From Gammaproteobacteria bacterium (GTDB lineage Bacteria; Pseudomonadota; Gammaproteobacteria; Pseudomonadales; JADFDG01), in assembly GCA_018262975.1 (NCBI GenBank), contig JADFDG010000006.1, positions 57,137-121,136 on the forward strand: a DNA stretch of 64,000 nt, in the 5' to 3' direction. Both the position numbers and the translations under genes were made by a program. Each line of letters opens with the position of its first letter. Position 1 is the stretch's first letter. Below, piece after piece: positions 1-64,000 of this stretch. Under the pieces are notes generated by a model. It made no database searches. It had not been told where the DNA came from and was given only the letters and a program-made list of their open reading frames with translations.

Positions 1-1
1 G

Positions 2-517
2 GGCATCGGCGCCACCATGACCCTGCCGATGGACATCCGCGTGTGCTCCGAGGCTGCCAAGATCGGCTTCGTGTTCGTGCGTCGCGGCATCGTGCCGGAC
101 GGCGCGGCCAGCTGGCTGCTGCCCAAGGTCGTGGGCCTGCCGCAGGCGCTGGAGTGGACGCTGAGCGGCCGCGTGTTCGGCGCCGAGGAAGCCCTCAAGG
201 GCGGCCTGGTGCGCTCGGTGCACAAGCCAGAGGACGTCCTGCCGACCGCCATGGCCCTGGCCCGCGAGATCGCCGACAACACCTCGGCCATTTCCGTGGC
301 CGTCGCCCGCCAGCTGCTGTGGAACATGGCTGGCAGCGAGCACCCGGTGTTCGCCAACATGTACGAGTCCCGCGGCCTTTACTACGCCGGCAAGTCGCCG
401 GATGCGATGGAGGGCGTGATGTCCTTCCTGCAGAAGCGCCAGCCGGTTTACCCGGGCAAGGTCAGCAAGGACATGCCGGCCGGCTTCCCGTGGTGGGACG
501 AGCCGCAGTACAAGTAA
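2..517 (+). CDS. Enoyl-CoA hydratase/isomerase (crotonase) family protein, C-terminal part, truncated by window start
   Basis: Open frame from the window edge; translation contains crotonase-like 'RRGIVPDGAASWLLPKVVGLPQALEWTLSGRVFGAEEALKGGLV'. Confidence 0.85.
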   Translation, partial: GIGATMTLPMDIRVCSEAAKIGFVFVRRGIVPDGAASWLLPKVVGLPQALEWTLSGRVFGAEEALKGGLVRSVHKPEDVLPTAMALAREIADNTSAISVAVARQLLWNMAGSEHPVFANMYESRGLYYAGKSPDAMEGVMSFLQKRQPVYPGKVSKDMPAGFPWWDEPQYK

Positions 518-538
518 AACGCCAGCGCGTTCGACCGG

Positions 539-567
539 AGCCCCGCCATGCGGGGCTTCTTTTTTTG
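539..567 (+). terminator. Rho-independent terminator
   Basis: AGCCCCGC-CAT-GCGGGGCT followed by a T-run, just downstream of the crotonase stop. Confidence 0.85.
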
Positions 568-651
568 GGCGCCATGGCCGCTACTGTCGGTGGCGCGGGC
601 GTTGGGCTACGATGCACCAGTCATTACGCCTGCCTGTCGGGGATACCGCTG

Positions 652-1806
652 ATGTCGCTGCGTTCGCTGATCGTCCTTGTTGCCTGCCTCGTTGCGTTCC
701 CGGCGCGCGCCGCCGAGCCGCCGCTGCAACTGAACCAGACCATGGTCGAGATCGGCGGGGTGATGTCCAACCTGCTCAACGAGAAGGTCCTGTCGGATCC
801 CGACAACGCGCTGCGCCAGCTCGACGCGCTGGAAGAACGCTTCCGCACCATGGAGCCGCATACCGCGGACCGCGGACCGGCTTTCCGCATCACCTGGCAG
901 ACCATGGTCGAGCAGATCGGCCGCACCCGCGACGCGGTCGAGGCGGGCACCGCCACCACGGGCAACATGCGCAACCTGGTACACGGCATTGCCTCCGCCT
1001 GCGCCGGCTGCCACACGCAGGACGACCGCACCCAGGCCATCAGCTTCGGCAAGTTGTCGCCGTCCACGGATGATCCGCTGCAGAAGGCGCGCTTCCACTA
1101 CATCACGCGCGACTACGCCGCCGCGCTCAGCCTCTACGATGCCTACCTGGATGCCCAGCCGCGCCTGGCCTACAACGGCCCGATCCTCGATGCGCTGGAA
1201 GGCGAACTGACGATCTACGCGCAGGTGTATCGCGATCCGGAGCGGGGCGCCAAGGCCCTGCGCAAGCGGCTGGAGCGCAGCGGCGGCTCGATGTCCAAGC
1301 AGGTGCGCAAGGACCTGCAGGCCTGGGTCAAGGGCTTCGAGGAAATCCGCAAGGCGAAGCTGAAGGCTTTCGAGCCTTCGATCGGCGACCTCGAGGCCTA
1401 CGCCACCCGCTACATCCAGCCGCATGCCGGCGTGCCCATCGTCACCGAGGAAAAGGACACGGTGATCTACCTGTGGATGCGCGGCCTGCTGCACGAGTAC
1501 GTGCAGTCGCACCCGGCTGACCCGCGCATGCCGGACCTGCTCTACTGGCTGGCCATCGCCGATCGCGTGCTGGATTACAACTTCTATTACTCGCTCGCCG
1601 ACCTGTACCTGAAGGAATGCATCGTCCGTTACCCGGACACCGACGCGGCCGAGCGCTGCTACGACGAGTTCGAGCGTTACGTGGAGTTCGCCTACAGCGG
1701 CTCCAGCGGCGAGCACGTGCCGGCAGAAGTTCGCGACGACCTGGCGCGCCTGCGCGAGATCCTCGACGCGGCCCACGCCGCTACCGAAGTACCCGCCGCC
1801 CCGTAA
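652..1806 (+). CDS. Exported protein with one c-type heme motif (CXXCH)
   Basis: From ATG 652 the protein has a signal peptide (MSLRSLIVLVACLVAFPARAA) and 'SACAGCHTQ'. The longer ORF start at 43 overlaps the upstream gene and is rejected. Confidence 0.6.
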   Translation: MSLRSLIVLVACLVAFPARAAEPPLQLNQTMVEIGGVMSNLLNEKVLSDPDNALRQLDALEERFRTMEPHTADRGPAFRITWQTMVEQIGRTRDAVEAGTATTGNMRNLVHGIASACAGCHTQDDRTQAISFGKLSPSTDDPLQKARFHYITRDYAAALSLYDAYLDAQPRLAYNGPILDALEGELTIYAQVYRDPERGAKALRKRLERSGGSMSKQVRKDLQAWVKGFEEIRKAKLKAFEPSIGDLEAYATRYIQPHAGVPIVTEEKDTVIYLWMRGLLHEYVQSHPADPRMPDLLYWLAIADRVLDYNFYYSLADLYLKECIVRYPDTDAAERCYDEFERYVEFAYSGSSGEHVPAEVRDDLARLREILDAAHAATEVPAAP

Positions 1807-1818
1807 CCGGCCCCACCT

Positions 1819-1847
1819 GTAGCGAGGGGGCCATGCCCCCTCGCTAC
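1819..1847. repeat. GTAG-type palindromic repeat, copy 1 (single short palindrome)
   Basis: GTAGCGAGGGGGC-CAT-GCCCCCTCGCTAC, perfect 13-3-13 palindrome; core shared with copies at 23334, 47574 and 63217. Confidence 0.85.
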
Positions 1848-2992
1848 CTGCGATCCAGCCACCGTTCGATCGCCCGGCCGGCATCCTCCAGTGACGATTC
1901 CACGCGCCGCAGCAGCGGCCAGCGCTGCTCCCAGCTCGCCGGGTCGATGCGGCTGCTCTGGGCAAGATCTTCCTCGAACATCGCCGCCACCTGGTCGGCA
2001 AACCCGGGGTCATCAACCTCCTGGTTTGCCTCCAGGTTCCAGCGCAGGTTCCAGCGATCGAAATTGCAGGATCCCAGCGACACCCAGTCGTCCACCAGCA
2101 AGGTCTTGCTGTGGATGAAGCGCGGCTGGAACTCGTGGATGCGTATGCCCTGGCGCAGCAGCCGGGCATAGTAGTGGTGGCTCATCAGCCACAGCAGCGG
2201 ATGGTCGGTTTGCGCGCCGGGCAGCAGCAAACGCACGTCCACCCCCCGGCGTGACGCCGCCGCCAGCTGGCGGCGCAGGGTCAGCGAAGGCAGGAAGTAG
2301 GGCGTGGCCAGCCAGACACGACGGCGCGCGCGCTCGATACGAGCCCCGGCATTGTGCTTCACGTCCTGCACCGCCGGGCCATGCGCAATGGAGACTCGCC
2401 CGCGTTGCTGCAAGGATAGGGAGGGGTCCGGTGGCGGGTTGCGCAAGCGCAGCGGCGGGTTGTCCGCGCTGGCCCAGGCATGTGCGAACAGCCGTGCCCA
2501 GTCGTGGACGACGTCCCCGCGTATCTCCAGCATGGTTTCCCGCCAGTAGCTGTGCGGGCGCGTCCGCGGCGAGAAGTCATCGGTAATTCCGGCGCCGCCC
2601 ACGAAGGCGACTTTCTCGTCGACCACCAGCAATTTGCGGTGGTCACGCGTCAGGTTGCGCAGGCGGTCGCCGATCACCTGCAGCGGGTTGAATACGTGCA
2701 ATTCAACGCCGGCACGCGACAGCCGGGAGCGATCCGCGGAGGCGAGCGCCAGCGAGCCGAACGCATCGATCATCACCCGCACATCAACCTTGCGGCTCGC
2801 GGCGGCGACGAGCGCATCGATGAACCGGGCTGCGACGCTGCCGGTCTCGAACAGGTAGATTTCGAGAAATACGCTATGGCGCGCGTTGGCAATGGCGGCG
2901 AGCATCGCCGGGAAGAACTGGTCGCCGTTGCGCAGCAGCGTGAAATGGTTGTGAGGGTGCCAGCGGAACACCGGCAGCCTGTGCACCGCCAT
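1844..2992 (-). CDS. Phospholipase D / cardiolipin synthase-like protein
   Basis: Two HKD motifs: 'HRKLLVVDEKVAFVGG' and 'HSKTLLVDDWVSLGSCNFD'. Confidence 0.88.
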   Translation of the reverse strand: MAVHRLPVFRWHPHNHFTLLRNGDQFFPAMLAAIANARHSVFLEIYLFETGSVAARFIDALVAAASRKVDVRVMIDAFGSLALASADRSRLSRAGVELHVFNPLQVIGDRLRNLTRDHRKLLVVDEKVAFVGGAGITDDFSPRTRPHSYWRETMLEIRGDVVHDWARLFAHAWASADNPPLRLRNPPPDPSLSLQQRGRVSIAHGPAVQDVKHNAGARIERARRRVWLATPYFLPSLTLRRQLAAASRRGVDVRLLLPGAQTDHPLLWLMSHHYYARLLRQGIRIHEFQPRFIHSKTLLVDDWVSLGSCNFDRWNLRWNLEANQEVDDPGFADQVAAMFEEDLAQSSRIDPASWEQRWPLLRRVESSLEDAGRAIERWLDRR

Positions 2993-3003
2993 CCGTCAGC
3001 CGC

Positions 3004-3771
3004 TCAGGCGCTGCGCATGCGCACCGCGTTGCCGGTTATGGGGGCATTGGCCATGTCGCACAGCACGTCGCGCTTGAGCACCTCGATCTCCTTGCCATCC
3101 ACCGCCAGCACGCCGTTGGCTTGCAGGCGGGTAAAGATGCGGCTCACGGTTTCCACCGCCAGGCCGAGGAAATTCCCGATGTCATTGCGCGACATCGGCA
3201 AGCGGAAGCGATTGGCCGACAGGCCGCGACGGGTGTAGCGCGACGACAGGTTGAGCAGGAAGGACGCCACGCGTTCGTCCGCCGGCTTCTTGGTGAGCAA
3301 CAGCATCAATTGCTGGTCGGCCTGGATCTCGCGGCTCATCAGCTGGAAGAAGTGGCGTTGCAGCGTGGGAATGCGCGTGGAGAGCAACTCCAGCTTGCTG
3401 AACGGAATCTCGCAGATTGCCGCCGACTCGAGTGCCTTGGCTGCATTGCTGTGCAGGTTGGTGCTCAGGCCGTCCATGCCGAGGATCTCGCCCGGGAGGT
3501 AGAAGCCGGTGACCTGCTCCTCGCCTTCCTCGGTCAGCGTGTAGGTCTTGAAGGCGCCACTGCGCACGGCATACACGGCCTGGAATTCGTCGCTGGGGCG
3601 GAACAGGTGTTCGCCTTTGCGCAGCGGCCGCGAGCGCTTGATGATGCTGTCGAGCTCGGTGATCTCGTCATCACGCACTGCGATGGGCAGGCAGATGGGG
3701 TTCAGGCTGCAATCCGTGCAGGTGACATGCGAGCCGCCGGCAAGGCGGTCGGCACAGGCATGGTCGGTCAT
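3004..3771 (-). CDS. fnr: Crp/Fnr family regulator, FNR/Anr-like with cluster-binding cysteines
   Basis: N-terminal 'CTDCSLNPICLP' cysteine cluster, cNMP-binding-like fold, HTH 'MSRNDIGNFLGLAVETVSRIFTRLQ'. Confidence 0.9.
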   Translation of the reverse strand: MTDHACADRLAGGSHVTCTDCSLNPICLPIAVRDDEITELDSIIKRSRPLRKGEHLFRPSDEFQAVYAVRSGAFKTYTLTEEGEEQVTGFYLPGEILGMDGLSTNLHSNAAKALESAAICEIPFSKLELLSTRIPTLQRHFFQLMSREIQADQQLMLLLTKKPADERVASFLLNLSSRYTRRGLSANRFRLPMSRNDIGNFLGLAVETVSRIFTRLQANGVLAVDGKEIEVLKRDVLCDMANAPITGNAVRMRSA

Positions 3772-3863
3772 GATTCCCTCGCGCAATACCAACGTGTCAG
3801 CGGGGCAATCCTAACACTGCTACAAGTCCGGCAACCACCGTGCGGCGGCTGGCCAGCATCCAC

Positions 3864-5297
3864 TCAGATAATGCGGGAAAAGGCGGCAGGACGGACGGCG
3901 TCCTGGAGGTAGCGGTCGAAGACCATGCAGATGACCCTCAACAGCAGCCGGCCCTTGGGGGTGACATCGATGCGGCCGGGGCGGGTGGTGACCAGCCCGT
4001 CTACCTCAAACGGGACAAGCTGCTGGAGTTCGCGCGCGAAATAGTGCTCGACGCGCACGCCGAACAACTCCTCGATGTCGGCGAAGCGCAGACTGCCCTG
4101 GCAAATGATATCCGTTATCACCTGGCGGCGAATCAGGTCATCGGGTGAAAGTTCGATGCCGCGCTCGATGGGCAGGTGACCACTGCGAATGGCCTCCGCG
4201 TACTCCGGGATGGCCTTGGCGTTCTGGGCATAGACGTTGCCCACCTGGCCAATCGACGAAATACCCAAGCCCACCAGGTCGGCACCGCGATGGGTGGAAT
4301 AACCCTGGAAGTTGCGGTGCAGGCCGCCTTGCCGCTGTGCCACGGCAAGCTCGTCGTTGGGCTTGGCGAAGTGGTCCATGCCGATGTAGACGTAGCCAGC
4401 CTTGAGCAACCCGGAGATGGTCTGCTCGAGGATGCGGACTTTCTCGGCGGCCGGTGGAAGCGCGGCCTCGTCGATCTGGCGTTGCGTCTTGAAGCGTGCC
4501 GGCAGGTGTGCGTAGTTGAACACGCTGATGCGGTCCGGCGACAGCGCAACGACGGTATCGAGGGTCTCGCGGAACGTCTCCACCGACTGGTGCGGCAGGC
4601 CGTAGATCAGGTCGTAGCTGACGGAGCGGAAGCCGAAGCTGCGCGCGACCTCCGTCACCGTGCGCACCTGCTCGACGCTCTGGATGCGGTTGACCGCCTT
4701 CTGTACACGCGGGTCGAAGTCCTGCACGCCAAGGCTCAGGCGGTTGAAGCCCAGGCCACGCAACAGGCCGATGGTGCCTTCCTCGACGGTGCGCGGATCG
4801 ATCTCGATGGAATATTCACCGCGGTCGGCATCCAGCAGGCGGAAATGCCGCGCCGTGTGGTGCATCAACTCGGTCATTTCCGCGGGGCTGAAGAAGGTCG
4901 GCGTACCGCCGCCCCAGTGCAGCTGGGTGACCGGGCGGCCGTTCTCGAACAGCGCCGACTGCAGGCGAATCTCTTCCTTCAGCAGGTCGAGGTATTCGCG
5001 TGCACGCTCGCGGTTTGCCGTGACGATCTTGTTGCAGGCGCAGTAGTAGCAGACCGTGGCACAGAACGGCAGGTGGAAATACAGCGACAACGGGCGGCGC
5101 TGGGTGTTGCTGGCGGCGCAGGCGTGGCGGTACTGCTCTTCGCCGAACTCCTCGTGGAAGAGGTTCGCCGTCGGGTAGGACGTGTACCGCGGGCCGGCCA
5201 CGTCGTAGCGCCGCAGCAGGTCTTCATCCCACTGCACCGCCTGACGCGAATTGTCGATGACTTTGAGGTCCACGACCCTGGCAACCCGGATATTCAT
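3864..5297 (-). CDS. hemN: Oxygen-independent coproporphyrinogen III oxidase
   Basis: 'YTSYPTANLF', radical-SAM 'PFCATVCYYCACNK', 'HWGGGTPTF'; start placed at ATG 5297. Confidence 0.95.
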   Translation of the reverse strand: MNIRVARVVDLKVIDNSRQAVQWDEDLLRRYDVAGPRYTSYPTANLFHEEFGEEQYRHACAASNTQRRPLSLYFHLPFCATVCYYCACNKIVTANRERAREYLDLLKEEIRLQSALFENGRPVTQLHWGGGTPTFFSPAEMTELMHHTARHFRLLDADRGEYSIEIDPRTVEEGTIGLLRGLGFNRLSLGVQDFDPRVQKAVNRIQSVEQVRTVTEVARSFGFRSVSYDLIYGLPHQSVETFRETLDTVVALSPDRISVFNYAHLPARFKTQRQIDEAALPPAAEKVRILEQTISGLLKAGYVYIGMDHFAKPNDELAVAQRQGGLHRNFQGYSTHRGADLVGLGISSIGQVGNVYAQNAKAIPEYAEAIRSGHLPIERGIELSPDDLIRRQVITDIICQGSLRFADIEELFGVRVEHYFARELQQLVPFEVDGLVTTRPGRIDVTPKGRLLLRVICMVFDRYLQDAVRPAAFSRII

Positions 5298-5308
5298 TGG
5301 GCCGCAGT

Positions 5309-6073
5309 TTATGGGGATATCGCCGCCGCCTCGTTGACGTGCATCAAGGCCCCCACGGCGTATTGCCAGACATCGCCCGGTGAACGGCAGGTTCCGTCGA
5401 GAATCGCCGGCAGCGCGAGCCACGTCGACAGCAGTGTCCACGCGGCATAGAGCAGCATCAGCACGCCGGAGTACTTCCGTACACGTTGCGCATGGCGGAT
5501 CAGCCAGCCGGAGGCCATGCCGATCCCGAGCACCGCGGGGAGGGTGCCGGCCCCGAAGGCGACCATCGCCGCCGCACCGGCAGTCGCGCTGCCGGAAGTG
5601 GCCGCGTAGAGCAGGGCGCCGTACACCAACCCGCAGGGCAGCAGGCCCCACAGCGCGCCCAGCGCGATCGCGCGCGGCAGGCTGGTCACCGGCAGCAAGC
5701 GGCGCGCCAGCGGTGCAAGGCGGCGCCAGACGCGGGCACCGGCGGCTTCCAGCCAGCGCATCCAGCCGGCGATGCCCAGCAGGTACAGGCCGATGGCCAG
5801 CAGCACCACGGCTGTCAGCACGCGGGCGACGGCCATCGCCAGCCCGGCGTCACGCGGGGAAACCAGCGCGGCCGCGCCACCGGCCAACGCGCCGAGCAGC
5901 GCATACATGCCCACGCGCCCGATGCTGTAGCCGGCGCTGAGCAGGAAGGTGCGTTGGCTGGCAGGAATGGCGTGGGCGAGTGCGCCGGCGATGCCGCCGC
6001 ACATGCCTGCACAGTGGCCCGCACCGGCCAGGCCGGTGAGGAAAGCTGCCAGCAGCAGGACGGGGTCGATCAT
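5309..6073 (-). CDS. Sulfite exporter TauE/SafE-like membrane protein of the cco cluster
   Basis: Multi-TM with 'GAGHCAGMCGGI' and 'GLLPCGLVYGAL'; 4-bp overlap with ccoS. Confidence 0.75.
   Translation of the reverse strand: MIDPVLLLAAFLTGLAGAGHCAGMCGGIAGALAHAIPASQRTFLLSAGYSIGRVGMYALLGALAGGAAALVSPRDAGLAMAVARVLTAVVLLAIGLYLLGIAGWMRWLEAAGARVWRRLAPLARRLLPVTSLPRAIALGALWGLLPCGLVYGALLYAATSGSATAGAAAMVAFGAGTLPAVLGIGMASGWLIRHAQRVRKYSGVLMLLYAAWTLLSTWLALPAILDGTCRSPGDVWQYAVGALMHVNEAAAISP
5334..5347. promoter_or_regulatory. Putative FNR box upstream of hemN
   Basis: TTGAC-GTGC-ATCAA, one mismatch to TTGAT-N4-ATCAA; a CATAAA -10-like hexamer follows on the minus strand (5313-5308). Confidence 0.6.
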
Positions 6074-6240
6074 TCCTGGCGGTCGCGGCGGACCTGGTCT
6101 TCGCGCTCGTCGAAGATGATGCGGTGGGCCGGACCCTGCAGGTCGTCGTACTGGCCCTTGCGCAGCGACCAGATGAACATGCCGATGGCGCCGCCCAGTA
6201 CCAGCAGCGACATGGGGATCAGGAAATACAGGGCGCTCAT
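6070..6240 (-). CDS. ccoS: cbb3-type cytochrome oxidase assembly protein CcoS
   Basis: 56-aa single-TM protein 'MSALYFLIPMSLLVLGGAIGMFIWSLRKGQYDDLQGPAHRIIFD'. Confidence 0.92.
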   Translation of the reverse strand: MSALYFLIPMSLLVLGGAIGMFIWSLRKGQYDDLQGPAHRIIFDEREDQVRRDRQE

Positions 6241-8759
6241 CGGGATCCGGCCTCGCCAGGCTTGGTTGCGCGATTGTGGGCCGCAGGCGCCGTCCGGTAA
6301 AGAACGCGGTCGGCGCGCCGCTCGATGGCCAGCGCATTGACCACCACCACCAGCGAACTGAGCGACATGCCCAGCGAAGCCAGCCACGGCGGCACCAGGC
6401 CCGCCATGGCCAGCGGGATCATCGAGATGTTGTAGGCCAGCGCCCAGCCGAGGTTCTGGCGGATGGTGCGGCGGGTGGCGGTGGCCGTGGCGATTGCATC
6501 GGGAACCAGGCCGAGGTGGGCACGCAACAACACCGCGTCAGCCGCGCCGCGGGCCAGGTCCGTGCCTTCACCGATGGCAAACGACACGTCGGCCGCCGAC
6601 AGTACCGGGGCGTCGTTGACGCCATCACCGACCATCAGCACCGGCCCGCCGCCCTGTTCGCGCAAGGCGTGCAGGTAGGCAACCTTCTCCTCGGGCGAAG
6701 CACCGGCGCGCACGTGGCGGATCCCGGTGTCGCGGGCAAAGCGTTCGGCCTCGCCCGAGGCATCGCCGGAGAGCAGGTGCACGTCCAGGCCGGCTGCCTG
6801 CAGGGCATGCACGACCTGGCGTGCATCGGGGCGGGGCGTATCGCTCACGCGGAAGGCAGCGAGCATGGTCTCGCCATCGGCGAGCCATACCCACGCACCT
6901 TCGCCCGGCGAGGTGGCGGCATCAGTCCGGCAGAAATCCGTGGCCCCGGCCCAGGCGCGGGCGCCGATCCGGTAACGCGCGCCATCCACCACGCCCTCGA
7001 TGCCGCGGCCCGGCACTACGCGCAGTTGCGTGGCGCGCAGCGGATCGTCACGGTCGGTGCGCCGGAAGGCACGGGCCAGCGGGTGCTCGGAATCGTGCTC
7101 CAGTGCCGCGGCAATCTCCCGCGCACGCGCCTCGTCCATGGCGGCGAATGACCGGAAGTCGATGACGGTCGGGCGGCCTTCGGTCAGGGTGCCGGTCTTG
7201 TCGAACACCACGGCGCGCACGTCGGGCAGCACCGCCAGACCCTGGCCACGCGTCACCAGCAGGCCGCGTCCGGTCAGGTGGTTGGTGGCCACCGTGTAGG
7301 CGGCCGGGGTGGCCAGCGACAGTGCGCACGGGCAGCTGACGACCAGTACGGCCAGTGCGATCCAGAACGCGCGCGACGGATCGATGAACTGCCAGAGCAC
7401 CCACGACAGCACGGTGAGCAGCAACAGCACCACCACGAAGTGGGTGGAAATACGGTCGGCCAGTTCCTGCAGTGCCGGCTTGCCGGCCTGCGCGCTGTTC
7501 ACCATGTCAACGATGCGCGACAGGCGCCCATTGGCGGGTGAGGCGGTGACGTTGATGCGGAACACGCCATCGACGCTGGTGCAGCCGCCGGTGAGCGTGC
7601 TGCCGGGACCGTGGCGTACCGGCAACGATTCGCCGGTAAGCATCGCTTCGTTCACGTGGCCTTCGCCTTCGAGCACCACGCCATCGGCGGGAATGGTTTC
7701 GCCAGCGGTGACCCGCACCAGGTCGCCCGGGCGCAACTGGCTGGCCGGTACCACTTCCTCGCGGTTGTCGCGCAGGCGCGTGGCCACCAGGGGCAGGGCG
7801 GCTGACAGGTTGTCGACCACCCGCGTCGCCTTGCGGCGGGCCTCCAGCTCGAGGTGGCGCCCGACCAGCAGGAAGAACACGAACATCACCACCGAGTCGA
7901 ACCACACCTCGGGGCCTTCGACGGCGACTGCCCACAGGCTGGCGAAGTAGGCCAGCAGGATCGCCAGCGCAACCGGGACATCCATGCCCGGCGTACCATT
8001 GCGCAGGCTCAGCCAGGCATTGCGCAGGAAGGGCCAGCCCGAATAGAACACCACCGGGGTGGTCACGAAGGCGCTGATGACGCGCAGGTAGTCGCGGTGT
8101 TCGATGCCCATGCTCTGTGCGGCATCGCCATAGAAGCCCACCGCCACGTGCATGACCTGCATCATGCCGAAGCCGGCCACCACCAGGCGCAACAGCGAGT
8201 TGCGGCGTTCGATATCCAGTCGCGAGCCCGTGCCACCGCGGAAGGGCAGCACGCGGTAACCCAGGCGGCGCACGCGCAGCAGTACATCGCGCAACTGGAT
8301 GCGGTCGGCGAGCCATTGCACGCGCACGCGGCCGCTGCTGACGTTCACCGAGGCCTGGGTGACGCCGGGCATCGCATTCAGCGATTTCTCGATCAGCCAG
8401 CCGCAGGCTGCGCAACGCAGGTCATCGACGATCAGGGTGCATTCGCGCGTTTCGCCACCGGCATCGTCCTTGCCGTTGGCCACGTAACCGGTTTCCGCGA
8501 GGGCAGTGTCGCTGACATTGGCGAACAGGTCATCAGGAACCGGCGCGTCACCGGGACGGGCGGAATACTGGTCGCGATGGAGGTAATAGTTTTCCAGGCC
8601 GAGGTCGACGATGGTGGTGCAGGCGGCCTGGCAGCCCGGGCAACAGGTCTGCTGTGCCTTGCCGAGCACCTGCACCGGCCACGAGCGGTTGCGTGGCAGG
8701 GCTTCCCCGCAATGGAAGCAACGTCCGTCTGGCACGGCGTCGCCGGATACGGTGCTCAT
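6237..8759 (-). CDS. ccoI: Copper-translocating P-type ATPase CcoI/FixI
   Basis: N-terminal 'CFHCGEALP', 'CAACGW', 'SCPCALSLATP', 'DKTGTLTEG', 'GDGVNDAPVL'. Confidence 0.95.
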   Translation of the reverse strand: MSTVSGDAVPDGRCFHCGEALPRNRSWPVQVLGKAQQTCCPGCQAACTTIVDLGLENYYLHRDQYSARPGDAPVPDDLFANVSDTALAETGYVANGKDDAGGETRECTLIVDDLRCAACGWLIEKSLNAMPGVTQASVNVSSGRVRVQWLADRIQLRDVLLRVRRLGYRVLPFRGGTGSRLDIERRNSLLRLVVAGFGMMQVMHVAVGFYGDAAQSMGIEHRDYLRVISAFVTTPVVFYSGWPFLRNAWLSLRNGTPGMDVPVALAILLAYFASLWAVAVEGPEVWFDSVVMFVFFLLVGRHLELEARRKATRVVDNLSAALPLVATRLRDNREEVVPASQLRPGDLVRVTAGETIPADGVVLEGEGHVNEAMLTGESLPVRHGPGSTLTGGCTSVDGVFRINVTASPANGRLSRIVDMVNSAQAGKPALQELADRISTHFVVVLLLLTVLSWVLWQFIDPSRAFWIALAVLVVSCPCALSLATPAAYTVATNHLTGRGLLVTRGQGLAVLPDVRAVVFDKTGTLTEGRPTVIDFRSFAAMDEARAREIAAALEHDSEHPLARAFRRTDRDDPLRATQLRVVPGRGIEGVVDGARYRIGARAWAGATDFCRTDAATSPGEGAWVWLADGETMLAAFRVSDTPRPDARQVVHALQAAGLDVHLLSGDASGEAERFARDTGIRHVRAGASPEEKVAYLHALREQGGGPVLMVGDGVNDAPVLSAADVSFAIGEGTDLARGAADAVLLRAHLGLVPDAIATATATRRTIRQNLGWALAYNISMIPLAMAGLVPPWLASLGMSLSSLVVVVNALAIERRADRVLYRTAPAAHNRATKPGEAGSR

Positions 8760-9280
8760 CCGTGCGGCAGCAGGTTCACCGGCTCGCCCTGGAAGATCAC
8801 GTCCGCGGCACGCAGGCGCCAGCGGCCGGCATCATTTTCCGGCAGCAACGGTTCGAGCATCAGGTGACGCTTGCCCATGGGCAGGCGGGGCAGGGCGCCG
8901 CGCCACGCGCCGTCGGCGCCACGCTGCAGCATGACGGTCATGTCTTCGCCGGACAGCGTCGAATGCACCATCAGCAACTGCAGGCGCTCCGGGAGCGTCG
9001 TGCCGTTGCTGATGGTCACGCTAACCGCCGGGCCGGCGGGATCCAGCACCAGGCTGGCGGCAAGGCCGAGCTCTCGGGCGCGGGTCTCGGCGTGCAGGTC
9101 CTGGTTGATCGCGCGGCCGGCCTTGTACCAGTCGTCGCGCACGAGGTCATCCTTGTGCTTGACGGAGATATAGACCATGAACAGGCTGGCGACCACCGAG
9201 GTCAGCGGCAGGCCGACCACCAGCCACATCCAGGGCTGGCGGTACCACGCCGGGTGTACTTCGTTACCGTCGGTGATCAT
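8756..9280 (-). CDS. ccoH: FixH family protein
   Basis: 'WYRQPWMWLVVGLPLTSVVASLFMVYISVKHKDDLVRDDWYKAG' and position between ccoG and ccoI. Confidence 0.88.
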   Translation of the reverse strand: MITDGNEVHPAWYRQPWMWLVVGLPLTSVVASLFMVYISVKHKDDLVRDDWYKAGRAINQDLHAETRARELGLAASLVLDPAGPAVSVTISNGTTLPERLQLLMVHSTLSGEDMTVMLQRGADGAWRGALPRLPMGKRHLMLEPLLPENDAGRWRLRAADVIFQGEPVNLLPHG

Positions 9281-9298
9281 GCGTGGCTCCAGTCAGGG

Positions 9299-10726
9299 TC
9301 AACGACCCAGCGAGATGAAACGGCTCTCGACCTGCTTGGTGATGGACTCGTCGGACACCGCCGTCAGCGTGAAGTTCACGTCCACGTTCTGCGGCTTGGT
9401 GTAGTTGGGGTCCAGTTGCAGGCTGACCGGCACGGACTCGGTGCCCGCCGCCGGCAGGGCTACGGTGGCCGGGCCCTTGTACTCGATGCCTTCCGGAGCC
9501 TCGACGGTGATGCGGAACACCTGCGCTTCCTGGGACTTGTTGTAGACCTTCAGCGTGTAGACGTTCTCGAGCTTGCCGTCGGTGGTTTCCTGGAAGAGGG
9601 CATTGCGGTCGCGGATCACGTCTAGGTCGACCGGGACGCGCATCAGCAGGCCGGTGAGGAATACCGTGGCCAGCGAGCCCAGCACGATGCCGTAACCGAG
9701 CAGGCGCGGGCGAAGGATGTGCGTCTGCTTGCCTTCCAGCGCGTGCTCGGTGGTGTAGCGCACCAGGCCGCGCGGCTTGCCCACGCTGTCCATGACCTCG
9801 TCGCAGGCATCGATGCAGGCCGCGCAGGTGATGCACTCGTACTGCAGGCCGTCACGGATGTCGATGCCGGTCGGGCACACCTGCACGCAAAGGCCGCAGT
9901 CGACGCAGTCGCCGAGATCCTTGTGCTCCGCGGAGGTGTCGCGGCGTTTCTTGCCGCGGCCGCGCGGCTCCCCGCGGGTGGTGTCATAGCTCACCACCAG
10001 GGTGTCCTGGTCGAACATCGCGCTCTGGAAGCGCGCGTAGGGGCACATGTACAGGCAGACCTGCTCACGCATCCAGCCGGCGTTGGTGTAGGTGGCGCCG
10101 GTGAAGAAGACGATCCACCAGGTTTCCCAGGTGCCGAGGTCGAAGCTGGCCACGCGCGGGATCAGTTCGCGGATGGGCGAGAAGTAGCCGACGAAGGTGA
10201 CGCCGGTCAGCAGCGCCAGCGCCAGCCAGGCGATGTGCTTGCTGCCCTTGCGCACGACCTTGTTGACGCTGAGCGGCGACTTGTCGAGTTTCAGGCGCGC
10301 ATTGCGGTCGCCCTCGGTCCAGCGCTCGATGCGTACGAAGAAGCGCGTCCATACCGTTTGCGGGCAGACGTAGCCGCAGAACACCCGGCCGAGCAGGTTG
10401 GTGAAGAACAGCAGCGAGAACGCCGCGATCATCAGCAGCAGCGACAGGTAGAAGAAGTCCTCGGGGAAGAACGTCATGCCGAGGATGTCGAAGCGGCGCG
10501 CGGGCAGGTCGAAGCGCACCACCGGATCGCCATTCCAGGTCAGCCAGGGGGTGAGCAGGTAGACGCCCATGGTCGCCACGACGGTGAAGTCGCGCAATTT
10601 CTGGAAGCGGCCCTCGATCCATTTCGGCTGGATCTTCTCGTGCTTCTTGTAGAAGGACTGCTGTCCGCCGGGCTGCTGGTTCGGGCCTCGGGGCGTGACG
10701 TCCTTGACCGGGATACCGTTCGACAT
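9299..10726 (-). CDS. ccoG: cbb3 oxidase assembly ferredoxin protein CcoG/FixG
   Basis: 'CGYVCPQTVWTRFFVRIE', 'CVDCGLCVQVCPTGIDIRDGLQYECITCAACIDAC'. Confidence 0.95.
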   Translation of the reverse strand: MSNGIPVKDVTPRGPNQQPGGQQSFYKKHEKIQPKWIEGRFQKLRDFTVVATMGVYLLTPWLTWNGDPVVRFDLPARRFDILGMTFFPEDFFYLSLLLMIAAFSLLFFTNLLGRVFCGYVCPQTVWTRFFVRIERWTEGDRNARLKLDKSPLSVNKVVRKGSKHIAWLALALLTGVTFVGYFSPIRELIPRVASFDLGTWETWWIVFFTGATYTNAGWMREQVCLYMCPYARFQSAMFDQDTLVVSYDTTRGEPRGRGKKRRDTSAEHKDLGDCVDCGLCVQVCPTGIDIRDGLQYECITCAACIDACDEVMDSVGKPRGLVRYTTEHALEGKQTHILRPRLLGYGIVLGSLATVFLTGLLMRVPVDLDVIRDRNALFQETTDGKLENVYTLKVYNKSQEAQVFRITVEAPEGIEYKGPATVALPAAGTESVPVSLQLDPNYTKPQNVDVNFTLTAVSDESITKQVESRFISLGR

Positions 10727-10840
10727 GGCGACCTCTCGCTGCGGGTGTCTTTCGGCAAACGGCCCGGGGTGACAATGTCACGCCGGGCCGTGTGGGCTCT
10801 TCTTGCGCAGGTGCGCGTTGCGCGCACCGATTCTAGCCGA

Positions 10841-11740
10841 TCACTTGCTGTGCGACAGTCCGTAAACGTACGCAGTCAGCAGGTGGATCTTCTCCGGCGA
10901 CAGCAGGTTCTTCTGTGCCGGCATCACGCCCTGGCGGCCGCCATTGAGCGTTTCCTTGATGGTCGGGATGTCGCCACCGTACAGCCAGATCTCGTCGGCG
11001 AGGTTCGGCGCGCCGAAGGCGAAGTTGCCCTTGGCATCGGCACCGTGGCACATCACGCAGTTCTGCTGGAACTTCGCTTCGCCGGCGGCAACCAGTTCCG
11101 GCTTGTCGGCCTTGATCTGGGCAACCGACAGGCTCTTTACGTAGTGCGCAACCTCGTTGACACCATCTTCGCCCAGCACCGCGCCCCATGCCGGCATGGC
11201 GGCAACGCGACCGTTGGTGATGGTTTCCTTGATGGCTTCCGGCGTACCGCCGTACAGCCAGTCGCTGTCGGTCAGGTTCGGGAAGCCGCGCGCGCCGTGG
11301 GCGTTGGAGCCGTGGCACACCGCGCAGTTGTTCAGGAACAGGCGCTTGCCGATTTCGCGCGCCTCGGCGTCCTGGGCAACGGCTTCAACCGGCATGGCCG
11401 CGTACTTGGCGAAGATCGGCGCGATGCGCTCTTCGGTCGCCTTGACCTCGGCTTCCCACTGGCCGACCTGGGTCCAGCCGAGCAGGCCTTTCCAGTTGCC
11501 GTAACCCGGGTACATGATCAGGTAGATCACCGAGAACACCAGCGTGCCCCAGAACAGCCCCAGCCACCAGCGCGGCATCGGGTTGTTGTATTCCTCGATG
11601 CCGTCGAAGGCGTGGCCCATGCTCTCGCCGCTGGCGGGCTCGTTGTCGATCGGCTTGGCGGTCCACCAGATCAGCCACGCACAACCGACGAGGTTGATGG
11701 TGACGATCGCGATGACCCAGAAACTCCAGAAAGTCGTCAT
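10841..11740 (-). CDS. ccoP: cbb3 cytochrome oxidase subunit III (diheme)
   Basis: Two CXXCH motifs ('CAVCHGSNAHG', 'CVMCHGADAKG') and 'HAFDGIEEYNNPMPRWWLGLFWGT'. Confidence 0.95.
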   Translation of the reverse strand: MTTFWSFWVIAIVTINLVGCAWLIWWTAKPIDNEPASGESMGHAFDGIEEYNNPMPRWWLGLFWGTLVFSVIYLIMYPGYGNWKGLLGWTQVGQWEAEVKATEERIAPIFAKYAAMPVEAVAQDAEAREIGKRLFLNNCAVCHGSNAHGARGFPNLTDSDWLYGGTPEAIKETITNGRVAAMPAWGAVLGEDGVNEVAHYVKSLSVAQIKADKPELVAAGEAKFQQNCVMCHGADAKGNFAFGAPNLADEIWLYGGDIPTIKETLNGGRQGVMPAQKNLLSPEKIHLLTAYVYGLSHSK

Positions 11741-11746
11741 GGCAGG

Positions 11747-11935
11747 TTACTCCCCTTGGTCCTGTCGACGGGAGGCGTCGGCGTCCTTCTTCGGCTCGAT
11801 GACGTCGCTCATGGGCAGAGCGGCGGCGTCGTCGTACGTCTTCTTGCGGCGCGGCAGGTAGACGAAGATCGCGAGACCGATGAACGCAAACATGAAGATC
11901 AGCGTGTAGATCCCGTGGATGGTGCCGATATCCAT
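11747..11935 (-). CDS. ccoQ: cbb3 oxidase subunit CcoQ
   Basis: 62-aa single-TM protein between ccoO and ccoP. Confidence 0.85.
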   Translation of the reverse strand: MDIGTIHGIYTLIFMFAFIGLAIFVYLPRRKKTYDDAAALPMSDVIEPKKDADASRRQDQGE

Positions 11936-11959
11936 GGAAACGCCTCCCGTTCGTTGTCT

Positions 11960-12604
11960 TTAGTTGGCGGCGGTAGCCGGGGCGGGCGCGACGGTGCCGC
12001 GACCCAGCGCGGTACCCAGCTGCTGCAGGTAGGCAACGACGGCGTCTAGCTCCGTCTTGCCAGCCACAACGGCCTGGGCGCCAGCGATGTCCTCGTCGGT
12101 GTACGGCACGCCGACCACGCGCAGCGCCTTCATCTTGGCGCCGGTGTCTTCGCCGTCGAGGACGTTCTCGGCCAGCCAGGGGAAGCCCGGCATGTTCGAT
12201 TCCGGCACCACGTCACGCGGGTTGTTCAGGTGCACGCGGTGCCAGTCGTCGGAGTACTTGCCGCCAACGCGGGCAAGGTCCGGACCGGTGCGCTTGGAAC
12301 CCCACAGGAACGGGTGCTCGTAGACCGACTCGCCGGCCACCGAGTAGTGGCCGTAACGCTCGGTCTCCGCGCGGAACGGACGGATCATCTGCGAGTGGCA
12401 TACGTTGCAGCCTTCGCGGATGTACACGTCGCGTCCTTCCAGCTCGAGCGCGCCGAGGGGCTTGAGGCCCTCGATCGGCGTGGTCGTTTCTTTCTGGAAC
12501 ATCAGCGGAACGATTTCGGCGAGGCCACCGAGGCTGCACGCAACCAGCGTGAGCACGATGAGCAGGCCGAGGTTTTTCTCAACAGCGGAATGACCTTGTG
12601 CCAT
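11960..12604 (-). CDS. ccoO: cbb3 cytochrome oxidase subunit II
   Basis: '[25 protein letters not shown]', '[21 protein letters not shown]'. Confidence 0.95.
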
Positions 12605-12630
12605 GGTTCAGTACTCCTTCTACTGTTGGC

Positions 12631-14064
12631 TCAGGCGTACTGGGCCTGGGTGGCGGTCGACTTCTGGCCAGCCAGCTGGATGGTCTTCCAGGTGTTGAAG
12701 GCCATCAGCAGCATGCCGGTCAGGTAGATCAGGCCGCCGGTCATGCGCATGACGTAGTACGGCCAGTTGGCAGCCAGTGCCTCGACGAACGAGTAGGTGA
12801 GGGTGCCGTCCGGGTTGACCGCACGCCACATCAGGCCTTGCTGGATACCGGCCACCCACATCGCGGCGATGTACAGGATGGTGCCGATGGTGGCGAGCCA
12901 GAAGTGGGCGTTGATCAGCTTGATGCTGTACATCTGCTGCAGGCCGAGCACGCGCGGCAGCAGTACGTACAGGGCGCCGAAGGAGATCATGGCTACCCAG
13001 CCCAGCGCACCGGAGTGCACGTGGCCGACGGTCCAGTCGGTGTAGTGGGAGAGGGCGTTCACGGTCTTGATCGCCATCATCGGGCCTTCGAAGGTCGACA
13101 TGCCGTAGAAGGACAGGGCGACGATCATGAAGCGCAGGATCGGGTCGGTGCGCAGCTTATGCCAGACACCCGACAGGGTCATGATGCCGTTGATCATGCC
13201 GCCCCAGCTCGGGGCCAGCAGCACCAGCGAGAACACCATGCCGACCGACTGGGTCCAGTCCGGCAGCGCGGTGTAGTGCAGGTGGTGTACGCCCGCCCAC
13301 ATGTAGACGGAGATCAGCGCCCAGAAGTGGACGATGGAGAGGCGGTACGAGTACACCGGGCGACCGGCCTGGACCGGTACGAAGTAGTACATCATGCCGA
13401 GGAAGCCGGCGGTCAGGAAGAAGCCCACCGCGTTGTGGCCGTACCACCACTGCACCATCGCATCGACCGCGCCGGCGTAGGCCGAGTAGGACTTGGTCAG
13501 CGTGACCGGGATGGCGGCGCTGTTGACGATGTGCAGCAGGGCCACGGCGATGATGAACGCGCCGTAGAACCAGTTCGCCACGTAGATGTGCTCGGTCTTG
13601 CGCTTGGCGATCGTCGCGAAGAAGACGATGGCGTAGGAAACCCACACGGCGGCGATCAGCAGGTCGATCGGCCACTCGAGTTCCGCGTACTCCTTCGAGC
13701 TGGTCATGCCCAGCGGCAGCGTGATGGCTGCCAGCACGATGACCAGTTGCCAGCCCCAGAAGGTGAACGATGCCAGCCAGGGCAGCGCCAGACGGGTATG
13801 GCAGGTGCGCTGCACCACGTAGTAGGAAGTGGCGAACAGCGCGCAGCCACCGAACGCGAAGATCACGGCGTTGGTGTGCAGCGGGCGCAGACGGCCAAAG
13901 TGGGTCCAGGGAAGATCGAAGTTGAGGGCCGGGAATGCCAGCTGGGCGGCAATCCAGACGCCGACGGCCATGCCGACGACGCCCCAGACGACCGCCATGA
14001 TGGCGAAACGTCGGACGACGGTGTAGTCGTATTCGGACTCTGCAACGGGGGCTGCGTGACTCAT
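12631..14064 (-). CDS. ccoN: cbb3 cytochrome oxidase subunit I
   Basis: Heme-copper oxidase motifs including '[25 protein letters not shown]' and '[18 protein letters not shown]'. Confidence 0.96.
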
Positions 14065-14121
14065 GGTGGGCTTCCTGCTTTCAGGGACTGGAAGTTCGGT
14101 TGCGGAACGCGGATGGAACGA

Positions 14122-14140
14122 TTGACCGGTGAACGGTCAA
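14122..14140. promoter_or_regulatory. Inverted repeat upstream of ccoN, possible operator
   Basis: TTGACCG-GTGAA-CGGTCAA, 7-5-7, in the sirB2-ccoN gap. Confidence 0.4.
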
Positions 14141-14233
14141 ATAGACGACGCGGGAGCGTTGATAACCCCCCCGTCTTTGTGGTTGCGCATGATACGGGCG
14201 CAGGTCCCCATGGGCAACACAACTTCTTGGGGT

Positions 14234-14620
14234 TCAGAACCCCGCCGGCGGCCACGGGTTGCGGGTGAGCGCCACCGTGACGATATAAAGAAGCAGCGTG
14301 ATCGCCGCCGTCGCGCCGAGCAGGCGCACCTGCCTGGAACGACTCGCATCGAACGCCAGCACGCCGGCAATGATATAGAACGGCAGCGCCAGCACCTTGG
14401 CAGTCAGCCAGGGCATCACGAACGGGTACTGCAGGGTGTGGACGGCCAGCGCGGCCGCCGACAGCAACAGCATTGTATCGACGGCGTGCGGCAGCCAGCG
14501 CAGCGGCCCGAACCGGCGGTAGTCCCGGCCGGTCGCTGCCAGCGCCAGTCGCAGCAGCAACAGCGCGGCCGTGGCCGCGACACAGCCCACGTGTATCGCT
14601 TTGAGCAGGATGTAACTCAC
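14234..14620 (-). CDS. SirB2-like small membrane protein
   Basis: 128 aa, four predicted TM helices, 'IHVGCVAATAALLLLR...LRWLPHAVDTMLLLSA'. Confidence 0.7.
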   Translation of the reverse strand: MSYILLKAIHVGCVAATAALLLLRLALAATGRDYRRFGPLRWLPHAVDTMLLLSAAALAVHTLQYPFVMPWLTAKVLALPFYIIAGVLAFDASRSRQVRLLGATAAITLLLYIVTVALTRNPWPPAGF

Positions 14621-14701
14621 GACGGGTCCGACTGCAGTACATGGAGACCGTTTGATCCGAAGCAGATGGCGCGAAGTCTGCGCCGGCGATCAATCGACGT
14701 A

Positions 14702-14715
14702 TTGACGTGCATCAG
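14702..14715. promoter_or_regulatory. Putative FNR-like box upstream of the sirB2/cco unit
   Basis: TTGACGTGCATCAG, same 13-bp TTGACGTGCATCA as the hemN-proximal box. Confidence 0.45.
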
Positions 14716-14849
14716 CACTGACCGGATTTGTCTGGAAATGTCGGGAACTTTCGCGGGGGCATGCCGGTAGCGGGACCTTGGCCCACGGCCCGGGTGCAAG
14801 CCTGCCATAACGCGCATAATGTATATTATGTTAAATGCAGGATGGCCCA

Positions 14850-15971
14850 TTACGGACGATCATCCGCCCGCAGGACCACCGCCGCCCGGACCCCGGCCTG
14901 CCCGTACCGCGACATTTTCAGGAAGCTCGCGTGCCGCACCGGCACGTACATGCTGTCGGTCACCGACTTGTGCTGCTCCACGTCGATCTCCGGGTCGTGC
15001 AGGTAGACAAAGTGCTCGTCCACCGCCACCACCAGCACCCAGTGCGGGGTCTTGGTCCGGCTGAGCAGGAAATGGCTGATCAGCACCAAGGGCAGCCCGC
15101 CGTGTTCCAGGTGGGCCCGCAGGCCGTCGATGCCCGGTGCCCGCTCATGGCGCAGGATGCGCGGCTCCGTGGCGAGCTGCGCCTCGAAGTCGGCGTGCAC
15201 GGCCTCGATGACCTTCTTCTTTACAGGATCACGTACCCCGTCCACGAACAGCGCGCCGCCCTGGTTAACGTAAAGGTCAACCACGAAACCCCGGCGGGCG
15301 GCTGCCAGCGCCAGGCCACGCGGACTGCAGCCGCCGTGCCCTGAGGTCATGAACACGGTAGTGGCCTCGCGCCACAGCTGCAGCTCGGTGGCGAGATCCA
15401 GCGGAAAACCCGGCCGCAGCGCCGCCGCGGCCATCATCAATGCGGCCGGACCACAGGTGAAACCGGTCGATTGCGCGTAATGCGGCACTTCGCGGCGCAG
15501 GCCCGCCGGAAAGCGCAGGATGCGCTTCTCGTAGCGCAACGCGTCGGTGTCGTCCTCGTAGAACCCGTGGTAGACGCCGAACTGGCGATAACCGTGCTTC
15601 TCGTACAGGCGGATGGCCGCGACGTTGTCCGGCCGCACCTCCAGGCGCATCCACGCGCAATCGGCGTCCAGCGCCGCCTCTTCGGCCGCCGCCAGCAGGC
15701 GCTCGCCGATGCGCTGGCCACGGCAATCGGGATTGACGGCCACCGAGTAGATACGTGCCAGCGACGTGCCGGCATGGAACAGCACCAGCACGTAGCCGGC
15801 CAGGCGATCTCCCGTCATCGCCACGCGCAAGGCACTGTGCGCCCGCGCGATCATCCAGTGAAAATTGCGGCGCGACAGCTGGTCGGTGGCAAAGCAGCGG
15901 TTCTCCAGTTCGAGCAACGCGTCGATATCGTCGACGGTGGCCTGGCGCAACACCAGCGATTCGCCGCTCAT
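14850..15971 (-). CDS. GNAT N-acetyltransferase fused to a C39-like cysteine peptidase
   Basis: N-terminal GNAT ('VAVNPDCRGQRIGERLLAAAEEAAL', 'IRLYEKHGYRQFGVYHGFYEDDTDALRYEK'); C-terminal C39-like 'GFTCGPAALMMA' and 'PHWVLVVAVDEHFVYLHDPE'. Confidence 0.85.
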   Translation of the reverse strand: MSGESLVLRQATVDDIDALLELENRCFATDQLSRRNFHWMIARAHSALRVAMTGDRLAGYVLVLFHAGTSLARIYSVAVNPDCRGQRIGERLLAAAEEAALDADCAWMRLEVRPDNVAAIRLYEKHGYRQFGVYHGFYEDDTDALRYEKRILRFPAGLRREVPHYAQSTGFTCGPAALMMAAAALRPGFPLDLATELQLWREATTVFMTSGHGGCSPRGLALAAARRGFVVDLYVNQGGALFVDGVRDPVKKKVIEAVHADFEAQLATEPRILRHERAPGIDGLRAHLEHGGLPLVLISHFLLSRTKTPHWVLVVAVDEHFVYLHDPEIDVEQHKSVTDSMYVPVRHASFLKMSRYGQAGVRAAVVLRADDRP

Positions 15972-17119
15972 GCCGCGACACCCCGCAGGGCCTGCAGCAG
16001 CACCTGCCGCGCCCGGAACAGCACCAGTTGCTGCCAGTCGGTGCGCGCCGGGTAAAAGTGCGCGCGCAACGCATTCTTCACCCTTTGCGTGTCCGGCGCC
16101 CGCCAGTCGACCGGTCCGGCCGCGTGCAGCAGGTGGTCGGCGCGCAGCACCGGGAACATCTGCTCCAGCGGACAGGTGCCGAATTCCAGTGTCACGAAGC
16201 AACCACGGTCGCCGAGTTCTGCGTGCCACAGGTAATCCACCAGTCCGTGCTTGGGCACCGAGGTGGACGTGCCCAGCGCCGGTTCGGTCACCGAATCGCC
16301 GTAGTACGCCCGCGCCATGGCAACGCCGGCGCTGCCCGGCGGATGGTCGCAAATCACTTCACCATAGCCGTACGGTCCCAGACCGGTATGGATGTCGACG
16401 ATGGCCACGCGTGCACGCCCGGCGAGCGCCTCGCGCACCAGCAATTCGCGCAGCACCTGCTGCGACCAGGCCGGCGCCCGGCCACCATGGAACAGCCCGT
16501 GCGGATGGCGGTACTGGCCGCCGGTCACGGCGCGCTCGAAGGCTTCCCGACCGTGCGCCTGCCGCCACGCCGCCAGCAGGTCATCGGCCTGCGCGATCAC
16601 CGCCGGGTCAGCGGACGGCGGCAGCAGCGCAGACGCCAGCGCGTCGTAGCCGGGGTTCTCCGGCAACGGCGCGGCGAAGTCGACGAAATTCCGGTTGAGA
16701 TCCACGCCCTCCTCGTTGGTGCGGCGCAGCCACGCGAACCCCCAGGGGTTGATGGCGTGGATGTGCAGCACGGCGGTGTCCGGTGGCAACGCGCCCACCG
16801 GCAGCCAGCCGAGGAAATCGGTCTGTGCCGCGGAGCCGGCAAAGCCCTCCACGCCGTGCAGCGCCGACTGGGTCACCAGCACGCGCGCGGCATCGCGCGG
16901 TCCGACCCAGGCCAGGTCCGTGGCCAGGCGCTCACCGGTCGGGCCCGCCAGCGGGTGCGCGATGCTGTGCAGTGCAGCGCCGGACCGCGCCGCCGCCTGC
17001 AGGAACCGCGCCCGCGCACCGGCGTAATCGGTCGCAAACACGGCGGTATCCAGCCCGCCGGCAGGCGGCGGCAACATGTCCGGGAGCGGGTTCACGGGAA
17101 CAGGTTCACGATTTGTCAC
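15968..17119 (-). CDS. M14-like (DUF2817-type) zinc carboxypeptidase family protein
   Basis: HxxE-like 'SALHGVEGFAG', 'DLNRNFVDF', 'VAIVDIHTGLGPYG', 'CFVTLEFGT'; 4-bp overlap with the GNAT-C39 gene. Confidence 0.7.
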   Translation of the reverse strand: MTNREPVPVNPLPDMLPPPAGGLDTAVFATDYAGARARFLQAAARSGAALHSIAHPLAGPTGERLATDLAWVGPRDAARVLVTQSALHGVEGFAGSAAQTDFLGWLPVGALPPDTAVLHIHAINPWGFAWLRRTNEEGVDLNRNFVDFAAPLPENPGYDALASALLPPSADPAVIAQADDLLAAWRQAHGREAFERAVTGGQYRHPHGLFHGGRAPAWSQQVLRELLVREALAGRARVAIVDIHTGLGPYGYGEVICDHPPGSAGVAMARAYYGDSVTEPALGTSTSVPKHGLVDYLWHAELGDRGCFVTLEFGTCPLEQMFPVLRADHLLHAAGPVDWRAPDTQRVKNALRAHFYPARTDWQQLVLFRARQVLLQALRGVAA

Positions 17120-17217
17120 GGTCCGCCAAGGCTACGGCATCGCCCCTGCCCTCGGCCACCTTGTGGCGCAGCAAGGCTGGGCCGACAATACGCGGCGCCA
17201 ACGCAGGACGGGCTGAC

Positions 17218-18696
17218 ATGTCGAAACTCATCATCGTGGTGGACAACGTCCAGGACTGGACGAGCTACTACCCCAGCGAAGACCTGATCACCGTCCAGGA
17301 CTACCTGGCCCGCAGCGGCACCTACGATGCCTCGCGCACCCAGGTCATCAACCTGTGCCGCAGTTACCGCTACCTGTCCAACGGCTACTACTGTTCGTTG
17401 CTTGCCGAAGCGCGAGACCAGCGGGTGATCCCGTCGGTGCGCACGATCAACGACCTGCGCAACAAGAGCATCTACAGCCTCGACATCGAGGATCTCAACG
17501 AGAACCTCAACAAGACGCTCGCGCGGGAGTCGCAGGAGAACCACCAGTTCACCCTGAAGCTGTTTTTCGGGCAAACGGACTTTGAACCGCTCGAGGACCT
17601 GGCCCGCCAGCTGTTCGAGCAATACCCCTGCCCCATCCTCGTCGTCGAGTTCAAGAAGACCGACGTGTGGCTGATCGAGTCGATCAAGGCCGGTGCGCTG
17701 AACAGCCTCACCGATCCCGAGGAAGACCGCTTCGCCGAGGCGCTCAACCGCTTCTCGCGCAAGATCTGGCGCAAGCCGCGCTCGCGCAAGAAATACCGCT
17801 ACGACCTCGCCATCCTCGTCAACCGCGAGGAAACCATGCCGCCGTCGGATGCCAAGGCCATTGCCACGTTCATGCGCGTGGGGCGTTCGCTGGGCATGGA
17901 CGTGGACCTGATCGGCAAGAAGGACTTCGCGCGGCTGGCGGAATACGACGCGCTGTTCATCCGCGAGACGACCGCCATCGGCAACCACACCTACCGCTTC
18001 GCGAAGAAGGCCGAGAGCGAGGACATGGTGGTCATCGATGACCCCGAATCCATCCTCAAGTGCACCAACAAGGTGTACCTCGCCGACCTGCTGAAGGCCA
18101 ACGGCGTGCCCACGCCGAAGACGGTGATCATCAGCCGCGACCGTCGCAAGGACCTCGACACGCTCGGCGAGGAACTTGGTTTCCCGCTGGTGCTGAAGAT
18201 TCCCGACGGCTCCTTCTCGCGTGGCATCGTCAAGGTCAACAGCCAGCAGGAATTGCTCGACCAGGCCGACCTGCTGTTCAAGCAGTCGTCCCTGTTGCTG
18301 GCGCAGGAGTTCTTCTACACCGAATACGACTGGCGCATCGGCATACTCAACCAGCGGCCGATCTTTGCCTGCCAGTACCAGATGGCGCGCGGCCACTGGC
18401 AGATCTATGCGCACCAGCCGTCGGGCAAGACCATCAGCGGTGATTCGCGCACCCTGCCCGTCCGCGACGCCCCGCCGGCGGTGATCCGCGCGGCAGTGAA
18501 GGCGGCCAACCTGATCGGCAACGGCCTGTACGGTGTGGACGTGAAGCAGGCCGACAGCAAGGTCGCGGTGATCGAGGTGAACGACAACCCGAACATCGAT
18601 TTCGGGATCGAGGATGCCTACCTGGGGGAGGATCTCTACCGGATCATCCTCGAGGAGTTCATCCGCCGCCTCGAACGCAAGCGCATGGGGTTCTGA
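17218..18696 (+). CDS. RimK family ATP-grasp ligase
   Basis: ATP-grasp segments 'CTNKVYLADLLKANGVPTPKT', 'LGFPLVLKIPDGSFSRGIVKV', 'VIEVNDNPNIDFGIED'. Confidence 0.85.
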   Translation: MSKLIIVVDNVQDWTSYYPSEDLITVQDYLARSGTYDASRTQVINLCRSYRYLSNGYYCSLLAEARDQRVIPSVRTINDLRNKSIYSLDIEDLNENLNKTLARESQENHQFTLKLFFGQTDFEPLEDLARQLFEQYPCPILVVEFKKTDVWLIESIKAGALNSLTDPEEDRFAEALNRFSRKIWRKPRSRKKYRYDLAILVNREETMPPSDAKAIATFMRVGRSLGMDVDLIGKKDFARLAEYDALFIRETTAIGNHTYRFAKKAESEDMVVIDDPESILKCTNKVYLADLLKANGVPTPKTVIISRDRRKDLDTLGEELGFPLVLKIPDGSFSRGIVKVNSQQELLDQADLLFKQSSLLLAQEFFYTEYDWRIGILNQRPIFACQYQMARGHWQIYAHQPSGKTISGDSRTLPVRDAPPAVIRAAVKAANLIGNGLYGVDVKQADSKVAVIEVNDNPNIDFGIEDAYLGEDLYRIILEEFIRRLERKRMGF

Positions 18697-18825
18697 AGGG
18701 GCAGTCCGACCGGTTGTCGGCAGGCTACGACGATCGGCTTACCTGCAGTCCGGGGCCTCGCTATTCTTGGGGCGTCGCCGCCGCACAGACCGACAACAAC
18801 AGACCGGCGGCCGAGGGAGAACTCC

Positions 18826-20184
18826 ATGGCATCCGGAAGCGTCCGCGTCAGCCCTCTTGCTCGCCTTGCCCCTGCCTGCCTGCTCGCACTGGCCATTGCC
18901 GGCTGCGACAGCGGCAGCGACACCGCGGCGACTGGCACCCCGCCACCGCCGGAAATCGCCTACACCAGCCACACCGTGACGCCCTCCCTGGGCCTGGTCC
19001 TGAACGGCACCGTGCGCGTGCGGTCGCTCGACGGCACCGAACTGGCCTCTGCCCTCACCGGCCATAGCGGCCTGGCCACCCTGCAGATCCCGGGCACCGC
19101 CAGCGGCCCGTTCATCATCGAACTGGCCGGCAACGAGGCAGCCAGCTACTACGACGAGGCGCTCGACGACCTGGTGCCGCTGCCGGCCGGCACGGTGGTG
19201 CGCGCACTGGTCGCCGATCTCGCCGACGCCGGCTCTGCCGTGACGCCGCTGACCGAAATGGCGGTGCAGTACCTGCTGGCACAACATGGCTCGCTGGCCG
19301 GGCTCACGGCCGCCGACATCACGGCTGCCAACGAATTCATCCGCAACCAGCTGGCGCCCGAGCTGGCCGACATCACCTTGCCGCCGACGCTGATCGGCGG
19401 CGCAGGTGACATCGCGTTGCTGGCGGACGCTTCGGCGAACGATCTCTATGCGCTGAAGCTCGCCGCCCTGGCGCGCGTGGGTGCTGCCAACCACACGCTG
19501 TCGCTCGCCCCGGCCCTGGACATCCTCGACGAGATGGCCGCCGACATCGCCGACGGCGCGCTTGATGGCAAGGTCAATGGCAGCGCGGTCACGCCTGCCA
19601 CCTACGACCTCGCCTCCTTTGCCAGCCAGTTGCGCGACCTCGCCGCCAGCTACGGCGGCGACAGCGGCGGACTGGCGGGCCTGCTCGATGGCATCGCGCA
19701 CTACGTATCGCCGGAGATCCTCGCACTGCTGGTGACGCCGCCCGGTGACGACGGTCCCGGTGACTTGCTGGCTTCCTGGGCGGGCACCTACACCGGCAGT
19801 TACAGCGACAACATCAGCGGCTTCACGCTGGTGCCGAGCCTCGCCTCCAGCCTGCAATCCGCGATGGACACGATCCTCGGCACCGGCAGCAACCTGTGCA
19901 GCATGACCATCAGCGGCTCGCAGGTCGTTGCAGGCCAGCAGGTGTTCGATTTCGCGTCGGACCTCGCGGCTGCCGCCACGGAAGCAACCCGCCAATACCA
20001 GCTGGCCAGTACCCTGTCGTCGCTCAGCGGCTTCACGTCGTTGCTGCAGAGCCTCGGGCTGCCGTTGCCCGAGGTGAGCACGACGATCACCACCGTCGCT
20101 GATGCACCGGCCTCGATGACCTTCACCGTCGCGTTGCCGGCGCCGGGCTCGCTGTCCTACAGCGGAACCTGCACGTTCAACTGA
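18826..20184 (+). CDS. Putative lipoprotein of unknown function
   Basis: N-terminus 'ARLAPACLLALAIAGCDSGSD' with a lipobox-like LAIAGC; no family recognised. Confidence 0.6.
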   Translation: MASGSVRVSPLARLAPACLLALAIAGCDSGSDTAATGTPPPPEIAYTSHTVTPSLGLVLNGTVRVRSLDGTELASALTGHSGLATLQIPGTASGPFIIELAGNEAASYYDEALDDLVPLPAGTVVRALVADLADAGSAVTPLTEMAVQYLLAQHGSLAGLTAADITAANEFIRNQLAPELADITLPPTLIGGAGDIALLADASANDLYALKLAALARVGAANHTLSLAPALDILDEMAADIADGALDGKVNGSAVTPATYDLASFASQLRDLAASYGGDSGGLAGLLDGIAHYVSPEILALLVTPPGDDGPGDLLASWAGTYTGSYSDNISGFTLVPSLASSLQSAMDTILGTGSNLCSMTISGSQVVAGQQVFDFASDLAAAATEATRQYQLASTLSSLSGFTSLLQSLGLPLPEVSTTITTVADAPASMTFTVALPAPGSLSYSGTCTFN

Positions 20185-20192
20185 GGCCAATG

Positions 20193-20228
20193 AAAAAGGG
20201 TCGGGTGCATGGCGCCCGACCCTTTTTT
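20193..20228. terminator. Bidirectional Rho-independent terminator between convergent genes
   Basis: AAAAAGGGTCGGG-tgcatggcg-CCCGACCCTTTTTT. Confidence 0.85.
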
Positions 20229-20253
20229 AATGCCTGACGGAAGCCGCCCGCGC

Positions 20254-21105
20254 TCAGGGTGCCTTGTCCTTGCGCGTGAGCATGCGCCGCCACAGCGGCC
20301 AGTGGTCGTTGGCGCGGATTTCCTTGAGCTCTCCCATCATCCGCTCGATCGCGTCGGCGACCTGCTCGCGCAGCTCCCACTGCGCGGCCTGGCTGCCGGC
20401 CTTGCCGACAAACGGTGCTGTGGAGATCGGTTCGCCGAACATGAAGTAGAAACGTTCCGGCCGCGGGATCGACGTCGGCCCCAGGCCGCGCACGACCGGC
20501 ATGAACAGGTCGCCGTCGCGCAGGAATTTCGCGACCTTCCCGTTGCCCAGCAACTTGCGGCCGACCCACGAGGCCTTGAAGTCATCGCCGTCGAAGACGA
20601 TCGAATACATGTCGTCGGCGCCCAGCGACGCAAACGGTACGATGGGGTACTGGTGTTCGATGGCCAGGCGCGCAAACCCCGTGCGGTTCTTCCAGGTGAG
20701 GCGGTTCTCCTCGCCGCGTCGCTTGGCAACTTCGCGGGCGCCACCGGGGAAAACCAGTACGTGCTGGCCGCCGGTCATCAGCGTGTGGCAGTTCTCCGGC
20801 GTACCCGGCACCGAGCCGTACTTGAGGAGGCTGTCGCCCCAACCGGGAACCTTGTAGTGGTAATGGTCGCCGAGACTGCGAACGAACACGCCGGTGTGCT
20901 TGTACAGACCGGCGAAAATGAGCGGTGAATCGATCACGCCGAAGATGGTGTGGTTGCCGACGAACAGCGACGGCGTGGCCGGATCGACGTTCTCGAGGCC
21001 GTGGTATTGCGGATCGAACCAGCGGAACAGCGGTTTCAGGCGCCGCTCGAGCTCGCTGGCGGAAGGTGGCTCGTAGGCCAGGATGTCGTCCGGAACGCGT
21101 GGCAT
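20254..21105 (-). CDS. Lysophospholipid acyltransferase-like protein
   Basis: 'PSLFVGNHTIFGVIDSPLIFAGLY' (NHx4D-like) and 'VLVFPGGAREVAKRRGEENRLTWKNRTGFARLA'. Confidence 0.75.
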   Translation of the reverse strand: MPRVPDDILAYEPPSASELERRLKPLFRWFDPQYHGLENVDPATPSLFVGNHTIFGVIDSPLIFAGLYKHTGVFVRSLGDHYHYKVPGWGDSLLKYGSVPGTPENCHTLMTGGQHVLVFPGGAREVAKRRGEENRLTWKNRTGFARLAIEHQYPIVPFASLGADDMYSIVFDGDDFKASWVGRKLLGNGKVAKFLRDGDLFMPVVRGLGPTSIPRPERFYFMFGEPISTAPFVGKAGSQAAQWELREQVADAIERMMGELKEIRANDHWPLWRRMLTRKDKAP

Positions 21106-21124
21106 CGGTGCTCCTTGCAGGCTG

Positions 21125-21313
21125 TCAGCCGCGCTTCTTCTTGCCGCGACCACCCTTGCCCTTCTTGCCGCCGGACTTCTCCGGCGCCCAGCCCATCGCG
21201 CGATGGAACTGCGAGGCGAGCGCATCGGCGCGCTCGTCCTGGCGCTTGCGCTTGAGCTTGTCGCGGGTACGCTCGTCGAGGCGCACCACGTCGGCTTCGT
21301 CGCGTTCGCTCAT
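21125..21313 (-). CDS. Small basic hypothetical protein (62 aa)
   Basis: 4-bp overlap with the upstream MFS gene; ends 'GGKKGKGGRGKKKRG'. Confidence 0.5.
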   Translation of the reverse strand: MSERDEADVVRLDERTRDKLKRKRQDERADALASQFHRAMGWAPEKSGGKKGKGGRGKKKRG

Positions 21314-22485
21314 GACAGGCGGGTACCCAGTCGGTACATGTAGAGGAACAGGGGCAGGCATGATAGCGCAACGAGCAGGTGCGGCGCGTGCGGGTGCAGC
21401 TGGTACAGCGCGGTACCGGCCAGTGGTCCGACGATGAACCCCAGTGCCGGGGCGGCAGCAACGAGGCCGGCTACCGCGCCCTGCTCGCCTGCCCCCACCG
21501 CGGTACTGGCGGCGGCCGAATAGCCCGGCGCTGCCAGACCGGTGCCGGCACCCACCAGCGCCATCGCCAGCGCGACCATCCAGGGACCACTGGCAAACAC
21601 CAGCACGACGCTGCCGAGCATCAGGGCGGTGAAGCCGCTCCACAGCAGTCGCCGCGCACGCCAGCCGTGCCGCACCGCCCAGGCCTGCATCGCCAGCGAC
21701 GCCCCCGCGCACACCATCAGCGCCAGCCCGACGAGGCGCGCTGTTTCGCGGCCGTCCACCCGCAGGCTGTCCTGGATGAAGAAGCCCAGCGTTTGCTGGA
21801 TCACCGAGAAACCGATGTACAGCGAGACGCCCAGCACGAGGAACGGAAACACGCGCGGGTCGAAGTAGCCGGGCGCCGTCGCGTTGGCCACCGGTGCATG
21901 GACAACGCGCGGGGAATCGGGCAACCAGCGCCACACCACGAAGGCCATCACCAGCGTGATGGCCGCCGCGCCATAGAGCGGCGCCAGCAGGCCGAGCATC
22001 GCCAGTGCGCCGCCCAGTGCCGGGCCGACGATGGTGCCGACATTGTGCGCGGCACTGAGCTTGCCCATGCCGGCCGTGCGGTGCTCGACGCTGGTGATGT
22101 CGGCCATGTAGGCCGTGGTGGCCGGTGGCGCGGCGGCCATCAGCGTGGACTGGAACATGCGCGCCATCACCAGCGCGGCCAGCAACGCGCCACCGGTGAG
22201 CCAGCCTTCGAGGCCGGCAAGAAAGCCGGTGGCAAACACGGTGGTGCCCACGGTGTAACCAAGCAGGCCGATGATCAGCGTGCGGCGCCGGCCCAGGCGT
22301 TCGCTGGCGCGCCCCCAGCGCGGACTCGCCCAGGAGAACACCAGGCTGCTGGCGGCGATGATCAGGCCGACTTCGATTTCAGCCAGGCCTACCTCGCGGC
22401 CAAGTGGCGCCAGCACCGCGAACACGATGGTCTGGCCCATGCCATGGGCCATCACGGAGGCGAGAACGAGGTTGACCGGGGACAC
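21310..22485 (-). CDS. MFS transporter
   Basis: 12-TM pattern with 'SPRWGRASERLGRRRTLIIG'. GTG 22485 preferred over the ORF-track start 22506, which sits almost at the predicted TSS. Confidence 0.8.
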   Translation of the reverse strand: MSPVNLVLASVMAHGMGQTIVFAVLAPLGREVGLAEIEVGLIIAASSLVFSWASPRWGRASERLGRRRTLIIGLLGYTVGTTVFATGFLAGLEGWLTGGALLAALVMARMFQSTLMAAAPPATTAYMADITSVEHRTAGMGKLSAAHNVGTIVGPALGGALAMLGLLAPLYGAAAITLVMAFVVWRWLPDSPRVVHAPVANATAPGYFDPRVFPFLVLGVSLYIGFSVIQQTLGFFIQDSLRVDGRETARLVGLALMVCAGASLAMQAWAVRHGWRARRLLWSGFTALMLGSVVLVFASGPWMVALAMALVGAGTGLAAPGYSAAASTAVGAGEQGAVAGLVAAAPALGFIVGPLAGTALYQLHPHAPHLLVALSCLPLFLYMYRLGTRLS

Positions 22486-22513
22486 GGGCGATCCGCGCAG
22501 CAGCAAGGTCGGC

Positions 22514-22537
22514 GATTATAGCCACGTCGCTATAATC
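22514..22537. promoter_or_regulatory. Symmetric divergent promoter (paired TATAAT elements)
   Basis: GATTATAGC-cacgtc-GCTATAATC places TATAAT on both strands between divergent genes. Confidence 0.55.
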
Positions 22538-22578
22538 GTCGCCTCGCGGCCATCCGCATCCGTACACGGAAACCCCGC

Positions 22579-23337
22579 ATGAACACGCTCGCCGACTGGC
22601 TGGCCGCCGAACCGTTCACCCTGACCATGTCCAGCGGCTTCTTCGGGTTCTTCTGCCATGCGGGAATGCTGGCGGCCCTGGACGAAGCCGGCCTGCGCCC
22701 GGCACGCATCACCGGGTCATCCGCCGGTGCACTGGCCGGCAGTGCGATCGCCGCAGGCCTCGACGCGCGCGAGTTGATCGCCGAGCTCACCGCGCTCACC
22801 CGCGCGGACTTCTGGGATCCGGGCTTCGGTGCCGGACTGCTGAAAGGCGCGCTGTTCCGCGAACGCCTGGCGCGCCTGCTGCCGGCGCAACGCTTCGACC
22901 AGTGCGTGATCCCGCTGGCCGTGTCGGTGCACCAGTGGGCCGGTCGCGAAACGCGCGTGATCGACCACGGCGAACTGGTGCCCGCCGTGTACGCCTCGTG
23001 CGCGGTGCCGGTGCTGTTCCATCCCATCCGCCTGGATGGCCGGCTGACCAGCGACGGCGGCATCGCCGACCGCTGGGGACTGGCCGGGGTTCGCGAGGGC
23101 GAACGGGTGTTCTACCACCATCTCGGCTCGCGCTCGCCGTGGCGACGCAAGGATGATCCGGCGCTGCAGTTGCCGCAGCGCGCGAACCTGGCGGCACTGG
23201 AGTTGTACGGGATCCCGCGCAGCGGGCCGAACAAGCTGGCGTTGGGGCCGCACATCGTGGAAGCCGCGCAACATGCCACCCGGCTCGCGCTGGGCAGTCC
23301 CGTCGGCAGCGACTCTGCACACCACCGCACTTTGTAG
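22579..23337 (+). CDS. Patatin-like phospholipase
   Basis: 'GSSAGALAGS' nucleophile elbow and 'TSDGGIADRWG' Asp motif. Confidence 0.85.
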   Translation: MNTLADWLAAEPFTLTMSSGFFGFFCHAGMLAALDEAGLRPARITGSSAGALAGSAIAAGLDARELIAELTALTRADFWDPGFGAGLLKGALFRERLARLLPAQRFDQCVIPLAVSVHQWAGRETRVIDHGELVPAVYASCAVPVLFHPIRLDGRLTSDGGIADRWGLAGVREGERVFYHHLGSRSPWRRKDDPALQLPQRANLAALELYGIPRSGPNKLALGPHIVEAAQHATRLALGSPVGSDSAHHRTL

Positions 23338-23402
23338 CGAGGGGGCCATGCCCCCGACCGGATCGTGCTGAAAAGCGGTCGGGGGCATGGCCCCCTCTCT
23401 AC
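23334..23402. repeat. GTAG-type palindromic repeat, copy 2 (inverted pair)
   Basis: GTAGCGAGGGGGCCATGCCCCCGACCG ... CGGTCGGGGGCATGGCCCCCTCTCTAC; 27-bp arms, 26/27 complementary. Confidence 0.9.
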
Positions 23403-23404
23403 AA

Positions 23405-24499
23405 TCAGGCCGTGGCGGTGTACAGCGGGCGCGACATCGCCGCCCAGTCGATCACCCCGTCATCCACCAGGTTCTCGTACTGCAGGATGCCGATTTCCTC
23501 GAACTTCGGGCGGATGCGGTCGGTGAGCAGGCCGATGCGCTTGAGGTTGGGCACGATCCGCGTGAACAGCAGGTTGCGGAACTGCTCCATGATCTTCGCC
23601 TCCAGCACCTTCGCGCGCGCCGCCTCCACGTCCCAGCCGAACTGGGTGAACACGTCGGTGGCGATCAGGCGCTCGCGCATCACCAGGCAGGCTTCCAGCG
23701 CGAACTGTGCGCGCTCCTCGCGTTCCTCCTGGGTCAGGTTCTTGACGAACTCCTCGAGGTAATTCACGCCGAAGGTCACGTGGCGCGCCTCGTCGCGGAT
23801 CACCAGCTCGATGATGTCCTTGAGCAGGTCGTCGCGCGACACCATCTTGATGGTGTTGAACGCGGCCAGCGCAAGGCCCTCGATGATGATCTGCATGCCG
23901 ATGAACTTGAGGTCCCAGCGCGCGTCGGTGAGCACCTTGTCGAGCAGTGCTTTCAGGTGCTTGTTCACCGGGTACATGAACTGCACCTTGTCGCGCAGGT
24001 ACTTGTGGAAAACCTCCACGTGGCGCGCCTCGTCGAAGGCCTGCGAGGCGGCATAGAGCTTGGCGTCGAAGGTGGGTGCACAACTCGCCAGTTGCGAGGC
24101 CACCAGCAACGCGCCCTGCTCGCCGTGCAGGAACTGGCTGAGCGTCCACGACTGGTTGTGCCAGGCGAAATCGAGCTTCTGCTGCTCGCTCATCGCCTCG
24201 AACGGCCCGTAGCCCACGAACGGGTTGAACATCGGGTCGACGGGGTACTCGCTCTTCGGAAAGGTCTTGCGCCAGTCGACGTCGACCTCGGCATTCCAGT
24301 TCAGCTCCTTGCCGAGGCGGTAGAGCTTGCGGATGCGGCCGTCGGCCGAGTCATAGTCCCAGTTGTAATGGCCGGTCAGCGGCGTCTGGAAAATCTCGCA
24401 CACGTCGTTGACGTGCTTCTCGGTCATCTTCGCCGCGAGGTCATCCTGGTCGTACCACTGGATGTCCTGCGGCGGCTGCTTGACGACGATCATGCCCAT
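23405..24499 (-). CDS. Ferritin-like / R2-like diiron protein
   Basis: Two 'DEARHV' motifs ('FDEARHVEVFHKYL', 'RDEARHVTFGVNYLEEF'). Confidence 0.65.
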   Translation of the reverse strand: MGMIVVKQPPQDIQWYDQDDLAAKMTEKHVNDVCEIFQTPLTGHYNWDYDSADGRIRKLYRLGKELNWNAEVDVDWRKTFPKSEYPVDPMFNPFVGYGPFEAMSEQQKLDFAWHNQSWTLSQFLHGEQGALLVASQLASCAPTFDAKLYAASQAFDEARHVEVFHKYLRDKVQFMYPVNKHLKALLDKVLTDARWDLKFIGMQIIIEGLALAAFNTIKMVSRDDLLKDIIELVIRDEARHVTFGVNYLEEFVKNLTQEEREERAQFALEACLVMRERLIATDVFTQFGWDVEAARAKVLEAKIMEQFRNLLFTRIVPNLKRIGLLTDRIRPKFEEIGILQYENLVDDGVIDWAAMSRPLYTATA

Positions 24500-24654
24500 G
24501 TCGATGTACCCCGTGCGGCGCGTTGTTGTTTTAGGAGTCGACCAGCCGGAAGGCTGTATGGAACGTAGCAACGCCTGGCCGCCAGGATCAATGTCGCCAA
24601 ATGACAACGGCAACAAGGGCTTGTCGCCGGATCACAATCCGGCGGCCCGGTCGA

Positions 24655-25452
24655 TCAACGCGGGCGACGGGACTCAAGCTCGTCAAACAGGGCGGTGAAG
24701 GCCTGGGTGAGCTTGTGCGAGGGGTCCAGGTGGATCAGCGGGGTACCGCTCTCATGGGACTCGCGCATCAGCACCGAGCTGGGCAGCATCGCCTCGAGAA
24801 TGGGCAGGCCCTCCTCCTTCAGCTCGTTGACCAGTTGCTGTGGCAGATTGGCGCGCGGCTGGAACTGGTTGACCACGATGCCCTCGATGCGCAACTCGTC
24901 GTTGTGCTCGCGGGTGGTCTCTTCGACGTTCTCCATGAGGGTGTAGAGCGCCCGCCGGGAAAATGCGTCGCAGTCGAAGGGAATCAGGCAGCTGTCGGCG
25001 CCGATCAGCGCCGAGAGGGTGTAGAAATTGAAGGCCGGCGGCGTGTCGATGTAGATGGCGTCGTAACGCTGGCTGAGCGTTTTGAGCGCGCTGCGCAACT
25101 TGAAGATCTTGTGCTTGGACTCGAGCAGGTGCTCGATCTCACGCAATTCCGGGTTCGACGGGATCAGGTAGAGGTTGTCGTACGGGGTGTCGTGGACGAA
25201 CGATTCCGGGGATTTCTCCACCAGCTTGAACGACAGCGTCTGCGCGAAGAACTGGCCGATGTTCGGCTCCAGCTCACCGCCGTCGTCGGGAAATACGCGC
25301 TCGTCGCCGAGCAGGTACTGGGTGGCATTGCACTGCGGGTCCAGGTCCACCACCAGCGTGCGGTAACCACGGGCAGCGCTGATCGCGGCCAGGTTGACCG
25401 TGATGCTGGACTTTCCCACCCCACCCTTCTGGTTGAACACGACGCGACGCAT
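24655..25452 (-). CDS. ParA/MinD-like ATPase without an adjacent parB
   Basis: Deviant Walker A 'NQKGGVGKSS', 'LVVDLDPQCNATQYLLG', 'YIDTPPAFNF'. Confidence 0.85.
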   Translation of the reverse strand: MRRVVFNQKGGVGKSSITVNLAAISAARGYRTLVVDLDPQCNATQYLLGDERVFPDDGGELEPNIGQFFAQTLSFKLVEKSPESFVHDTPYDNLYLIPSNPELREIEHLLESKHKIFKLRSALKTLSQRYDAIYIDTPPAFNFYTLSALIGADSCLIPFDCDAFSRRALYTLMENVEETTREHNDELRIEGIVVNQFQPRANLPQQLVNELKEEGLPILEAMLPSSVLMRESHESGTPLIHLDPSHKLTQAFTALFDELESRRPR

Positions 25453-25535
25453 GCGACTTCCCCTGTGGCGGCCCGCTCACGGGCATGGACGCGGCGATTC
25501 TATCGCCAACACGGGCCGGGCGGCGACGATCCCGG

Positions 25536-26372
25536 TCAAGACAGACGGGCCTGCCAGAGGAAGTCGGCGGCGACCACCAGCAGCAGCAGCGCGAATACGC
25601 GGCGCAGCGTGGCCGCCGGCAGGCGGTGGGCGAGCAAGACACCCACGCGGGCCATCGGCATGCTGGCCACTACCAGTGCGACGAGTACCGGCAGGTGCAC
25701 GTAGCCCAGGGAAGCTGCCGGAAGGTCCGCCCGTTGCCAGCCGGCGACGATGAAACCGATGGCTCCGGCCAGGGCGATCGGCATGCCGCAGGCCGATGAA
25801 CTGGCCACGGCCTGCTGCAGGCGCACGCCGGCATGATGCAGCCAGGGCACGAGCAGCGACCCGCCACCGATGCCGAACAGCGCGGAGGCGACGCCAATCA
25901 CGATGGCGGCGACGGCGTGCAGGCCGCGTGCGCCACCTATCGACGAAGCCGTCCCGGTAGCGGATTCCATGTGCTGCGGATGCGCGCGGGCAAGCAGCAT
26001 CTGCAGGCCCATCACCGCGGCAAACACGCCGAAGGCGCGCATCATCCACTCGCCACCGATGTATTCGGCCAGCGCCGTACCCGCCAGCGCGCCGGCCACC
26101 AGGGCAGGCGCCATCACACGCACCAGGTCCCAGCGCACCGCGCCGCGACGGTGATGGGCACGCACCGATGAGAATCCGGTAAAGAGAATGCTCGCCAGGG
26201 AAGTGGCTACCGCCAGCTGCATGGCAAGCGCCGGCGTCACGCCGTGTATGCCGTAAACCCACACCAGGGCCGGCACGATCACCAGCCCGCCGCCGATACC
26301 CAGCATGCCGCCGAGCAACCCGGCCAGCGCGCCGGCGATGACCGACGGCACGATCAACCACAGGTCAACCAT
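25536..26372 (-). CDS. Sulfite exporter TauE/SafE family protein
   Basis: 'GALAGLLGGMLGIGGGLVIVPALVW' and 'GVASALFGIGGGSLLVPWL'. Confidence 0.88.
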   Translation of the reverse strand: MVDLWLIVPSVIAGALAGLLGGMLGIGGGLVIVPALVWVYGIHGVTPALAMQLAVATSLASILFTGFSSVRAHHRRGAVRWDLVRVMAPALVAGALAGTALAEYIGGEWMMRAFGVFAAVMGLQMLLARAHPQHMESATGTASSIGGARGLHAVAAIVIGVASALFGIGGGSLLVPWLHHAGVRLQQAVASSSACGMPIALAGAIGFIVAGWQRADLPAASLGYVHLPVLVALVVASMPMARVGVLLAHRLPAATLRRVFALLLLVVAADFLWQARLS

Positions 26373-26375
26373 GGC

Positions 26376-27659
26376 TCAGGGTGCCGCGCGGAAACGATAG
26401 GCCGGCGTTTCCCGCCAGCGTCGTACATAGGCGCGCGGCTCGGCGCCGGCCAGCTCCTTGTCGAAAGCGAGCGTTACGCCGAAGCGGAAGTCCTCGCCCG
26501 GCGGGAAGCCGCGGATTCCGTAGCCGATATTCGGCTGCTGCCCGGCGACACGTTCCGGCTTGTCCTTGCGGTCCAGCGAGTCCTCGTAGACGAACTCGAG
26601 AGGGATGCCACGCAACTCGCGCGGCACGTCCAGGAAGGTCAGCACTGAAAAGCCGTTGCGCGCATCGAACAGTATCCAGTCCTCGTCGGAGCTGAGGCCT
26701 CGTGCCAGCATCTGCTGCTCCGTCGCATCGATCCGCCCGTCGGTGATGGCCTGCAGCGTGCCGCCACGCGCCGTGCGCACCACCGAACCGGAAAGTCTGT
26801 TCGCATCGAGCGTGACCCGCACCGACGGGTTCACCAGGGCCTTGCGGTACAGGCGGGGAATGCGCGCGTGGGTCAGCGCCTCGAAGTGACGCGGGTAGCG
26901 CAGGACCTGCACCTGCATCTTCATGACCGGGATACCGCCGAACACCACGCTCGTTTCCAGCTGTATCGTCGAGCGCAGCGGCCCGCTGCGCTGGCCGATC
27001 AGCCGGGGACGCAGGTTGTCGTTGTCGAGCGTCAGGCGCGTGGCGGCAGTCAGCACGCCGCCCGAGATCCGCATCTTCAGGGTATCGACCAGCGACGTGT
27101 CGCGGTCACCGCGCCAACTGCGCACCATGAGGTGTTTCCAGTTCAGCTCGTTGGCCGGGTCGACCCGCAACGTGTAGAACGGCGTTTCGGTGACGCCGGT
27201 AGCAACGTCGTGGCGCACGTAACTCTGCGTTGCCAATGGAAGACCACCGGCCAGCACCTGCAGGTAACGCGTCTCGTCCTGCGCGGTGGCCGCCAGTTCG
27301 CCGAGCCACCCGGCCGGCGGGGCCACCCCCGCGGGCAACGATTCCGTGCCGAGGTCGCCGGCGAGCACCAGCAGGCGGTCATCGGCGTCGAACACGCCTT
27401 CCCTGCCCTTCAGCGGCAGGCCGGTCGAGGCAAACCAGACCTGCCCGGTGGCATTGTATTCATCGACCTGGAACGGCACGGGTTGCAGCACACCGTTGCG
27501 CAGCACGCCCACCCGCAGCGTCGCGATCGGCTGACCGGCCGCTGCCGGCAACTGGGCCGGGGTGAGTTGCAGGATCTTGTCAGGGTCCCAGCCGGCAACG
27601 GCAGTGCATGCCGGCAGCAGCGCCAGCACCAGCCATGCACGCAGCCAGCGCGCTGTCAC
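26376..27659 (-). CDS. Exported protein of unknown function coupled to gspM
   Basis: GTG start overlapping the gspM stop; signal peptide 'MTARWLRAWLVLALLPACTAVAG'; no family recognised. Confidence 0.6.
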   Translation of the reverse strand: MTARWLRAWLVLALLPACTAVAGWDPDKILQLTPAQLPAAAGQPIATLRVGVLRNGVLQPVPFQVDEYNATGQVWFASTGLPLKGREGVFDADDRLLVLAGDLGTESLPAGVAPPAGWLGELAATAQDETRYLQVLAGGLPLATQSYVRHDVATGVTETPFYTLRVDPANELNWKHLMVRSWRGDRDTSLVDTLKMRISGGVLTAATRLTLDNDNLRPRLIGQRSGPLRSTIQLETSVVFGGIPVMKMQVQVLRYPRHFEALTHARIPRLYRKALVNPSVRVTLDANRLSGSVVRTARGGTLQAITDGRIDATEQQMLARGLSSDEDWILFDARNGFSVLTFLDVPRELRGIPLEFVYEDSLDRKDKPERVAGQQPNIGYGIRGFPPGEDFRFGVTLAFDKELAGAEPRAYVRRWRETPAYRFRAAP

Positions 27660-28168
27660 CGCGGCATGCCCAGGGTGAGCCGGATGTTCGCCAGGCCAGG
27701 CTGCGGCACACTGTCGGCACTGAAGTTCTCGACGACGAGACCGTGCCGTTGTTCGACCAGTACGATCCATCGCAGCACGTCGGTAAGCACCGCATTCTCG
27801 AGGGTCACGCGCACGCGGTGTTCCCCGTCGGGCTCGAAACGCTGCAGGTTGATACCGGCATCGCGGGCACTGCCGTTGACAGCCGCCAGCAAGGACTGGC
27901 CGGCGGGCAGGCGCCCCGTCCCGGCGGACGCGGCCGCCCGCCGGGCGGCCGGCGCGTTCGCCTGCATCCAGGCCAGATCATCGCGCGCCTCGGCCGCATC
28001 GGCTTGCGCACGATCAACCCAGGCGCGCAGCGGCGATACCAGGGCCATCCAGACGACGACCGCAACGAAAAACACCAGCAGGCCACCCAGCGCGCGTTGA
28101 TCGCGCGATGGCAATGCCTGCCAGCGCGCAAGCCACGGCTGCATCTGTTGGCGCAGGAGCAACTTCAT
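27656..28168 (-). CDS. gspM: Type II secretion protein GspM
   Basis: One TM after a short N-terminus, 'ALGGLLVFFVAVVVWMALVSPLRAWVDRAQADAAEARDDLAWMQANAP'; position after gspL. Confidence 0.82.
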   Translation of the reverse strand: MKLLLRQQMQPWLARWQALPSRDQRALGGLLVFFVAVVVWMALVSPLRAWVDRAQADAAEARDDLAWMQANAPAARRAAASAGTGRLPAGQSLLAAVNGSARDAGINLQRFEPDGEHRVRVTLENAVLTDVLRWIVLVEQRHGLVVENFSADSVPQPGLANIRLTLGMPR

Positions 28169-29424
28169 GCACCCTCCCCGGCGGCGCTGATGTTCATGCG
28201 CGCCTTGTAGCCGTCCTGCTGGGCGACGCCAGCCCCGAGGTCCACCATCAATCCCTTCTGTTCGAGCGCCTGCCGCAAACGATCAAGGTCGTCGAGGTTG
28301 CGCGCCACGATGTCGATGCGCAACTGCGCATGGGCGCCATCCCAGTTGATGTTTTGCGGTTTGTAGCTGGCCCCGTCCTTGTCCAGTGAAGCCAGCGCCT
28401 CGGACGTGCGCGCCACCAGTGCCACGAACGATGCCCCTGACGCAGCGCCGCTGCGGAGCTGGCCCTCCATCTGCACGCGGGGCCGCGGCACGTTGGCAGC
28501 AGCCGGGAATATGCTGCGATAGAGTTCCACCTGGGCTTGTTGCAGCGAGTCGGCGGCACGGGACTGCGTAATGCCGAGCGCCACCTGGTAGCCGATCGCC
28601 AGCACCGCCCAGCAGGCGGCAAGCCATGCCAGCGGGCGCCAGTCGAAGCCCAGCGACAGCGTGTTTCCACCCGTGCGCACGAATGCTCCCTGCCGCAGAT
28701 TCACCGGCGCCAGGCTGAGGTCGTCGGCAGCCATCCACGCGAGCCGGTGCCGGCCGCCTTCAACCACGTCCAGCTCCGGCGGTGCCTCCGCGGATCCGAG
28801 AGCGCTCTCCAGGTTGCCGATGGCGAGGGCGTCCTCCGTGCAGCCGGACAACAGGCGCAACCGGGCAAACCGGCCGCTGGCGACGCCCTCTGCCAGCACC
28901 GCCGCGTCGGCGGCCGCGAACGGCACCACCGTGCCGTCACCGCCCGCAAGCACGCTCTCGTCACCATCGAGCAGCCACGTGGCGCCTTCCCGGGGTACCG
29001 CCAGCGCGAGTGCCTCGCTGGTGACGATGTCCGGGTCGATTCCAGCTGCCAGAAGCGTATCCAGCAGGTCCTTCAGGTATTGCCGGTCTACGGCGAGCAC
29101 CTGCAGGCGCTCGCCATCGATGCGCCGCCCGGCGACGACGTGCAGGCGTTCGACTTCGCCGGCGAGGTTTTCTTCCAGGAGGAACGGCAACGCCTGCAGC
29201 AACTGGCGATGCTGGCGCACCGGGACAGTCACCGGCGCCGCCAGCACCTCGGCGGCAGGCAGCAGCAATACCAGCAACTGGCGCCGCGGCGCAGCCGCCA
29301 CCGCTGCGGCCAGTTCGTCGACGCTCCCGCGCTGCACGCTCGCATCGGAGATCGACGCGTCGATCCATTCCCACGCCGCCCCGGCGGAAGCCCCGGTCGG
29401 ACGGAACAGCCAAGCCTTGCTCAC
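28165..29424 (-). CDS. gspL: Type II secretion protein GspL
   Basis: Actin-like N-terminal half, single TM, 'LLQALPFLLEENLAGEVERLHV'; GTG start at 29424 overlapping gspK stop. Confidence 0.85.
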   Translation of the reverse strand: MSKAWLFRPTGASAGAAWEWIDASISDASVQRGSVDELAAAVAAAPRRQLLVLLLPAAEVLAAPVTVPVRQHRQLLQALPFLLEENLAGEVERLHVVAGRRIDGERLQVLAVDRQYLKDLLDTLLAAGIDPDIVTSEALALAVPREGATWLLDGDESVLAGGDGTVVPFAAADAAVLAEGVASGRFARLRLLSGCTEDALAIGNLESALGSAEAPPELDVVEGGRHRLAWMAADDLSLAPVNLRQGAFVRTGGNTLSLGFDWRPLAWLAACWAVLAIGYQVALGITQSRAADSLQQAQVELYRSIFPAAANVPRPRVQMEGQLRSGAASGASFVALVARTSEALASLDKDGASYKPQNINWDGAHAQLRIDIVARNLDDLDRLRQALEQKGLMVDLGAGVAQQDGYKARMNISAAGEGA

Positions 29425-30482
29425 CCTTGTGTCTCCTGTTCGCCGTCCTGCCACCCGGGATTGCACGCGGGCTCGGGGGCACTGAAGGTCTGCCCGAGAT
29501 CGCGCTGCACCACGCGCGGGGCGCCGCCCTGCAACGGACGGTAGACCACGCTGACCAGGCGCATGACGCGGCTGCCGACCGCAACCTGCGCACTGACCTG
29601 GAAGTACTCGCTGTTGACCACCAGCGCCGACTTGAGTTCTGTCTTCTGCGTCGCCGTCAAGGCAGACAGTGCCGGCAATGCCAGCACCTCGTCCACGGTA
29701 GCAAAAGGCTGCTGTCCGCGCGCGTCGACGATGGCCTCCGCCACGCCACTGTCCATGCCCGCCATGAGCGACTGCAGGACCTCGGCGGAGGCTGTGTTCA
29801 CGTTCACGCGCGTGCCCTCCGGCAAGGCCGTAATATACCGGCTGAACAACGGGTTATCACCCGCCGCCTGCCACAGGGTGGCGTTGGCGGATGGCAGGGC
29901 ACGCAACTCGGAGACGTTGGCCATCGGCGTGTTGCCGGTTCGCCAGAACTCGTACTCGGTGTCCTCGGCACCACCCATCCCGTCGACGAGGCTGTTGCTG
30001 TCGAGCCAGTCGGCGGCTTCCTCGGCCAGGCCCTCCGCTGCACCGGCACCCGCCTCGCCGGGCAACACCAGCCTGAGCAAGCGCTTGAGCCGCTCCACCT
30101 GCACGCGGTCGATCGTCCGCTGGCCTTCGCGGGTCGCCACCAGGTTATTGAGGTTGATGCGCCCCTGCAGGTCCTGGATCGAGACCAGGAACACACCGTT
30201 GTCCCACGGCAGCGGGCCGATATTCACCGCCCAGTCGGCTTCGCTGCAGGCATCGATGTCCTCGCCGGCCTTGCGATCGGCCTCCCGATCCGCCGTCAGC
30301 GCACGCACGCCCAGCGATTCGGCGGACAGCAGGTACGCATACCCTTGCTCCATCATCAGGGTGTTCTCGGTGCGCGTGCGATCCTGCTCAAGCCGGTCCA
30401 TGACCTCCGCGGCGATGAGCACCGTCATCGAGAGCAACAGCAGCACGACCACCAGCGCGACACCGCGCTCCCGGGTTGCCAT
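29421..30482 (-). CDS. gspK: Type II secretion minor pseudopilin GspK
   Basis: 'RERGVALVVVLLLLSMTVLIAAEV', 'LQGRINLNNLV', 'VNVNTASAEVLQSL'. Confidence 0.9.
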   Translation of the reverse strand: MATRERGVALVVVLLLLSMTVLIAAEVMDRLEQDRTRTENTLMMEQGYAYLLSAESLGVRALTADREADRKAGEDIDACSEADWAVNIGPLPWDNGVFLVSIQDLQGRINLNNLVATREGQRTIDRVQVERLKRLLRLVLPGEAGAGAAEGLAEEAADWLDSNSLVDGMGGAEDTEYEFWRTGNTPMANVSELRALPSANATLWQAAGDNPLFSRYITALPEGTRVNVNTASAEVLQSLMAGMDSGVAEAIVDARGQQPFATVDEVLALPALSALTATQKTELKSALVVNSEYFQVSAQVAVGSRVMRLVSVVYRPLQGGAPRVVQRDLGQTFSAPEPACNPGWQDGEQETQG

Positions 30483-31127
30483 TCAGGTCTCCCGCGCATG
30501 GGGATTGGCGACCACGCGGAAAAACCGCTTCAGCGTGCCGAAGCGCGCCGTCTCGATTTCCACGCTGACCGCCAATGGCGCGGGCCGATAGATCGGTTCG
30601 CGTTCGAGGTCGACGGCCGGCGGCCAGGTGTCGCTCCACTCATAATCCGATTGTCCGGGCCGGCTGAGGAACTGCACTCGGAAATTGACGACCCCGGTGA
30701 GCAGGACCGTCGAGGACGGCGTCGTGCCGACCTGGCGATCCGGGTGGTCCCAGTACTCGCGCAACAGGCGATCGCCGTCGATCCGGTAGCGTACGCGCTG
30801 CAGGTTGCTGCGCGGACGCGTATGCAGCGGGTTGATCCAGCCGGTGCGGGTCAACTCCACCGAGCCATCGGCCATGGTGCCGATGAACGACTGCGCATCC
30901 CCCAGCTCGTCGCGCGCCGGGCGTGCCACGGCCTGCTCGAAGTCACGCTGCATGAACAGGAAACCGCGCTGCAGGTCGGCAAGCGCCTGCGCACGCTCGC
31001 CCACCCGCTCGCGGTTGGTCACCGCCTGCCCGAACACCATCGAAGCGCCAACGCCGATAACCACCACGATGGCCGTGGCGACCAGTAACTCGAGCAGGGT
31101 GAAACCGCGCTGGCCCGCCCGCATCAT
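30483..31127 (-). CDS. gspJ: Type II secretion minor pseudopilin GspJ
   Basis: 'GQRGFTLLELLVATAIVVVIG' and length/position. Confidence 0.88.
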   Translation of the reverse strand: MMRAGQRGFTLLELLVATAIVVVIGVGASMVFGQAVTNRERVGERAQALADLQRGFLFMQRDFEQAVARPARDELGDAQSFIGTMADGSVELTRTGWINPLHTRPRSNLQRVRYRIDGDRLLREYWDHPDRQVGTTPSSTVLLTGVVNFRVQFLSRPGQSDYEWSDTWPPAVDLEREPIYRPAPLAVSVEIETARFGTLKRFFRVVANPHARET

Positions 31128-31552
31128 GGCGGCGTCTCCTTGGCGGGCGCGGCGGCGGCAGCCGGTGGCTCCTCTGCCGGCTGCACCAGCAGGGCTGTCA
31201 GTGTCGACACCGGATGTTTCTCCCCGAGGGCGCCTTCCGGGCGCGGACCCACGGAAATGTCGACGCGTCGCGTGCCCGGAAACGGACCGGCAGCCACCTC
31301 GGTATCCACGAACCATTGCCGGCCGGCAAATTCCGACTCGTCGTCCTGGCGACCGATCGAAGGCCAGCGCTGGTAAATCTGCAACTCGACCAGCTTGTTC
31401 GACGCAACCCAGGCCGCCATGGTCTTGTCCTCGAAGCGTGTCACGCCCCTGACGTTGGCGGTCATCGTGCTGTCCAGGGCGATGGCCAGCGCCACGAAGA
31501 TCGCCAGCGAAACCATGACCTCGATGAGGGTGAAGCCCTGTTGCCGCGTCAT
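31124..31552 (-). CDS. gspI: Type II secretion minor pseudopilin GspI
   Basis: 'MTRQQGFTLIEVMVSLAIFVALAIA' plus 'WVASNKLVELQI'. Confidence 0.88.
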   Translation of the reverse strand: MTRQQGFTLIEVMVSLAIFVALAIALDSTMTANVRGVTRFEDKTMAAWVASNKLVELQIYQRWPSIGRQDDESEFAGRQWFVDTEVAAGPFPGTRRVDISVGPRPEGALGEKHPVSTLTALLVQPAEEPPAAAAAPAKETPP

Positions 31553-31559
31553 GATCGCC

Positions 31560-32180
31560 TCAGCCTGCCGGTACGCTGCCGCCCGCGGCAGTGCCGGGAG
31601 ACGGTGGTGCATCGGCATCGATCCGGTTGCCCAGTGCATCAACCTGCAGCGTCACCGCGCGATCCTCGCCTTCGGCCCGGAATACCGCGGTAAACGGCGT
31701 CACTTCCCCGCTGGACAGCACATATACGGATGGCTGGTAGTCAGGTTCACCCTCGCCTGCGTTCGCTACGGCAACGTCCGCATCGGTGGCGGCATCACCG
31801 AGGGGTTCTGGCACCACGAGAATGCTCTCGTCTGCATCGGCACTGGCGACGACGCGGATGTCCTCGTCGAAAAGACGCACGCTCCAGGGCGCCTCGGATG
31901 GCAACACCGCGCGGAAGCGCGACAACTGGGCGTCCCAGGCGACGAACCGGTAGCCCTCGCTGGAAAACACGATGCCGTATTCACGGCCGGCGAGCATCGC
32001 ATCATCCTGCGCGACGCGGATGCGGGCCGCGAGCGACGCGGCTTCGCGGTTGAGTTCCCGGTAGCGTCCGCCGGCATTGAGATTGGGCAGCAGCAAGGCC
32101 GTGAGCACCCCGATGATGATCACCACCACCAGTATTTCCAGCAGCGTGAAGCCACGCACGCCTGCCCGCCGCTGCCGCAT
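31560..32180 (-). CDS. gspH: Type II secretion minor pseudopilin GspH
   Basis: 'GVRGFTLLEILVVVIIIGVLTALLLPN'; between gspG and gspI. Confidence 0.85.
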   Translation of the reverse strand: MRQRRAGVRGFTLLEILVVVIIIGVLTALLLPNLNAGGRYRELNREAASLAARIRVAQDDAMLAGREYGIVFSSEGYRFVAWDAQLSRFRAVLPSEAPWSVRLFDEDIRVVASADADESILVVPEPLGDAATDADVAVANAGEGEPDYQPSVYVLSSGEVTPFTAVFRAEGEDRAVTLQVDALGNRIDADAPPSPGTAAGGSVPAG

Positions 32181-32200
32181 GGCCGCTGCCCGCAGGCGCC

Positions 32201-32629
32201 TCAGCGGGTGTGCACGTTGATGTCGGCGTCGTAGCCTTCACCGCCTTCACGACCGTCGGCACCGTAGGAATACAGGTCATAGGCGCCGGTGGCCCCCGGC
32301 GATACGTACAGGTAGTCGGTGCCCCAGGGGTCGACGGGCTTGGTCTTCAGGTAACCACCCTGCGGCCAGTTGCGCGCCTCGGCCGGCTGGTTGACCAGCG
32401 CATCAAGGCCCTGCTCGGTGGTCGGATAACGGAAGTTGTCCATCTTGTACATGTCCAGCGCCTGGCTGATGGCCTGCAGGTCGCTCTTTACCGCGGCCAC
32501 GCGGGCCTGGTCGTCGCGACCGATGATGTTCGGCGCGATGAGTGCGGCCAGGATGCCGATGATCACCACCACCACCATGATCTCGATGAGGGTGAAGCCC
32601 TGCTGGCGGTTGGCATGACTGCGTTGCAT
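32201..32629 (-). CDS. gspG: Type II secretion major pseudopilin GspG
   Basis: 'QQGFTLIEIMVVVVIIGILAALIAPNIIGR', 'YPTTEQGLDALV', 'DPWGTDYLY'. Confidence 0.96.
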   Translation of the reverse strand: MQRSHANRQQGFTLIEIMVVVVIIGILAALIAPNIIGRDDQARVAAVKSDLQAISQALDMYKMDNFRYPTTEQGLDALVNQPAEARNWPQGGYLKTKPVDPWGTDYLYVSPGATGAYDLYSYGADGREGGEGYDADINVHTR

Positions 32630-32646
32630 GTGTGGTCTCCCGGCCT

Positions 32647-33858
32647 TCAGCCGATCATTTGGTTCATGTTGATGATGGGCAGCATCATGGCGATGACGAT
32701 GGCGAACACCAGCACCGCCATGAACACCAGCACCAGCGGTCCGAACAGTGCCAGGAAGGCGCTGATCATCACCTGCAGGTCCTTTTCCTGGGACTTGGCG
32801 GCGCGCGCCAGCATGCTGTCGAGCTCACCGGAATTCTCGCCGCTGGCAATCATCTGGATCATCATCGGCGGAAAGTAGCCGTGCTGGTCGAGCGATCGGT
32901 GCAGGCTGGCACCCTCCTGGACCTTCACCGAGGCGTGCTTCACCGCGTCGCGTATGCACAGGTTCGACGTCACCTGGCCGGCAATGCGCAGGGCGTCCAC
33001 CAGCGGCACGCCGCTGGAGGTCAGGATCGCCAGCGTGCTGGCAAAACGGGCGCTGTCCGTGCCGCGCACCAGGCGGCGGATCACCGGCGCGCGCAGCAGG
33101 AAGGCGTGGAAGCGCTTGCGCACGGCCTCCTCCTTCATCGCCCCGCGGAACGCCAGCCACGCGATCACCGGCACGACCACCAGCAGCGGCCACCAGGCCT
33201 GCAGGAAGTTGCTCGCGCCAATCAGCACCTGGGTGGCGAACGGCAACTCCTGGCCGTTGCGCTCGAACACCGCGACGATCTTCGGCACCGCCACGGTCAG
33301 CAGGATGGTGACGATGGTGATGGAGAACAGCACGAGGATGACCGGGTAGATCAGGGCGCCGCGGATGGTCCGCAACAGGTCGTAGCGACGTTCGGTGTAG
33401 TCGGCGAGCTCTTCCAGCACCAGGTCTAGGTGGCCGGACTTCTCGCCGGCCGCGACCGTGGACCGGTAGAGCTCCGGGAACGATCCGGGGAACTGCTCGA
33501 GGGCATACGCCAGCGTATGCCCTTCCACCACCTTGGCACGGATGGCCAGCACCATGGAACTGATTCGCTGCTTCTCGCTCTGCCTGGCCACGGCGCGCAG
33601 CGCCTCTTCCACGGGGAGTCCGGAATGGATCAGCGTGGCAATCTGCCGGGTCAGCAGCGCAAGGTCGGCGGCGCTGATCGAACGCGCGAAGGTTGATCGC
33701 GCCGTGCGCTGCTCCTTTTCCAGGCTGGCCTCGACCGACAACGGCATCCAGCCCTTGTCGCGCAGCTGCTGGCGCACCTGGCGTGCACTGTCGGCCTCGA
33801 GCACCCCCGAGCGCTTGCGCCCGCTCTCGTCGAGAACCTCGTAAACGAAGGCCGGCAC
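32647..33858 (-). CDS. gspF: Type II secretion inner membrane protein GspF
   Basis: 'LALLTRQIATLIHSGLPVEEALRAVA', 'MIASGENSGELDSMLARAA'. Confidence 0.95.
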   Translation of the reverse strand: MPAFVYEVLDESGRKRSGVLEADSARQVRQQLRDKGWMPLSVEASLEKEQRTARSTFARSISAADLALLTRQIATLIHSGLPVEEALRAVARQSEKQRISSMVLAIRAKVVEGHTLAYALEQFPGSFPELYRSTVAAGEKSGHLDLVLEELADYTERRYDLLRTIRGALIYPVILVLFSITIVTILLTVAVPKIVAVFERNGQELPFATQVLIGASNFLQAWWPLLVVVPVIAWLAFRGAMKEEAVRKRFHAFLLRAPVIRRLVRGTDSARFASTLAILTSSGVPLVDALRIAGQVTSNLCIRDAVKHASVKVQEGASLHRSLDQHGYFPPMMIQMIASGENSGELDSMLARAAKSQEKDLQVMISAFLALFGPLVLVFMAVLVFAIVIAMMLPIINMNQMIG

Positions 33859-33862
33859 GGCG

Positions 33863-35371
33863 TCAGTCTTCCTGGGTCACGCGCAGCACTTCCTCGACCG
33901 TCGTGCGCCCGGAGAGGATGTTGCGCAAGCCGTCGTGGCGGATGCCCGGGGTCTGCCGGCGCGCATGGGTCTCAAGCTCGTGCTCGGCGACGTTGCGGTG
34001 GATCTGCGTGCGCATCTCGTGGTCAACGATCACCAGTTCATAGATGCCGGTACGACCACGGTAGCCCAGGCCATTGCAGTCCGGGCATCCCCTGGCGCGG
34101 TGGAACACGTGGCCGGCCTGCGGATCCAGCCCGAACAACTCGCATTGCTTCGCGTCCGGAGCGTACGGTTCCTTGCAATGGTCGCAGAGCACGCGCACCA
34201 ACCGCTGCGCCAGCACGCCCAGCAGCGAACTCGACAGCAGGAAGGGCTCGATGCCCATGTCGTGCAGACGCGTCACAGCACCCACCGCGGTGTTGGTGTG
34301 CAGGGTGGACAGCACGAGGTGGCCGGTCAGCGACGCCTGCACGGCAATCTCGGCCGTTTCCAGGTCGCGGATCTCGCCCACCATCACCACGTCAGGGTCC
34401 TGACGCAGGATGGCGCGCAGGCCTCGCGCGAAGGTCATCTCGACCTTGGTATTCACCTGCGTCTGGCCGATGCCGTCGATCTGGTATTCGATCGGGTCCT
34501 CGACGGTGAGGATGTTGCGCGAACGATCATTGAGGCGGCCGAGCGCCCCGTAGAGCGTGGTGGTCTTGCCTGAACCGGTCGGGCCGGTGACCAGGATGAT
34601 ACCGTGCGGCTTGTGGATCAGTTCATCGAGCGCCGTGAGCGTGGCAGGATCCATGCCCAGTTGCGACAGGTCCAGTCGCCCGGCCTTCTTGTCCAGCAAG
34701 CGCAGCACCACCCGCTCACCATTGGACGACGGCATGGTCGAGACGCGCACGTCGACTTCCCGCCCGGCCAGGCGCACGGAGATGCGGCCGTCCTGCGGCA
34801 GGCGCTTCTCGGCGATGTCCAGTTTCGCCATGACCTTGATCCGCGACACCAGCAACGGCGCCAGCTCCCGTCGTGGCTGCACGATCTCGCGCAGCACGCC
34901 ATCGACGCGCATCCGCACGACCAGGCGCTTCTCGTAGGTCTCGACGTGGATGTCCGACGCATTCGAGCGCACTGCCTCGGTCAGCAACGCGTTGATCAGG
35001 CGGATGATCGGCGCGTCATCCTCCTGCTCCATGAGGTCTTCGGTCTGCGGGACCGAGTCGGCCAGGCTGGCGAGATCCAGCGTATCGCCGAGGCCTTCCA
35101 TCACCTGCATGGCATCGCTGGAGTCGGACTGGTATGCGGAACCCAGGCGGGCGGCGAAGTCTTCGCCGTTCGCCCGGCAGAAGCGGACCTGGCGGCCAAG
35201 ATAACGGCGCGCCTCGGCCATCGCCGTCAACGAGGCGCCATCGCGGACCAGCAGGACGGCGGTGTCGCCGTCCAGGCTGTCTACCAGCACGCCATGCCGC
35301 TTGGCAAAGCCAAACGGCAGGCGCAGCGGACGCTCGGCCAGCACGGGCGCGGAAAGCTCGAGATCACTCAT
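33863..35371 (-). CDS. gspE: Type II secretion ATPase GspE
   Basis: 'GPTGSGKTTTLYGAL', 'RQDPDVVMVGEIRDLETAEIAVQASLTGHLVLSTLHTN', CXXC pairs. Confidence 0.96.
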   Translation of the reverse strand: MSDLELSAPVLAERPLRLPFGFAKRHGVLVDSLDGDTAVLLVRDGASLTAMAEARRYLGRQVRFCRANGEDFAARLGSAYQSDSSDAMQVMEGLGDTLDLASLADSVPQTEDLMEQEDDAPIIRLINALLTEAVRSNASDIHVETYEKRLVVRMRVDGVLREIVQPRRELAPLLVSRIKVMAKLDIAEKRLPQDGRISVRLAGREVDVRVSTMPSSNGERVVLRLLDKKAGRLDLSQLGMDPATLTALDELIHKPHGIILVTGPTGSGKTTTLYGALGRLNDRSRNILTVEDPIEYQIDGIGQTQVNTKVEMTFARGLRAILRQDPDVVMVGEIRDLETAEIAVQASLTGHLVLSTLHTNTAVGAVTRLHDMGIEPFLLSSSLLGVLAQRLVRVLCDHCKEPYAPDAKQCELFGLDPQAGHVFHRARGCPDCNGLGYRGRTGIYELVIVDHEMRTQIHRNVAEHELETHARRQTPGIRHDGLRNILSGRTTVEEVLRVTQED

Positions 35372-35486
35372 GAAAAGACGGGCAACCTGCCGTGGCGCAA
35401 GGGAAAATCTGACTGCAGTCTAATCGTCCCGTGTGACAGGGCCAAGTTACGGTGCGTAACTCATCCCCCCGTGCGCGCCCTGCCCC

Positions 35487-37607
35487 TTACCCACCGGCCC
35501 GCCGGAGTGCCGCCAGCGCCTCGCCGAGCTGCGCGGCGGTCATCGGCCGGAACAGGCAGTACCCCTGCAGGGCATCCAGCCCCAGGGCGGCGAGCCGGTC
35601 ACGCTGCGCCGGGGTCTCCACGGCCTCGCCGATCACCTGCAGGCCCAGGCCGTGCCCCAGGGCCACGATGGCCCGGACGATATCGCGGGACCGGGCGGAG
35701 CTATCGATGTCCTCGATGAAGGAACGGTCCAGCTTGAGCGCATCGAGCGGCATCCGCTTCAGGTGCCCGAAAGACGAGTAGCCGACCCCGAAGTCGTCCA
35801 GCGCGATGCGCACGCCAAGCGCCTTGATCTCGGTCAGCAGCCCGATCATGGTGTCCGGGTCGTCGAGGATCATGTGCTCGGTCATCTCCAGCATCAGCTG
35901 GTTGGGCCGTATCGACAGCCGTGAAAGCACGCTGCCGAGCGTTTCGATGACGCTGCGCCCCCGGACCTGCCGCACCGACAGGTTCACCGACACCGTGACC
36001 GGCACGTTCAGCAACCCGGCATCGTGCCAGCGCGACGCCTGCGTGCAGGCCTCGCGCAACACCCATTCACCCAGTTCGACGATAAGCCCGGTCTCCTCGG
36101 CCAGCGGGATGAACTCGTCGGGCTCCACCAGCCTGCCATCCGGGTGCTGCCAGCGCACCAGGGCCTCCACGCCGGTGATGGCGCCGGTGGCCGGCGACAC
36201 CTGTGGCTGGTACCACAGCACGAACTGGTTCTTCTGCAGCGCCTGCCGCAACGCCACTTCCAGGCGCTGCGCATGCAGCACCGCATCCTGCATCTCGGCG
36301 GTGAAGAACTGGAAGTTGCCGCGACCACGCTGCTTGGCCTGGTACATGGCGATATCGGCACAACGCAGAAGCGTGTTGGGGTCTCCGTCGGTTTCCGGAA
36401 AGGTGACGATGCCGACGCTGGCGCCGATGAACACCGGCGTATTCTGCAACAGGAAGGGTTCCGCCATGCTGCGGATGACCTTGTCCGCGACCACCGCCGC
36501 GTGGCGGCCGGCGTTCAGGCCCTCGACGACGATCACGAACTCGTCGCCGCCGAGGCGGCACACGGTATCGCCCTCGCGCACGCAGAGGCGCAGGCGACGC
36601 GCCACCTCGCGCAACAACTCGTCGCCGGCTGCGTGGCCAAGCGTATCGTTCACCTGCTTGAAGCGATCCAGGTCAAGGAACAACACGCCGACGGTGTGGC
36701 CCGCGCGGGCCGCACGCGCGGTGGCCTGTCCCATGATGTTCAGGCAGAGGTAGCGGTTGGCCAGGCCGGTGAGCGAATCGTATTCCGCCAGGCGCACCAG
36801 CTTGCGCTCGTATTCCCGCCGTTCGCTGACATCCTGGAAGACAATGGCCGTATGACCGGAACGACCGTTGTCCTCCTGCACCGCCGACACGGTGAATTCC
36901 CCGGGCAAGCGTCGCCCGTCAACGCACAGCAGTTCTCCCTGCACGCCGTGCAACGACTGCCGGCGCGCCGCACAGGCGCGATACAGCGCCGATTGCTGCC
37001 ACGGCGTTCCGGCCGGCGCCTCGTCCAGGACGAACAGGTCGGCGATGCGCATGCCGACCAGTTCGTTCGGCGAACGCCCCAGCATCTGGCCTGCCGCCGG
37101 GTTGGCGAAGGTTACCTGTCCGCCGCCATCCACGCCGACGATGCCCTCGCCCACGCTCTTGAGCAGCGCCTCGTTGCTGTCGCGCAACGACTGGACCTGC
37201 TGCAGCGCGCCCTCGAGCTCGCGGGACTTGCGGTCGAGGTCGAGGAAAATCCGCACCTTGGACAGCAGGATTGCCGGCTCGACCGGCTTGAACAGGTAAT
37301 CCACCGCGCCGCTTTCGTATCCGCGGAATACGTGGCGCAAGTCCTTGTTGATGGCGGTCAGGAATATGATCGGGATGTGCCGGGAGCGGCGATGGCTGCG
37401 CATCAGCTCGGCGACTTCATACCCGTCCATCTCGGCCATCTGCACGTCAAGCAGCGCGAGGGCAATGTCATCGTTATCGAGCAGGCACTGCAACGCCTCG
37501 GCGCCGGAGGAAGCCTTCAGCAGCTCGACACCGGGCAGATCGAGGATGGTCTCCAGCGCCACCAGGTTGGCGGGCTGGTCATCGACACACAGGATTCTCT
37601 GCACCAT
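35487..37607 (-). CDS. REC-PAS-GGDEF-EAL response regulator
   Basis: REC ('LALLDVQMAEMDGYEVAELM'), 'RLGGDEFVIVVEGL', 'GVEALVRWQHPDGRLVEPDEFIPLAEETGLI'. Confidence 0.93.
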   Translation of the reverse strand: MVQRILCVDDQPANLVALETILDLPGVELLKASSGAEALQCLLDNDDIALALLDVQMAEMDGYEVAELMRSHRRSRHIPIIFLTAINKDLRHVFRGYESGAVDYLFKPVEPAILLSKVRIFLDLDRKSRELEGALQQVQSLRDSNEALLKSVGEGIVGVDGGGQVTFANPAAGQMLGRSPNELVGMRIADLFVLDEAPAGTPWQQSALYRACAARRQSLHGVQGELLCVDGRRLPGEFTVSAVQEDNGRSGHTAIVFQDVSERREYERKLVRLAEYDSLTGLANRYLCLNIMGQATARAARAGHTVGVLFLDLDRFKQVNDTLGHAAGDELLREVARRLRLCVREGDTVCRLGGDEFVIVVEGLNAGRHAAVVADKVIRSMAEPFLLQNTPVFIGASVGIVTFPETDGDPNTLLRCADIAMYQAKQRGRGNFQFFTAEMQDAVLHAQRLEVALRQALQKNQFVLWYQPQVSPATGAITGVEALVRWQHPDGRLVEPDEFIPLAEETGLIVELGEWVLREACTQASRWHDAGLLNVPVTVSVNLSVRQVRGRSVIETLGSVLSRLSIRPNQLMLEMTEHMILDDPDTMIGLLTEIKALGVRIALDDFGVGYSSFGHLKRMPLDALKLDRSFIEDIDSSARSRDIVRAIVALGHGLGLQVIGEAVETPAQRDRLAALGLDALQGYCLFRPMTAAQLGEALAALRRAGG

Positions 37608-37646
37608 GCCTCGCCTCGCCTGCCCTTCGGACCCCGTGGCTGCCGC

Positions 37647-38795
37647 TCAATATTTCTCGAGCAGGTAGCGTATGACTTCGAGCGCCTCGGGCTTGAGCTC
37701 GACGAAACGGAAGCCGGCCGCGGTGTCACCGCCGTAACTGGCCTGCTGCGTCCAGACCGCCACCGCCTCGAAACTGACGGTCGTACTGCCACGCACCATC
37801 TGCGGCAACACCATGCTGAATACCATCCGCTGGCCGGCCGTGAAGGGCTTCTTGGCGACAAGCCGCAACCCCCCTTCGGAAAGGTTCACCAGCCGGCCCA
37901 CGTTGGCGCCGGTGGCACGGTCGAACAGCGTGAGCTCGGCCGACAGGCGCTTGCGCGGCGACTTGCGGCGCTCCTGGAAGTTGGCCTGCACCCGCTCGCG
38001 TGCCGCCGCGTCACGCACGACCGCGACCGCACCGGAGAAGCTGTTGCCGCGGTCGTTGATCGGTGTTGCCGTCACTTCCAGTTGCAGCGGCTTGCCGTCG
38101 CGCACGCAATGGAACTCGCTCGACTGGTAGGACTCGCCCCGGCCAACCGTCTTCAGGACCGGGGAATCCTCCCAGGACCACAACTTGCGCCCGGCACTGT
38201 CCAGGAAGATCAACTGGTCCACGGGAGCACCGATCAATTGCGACACTTCCTTGCCCAGCAGGCTGGCTGCCGCCGGGTTGGCAAAGGTCACCAGGCCAGC
38301 ACGGTCAAGGCCGACCACACCCTCGCCCATCGCGCGCAGCAGGCGCTCGTTCTCCTGCTGGACACGGTGCAACTGCATCAGGGTGTTCTGCAGGCGCCGC
38401 TTCTGCAGGTCCAGCTCGAGGAACACGCGCACCTTCGAGGTCAGCAGGTCGGGATCGATGGGCTTGAACAGGTAGTCCACCGCACCGACGTCATAGCCGC
38501 GCGTCAGGTAGCGCTTTTCCTTGCTGATCGCCGTGCAGAAGATCACCGGGATCTGGCGCGTCTTGTTGTTGCGCTGCAGGAGTTCGGCCACTTCGAACCC
38601 GTCCATGTCGGGCATCTGCACGTCAAGCAATATCAGGGAGACATCGCTCTTCAGCGCGAGGGTCAGCGCCTCGTTGCCGGTGGTGGCCTTGAGCAGCCGG
38701 CGATCCGGCCCGTCCAGGATGGCCTCCAGCGCAATGAGGTTCTCCTGGCGGTCATCCACGAGAAGAATGGTCTGGGTCATGGATTGCGTGGTCAT
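37647..38795 (-). CDS. REC-PAS-PilZ response regulator
   Basis: REC ('LILLDVQMPDMDGFEVAEL'), PAS ('GVVGLDRAGLVTFANPAAASLLG'), PilZ-like 'ERRKSPRKRLSAEL...NLSEGGLRL'. Confidence 0.85.
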   Translation of the reverse strand: MTTQSMTQTILLVDDRQENLIALEAILDGPDRRLLKATTGNEALTLALKSDVSLILLDVQMPDMDGFEVAELLQRNNKTRQIPVIFCTAISKEKRYLTRGYDVGAVDYLFKPIDPDLLTSKVRVFLELDLQKRRLQNTLMQLHRVQQENERLLRAMGEGVVGLDRAGLVTFANPAAASLLGKEVSQLIGAPVDQLIFLDSAGRKLWSWEDSPVLKTVGRGESYQSSEFHCVRDGKPLQLEVTATPINDRGNSFSGAVAVVRDAAARERVQANFQERRKSPRKRLSAELTLFDRATGANVGRLVNLSEGGLRLVAKKPFTAGQRMVFSMVLPQMVRGSTTVSFEAVAVWTQQASYGGDTAAGFRFVELKPEALEVIRYLLEKY

Positions 38796-38799
38796 GGCT

Positions 38800-39378
38800 T
38801 CATGCGGCTTCCAGGCTGGCCAGAAAATCACCGATCGCGCCCAGCGTCATGACATGGGCCCACGGCACCTGCTTCAAAGCACCCTCCGGCATCACCGGAA
38901 CCTCCGCGGTCGACGGATCCTGCACGATCGGCATACCGCCGCAGCGCGCCACGTGCAGAAGGCCCGCCGCGCCATCCTCGTTCGCGCCGGTCAGCACGAC
39001 GGCGGCCAGCCGGTCGCAGTAGGCCTCGGCGGCGGACTCGAAGAGCACATCGATCGCCGGACGGCAGTACATCACCGGCGGATCGATGCTCAGGGCGAAT
39101 GTGCGGTCACGTTCGATCAGCGTGTGGTAGTTCGGCGGGCACACGTAGAGCACGCCGGGCTCCAGCGGCATCTTGTCTTCCACCTCGGCCACCTTCAGGC
39201 GCGTGCGGCCGCGCAGGACCTGCACCAGGGTGCTGATGGCATGCGGGTACTGGTGCTGGCAAAGCACCAGCGGCACGCCGATGCGCCAGGGCACCTTCTG
39301 CAGGATGGAGGACACCGCGCCGAGTCCTCCCCACGAGGCCCCGATCACCACGGCGTCGATTCCCGGCGCTCCCGGCAT
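38800..39378 (-). CDS. CheB-type methylesterase domain, no receiver domain
   Basis: 'VVIGASWGGLGAVSSILQ', 'VLCQHQYPHAIS', 'VVLTGANEDGAAGLLHV'. Confidence 0.9.
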   Translation of the reverse strand: MPGAPGIDAVVIGASWGGLGAVSSILQKVPWRIGVPLVLCQHQYPHAISTLVQVLRGRTRLKVAEVEDKMPLEPGVLYVCPPNYHTLIERDRTFALSIDPPVMYCRPAIDVLFESAAEAYCDRLAAVVLTGANEDGAAGLLHVARCGGMPIVQDPSTAEVPVMPEGALKQVPWAHVMTLGAIGDFLASLEAA

Positions 39379-39384
39379 CGCGCG

Positions 39385-39912
39385 TTACTGCTTGGCGCCG
39401 GGCGTGCCAGGCGGCACCTGGACGGCACTGACTTTCACCGTCTTTTCGCGCTCGTACGCCGCGCGGTGCTCCTGGGCCTGGCGGATCTTGCGCTCCAGCT
39501 CACGGCGCTGCTTGTCCAGCGAGAGGAAGAAATCGATCTTGCTGGCGAGGATCACCGGGTCGAGCGGCTTGAACAGGTAGTCCACGGCGCCGGCCTGGTA
39601 GCCCTTGAACACGTACTTCTGGTCCTTGTTGATCGCCGTCACGAACACGATGGGCACGTTCTTGGTCTTCGGGTTCGAGCGCATGATCTCCGCCACCTCG
39701 AAGCCGTCCATGCCGGGCATCTGCACGTCGAGCAGGACCAGGGAAATGTCCTGCTTGATGAGGACCTTCAGTGCCTCCGGCCCGGAATTGGCCTTGATCA
39801 GGTTGCGCCCGGGCGCCTCCAGGATAGCCTCCAGCGAATAGAGGTTCTCCGGGGTGTCGTCCACCATCAGGATGTTCTGGACGATTTCTTCGCTTTGCTG
39901 CGCTTCGCTCAT
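39385..39912 (-). CDS. Receiver-domain response regulator with C-terminal helical extension
   Basis: 'LMVDDTPENLYSLEAIL', 'LVLLDVQMPGMDGFEVAEIM', 'FVTAINKDQKYVFKGY'. Confidence 0.9.
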   Translation of the reverse strand: MSEAQQSEEIVQNILMVDDTPENLYSLEAILEAPGRNLIKANSGPEALKVLIKQDISLVLLDVQMPGMDGFEVAEIMRSNPKTKNVPIVFVTAINKDQKYVFKGYQAGAVDYLFKPLDPVILASKIDFFLSLDKQRRELERKIRQAQEHRAAYEREKTVKVSAVQVPPGTPGAKQ

Positions 39913-39920
39913 GGCACTAC

Positions 39921-40778
39921 TCAGATTCGGGTTTTCTTGCGGTAGATGCGGGCTTCCTTGACCAGCACCTCGAATTCATCCTCGCAGCCGGAAAAACGCA
40001 TCGTTTCCTTGCTGCCGAGGCACAGGATGCCGCCGATGTCCAGGCTGTCCCGGAACAGCGAGAACACCCGGCGCTGCAACTCGCGGTCGAAATAGATGAT
40101 CACGTTGCGGCACACCACCACCTGCATTTCGCCGAACACCTGGTCGGTCGCCAGGTCATGGTCGGCGAACACGATGTTCTTCTTCAGGCGCTGATCCATG
40201 ATCACGCTGTCGTACTTGGCAGTGTAGTAGTCGGAAAGGCTCGCCTTGCCGCCTGCCTTGAGGTAGTTCTCGCTGTACTGCTTGAACGACGCCAGCGGGT
40301 AGATGCCCTTGCGGGCCCTTTCCAGCACCACCTTGTCGATATCGGTCGCGTAGATCTGGGTGCGCTCGTAGAGACCCTCCTCCGTCAGGAGGATGGCCAT
40401 CGAGTAGATCTCCTCGCCGGTGGAAGAACCCGCGTGCCAGATCTTGATGAACGGGTAGGTTTTCAGGCGCGGGATGACTTCCTCGCGGAACGCCTTGTAG
40501 AACCACGGATCACGGAACATTTCCGTGACGTTTACGGTCATGTCGTTGAGCAGCGCCACGAAGAACTCGCGGTCGTGCACCACCCGCTCGATCATCTGCG
40601 AGATGTTCTTCAATCCCGACATGTGCAGGCGATGCTGCACGCGGCGCTTCACCGATGCCTTGCTGTACGAGCGGAAATCGTAGCCATACATCTGGTAGAT
40701 CGCCTCGAGCAGCAGGCGCAACTCGATGTCCTGCCGGTCGAGGTCTTCTTCACCAACGGGAACGACTTTTTCCGTCAT
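39921..40778 (-). CDS. CheR-type methyltransferase
   Basis: 'LNDMTVNVTEMFRDPWFYKAFREEVIP', 'IWHAGSSTGEEIYSMAILL', 'VVCRNVIIYFDRELQRRVF'. Confidence 0.93.
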   Translation of the reverse strand: MTEKVVPVGEEDLDRQDIELRLLLEAIYQMYGYDFRSYSKASVKRRVQHRLHMSGLKNISQMIERVVHDREFFVALLNDMTVNVTEMFRDPWFYKAFREEVIPRLKTYPFIKIWHAGSSTGEEIYSMAILLTEEGLYERTQIYATDIDKVVLERARKGIYPLASFKQYSENYLKAGGKASLSDYYTAKYDSVIMDQRLKKNIVFADHDLATDQVFGEMQVVVCRNVIIYFDRELQRRVFSLFRDSLDIGGILCLGSKETMRFSGCEDEFEVLVKEARIYRKKTRI

Positions 40779-40792
40779 CTTTCAGTACCCGC

Positions 40793-44503
<3,711 letters not shown>

Positions 44504-44808
44504 GGGGAAAGACTCCCTGGAAAATGGGGTGGCCGGAACCTGCGGGATGGATGTCCGGCCGGCTGCTTGTTGTTGTCGCGGTAACGTACCAACTCTTGCC
44601 TGTAGCGACAACAAGTTACGGTCACTACCTGCGGTGATGTCGCAGCCACCGCTCGACGTCCTGCAGGGAGTCTAGGGCGCCCGGCGGCGGGTGTCGCGGG
44701 GCATCCGTTGCGGCTTGCCGAAACCGACCCCGGGCTTGCCGCCGCTACCGGCGACACGCCCCACCCCGGGTCAGCGACCGGCGGCGGGGCATGGGCGACC
44801 GGCGGTCG

Positions 44809-45693
<885 letters not shown>

Positions 45694-45724
45694 CGGAAAA
45701 AACCTCGGGCGAATCGGCTGGCGT

Positions 45725-46513
45725 TCAGGTGACTTTCATGCGGCGCACGAGGCGCCGGTAGAGCGAGGGCAGGAAGCGCTGCAGCGGCACCACGATGCCT
45801 TCACGGCCGGCCACCACCACCTGGGGCTGCTCCTGCGCGAGAGCGGCCAGGATGCGCCGCGCACACTCGGCGGCTGGCATGCCGGAGGCCTGCAGGGGAT
45901 CCATCACACCGTGCTCGCGACCATCCCCTGACAGCGCGTGCAGCGAGACATCCGTGGCGATGGCACCCGGACAGACCATCAGCACGCGGATGCCATGGTC
46001 ATGTTCCTCGGCGCGCAATGCCTCGAAGAAACCGTGCAACGCGTGCTTGGAGGCCGCGTAGGTCGAGCGCAGCGGCGTGCTGACCAGGCCGACCAGGCTG
46101 GAGATCACCACGAAGCGTCCACCCTTCTGTCGTTGCATGACCGGCAGCACCGCCTTGGTCAGGCCGACAACACCGAAGTAGTTCACTTCCATGATCCGCC
46201 GGTCCACCGCGAGCACGGTTTCCGCGACGCGCGAGCGCTGCGAAATGCCGGCGTTGTTCACCAGTACGTCGATGCGGCCGAAGCGGGACAACACGTCCGC
46301 CGTAGCCCGGTCGAAGTCGCCGCCGGCCATGTCCAGCGGCAGCACGAAATGGTCGTCGGGACGTTCGCAGCGCGCGCGCACGCGCTCCAGTTCATCGGCG
46401 CGCCGCGCACTCAGCACCAGCCGGGCACCCTGGCGGCTGAAGGCCTCGGCCAGCGCGGCACCGATGCCCGAGGACGCCCCGGTGATCCAGACGACCTGGT
46501 TGTCATGGCGCAT
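45725..46513 (-). CDS. SDR family oxidoreductase
   Basis: '[29 protein letters not shown]', '[10 protein letters not shown]', '[11 protein letters not shown]'. Confidence 0.92.
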
Positions 46514-46563
46514 GTGCACCCCGCGTTAGACCTGGGAGGGGCGCAAGGATACCATCGACCACC

Positions 46564-47577
46564 ATGAAGCTGCCCTCGAACCGCGCACTGGCAATCCTTG
46601 GCACCCTGGCGGTCCTGGCGATCATTGGCTGGGTCGCACTCCGGGACTCCCGCGTCCCCGCTGCCGCGGATGTGCACGGCGGCACCACGACGGCGCCGGG
46701 CGTCGACGCCCTGCCGCCACGGGTTGGCATCGATCAGGCGGCCGCCCGCCCTGTCGGCCCCTTGCCCGCCTCGCTCGCAGGCAGCCAGGCCCCGGGGGTG
46801 CGCGTCGATGCCGATGGCCGGCTGGTCATCGAGCCTGCCCTTCGCGACCTGTTCGAGTATTTCCTCAGCACGCTGGGCGAGGAAGGCCTGGAGGAAATCG
46901 GCGCCCGCCTGGCCATGCACCTGCGCAGTCACCTGCCACCGGAGGCCGCTGAACAGGCCTGGCAGATCTACAACGATTACCTCGGCTACCGGGCATCACT
47001 CGCCAACCAGCCCGCCGTGCCACTGGATGACCTCACCGTGACCCGCGCCCGACTCGAAGACGTCGCCGCCCTGCGTCGCGCCCAGCTCGGCAACGAAGTC
47101 GCCGACGCGTTCTTCGCCGCCGAGGAAGCCTACGACCGCTACACGCTGGAAAGCCTGCTGGTGCAGCGCGACAGCAACCTCGATGCCGACGCGAAGGCTG
47201 AACGCATCGCCGCACTGGAGGCGTCGCTGCCCGGGGAACTGCTCGCCGCGCGCCGCGAGGCAACCCGGATAGGTGACACCGGCGCCGAGGTCGAGCGCCT
47301 GCGCGCCGCCGGCGCCAGCGAGGCAGAAGTGTATGCCGCACGCGTTGACGCGCTTGGCGCGGATGCAGCCGAACGCCTCGCCGCGCTGGACCGCGAGGAA
47401 GCCCGCTGGAAAGCGCGCTACGACGACTATCGCCGCCAGCGCGCCGCCATCGTCGAAGCACCGGGCCTGTCGGCCGGCGATCGCGAACAACAGCTCGAAG
47501 CCCTGCGCGCCCGGCTGTTCGACGAACAGGAAATCCTCCGCGTCCGCGCCCTCGACGGCACCGCCGCCCCCATGTAG
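46564..47577 (+). CDS. Lipase secretion chaperone (Lif/LifO-type foldase)
   Basis: N-terminal TM, then 'ALRDLFEYFLSTLGEEGLEEI' matching the Lif signature region; long helical C-terminus. Confidence 0.82.
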   Translation: MKLPSNRALAILGTLAVLAIIGWVALRDSRVPAAADVHGGTTTAPGVDALPPRVGIDQAAARPVGPLPASLAGSQAPGVRVDADGRLVIEPALRDLFEYFLSTLGEEGLEEIGARLAMHLRSHLPPEAAEQAWQIYNDYLGYRASLANQPAVPLDDLTVTRARLEDVAALRRAQLGNEVADAFFAAEEAYDRYTLESLLVQRDSNLDADAKAERIAALEASLPGELLAARREATRIGDTGAEVERLRAAGASEAEVYAARVDALGADAAERLAALDREEARWKARYDDYRRQRAAIVEAPGLSAGDREQQLEALRARLFDEQEILRVRALDGTAAPM

Positions 47578-47641
47578 AGAGGGGGCCATGCCCCCGACCG
47601 CTCCTTCCGGAAAACGGTCGGGTGCATGGCCCCCTCCCCAC
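47574..47641. repeat. GTAG-type palindromic repeat, copy 3 (inverted pair)
   Basis: GTAGAGAGGGGGCCATGCCCCCGACCG ... CGGTCGGGTGCATGGCCCCCTCCCCAC; 24/27 complementary. Confidence 0.88.
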
Positions 47642-47651
47642 GAAGAGCGCG

Positions 47652-48860
47652 TTACTTGAGTTCGCGCGAACTCAGGCCCAGCACGGTGCGCGCCACGATC
47701 AGCTGCTGGATCTGCTGCGTGCCCTCGAAGATGTCGATGATCTTCGAATCGCGCGCGAACTTCTCCACCAGCAACTCCTCGCTGTAACCGAGGTTGCCGA
47801 GGATCTCCACGCAGCGCAGCGTCACGTAATTGCCGGTGCGGCCGGCCTTGGCCTTGCAGATAGCCGCCTCTTTCGAGTTCGGCTGGCCGTTGTCGGCCAT
47901 CCACGCGGCTTTCAGCGACAGCAGGCGGGAGGCCTCGAGGTCGGCTTCCATGCGGTACAGCTCGGCCTCGATGGCCGGCACGCTCCACACGCTGCCCGCC
48001 CACGACAGCTCCACGCCTTCCTTCTTCAGCACCTCGTAGGTGATGTCCAGCGCCGCGCGGGCTACGCCCAGCGCCATCGCCGCCACCTGCGGACGGGTGT
48101 TGTCGAAGGTCTGCATCACGCCGCCGAAGGCCTTCTTGCGCGCCTCCTCGGTGTCGGCGATTTCCGGCGAACCGAGGATGTTCTCCTTCGGGATGTGGCA
48201 GTTCTCGAACAGCAAAGCGGCGGTGTCGGAAATGCGCAGCCCCATCTTGTGCTCGACGCGCACCAGGTGCAGGCCGGGCGCGCCCTGCTCGACGATGAAC
48301 GACTTGATCGCCGCCTTGCCCTTGCTCTTGTCGAGCGTGGCCCACACGACGATGGCGTCGCCACGCTGGCCGGCGGTGCAGAAGATCTTCTCGCCGTTCA
48401 GCACCCAGTGGTCACCGTCGAGTTTCGCGGTGGTCTGCACGTTGGCCGAGTCGGAGCCGGTGCCCGGCTCGGTGATGGCCATGGCGCAGTACTTCTTGCC
48501 CCACTTTTCCTTCTGCTCCGGCGTGCCCACCGCGGCGATCGCCGCGTTGCCCAGGCCCACGCCCGGGATCGACAACATCAGGCCGCAGCAGCCAGCGGCC
48601 ATCTCGGCCGTGCTGACAATGCCCATCATGTTGTTGGCGTTCTTGATGCCGTCTTCCTTCTTGCCGGCCGCGGTGGCGGCGGTGGCGGCATTGCCGCTGC
48701 GGCCGTTGATCATGGCGGCCAGCGGCTGCAGCTCCGGCACCGAGTCGGCGTGCTCGAGCTTGTCGTACTTGCGCGCGATCGGGCGCAGGAAGGTCTGGGC
48801 CCCCATGCGCGACATCTGCTGCATGGTCAGGACTTTTTGCGGCAGTTCGAGATTGATCAT
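47652..48860 (-). CDS. Acyl-CoA dehydrogenase family protein
   Basis: 'MAITEPGTGSDSANVQTTAKLDGDHWVLNGEKIFCTAGQRGD', 'IFEGTQQIQQLIVARTVLG'. Confidence 0.93.
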   Translation of the reverse strand: MINLELPQKVLTMQQMSRMGAQTFLRPIARKYDKLEHADSVPELQPLAAMINGRSGNAATAATAAGKKEDGIKNANNMMGIVSTAEMAAGCCGLMLSIPGVGLGNAAIAAVGTPEQKEKWGKKYCAMAITEPGTGSDSANVQTTAKLDGDHWVLNGEKIFCTAGQRGDAIVVWATLDKSKGKAAIKSFIVEQGAPGLHLVRVEHKMGLRISDTAALLFENCHIPKENILGSPEIADTEEARKKAFGGVMQTFDNTRPQVAAMALGVARAALDITYEVLKKEGVELSWAGSVWSVPAIEAELYRMEADLEASRLLSLKAAWMADNGQPNSKEAAICKAKAGRTGNYVTLRCVEILGNLGYSEELLVEKFARDSKIIDIFEGTQQIQQLIVARTVLGLSSRELK

Positions 48861-48884
48861 GTTCGTATGCTCCTGTCGTCTGCC

Positions 48885-49997
48885 TTAAACCGCGGCGGCG
48901 CCTTCGAGGATGCCGACCGCGCGGAGGTTGCGGTACCACTGCTCCACCGGGTGCTCGCGGGTGAAACCGTGGCCACCGAGCAGCTGCACGCCGTTGGTGC
49001 CGATCTCCATCGCCTTCTCCGCGCACAATACGCGCGCCAGATACGCCTCCTTGTGGAAATCCAGGCCCTGCTCGGCGCGCGAGGCCGCGCGCCACACCAG
49101 CAGGCGCATGCCATCGAGTTCGATGGCGATGTTGGCGACCATGAACGCCACCGCCTGGCGGTGCGAGATCGGCTCGCCGAAGGCCACGCGCTCGTTCACG
49201 TACGGCACCACGTAGTCGAGTACCGCCTGGCAGGTGCCTACCGCGAGTGCACAGGCGGCCAGGCGCGACAGGTCAACCAGCCGCTGCAGGTTGAAGGCCT
49301 TCTCGCCTTCACCCAGCTTCGCGCTGGCCGGCACCTTCACGTTCTCCAGCGTCATGCGGCTGACTTCGATGGGCTTGAGGCCCATGTACTCTTCTTTCGC
49401 GAACGACACACCGGCCGCACCCTGCTCGACGATGAACGCCTGCGGGCCTTCGGCACCGGCATCGGCGACCACCAGCACGAACTTCGCGCTCGCGCCGAGG
49501 ATGACCATCGACTTCACGCCGTTGAGCACGTAGTCGTTGCCCTGCCTGGCCGCCTTCGTCTCGAGTTTCTCCGGCACGAAGGTGGCACGCGGCTCCATGA
49601 GTGCGACGGTGGCCGGCACGAACTCCTCGCTGGCCAGCGCACCCAGGTACTTCTCCTGCTGCGCGGCGGAGCCCTGGTCGACCAGCGTGTTGACGAAGCC
49701 CTGCGGGGTCATCACCGCCAGCGCGATGGCGAAATCACCGTGCGCGAGGTCCTCGGCATTGAGTACGTTGGACACCGGCGAACGCGGCATGCCGGCGCCG
49801 CCAAAGTCCTCGGGGATCGGCAGCAGCGCCAGGCCCAGGTCAGCAGCCTTGCGCAGGAAGCCGGCGGGCAGCGCCTGGTCCAGGTCGGCCTTCTTCGAAA
49901 TACTGCGGATTTCCGACTGCGCGAAGCGGCGCATGTTCTCGCGCGTGATGCGCTGGTCTTCGCTCAGGGTCAGGTCGAACAACTGTTCACCAGCCAT
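48885..49997 (-). CDS. Acyl-CoA dehydrogenase family protein
   Basis: 'LPAGFLRKAADLGLALLPIPEDFGGAGM', 'LLGGHGFTREHPVEQWYRNLRAVGILEG'. Confidence 0.9.
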   Translation of the reverse strand: MAGEQLFDLTLSEDQRITRENMRRFAQSEIRSISKKADLDQALPAGFLRKAADLGLALLPIPEDFGGAGMPRSPVSNVLNAEDLAHGDFAIALAVMTPQGFVNTLVDQGSAAQQEKYLGALASEEFVPATVALMEPRATFVPEKLETKAARQGNDYVLNGVKSMVILGASAKFVLVVADAGAEGPQAFIVEQGAAGVSFAKEEYMGLKPIEVSRMTLENVKVPASAKLGEGEKAFNLQRLVDLSRLAACALAVGTCQAVLDYVVPYVNERVAFGEPISHRQAVAFMVANIAIELDGMRLLVWRAASRAEQGLDFHKEAYLARVLCAEKAMEIGTNGVQLLGGHGFTREHPVEQWYRNLRAVGILEGAAAV

Positions 49998-50147
49998 AAC
50001 GGGTCCTCGTGGCGGGGATTGGTCAGGCACGCACGGCAATCAAACGCGCGTTTGAGTGGCGGATGCTTGCACGCGCCACCGGTGCCGACAAGTGTCCGAA
50101 TCTGCCAGCCCCACGATCGAATCGGTCATCCGGGCGACGAGCTCCGT

Positions 50148-50933
50148 TCAGCGTGCGGCGAGGGGAAACAAAAGCCGCGACCAGTGTTTAAGCGCTACAT
50201 CGTGTTCCCGCCATTGCGGGTTCAGGACCGCCAGGCGGCGGTAGAAGCCGGCACCGTGGTTCATGTGCTCCACGTGCGCCAGCTCGTGCAACAGGATCGC
50301 ATCGCACAGCACCGGCGGCAGGGCGGCCAACCACAGGTTCAGGCGCAGCGTCACGTCACGGCGCCCGTCGGCACCACGCCTTCCGGCGCAGGTGCCCCAG
50401 GTGGCGCGCATCCAGCGCAGGTCGATGCGCTTGAGCCGGTGCGGCAGGCAATGTTCCCCGAACAGGGCCTGCGCACGCGACTCGAGCAGCGGCACCGCCT
50501 GCCGGCGGTGCCACGCCTGCACGGCCATCCGCCATTGCCGTGCGGTGTGTCCCGCCGACAGGGGCAACGCCAGCACACCGTCGGCGAGCGCGCCGCCACG
50601 CGCGCCACCACCGGCCAACTGCACCGACTCACCACGCCAGAACCAGTGGCCGCCCTCGCCCCACTCAGGTTCCCAGGGCGGGTTGGCCCGGGCATCCGCC
50701 ACCTTGCGGAGCACCCACGCCCGGTGGCGATCGAGAAACGCAGCCACCTCGCGAGTGTCGGCCCACAGCGGCGCACGCACCTCCACCCGGCCGAGGGCAC
50801 TCACGTGCAGGGCCAGGCTACGCCGGCGCGGCGAACGCACCACGTCCACGTCGATAACCCGCCGCCCGGCAGGTGTTTCATCGGCCAGGCTGGCCTCCGG
50901 GAGAGGCAGGTCGAACTGCACGCGGTGTATCAC
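50148..50933 (-). CDS. YgjP-like (DUF45) metallopeptidase
   Basis: 'LLHELAHVEHMNHGAGFYRRLAVLNPQW'; GTG 50933 preferred because the longer ORF overlaps the divergent gene. Confidence 0.82.
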   Translation of the reverse strand: MIHRVQFDLPLPEASLADETPAGRRVIDVDVVRSPRRRSLALHVSALGRVEVRAPLWADTREVAAFLDRHRAWVLRKVADARANPPWEPEWGEGGHWFWRGESVQLAGGGARGGALADGVLALPLSAGHTARQWRMAVQAWHRRQAVPLLESRAQALFGEHCLPHRLKRIDLRWMRATWGTCAGRRGADGRRDVTLRLNLWLAALPPVLCDAILLHELAHVEHMNHGAGFYRRLAVLNPQWREHDVALKHWSRLLFPLAAR

Positions 50934-50997
50934 CCCTCGGACTGCTAGAATCAGCCAATACCGCAACGACAGCGCACAGCCGGGTGGACCGCACGCC

Positions 50998-51573
50998 ATG
51001 AAGGAATTCACTGACGACGACGAACAGGCCCTCATGGTACTGCTCGACGAGTTCGCCAGCGAGGACACCCTCGACTACGCCGCGGCCCATGGCCTGGTGT
51101 GCGCCGTGGTGGCTGGCCCCGATGTCGCCGAGGAAACGTGGCTGGCCACCGTGTTCGACGGCCAGCCGGCCTTTCCGGAGGCCGGGCAGGACGCCCGCTG
51201 TGTCGAATTGCTGCGCCTGCTGCACGCCGACATCGCCCACCGTTTCTACGGGAATGAGCGCATCCGGCTGCCCTGCCCCCTGCGTCCAGGCCACGAACGC
51301 CTGGAATCCTGGGCGGTCGGCTTCATGGAGGGTGTGTTCCTCAACGAGGAGGATTGGCTGGGTGACGATGCCGACCCCGAAGTCGCCCACCTGGTGCTGC
51401 CGGTGATGGTGGAATCCGATCTCATCGACCTGCCCGAGACCCAGGAGATCCGTCGCAACCGCAGCCTGCGGGAAGCCATGGTGCGCGAGATCCCGGAAAA
51501 CCTCACCGACCTCTACCTGTTGTTCCACGGTGGCAAGGCTGACCAGGAGGACGGCGCCCCCGATCCGGCCTGA
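50998..51573 (+). CDS. YecA/UPF0149 family protein
   Basis: 'DYAAAHGLVCAVVAGPDVAEETWLATVF', 'WAVGFMEGVFLNEEDWLG'. Confidence 0.75.
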   Translation: MKEFTDDDEQALMVLLDEFASEDTLDYAAAHGLVCAVVAGPDVAEETWLATVFDGQPAFPEAGQDARCVELLRLLHADIAHRFYGNERIRLPCPLRPGHERLESWAVGFMEGVFLNEEDWLGDDADPEVAHLVLPVMVESDLIDLPETQEIRRNRSLREAMVREIPENLTDLYLLFHGGKADQEDGAPDPA

Positions 51574-51686
51574 AATGGCTCCAGGGCACACGACCCGACG
51601 TCAAACGACTTTAAATAACCCTCGTAACTGGCTGTATCAAAAGCCATTTGCTTGCGGATCCCCTGCCGCGACGCCATACTGGCACC

Positions 51687-52307
51687 ATGACCCGCCCATT
51701 GCTCGTCTTGCTGCTGCTCCTGACCTTCGCCAGCGAAGCGCTGGCCGAGAAGGTGCAGGTGTATCGCAAGGAAGACGGCACACTCCTTTTCACCAACCGC
51801 CCGCCCTCGCTGGTCCGTGAGCCCGGCATGCGACTGCTGGAAACACGCGTCTACGGCGACGACCACTACGCACGCAAGCCAGGCAAGCTCACCGCCAGGC
51901 GCCGCGACGCCTACGACGACATCATTGCCAGCGCGGCGCGCCGCTGGGACGTCGACTTCGCCCTCGTGAAAGCCGTGGTCCACGCCGAGTCAGCCTTTGA
52001 CCCCGAGGCGGTGTCTCGGGCCGGCGCCCGCGGGCTCATGCAACTGATGCCGCAAACCGCTGCCATGCTGCAGGTCACCGATATCCACGACCCGCGCGAG
52101 AACATCAACGGCGGCGCACGCTACCTGCGCATGATGCTCGACAAGTTCCGCGGCAATGTCCGCAACGCACTGGCCGCCTACAACGCCGGCCCGGGCAACG
52201 TGCAGAAGTACGGGGGCATCCCGCCGTTCGCGGAGACGAAGAACTATGTCGCGCGGGTGGTGGAGTTGTCCGAGCAGTACCGCGAATTGCGGCTGGCGCA
52301 GCGGTGA
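51687..52307 (+). CDS. Lytic transglycosylase (SLT domain)
   Basis: Signal peptide, then 'VHAESAFDPEAVSRAGARGLMQLMPQTAAMLQVTDIHDPRENINGGARYL...ALAAYNAGPGNVQKYGGIPPF'. Confidence 0.93.
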   Translation: MTRPLLVLLLLLTFASEALAEKVQVYRKEDGTLLFTNRPPSLVREPGMRLLETRVYGDDHYARKPGKLTARRRDAYDDIIASAARRWDVDFALVKAVVHAESAFDPEAVSRAGARGLMQLMPQTAAMLQVTDIHDPRENINGGARYLRMMLDKFRGNVRNALAAYNAGPGNVQKYGGIPPFAETKNYVARVVELSEQYRELRLAQR

Positions 52308-52401
52308 GTGACACCGCCGACGCAATGAGTACAGACAGTCGCGGAAGACGACCGTGCAGCACGACCTGCTGCACGGCGCATCTGAGCGCGACAGGATCAG
52401 T

Positions 52402-54774
<2,373 letters not shown>

Positions 54775-54984
54775 AGCGCAATCCTCTTCATTGTGTGACG
54801 GGGCGGTAACGAGGCAGCCGCGGGGGACGTCGACGGGCAATGCCCTGCTCACTACCTGGATGCCCGGGTGCCTTGTGGGCACGGCCGGGACAGGGGCATT
54901 CTAATGGAAAAGGCGCGTACTCCGGCCGTACATCACGGAAATGAACACCAGCCATACATCGGCTGAATAATTCTTATATTTCAT

Positions 54985-55818
54985 ATGGATAACAAGATGT
55001 CGAAGCGTCATGCCTTCTTTGTGTCGGATGGCACCGGTATCACCGCCGAAGCCTTGGGCCTGAGCCTGCTCAGCCAGTTTTCTCACGTCACCTTTGAAAG
55101 GACCACCCTGCCCTTCATCGACAGCGTGGACAAGGCGCGCGAAGCCACCGCACAGATCGACAAGGCCGCCCAGGAGGGAGACGGTCGCCCGCTGGTCTTC
55201 GATACCATCGTCGACCAGGGTGTGCGAGCAGAACTGGCCAAGGCCAATGCCTTCTTCGTCGATATCTTCGGCACTTTCCTGAAGCCGCTTGAACAGGAAC
55301 TGACCACCCACTCGTCCTACAGCGTGGGCAAGTCGCATGCGATCAGCGACCGCCAGGCATACAAGACACGCATCGATGCGGTGCACTTCGCACTGGACAA
55401 CGATGACGGTGCCCGCACCCGCCACTACGACCAGGCGGACATCATACTGGTCGGCGTGTCCCGCTCGGGCAAGACACCGACCAGCCTTTACCTCGCCTTG
55501 CAGTACGGACTGCGCGCTGCCAACTACCCGCTCACCGAGGAAGACCTGGACGGCGAGACGCTGCCCAAGGTGCTCAAGCCCTACAAGTCGAAGATCTTCG
55601 GGTTGCTGGTGGATGCCGACCGCCTTGCCGCGATCCGCAATGAACGGATGCCCGGGAGCAAGTATGCGTCACCGCGGCAGTGCGAGATTGAAGTGCGGGC
55701 CGCACAGACCATCTACAAGCGCGAGCATTTGCCGTGCATGGATGTGACGGAACTGTCGGTGGAGGAGATCGCCAGCCGGATCATGCAGCTGACCGGTATC
55801 AAGCGGCGGCTGTCCTGA
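54985..55818 (+). CDS. ppsR: PEP synthase regulatory kinase/phosphotransferase (DUF299)
   Basis: '[22 protein letters not shown]', '[30 protein letters not shown]'; divergent from ppsA. Alternative start ATG 54997. Confidence 0.93.
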
Positions 55819-55823
55819 ACGAA

Positions 55824-55847
55824 GCGGGCGCCTGCAAGGGCGCCCGC
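55824..55847. terminator. Candidate terminator hairpin between convergent genes
   Basis: GCGGGCGCC-tgcaag-GGCGCCCGC; no strong T-run. Confidence 0.4.
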
Positions 55848-55851
55848 CTGG

Positions 55852-58155
55852 TCAATTCTGTGGCTTGAGGGTCATGCTGAAAAACATCTGTCCCGAGGGA
55901 ATTCCGATCTGACCAAGCGGCCTGTCACCAAATTCCACCCTCCCGACGCTAAAAGGCTGCGCCCCTAACCCTCCAGGCATCGATTGCAGACCGACAACAG
56001 CGTCCTGAATTCTAGGGTAGGCAGTAGTGCCAAAACGAATGTTATTGGAAACAACCAACTTGGGTACCGGGCCATCCTCACCGACGCCACGCAGATCGAT
56101 TGCACCTTCGGTATAAGCCAGATCACCAGTCACATTCGCCAGACGAAAGTCGGCGGCGATGTTATTCGGCTCACTGATCGAGATGAAACTGCCGTCGTCC
56201 GTCGCGCCGCCCGCTGTACTCTGAGAAAAGTCAGCCACATTGGTGTTCATCAGCCTGTAGGCAAGACTGTAACCCATGAAGTTAGAACCGCGATCTGCGG
56301 CAATCGTTGCTCCGGGGCGCGAAGGAGAGAACCGGAAATTCCATAGACCTTCGAGATTGGCGTCGATAAACGCCCCCTTTACAACAGTCCCTCCTCCCGA
56401 CTGACTGGGGCTACCCCCCCCAAAAGTACCCCTGATATGGAATCGAGATTGCGGGGACATGATATCAAAGCCCCCCTCATAAAAATGAGCCGACGTGGTA
56501 TTCCCAGACCAGTGAGGCTTGACCCACAGTCGAGCATCATTCGCCAATACCAGGAAACTGGTGCTGACAAGACCAATACCGAGATCAGCATCGGTATCGG
56601 CGATCATCAGATGCGACCCCTTGTTCCAGTTGAACCCCTGTTCGGTAGGCGTGGTAGCACTGAAGGACTGGGACATTAGAGCGATATCAGCCATGACCCC
56701 ATAGCTCAAAGAGTTCCCAGAACCTCCGAACTGCACATCGTCGCTGGGATTGCCACCTGCATAGAGGTAGACGTTGGCATCGATGTTGGCGAGCGTGTAA
56801 ATCAAACCCCAGTTGAACACGTCCTGAATCGCATTGTTCTCGAGAATCTTGACCTTTCGACCATAGGTCAGCAGGTTGCCATCACGCACAAAAATACCGA
56901 CGGAGGGCGCATTCGCGCGGGCCACGGTCGGCGTGTATCCGTCCCCGGCAGAATAGTACGTGGAAGCAATCGTGCCGGGTGCAACGTTGACGAATTGTCG
57001 GGTCGCCGTTGGAGAGCATGCACCGGACGCAGGGCCATCGCTCGGGGCACCCCAGCAGAGGCCACCAACGCCCTGAGCCGGATTGATCAGGTCGATAGCA
57101 ATCAGCGGAAAATCGTGCGCGTACGTATTGCCCGGCAAGGCTACCCAGTCACTGATCTCGATACTCGTGCGACCGCCGCCGGCTTCGCCGAGCTGCCATC
57201 GAAACTCACGCCCGGGATCACCGGATGCAAGCGCCTCGCTGAACGTCACGTAATTGAAGCGCGAGGAGAAATTGATACCTTCGGACTTATTGGCAACGTT
57301 GTAGACGGCAGGAGCACCGGTTGTGCCGCTCCACGCCCCGCCAGATTTGAATACGAGCTCCGCATCCTTGAGAGTACCCAGCCAACCGAACCGGATGATG
57401 GGCCGCTCGTTACCGGTGATGGTAAATTCCGGCTCGGCAGCATAATAGACGGGAAACTTGTACAACATGTCCCACGTCAGAGCGACATCGATGAAGGGCG
57501 CATTCGTCCTGACGCCCACACGCAAATCGCCAGTATTACCCGCACCTATGCCTATCGTCCCGGAAGGAATGTTCCACTTGGCATCAACGTTCGCCATCAC
57601 CAGGTAGGGGTGCTGGTGCCAGAGTTGCCGATAGAAGATGTTCGCATCAAACAATTCACCATATAGGCGCGCATCGGTGACGGAGTTGTTTACGGCACCC
57701 TTGTTTGCGTACTCGATTCGCCCGGAAGCATCCAGCGCAAAGGTACCGTAACTGCGCGAGGCGTCGGAGACATGGCGATAGGCTTCTGCCCGCAGCCGCA
57801 CACGATCAAGATCCAGGGTCCATAGCAACCGAGGATCACCACTACCAGTGGCGCCTGCGTCCAAGGTGGACAGGGCTGAGTAAGCTCCGCCTACCGTTCC
57901 GAGCAAATCCACTCCTCGCAAGGACAGCGTCGAGTACTCCGCAGCAGCTGCATTCGCCGTGGCGGAATCTACACTCCAGCGAATACTAGATGCCCGAATC
58001 TCGTTTGCGACGGACAGATCGATCTCGACGCCGTCTTGTGCACTAATGGACGACATTGCCCCATCAGTCATCGCGGTGAGTGCCACCGCGCCCTGGGCGT
58101 GCGCGCCCAACAAAAAGACGCCCAGCGCCTGTTGGATGAGTCTGATCGACATCAC
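55852..58155 (-). CDS. Large exported protein, member 4 of the four-gene operon (FilA/DUF6160-like N-terminus suspected)
   Basis: Signal peptide then 'LTAMTDGAMSSISAQDGVEIDLSVANEI'; repetitive beta-rich-looking sequence. Confidence 0.6.
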   Translation of the reverse strand: MMSIRLIQQALGVFLLGAHAQGAVALTAMTDGAMSSISAQDGVEIDLSVANEIRASSIRWSVDSATANAAAAEYSTLSLRGVDLLGTVGGAYSALSTLDAGATGSGDPRLLWTLDLDRVRLRAEAYRHVSDASRSYGTFALDASGRIEYANKGAVNNSVTDARLYGELFDANIFYRQLWHQHPYLVMANVDAKWNIPSGTIGIGAGNTGDLRVGVRTNAPFIDVALTWDMLYKFPVYYAAEPEFTITGNERPIIRFGWLGTLKDAELVFKSGGAWSGTTGAPAVYNVANKSEGINFSSRFNYVTFSEALASGDPGREFRWQLGEAGGGRTSIEISDWVALPGNTYAHDFPLIAIDLINPAQGVGGLCWGAPSDGPASGACSPTATRQFVNVAPGTIASTYYSAGDGYTPTVARANAPSVGIFVRDGNLLTYGRKVKILENNAIQDVFNWGLIYTLANIDANVYLYAGGNPSDDVQFGGSGNSLSYGVMADIALMSQSFSATTPTEQGFNWNKGSHLMIADTDADLGIGLVSTSFLVLANDARLWVKPHWSGNTTSAHFYEGGFDIMSPQSRFHIRGTFGGGSPSQSGGGTVVKGAFIDANLEGLWNFRFSPSRPGATIAADRGSNFMGYSLAYRLMNTNVADFSQSTAGGATDDGSFISISEPNNIAADFRLANVTGDLAYTEGAIDLRGVGEDGPVPKLVVSNNIRFGTTAYPRIQDAVVGLQSMPGGLGAQPFSVGRVEFGDRPLGQIGIPSGQMFFSMTLKPQN

Positions 58156-58173
58156 GTGATAATCCTCCGTCGA

Positions 58174-59490
58174 TCAACAGAAACGGGCAGTACCGTAGCA
58201 GTTCTTGGGCGGGGTCAAGCCAAGCTCAGGGTTGACAAGAGGGAGACCAGGCTGACTGAGGGCAGTCGTCAACTCTCCGATAGTCAGTGGACCATAGTCG
58301 GGGGCATAAACCTCAACAACCTTTGCTTCAGGCACGTTCATCCACCACCCCGTATTCGAGGCGACGGCATAGGCAGAATTGCAACGACCTGGAACAGTCC
58401 CGTACGCCGGGTTACAGGCATCGACACCATTATTAGGAGGCAATGTCTTGGAATAACGTGGCCAACTCACGCGTTCACGCTGGAAGGAAATAAAGAAGTC
58501 ATTGGTGTTAATGAGCGTGAAGCCGTGAAGCATCCTCAGCGAAGCCGTCAATTGACTATAGCCGGTAGTGATGCCAAGCAGCGAAAGCAAACCGGCATTG
58601 CTGACCTCAAGTTCGAGCGCAGAGGTGGCTATCTGACTCATGCGCGTGCCGGAAACATCAATGAAAAGGTTGTCGTTTGTGCTGGCATTGCACAGGTCGT
58701 CAGTACGGGCTGTGGCGCCAGCGCACACCCGCACGTTGCTCGCGCCACCTAAAGCGCAAAGGGCGGAACTGCATCGAACGTTGAGAGCCGCCGAAAGCTC
58801 TGCTCCGAGAAAGCCCGATATGCTGTTTGCACCGGAGTGACATGCCAACGTTGAAGCGCCTGCAGTACCATTATTGCAGGTGCCACCATTTTCCGCATTG
58901 ACATTACCATTTGCGTAACGTCGGCCGACGCCGACATAGCCGTCTGCAACCTGTGCACCGAGCTTGAATCCCACCACCTCCCTGTTGGCAGTACCGTCAT
59001 TCTTGATGGCAAGCTCAACATAAGGCCTTCGCAGCAGGAACTCGCTGGTGGCAGGTGTAGCGGCGTTCGTGCAGTTTGCTGCCGTACACGGGGCACCGCC
59101 GACAGTATTGCTTCGACCCATAAAGCGGACGTAGTCGAGATCAATATCACACAGAGTGGGATCAAGGGCATCGTTAACGCCCCCGCAACCCAACTGCAAC
59201 TTGGCGATGTTCGCATTCATGGACAAGTCTATGTCCATGCCCATGCGATAGTACGTGAAGTTGCCAAAGGTATCCGCTTGATTGTAGCCAGGCAAAGAGT
59301 CAGGACCAATCTTGTCCGACACGAACAAAGCCTGACCAGTAACTCCTGACAGGTCAGCGTCCGTCAAAGCGACCATGCCGGGCCCGTGTGAAGAAACCGC
59401 AGCCGCATAGCCGCTGAGTGGCACCAACAGCAATAGGTTGAACACGACGGGAACCAGTTGGCCGCTCAAATAGCGAAGCATGCCCAGCAT
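58174..59490 (-). CDS. Exported protein, member 3 of the four-gene operon
   Basis: Signal peptide then 'GMVALTDADLSGVTGQALFVSDKI'; C-x4-C pairs (CTAANC, CSSALC). Confidence 0.6.
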   Translation of the reverse strand: MLGMLRYLSGQLVPVVFNLLLLVPLSGYAAAVSSHGPGMVALTDADLSGVTGQALFVSDKIGPDSLPGYNQADTFGNFTYYRMGMDIDLSMNANIAKLQLGCGGVNDALDPTLCDIDLDYVRFMGRSNTVGGAPCTAANCTNAATPATSEFLLRRPYVELAIKNDGTANREVVGFKLGAQVADGYVGVGRRYANGNVNAENGGTCNNGTAGASTLACHSGANSISGFLGAELSAALNVRCSSALCALGGASNVRVCAGATARTDDLCNASTNDNLFIDVSGTRMSQIATSALELEVSNAGLLSLLGITTGYSQLTASLRMLHGFTLINTNDFFISFQRERVSWPRYSKTLPPNNGVDACNPAYGTVPGRCNSAYAVASNTGWWMNVPEAKVVEVYAPDYGPLTIGELTTALSQPGLPLVNPELGLTPPKNCYGTARFC

Positions 59491-59500
59491 GACCTTACCC

Positions 59501-60247
59501 TCAGAACCCGAAGAACAACATGTTGCCATCCACCCTGATCGCCGCTGCCCGCAACTCCGCCGGAGCAGCCGCTGCAGGGACTCGGGCAATCCTCAGCCCC
59601 AGAACAGAACCCGTAGCCTGATCAAGCTGGTACCCGAACCGCTGTATACCACCCGCACCGCAAGCGGCACAGTCATACTCTGCCGAGACGCGTCCAATGT
59701 TCATGAACCAGGAAATATCACGGTAAGAGGCTGCGGTGATCAGCGGTGACGCGTGCGGACGGAAGCTGAGTTTGAGTGCTGGCCTGTTATCCAGAACATC
59801 CAAGCCGCACCCACCCAAGGAGCCATCAACAAGACAACGACCGGTACCACTGTTGTCGGCTTCGAATCGGTCCATCCCGGGATTCTGGTATGTAGTGGCC
59901 GCCGGATTGATGTTGGCCGCATCGATAAAGACATCGAACATGCGAAGTGTCGCGTAGAAGTCCTTGATCGTTATCCATTCACCCGTGCGGTTATTGAAAC
60001 TCAGGCCGAGAAAGCAGGGGTTTGGTTGGGTTGGAGTACCACCGGCGCAACTGGACAGAGATACCAGCGGCTGCGGATTGCCATTGGCATTCAGTTCGGC
60101 ATTGATGTAGAGGTCCAGATCGAGGGCGGCGCCCTCCTGGCCTGTGACGCTACCCAATTCGCGCTCGCCCATCGGAGACATCCCGGCAAGAACCGCGCCA
60201 CTTAGCAAATAGCCCAAAAAGAGAACCATGCTGCGAATGACGTTCAT
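59501..60247 (-). CDS. Exported protein, member 2 of the four-gene operon
   Basis: Signal peptide then 'GMSPMGERELGSVTGQEGAALDLDLYINAEL'; overlaps member 1 by 4 bp. Confidence 0.6.
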   Translation of the reverse strand: MNVIRSMVLFLGYLLSGAVLAGMSPMGERELGSVTGQEGAALDLDLYINAELNANGNPQPLVSLSSCAGGTPTQPNPCFLGLSFNNRTGEWITIKDFYATLRMFDVFIDAANINPAATTYQNPGMDRFEADNSGTGRCLVDGSLGGCGLDVLDNRPALKLSFRPHASPLITAASYRDISWFMNIGRVSAEYDCAACGAGGIQRFGYQLDQATGSVLGLRIARVPAAAAPAELRAAAIRVDGNMLFFGF

Positions 60248-61788
60248 AGATTCGCCCCCAAACTCGTGATTCGCAGTTTGTGAAGCATCAACCCTTCAAT
60301 GCGAGCGTCACCCAGGTTCACTCGGTAGCGGTTGACGCCATTGGCAGTGGAATTCTGCCAAGTCGGCACGGCCGACCCGGTGGCCATACTGATCACCGTC
60401 GGACGCCTGGCGAAAGACTGGAAAGTGGTCGTAGCCGCGGCATAACCACTACCCAGGAAGAAGATGCCATCGTTGACCGCGTCCGTGGTATTCACTCCGC
60501 CAGCATCGTCGGCACCTGCGGTACAACTACTACCATTACACGCACGGTCGCCCCAACGAACATACCCGTGGGTGGTTGCATAGCGAGTTGCCGGCTGACG
60601 TGCGGCGTTTGCAACGCCATTCACCGTAAAGGAAGCACCACAATTAAGTAGCGGACAGCGTACCGCGTAGAGAGCGGTCGCATATCCGCTGCCGACCGCA
60701 GCACCAGTCCCCGTATAGTCGCTGCCTCCATAACCGGACACGTCATTCGCATTCAGCGCGTAATGGGCGTTATAGACCCCTGCGGTATCGGGCAGTAGAG
60801 TCAACTCGACAAAGAAATTGCCGTTCTTCGCCGGAGTGTCGTCCAAGGTGATGGCCTGATAGTGCAATTGACCCAACGGCAAGAACGCCCTGACGTTCTT
60901 GAAGTGAATACCTTCGAACTGATCAAACGCTACAGGGACCCCTATGGTGTCATTAGTAGCAACCTGCTTGACGGTGAAACGGTAATCGCCTTGCAGAAAG
61001 CTGTGGTAATAAAGACCGAAGGTAGGATCGGCAGCATTCGAGAACTGGAATATGCGCAGTACACTGCCTTCGGCATTACCTTGGATAATCGACTGTGACT
61101 TCAGTGTCCGGGTGCCGCATGCCGTACCAGTGCATGTCACGTTCTTGCCTGCCTCCGTTTCGCCCCAGAAGGAGAATCGATAGAAAGGCTGATCCGTTGG
61201 TGCCAGGAGCTCAAGTACCGTGCGTGCCCCAGTTGTACCGTCATAAAGGATGTCGGAGTAACTGAACGCACGCAAAACATACGGGTTATCGTACGGCGAA
61301 AAATTGTCGACATATCCACCACGCGGGCAACCAAGCCCGTCGATGCCACTGGCACCGACGCAGGTACTTCCATCCCAGTTTCCGGCAGTCTGATCGTTGG
61401 ATGTCGAAGATATTGAAAGACCGTACCAGCGAAGATCTCCGCGCACGAAACTGAAATAGTTACCCGCCGTCGCCACGCTGCGGGGATTGTGAGCCGCAGC
61501 GTTGTAGGGAACCGTTGTGGTCCAGACAGGACCCACGCCCGCAACGCCGCCACCCCCGGCAGACGTGCAGCCCACAGAGGCACAATTCGTCGGAACAGCC
61601 GAACCGACCTGCTCAATATAGCTGTCCGCACTCATCAGAAACCGGAAGTCGTCAAGCGCAAAGGCAAGACCTTCCCCGGTGTGCTCCACCAACTCCTCGT
61701 CGTCGAGCGCGGTCATGGCCGCGGCCGGCGAGGCGGCAAGCAGGGAGGCGCAGGCAAGTAATGCCGTCTTGATCAATCGATTGAGCAC
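60244..61788 (-). CDS. Exported protein, member 1 of the four-gene operon
   Basis: 'MLNRLIKTALLACASLLAASPAAAMTALDDEELVEHTGEGLAFALDDFRF' from GTG 61788; C-x4-C pairs (CTGTAC, CNGSSC). Confidence 0.6.
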   Translation of the reverse strand: MLNRLIKTALLACASLLAASPAAAMTALDDEELVEHTGEGLAFALDDFRFLMSADSYIEQVGSAVPTNCASVGCTSAGGGGVAGVGPVWTTTVPYNAAAHNPRSVATAGNYFSFVRGDLRWYGLSISSTSNDQTAGNWDGSTCVGASGIDGLGCPRGGYVDNFSPYDNPYVLRAFSYSDILYDGTTGARTVLELLAPTDQPFYRFSFWGETEAGKNVTCTGTACGTRTLKSQSIIQGNAEGSVLRIFQFSNAADPTFGLYYHSFLQGDYRFTVKQVATNDTIGVPVAFDQFEGIHFKNVRAFLPLGQLHYQAITLDDTPAKNGNFFVELTLLPDTAGVYNAHYALNANDVSGYGGSDYTGTGAAVGSGYATALYAVRCPLLNCGASFTVNGVANAARQPATRYATTHGYVRWGDRACNGSSCTAGADDAGGVNTTDAVNDGIFFLGSGYAAATTTFQSFARRPTVISMATGSAVPTWQNSTANGVNRYRVNLGDARIEGLMLHKLRITSLGANL

Positions 61789-62006
61789 GTGGTCGCGCCC
61801 TCTTGTTGTTCTTCGGGAAGCCTTCAGGCGCAAGCGGCCAGAAATCGGGCTTCCGGGACAGTGGCAGGTTAGTTTATGGCCCCGGCACTGGCAACGGTTG
61901 TCCTCCCCTCCTTACAAATCTCCAACGAATCCGGGCGCTTGGGACACCCGGCAGGCCATCCGGACAGGCGGCAGGGCCGCCCGTCCGGTACAGGGCTGGC
62001 TGCACC

Positions 62007-63194
62007 TCAGAATGCATCCCCCGGAACCCGCACGGCCCCCTCCATCAGGATCCGCGCACTGCGGCTCATGATGGCCTTGGTCACGGTCCACTCACCGTTG
62101 ACCTGGCGGGCCTGCGCCCCGACCCGCAGGGTGCCCGACGGGTGGCCGAAGCGGACCGCCTCGCGCTCCCCGCCCCCGGCCGCCAGGTTCACCAGCGTAC
62201 CCGGGATGGCCGCCGCGGTCCCGATGGCCACCGCGCAGGTGCCCATCATGGCGTGGTGCAGCTTGCCCATGGACAGCGCCCGGACCAGCAGGTCCACGTC
62301 GCCGGCGCCGATCGGCTTGCCGCTGGAGGCCTTGTAGTCCTTCGGCCTCGCCACGAAGGCGATCTTGGGGGTGTGCTGGCGCTTGAGGGCCTCCTCCGGT
62401 GTCTTGATCAGGCCCATGCGCAGGGCGCCGGCCACGCGGATCTTCTCGAAGCGCTCCAGCTGCTTCGGGTCACCGTTGATGTCTTCGCGCAGCTCGGTGC
62501 CCTGGTAACCGATGTCCTCGGCGTTGACGAACACGGTGGGGATGCCGGCGGTGATCATGGTGGCCTTGAAGGTGCCCACCCCGGGTACCTCGAGGTCATC
62601 GACCAGGTTGCCGGTGGGGAACATCGAGCCACCCTCCTCCGAGTCGTCGGACGGATCGATGAATTCGAGGACGATTTCAGCGGCCGGGAAGGTCACGCCG
62701 TCCAGCTCGAAGTCACCGGTCTCCTGCACCTGGCCGTTGGTGACCGGCACGTGGGCGATGATGGTCTTCCGGATGTTGGCCTGCCATATGCGTACCGTGC
62801 AGGTGCCGTTCTGCGGCACGCGCGCCGGGTCGATCAGGCCGGCATGGATGGCAAAGGCACCGGCGGCGGTCGACAGGTTGCCGCAGTTGCCGCTCCAGTC
62901 CACGAACGCCTTGTCGATGGACACCTGGCCGTAGAGGTAATCCACGTCGTGGTCCGGCACCGAACTCTTCGACAGGATCACGCACTTGCTGGTGCTGGAC
63001 GTGGCGCCGCCCATGCCATCGATGTGCGCGGCATAAGGATCGGGGCTGCCGATCACGCGCATGAACAGCTTGTCACGCGCCTCACCCGGCTGCTGGCAGC
63101 TCGCAGGCAGGTCCTGCAGGCGGAAGAACACGCCCTTGGAAGTGCCTCCGCGCATGTAGGTCGCGGGGATCTTCACCTGGGGAACATGAGCCAT
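62007..63194 (-). CDS. prpF: 2-methylaconitate cis-trans isomerase PrpF
   Basis: 'IPATYMRGGTSKGVFFRLQDLP', 'DGMGGATSSTSKCVILSKS', 'DWSGNCGNLSTAAGAFAI'; start at ATG 63194. Confidence 0.95.
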   Translation of the reverse strand: MAHVPQVKIPATYMRGGTSKGVFFRLQDLPASCQQPGEARDKLFMRVIGSPDPYAAHIDGMGGATSSTSKCVILSKSSVPDHDVDYLYGQVSIDKAFVDWSGNCGNLSTAAGAFAIHAGLIDPARVPQNGTCTVRIWQANIRKTIIAHVPVTNGQVQETGDFELDGVTFPAAEIVLEFIDPSDDSEEGGSMFPTGNLVDDLEVPGVGTFKATMITAGIPTVFVNAEDIGYQGTELREDINGDPKQLERFEKIRVAGALRMGLIKTPEEALKRQHTPKIAFVARPKDYKASSGKPIGAGDVDLLVRALSMGKLHHAMMGTCAVAIGTAAAIPGTLVNLAAGGGEREAVRFGHPSGTLRVGAQARQVNGEWTVTKAIMSRSARILMEGAVRVPGDAF

Positions 63195-63216
63195 GGAATT
63201 TCTCCCTGAATGGAAT

Positions 63217-63283
63217 GTAGAGAGGGGGCCGAGGCCCCCGACCGTGTTCCAGGAACCGGTCGGGGGCATGGCCCCCTCGCTAC
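63217..63283. repeat. GTAG-type palindromic repeat, copy 4 (inverted pair)
   Basis: GTAGAGAGGGGGCCGAGGCCCCCGACCG ... CGGTCGGGGGCATGGCCCCCTCGCTAC between acnD and prpF. Confidence 0.9.
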
Positions 63284-63297
63284 AGGAGCGTTGAGGA

Positions 63298-64000
63298 TCA
63301 GGCCGTTTTGGATGCGGCCAGGAAGTCCTGGGCGAAGCGCTGCAGCACGCCGCCAGCCTCGTACACGGACACTTCTTCCGCGGTATCGAGGCGGCAGGTC
63401 ACCGGCACTTCCACTTTCTCGCCGTTCTTGCGGTGGATGACCAGCGTGAGATCAGCACGCGGGGTGCGCTTGCCGACCACGTCGTAGGTCTCCGTGCCGT
63501 CGAGGGCCAGCGTCTTGCGGTTGGTGCCCGGCTTGAACTCCAGCGGCAGCACGCCCATGCCGATCAGGTTGGTGCGGTGGATGCGCTCGAAGCCCTCGGC
63601 CACGATCGCTTCCACGCCCGCCAGGCGCACGCCCTTGGCCGCCCAGTCACGAGACGAGCCCTGGCCGTAGTCGGCACCGGCGATGATGATCAGCGGCTGC
63701 TTGCGGTTCATGTAGGTCTCGATCGCTTCCCACATGCGCATCACCTTGCCTTCCGGCTCGACGCGCGCCAGCGAACCCTTCTTCACCTTGCCATCGACGA
63801 TCGCCATCTCGTTGACGAGCTGCGGGTTGGCGAACGTCGCGCGCTGCGCGGTGAGGTGGTCGCCGCGGTGCGTTGCGTACGAGTTGAAGTCCTCTTCCGG
63901 CAGACCCATCTTGTGCAGGTACTCACCAGCAGCGGAATCCATGAGGATCGCGTTGGACGGCGACAGGTGGTCGGTAGTGATGTTGTCTGGCAGCAGCGCC
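63298..64000 (-). CDS. acnD: Fe/S-dependent 2-methylisocitrate dehydratase AcnD, C-terminal part, truncated by window end
   Basis: Aconitase swivel domain 'IIIAGADYGQGSSRDWAAKGVRLAGVEAIVAEGFERIHRTNLIGMGVLPLEF'; adjacency to prpF; frame open to 64000. Confidence 0.93.
   Translation of the reverse strand, partial: ALLPDNITTDHLSPSNAILMDSAAGEYLHKMGLPEEDFNSYATHRGDHLTAQRATFANPQLVNEMAIVDGKVKKGSLARVEPEGKVMRMWEAIETYMNRKQPLIIIAGADYGQGSSRDWAAKGVRLAGVEAIVAEGFERIHRTNLIGMGVLPLEFKPGTNRKTLALDGTETYDVVGKRTPRADLTLVIHRKNGEKVEVPVTCRLDTAEEVSVYEAGGVLQRFAQDFLAASKTA

Follow-up and report, generated by a model that had tools for sequence, protein, structure and literature searches.

What do a GNAT acetyltransferase joined to a papain-like domain, a zinc hydrolase, and an ATP-grasp ligase do together when they are encoded side by side? 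The question is raised by a locus in the window, the whole 64,000-nucleotide stretch of gammaproteobacterial DNA analyzed here. We confirmed three intact genes at this locus, encoding a GNAT-DUF3335 fusion, a DUF2817 hydrolase, and an RLAN-ATP-grasp ligase, with the following features.

14850–15971, minus strand: GNAT-DUF3335 (papain-like, C39-like) fusion, 373 aa (PF00583 and PF11814)
14871–15488, minus strand: DUF3335 papain-like domain, residues 162–367, with Gln167, Cys173, His310, and Asp326 (PF11814)
15522–15971, minus strand: GNAT acetyltransferase half, residues 1–150, RimI / N-alpha-acetyltransferase-like (PF00583, TIGR01575)
15968–15971, minus strand: 4 bp (ATGA) shared by the DUF2817 stop and the GNAT-DUF3335 start (sequence)
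15968–17119, minus strand: DUF2817 M14-like metallohydrolase, 383 aa (PF10994)
17120–17217, no strand: divergent intergenic region, 98 bp (sequence)
17218–18696, plus strand: RLAN-domain RimK-like ATP-grasp ligase, 492 aa (PF14401 and PF08443)
17293–17742, plus strand: RLAN domain, residues 26–175, with a conserved GYYxSLLAEAR motif (PF14401, conservation)
18067–18600, plus strand: RimK-like ATP-grasp catalytic domain, residues 284–461, with the Mg/ATP loop E453-V-N-D-N-P458 (PF08443)

Domains and catalytic residues of the three proteins

A preliminary description of this DNA had reported a 4-bp overlap of the GNAT-peptidase and M14-like genes and an ATP-grasp gene diverging from them across about 98 bp. 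The ATGA at 15968–15971 bears out the overlap, and the gap measures 98 bp with the DUF2817 start at GTG 17119 (140 bp with the alternative in-frame ATG at 17077). Scanning the 98-bp gap for promoters and terminators gave no useful information; no sigma-70-like consensus was detected.

In the fusion protein, the GNAT half matched PF00583 in Pfam (E = 1.6e-18) and passed the NCBIfam RimI model TIGR01575 (89.2 bits against a cut-off of 86.4); its nearest kin are N-alpha-acetyltransferases. The same genome separately encodes a stronger RimI (116.1 bits), and the copy at this locus is fused to DUF3335. The "Peptidase_C39 like" half matched PF11814 strongly (E = 3e-79), and its Cys-His-Asp/Glu residues and oxyanion Gln are all present. 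Gln167, Cys173, and His310 were kept in 70/70 DUF3335 domains from relatives, with position 326 being Asp in 56 and Glu in the other 14. Neither PF03412 (C39 bacteriocin leader peptidase) nor an ABC domain was matched in this protein. DUF3335 domains have been described, with reference to Iyer et al. 2009, as often fused to GNAT domains, with these GNAT domains as possible peptide ligases (PMC10318531).

The DUF2817 protein matched PF10994 (E = 2.8e-108). Its motifs H88-x-x-E91, H244, DxN142R143N, and E312 comprise the HxxE...H zinc site, Asn-Arg carboxylate site, and catalytic Glu of an M14-type fold. His88, Glu91, His244, Glu312, Asn142, and Arg143 were all retained in 18/18 RLAN-linked DUF2817 proteins. 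When its AlphaFold2 model (pLDDT 83.6) was searched with Foldseek, the top PDB folds were carboxypeptidases A/B (E about 1e-7, TM 0.4–0.5), followed by succinylglutamate desuccinylase/aspartoacylase (AstE/AspA), which matched almost as well by E-value. The HxxE...H reported earlier in the M14-like protein is conserved, and the predicted fold is carboxypeptidase-like.

In the ligase, an RLAN domain (PF14401, E = 1.1e-54; 184.6 bits against a cut-off of 25) lies N-terminal to the RimK-like ATP-grasp domain (PF08443, E = 2.7e-8). E453, N455, D456, N457, and P458 were kept in 102/102 RLAN proteins. The top PDB match of the model was RimK complexed with RpsF (5zk6, E = 2e-17), and LysX/ArgX and Ddl were also among the matches; the ligase did not reach the cut-off of the NCBIfam RimK family TIGR00768 (76.3 against 143.4 bits). 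Across all three proteins, the apparent catalytic residues listed in the preliminary description recur in relatives, and this conservation is far beyond chance.

Linkage of the genes across genomes

RLAN proteins were encoded in 81 of the 398 Pseudomonadota genomes sampled, about a fifth, and linkage was counted over 103 RLAN loci in this phylum. Azospirillum brasilense is among the species that have such a locus. A GNAT partner was present at 91 of these loci and the GNAT-DUF3335 fusion at 70; two loci carried GNAT-RLAN gene fusions, one of them weakly resolved. Conversely, RLAN was found in 28/29 genomes with a strong DUF3335 match, nearly always adjacent to it (Fisher p = 1.4e-21, against a background of 184 sampled genomes, 42 with RLAN). 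The invariant core is GNAT plus RLAN-ATP-grasp.

The hydrolase varied. DUF2817, RLAN, and GNAT-DUF3335 occurred all together at 18/103 loci, in three gene orders; an M20 metallohydrolase was present at nine loci and M14 at three, and 65 had no linked metallohydrolase. Eight alternative loci combined C39_2 with GCS2 (glutamate-cysteine ligase family) and FGase (N-formylglutamate amidohydrolase). The "undo" enzyme is therefore interchangeable, and the metallopeptidase can be missing or can be swapped among DUF2817, M20, M14, and FGase.

Many DUF2817 genes were found apart from RLAN, and 85/103 RLAN loci had no DUF2817. Presence of DUF2817 with RLAN was not significant in the class sample (3/6, p = 0.13) and was significant in the phylum sample (26/55, p = 9e-7). 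In a tree, the RLAN-linked copies and one unlinked copy formed a single clade (support 96/82), and the linkage label needed 2 changes, compared with 14.4 in shuffles. We regard the association as significant because of the phylum sample, the adjacency, and the tree, not because of presence in the class sample alone.

Taken together, these data indicate that the four neighboring enzyme activities are a real, recurring bacterial gene module. The earlier proposal that the genes form one system agrees with the linkage and the conserved catalytic residues, and the trio, far from co-occurring only rarely, recurs with its genes variously arranged and with a DUF2817 clade of its own. The enzyme set as then proposed holds as a system but not as a fixed one, given its optional, exchangeable metallopeptidase.

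A possible acetyl-capped peptide and competing explanations

We tentatively favor, at slightly under even confidence, the view that the three genes form a single amide-bond module for making and breaking down an N-acetyl-capped short peptide metabolite. Its domain make-up, the integrity of its catalytic residues, the linkage of its genes, and the dedicated DUF2817 clade are established from sequence; we infer its substrate, reaction order, direction, and product as follows. With ATP, RLAN-ATP-grasp would convert a carboxylate, chosen by the RLAN domain, to an acyl-phosphate and then couple an amino acid. GNAT would place an acetyl group from acetyl-CoA on the alpha-amine as a cap. DUF3335, a papain-like Cys-His-Asp/Glu domain fused to the capping GNAT, may hydrolyze or transfer an amide bond, and the zinc enzyme DUF2817 would recycle the product by taking off the C-terminal residue or the acyl group. 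We prefer a peptide metabolite because the loci have no conserved precursor ORF, the GNAT is nearest to N-alpha-acetyltransferases, and the parts resemble those of the N-acetylglutaminylglutamine amide (NAGGN) system. Small-molecule logic is also favored by the use of GCS2, FGase, M20, and M14 at alternative loci, as the usual substrates of these families are small (acyl-)amino acids or peptides. Counted against a peptide metabolite are the 65 loci lacking a metallohydrolase, the co-existence of RLAN with NAGGN, and an ATP-grasp and a GNAT closest to RimK and RimI, whose substrates are ribosomal proteins.

The last point belongs to the main rival, reversible protein tagging of the RimK/S6 kind, which is quite possible although we would not bet on it. 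Here the ligase would extend a protein C-terminus or side chain, the RimI-like GNAT would acetylate this protein or its tag, and the two hydrolases, papain-like and zinc, would remove the tag. The RimK–RpsF fold match and the GNAT score above the RimI cut-off fit this well, as do the LysX/ArgX matches, since LysX/ArgX act on the carrier protein LysW. Viral contigs point the same way: they encode a GNAT plus ATP-grasp pair or an ATP-grasp alone, near baseplate genes or between terminase and portal genes and without hydrolases, an arrangement no less compatible with protein modification than with peptide synthesis. A scan with the GNAT-DUF3335 alignment found no such fusion on viral contigs, and the matches in Yersinia phages turned out not to be RLAN: in them, a RimK-like ATP-grasp is joined to a protease domain resembling RimB. 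RimK/RimB and Rlo offer a further parallel, each pairing a protease with an ATP-grasp ligase (PMC12239564). However, RLAN loci have no conserved candidate target gene, the ligase falls short of the RimK cut-off, and the FGase, M20, and GCS2 partners resemble small-molecule enzymes.

Two narrower explanations fare worse. That the system is only GNAT-DUF3335 plus RLAN, with the DUF2817 of the window a loosely associated peptide-scavenging gene, would suit the many loci and copies in which the two are separate, but it is unlikely in view of the single clade, the three gene orders, and the 4-bp overlap seen here. Least probable is a graspetide-like RiPP pathway, in which a ribosomally made precursor peptide would be modified by the ligase and lose its leader to the C39-like domain, although ATP-grasp ligases and C39 peptidases are common at graspetide loci (PMC8939145). 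The preliminary description had given the C39 domain such a leader-cleaving role and had suggested looking for short precursor-like ORFs. A comparison, over all loci, of ORFs of 20–130 aa lying up to 4.5 kb from RLAN gave no small-ORF family in more than three of them, and the families that could be recognized were cold-shock proteins and ribosomal protein L27. The lack of a conserved precursor peptide at the loci makes a RiPP unlikely; nor does an ABC exporter recur beside RLAN, and the C39-like domain belongs to another papain-like family, DUF3335, and has no PF03412 match. These results do not support the leader-cleaving role.

The acetyl-capped peptide may also be part of a larger picture, which we offer with reserve: the GNAT and RLAN-ATP-grasp core could make an undiscovered class of acetyl-capped peptides or a reversible peptide tag, with swappable, lineage-dedicated "eraser" hydrolases in bacteria and an eraser-free "writer" core captured by phages. 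With a constant writer pair, exchangeable hydrolases, and viral capture of the pair, three "domains of unknown function" can be joined in a single pathway that is open to testing. Should the product prove to be a compatible solute or a protein tag, bacterial physiology would gain a new and widespread component.

Comparison with known systems

The module may well build and break down an acetyl-capped short peptide, and one of its closest parallels is the NAGGN osmolyte trio, which has the same logic of GNAT, ATP-grasp, and metallopeptidase. However, the window GNAT domain matches TIGR03103 weakly (31.5 bits, in the GNAT part only, against a cut-off of 569) and is fused to DUF3335, whereas the NAGGN GNAT is fused to ATP-grasp; the window module also has RLAN. 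Our best reading from this comparison is that the window module would work like the NAGGN trio but lies outside the NAGGN family. RLAN was present in 5/9 NAGGN genomes, slightly above chance (p = 0.03). Replacement of NAGGN by the RLAN module was rejected, as the two are not mutually exclusive, both occurring in five sampled genomes.

RimK/RimB, which acts in ribosomal S6 glutamylation, likewise sets a hydrolase against an enzyme of RimK-like ATP-grasp fold; the window module differs in its extra RLAN domain, sub-cut-off RimK score, other hydrolase clans, and GNAT partner. Iyer et al. 2009 reportedly described a neighborhood in which RLAN-ATP-grasp accompanies a fusion of GNAT and a papain-like domain, as the Pfam RLAN entry is also said to do. 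The RloABC osmotic-stress operon also pairs an ATP-grasp gene with a protease (PMC12239564), but neither the RloA retropepsin-like protease nor the RloB 7TM transglutaminase was found among the adjacent genes scanned.

PA1345 of P. aeruginosa, taken to be an orthologue on the basis of gene order, is on record only as a predicted CpxR-motif gene that DAP-seq did not find (PMC12802237). The earlier statement that the system has no defined function holds, but the association is partly on record, with the GNAT-DUF3335 part of the RLAN neighborhood confirmed by PMC10318531. By comparison, the dedicated DUF2817 clade, the swapping of DUF2817, M20, M14, and FGase, and the viral GNAT plus ATP-grasp pair appear to be new relative to the texts consulted.

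Three genes and their conserved residues

The preliminary description had proposed, from the sequence alone, an amide-bond system of three genes. Its placement of these genes was borne out, as all three are intact at the following positions:

14850-15971, minus strand: GNAT and papain-like DUF3335 domain in one protein, 373 aa
15968-17119, minus strand: DUF2817 protein, 383 aa
17218-18696, plus strand: RLAN-domain RimK-like ATP-grasp protein, 492 aa

The GNAT-DUF3335 and DUF2817 genes overlap by 4 bp, and 98 bp separate the latter from the RLAN gene on the opposite strand; the DUF2817 gene could instead begin at the in-frame ATG found at 17077. The GNAT half scored above the RimI cut-off (89.2 vs 86.4 bits) and is similar to N-alpha-acetyltransferases of known structure. 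Because a better RimI match (116.1 bits) is found elsewhere in the same genome, we regard the window GNAT as a RimI paralogue. The ligase fell below the rimK family cut-off (76.3 vs 143.4 bits).

Among aligned relatives, Gln167, Cys173 and His310 of DUF3335 were kept in 70/70, with Asp in 56 and Glu in 14 at position 326, and every residue of the ATP-grasp loop E453-V-N-D-N-P458 except V454 was kept in 102/102. In DUF2817, His88, Glu91, His244, Glu312, Asn142 and Arg143 were invariant in the 18 RLAN-linked proteins. Its AlphaFold2 model (mean pLDDT 83.6) matched carboxypeptidases A and B best, followed by succinylglutamate desuccinylase/aspartoacylase folds, with modest TM-scores (0.4-0.5). 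As modeled, DUF2817 would have its fold in common with carboxypeptidases and no close kinship to them, and the match would fit a carboxypeptidase and a deacylase alike. The model of the RLAN protein (pLDDT 77.8, pTM 0.60), which is weak in its RLAN half, matched RimK-RpsF, LysX, ArgX and Ddl via its ATP-grasp part.

Partners of RLAN

In a class sample of 184 genomes, RLAN was present in 42, strong DUF3335 in 29, and both in 28 (Fisher p 1.4e-21). RLAN neighbourhoods were drawn from class, phylum, order and named-genome searches, and genes at the loci were mapped with models built from those neighbourhoods. A GNAT partner was found at 91 of the 103 RLAN loci, which are non-independent samples: GNAT-DUF3335 adjoins RLAN at 70 (one also with a GNAT-RLAN fusion), GNAT without DUF3335 occurs at 20, and a GNAT-RLAN fusion with a broken frame at one more. 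A C39_2 peptidase replaces the GNAT partner at nine loci, eight of them with a GCS2 ligase and FGase; three have neither GNAT nor C39_2. The constant core is GNAT plus RLAN-ATP-grasp, that is, a capper and a ligase; in most cases the capper carries a fused papain-like domain, and the core is often accompanied by a zinc hydrolase belonging to one of four families. A metallohydrolase lies at most 3.5 kb from RLAN at 38/103 loci (DUF2817 18, M20 9, FGase 8, M14 3), 11 of the 18 DUF2817 loci coming from a single family of genomes, f181.

The DUF2817 copies nearest to that of the window in the genome collection (L079, L080 and L081; >50% identity) all adjoin RLAN and GNAT-DUF3335, and relatives <45% identical to it do not stand beside this pair. 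The order GNAT-DUF3335< DUF2817< RLAN> was found in the window and five loci (L032, L065, L079, L080 and L146), f181 has GNAT-DUF3335> RLAN> DUF2817<, at times with one or two intervening genes, and all three genes are co-directional in L138. A tree of 46 DUF2817 proteins placed the 18 RLAN-linked copies and one unlinked copy (L169, with RLAN elsewhere in its genome) in a single clade (support 96/82); the RLAN-link label required 2 changes vs 14.4 in shuffles, with 0/500 shuffles as low. About 5 changes of the DUF2817 label were required on the RLAN tree (FastTree), indicating more than one gain or loss of this partner. Genome-wide co-presence of DUF2817 and RLAN (3/6, p 0.13, in the class sample; 26/55, p 9e-7, in the phylum sample) is weaker support for the association than linkage and the tree; in 14 of the 26 phylum-sample genomes, the coordinates place DUF2817 no more than about 4 kb from RLAN.

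Several other arrangements were observed. An alternative operon of C39_2 peptidase, RLAN-ATP-grasp and GCS2 ligase with FGase is present at L045, L047, L052, L053, L055, L059, L061 and L066, the FGase of L045 being assigned by profile match alone. At L135 (6154-8157), a single open frame encodes GNAT, RLAN and ATP-grasp in that order, so that both partners of the core are naturally fused. A DUF155 (RMND1/Sif2-Sif3) gene occurs near RLAN in about 14 loci, in clusters c1 (L053, L065, L109, L114, L115, L118, L124, L142 and L146) and c3 (L040, L108, L111, L113 and L127), with the family assigned from one member checked per cluster; a DUF155 search of the window's genome gave no match, and was silent in every control genome too. 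In a P. aeruginosa plasmid record (L155:5911-7500), an RLAN-ATP-grasp gene without an adjoining GNAT adjoins pagP and an SDR gene, and by gene order is presumably the PA1345 orthologue. In L035, L134, L137 and L141, the RLAN locus has the gene for ribosomal protein L21, L27 or both within about 3-6 kb.

Viral copies

In four IMG/VR contigs, a GNAT gene overlaps an ATP-grasp gene without RLAN, whose product is 33-39% identical to window ligase residues about 180-485; a further contig carries an ATP-grasp gene between phage genes:

L150:4570-5882, GNAT and ATP-grasp pair
L152:4496-5903, GNAT and ATP-grasp pair
L153:4493-5861, GNAT and ATP-grasp pair
L154:4624-5885, GNAT and ATP-grasp pair
L148:4977-5912, ATP-grasp between terminase and portal genes, 42% identity to the window ligase

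L149 has the same arrangement and identity as L148, and the two are apparently one and the same sequence. L148 was read as phage because of the flanking terminase and portal genes, and L150 because of a baseplate gene. The neighbours tested in L152 and L153 had no PHROG match, a neighbour in L154 weakly matched a replication protein, and the L150 ATP-grasp had no match at E 1e-15 in an annotated phage collection. In Yersinia phage vB_Yru_GN1 (L187:3881-5302), one gene joins a RimK-like ATP-grasp and a Zn_protease domain (PF05618) resembling RimB; this gene is annotated as 'structural protein' and has a near-identical copy in YerA41.

Possible product and relation to known systems

The order of steps, the substrates and the product are inferred. 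A small N-acetylated peptide is our leading, if tentative, candidate for the product, since the GCS2, FGase and M20 families found as partners at alternative loci usually act on small amino-acid compounds. Alternatively, the GNAT and ATP-grasp core may modify a protein or carrier, a somewhat less probable role that would be consistent with the protein substrates of RimK, LysX and RimI relatives and with retention of the core pair on viral contigs. A RiPP pathway is argued against, because no conserved precursor gene was found at RLAN loci.

The literature searched, which covered few subscription papers, had no mention of the dedicated DUF2817 clade, of hydrolase exchange or of the viral pair. 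Iyer et al. 2009 reportedly described the RLAN-GNAT-papain neighbourhood. Fusion of DUF3335 to GNAT domains that may serve as peptide ligases is mentioned in PMC10318531, which cites Iyer et al. 2009 for it. Given this fusion and that neighbourhood, the core belongs to an uncharacterised kind that is already known.
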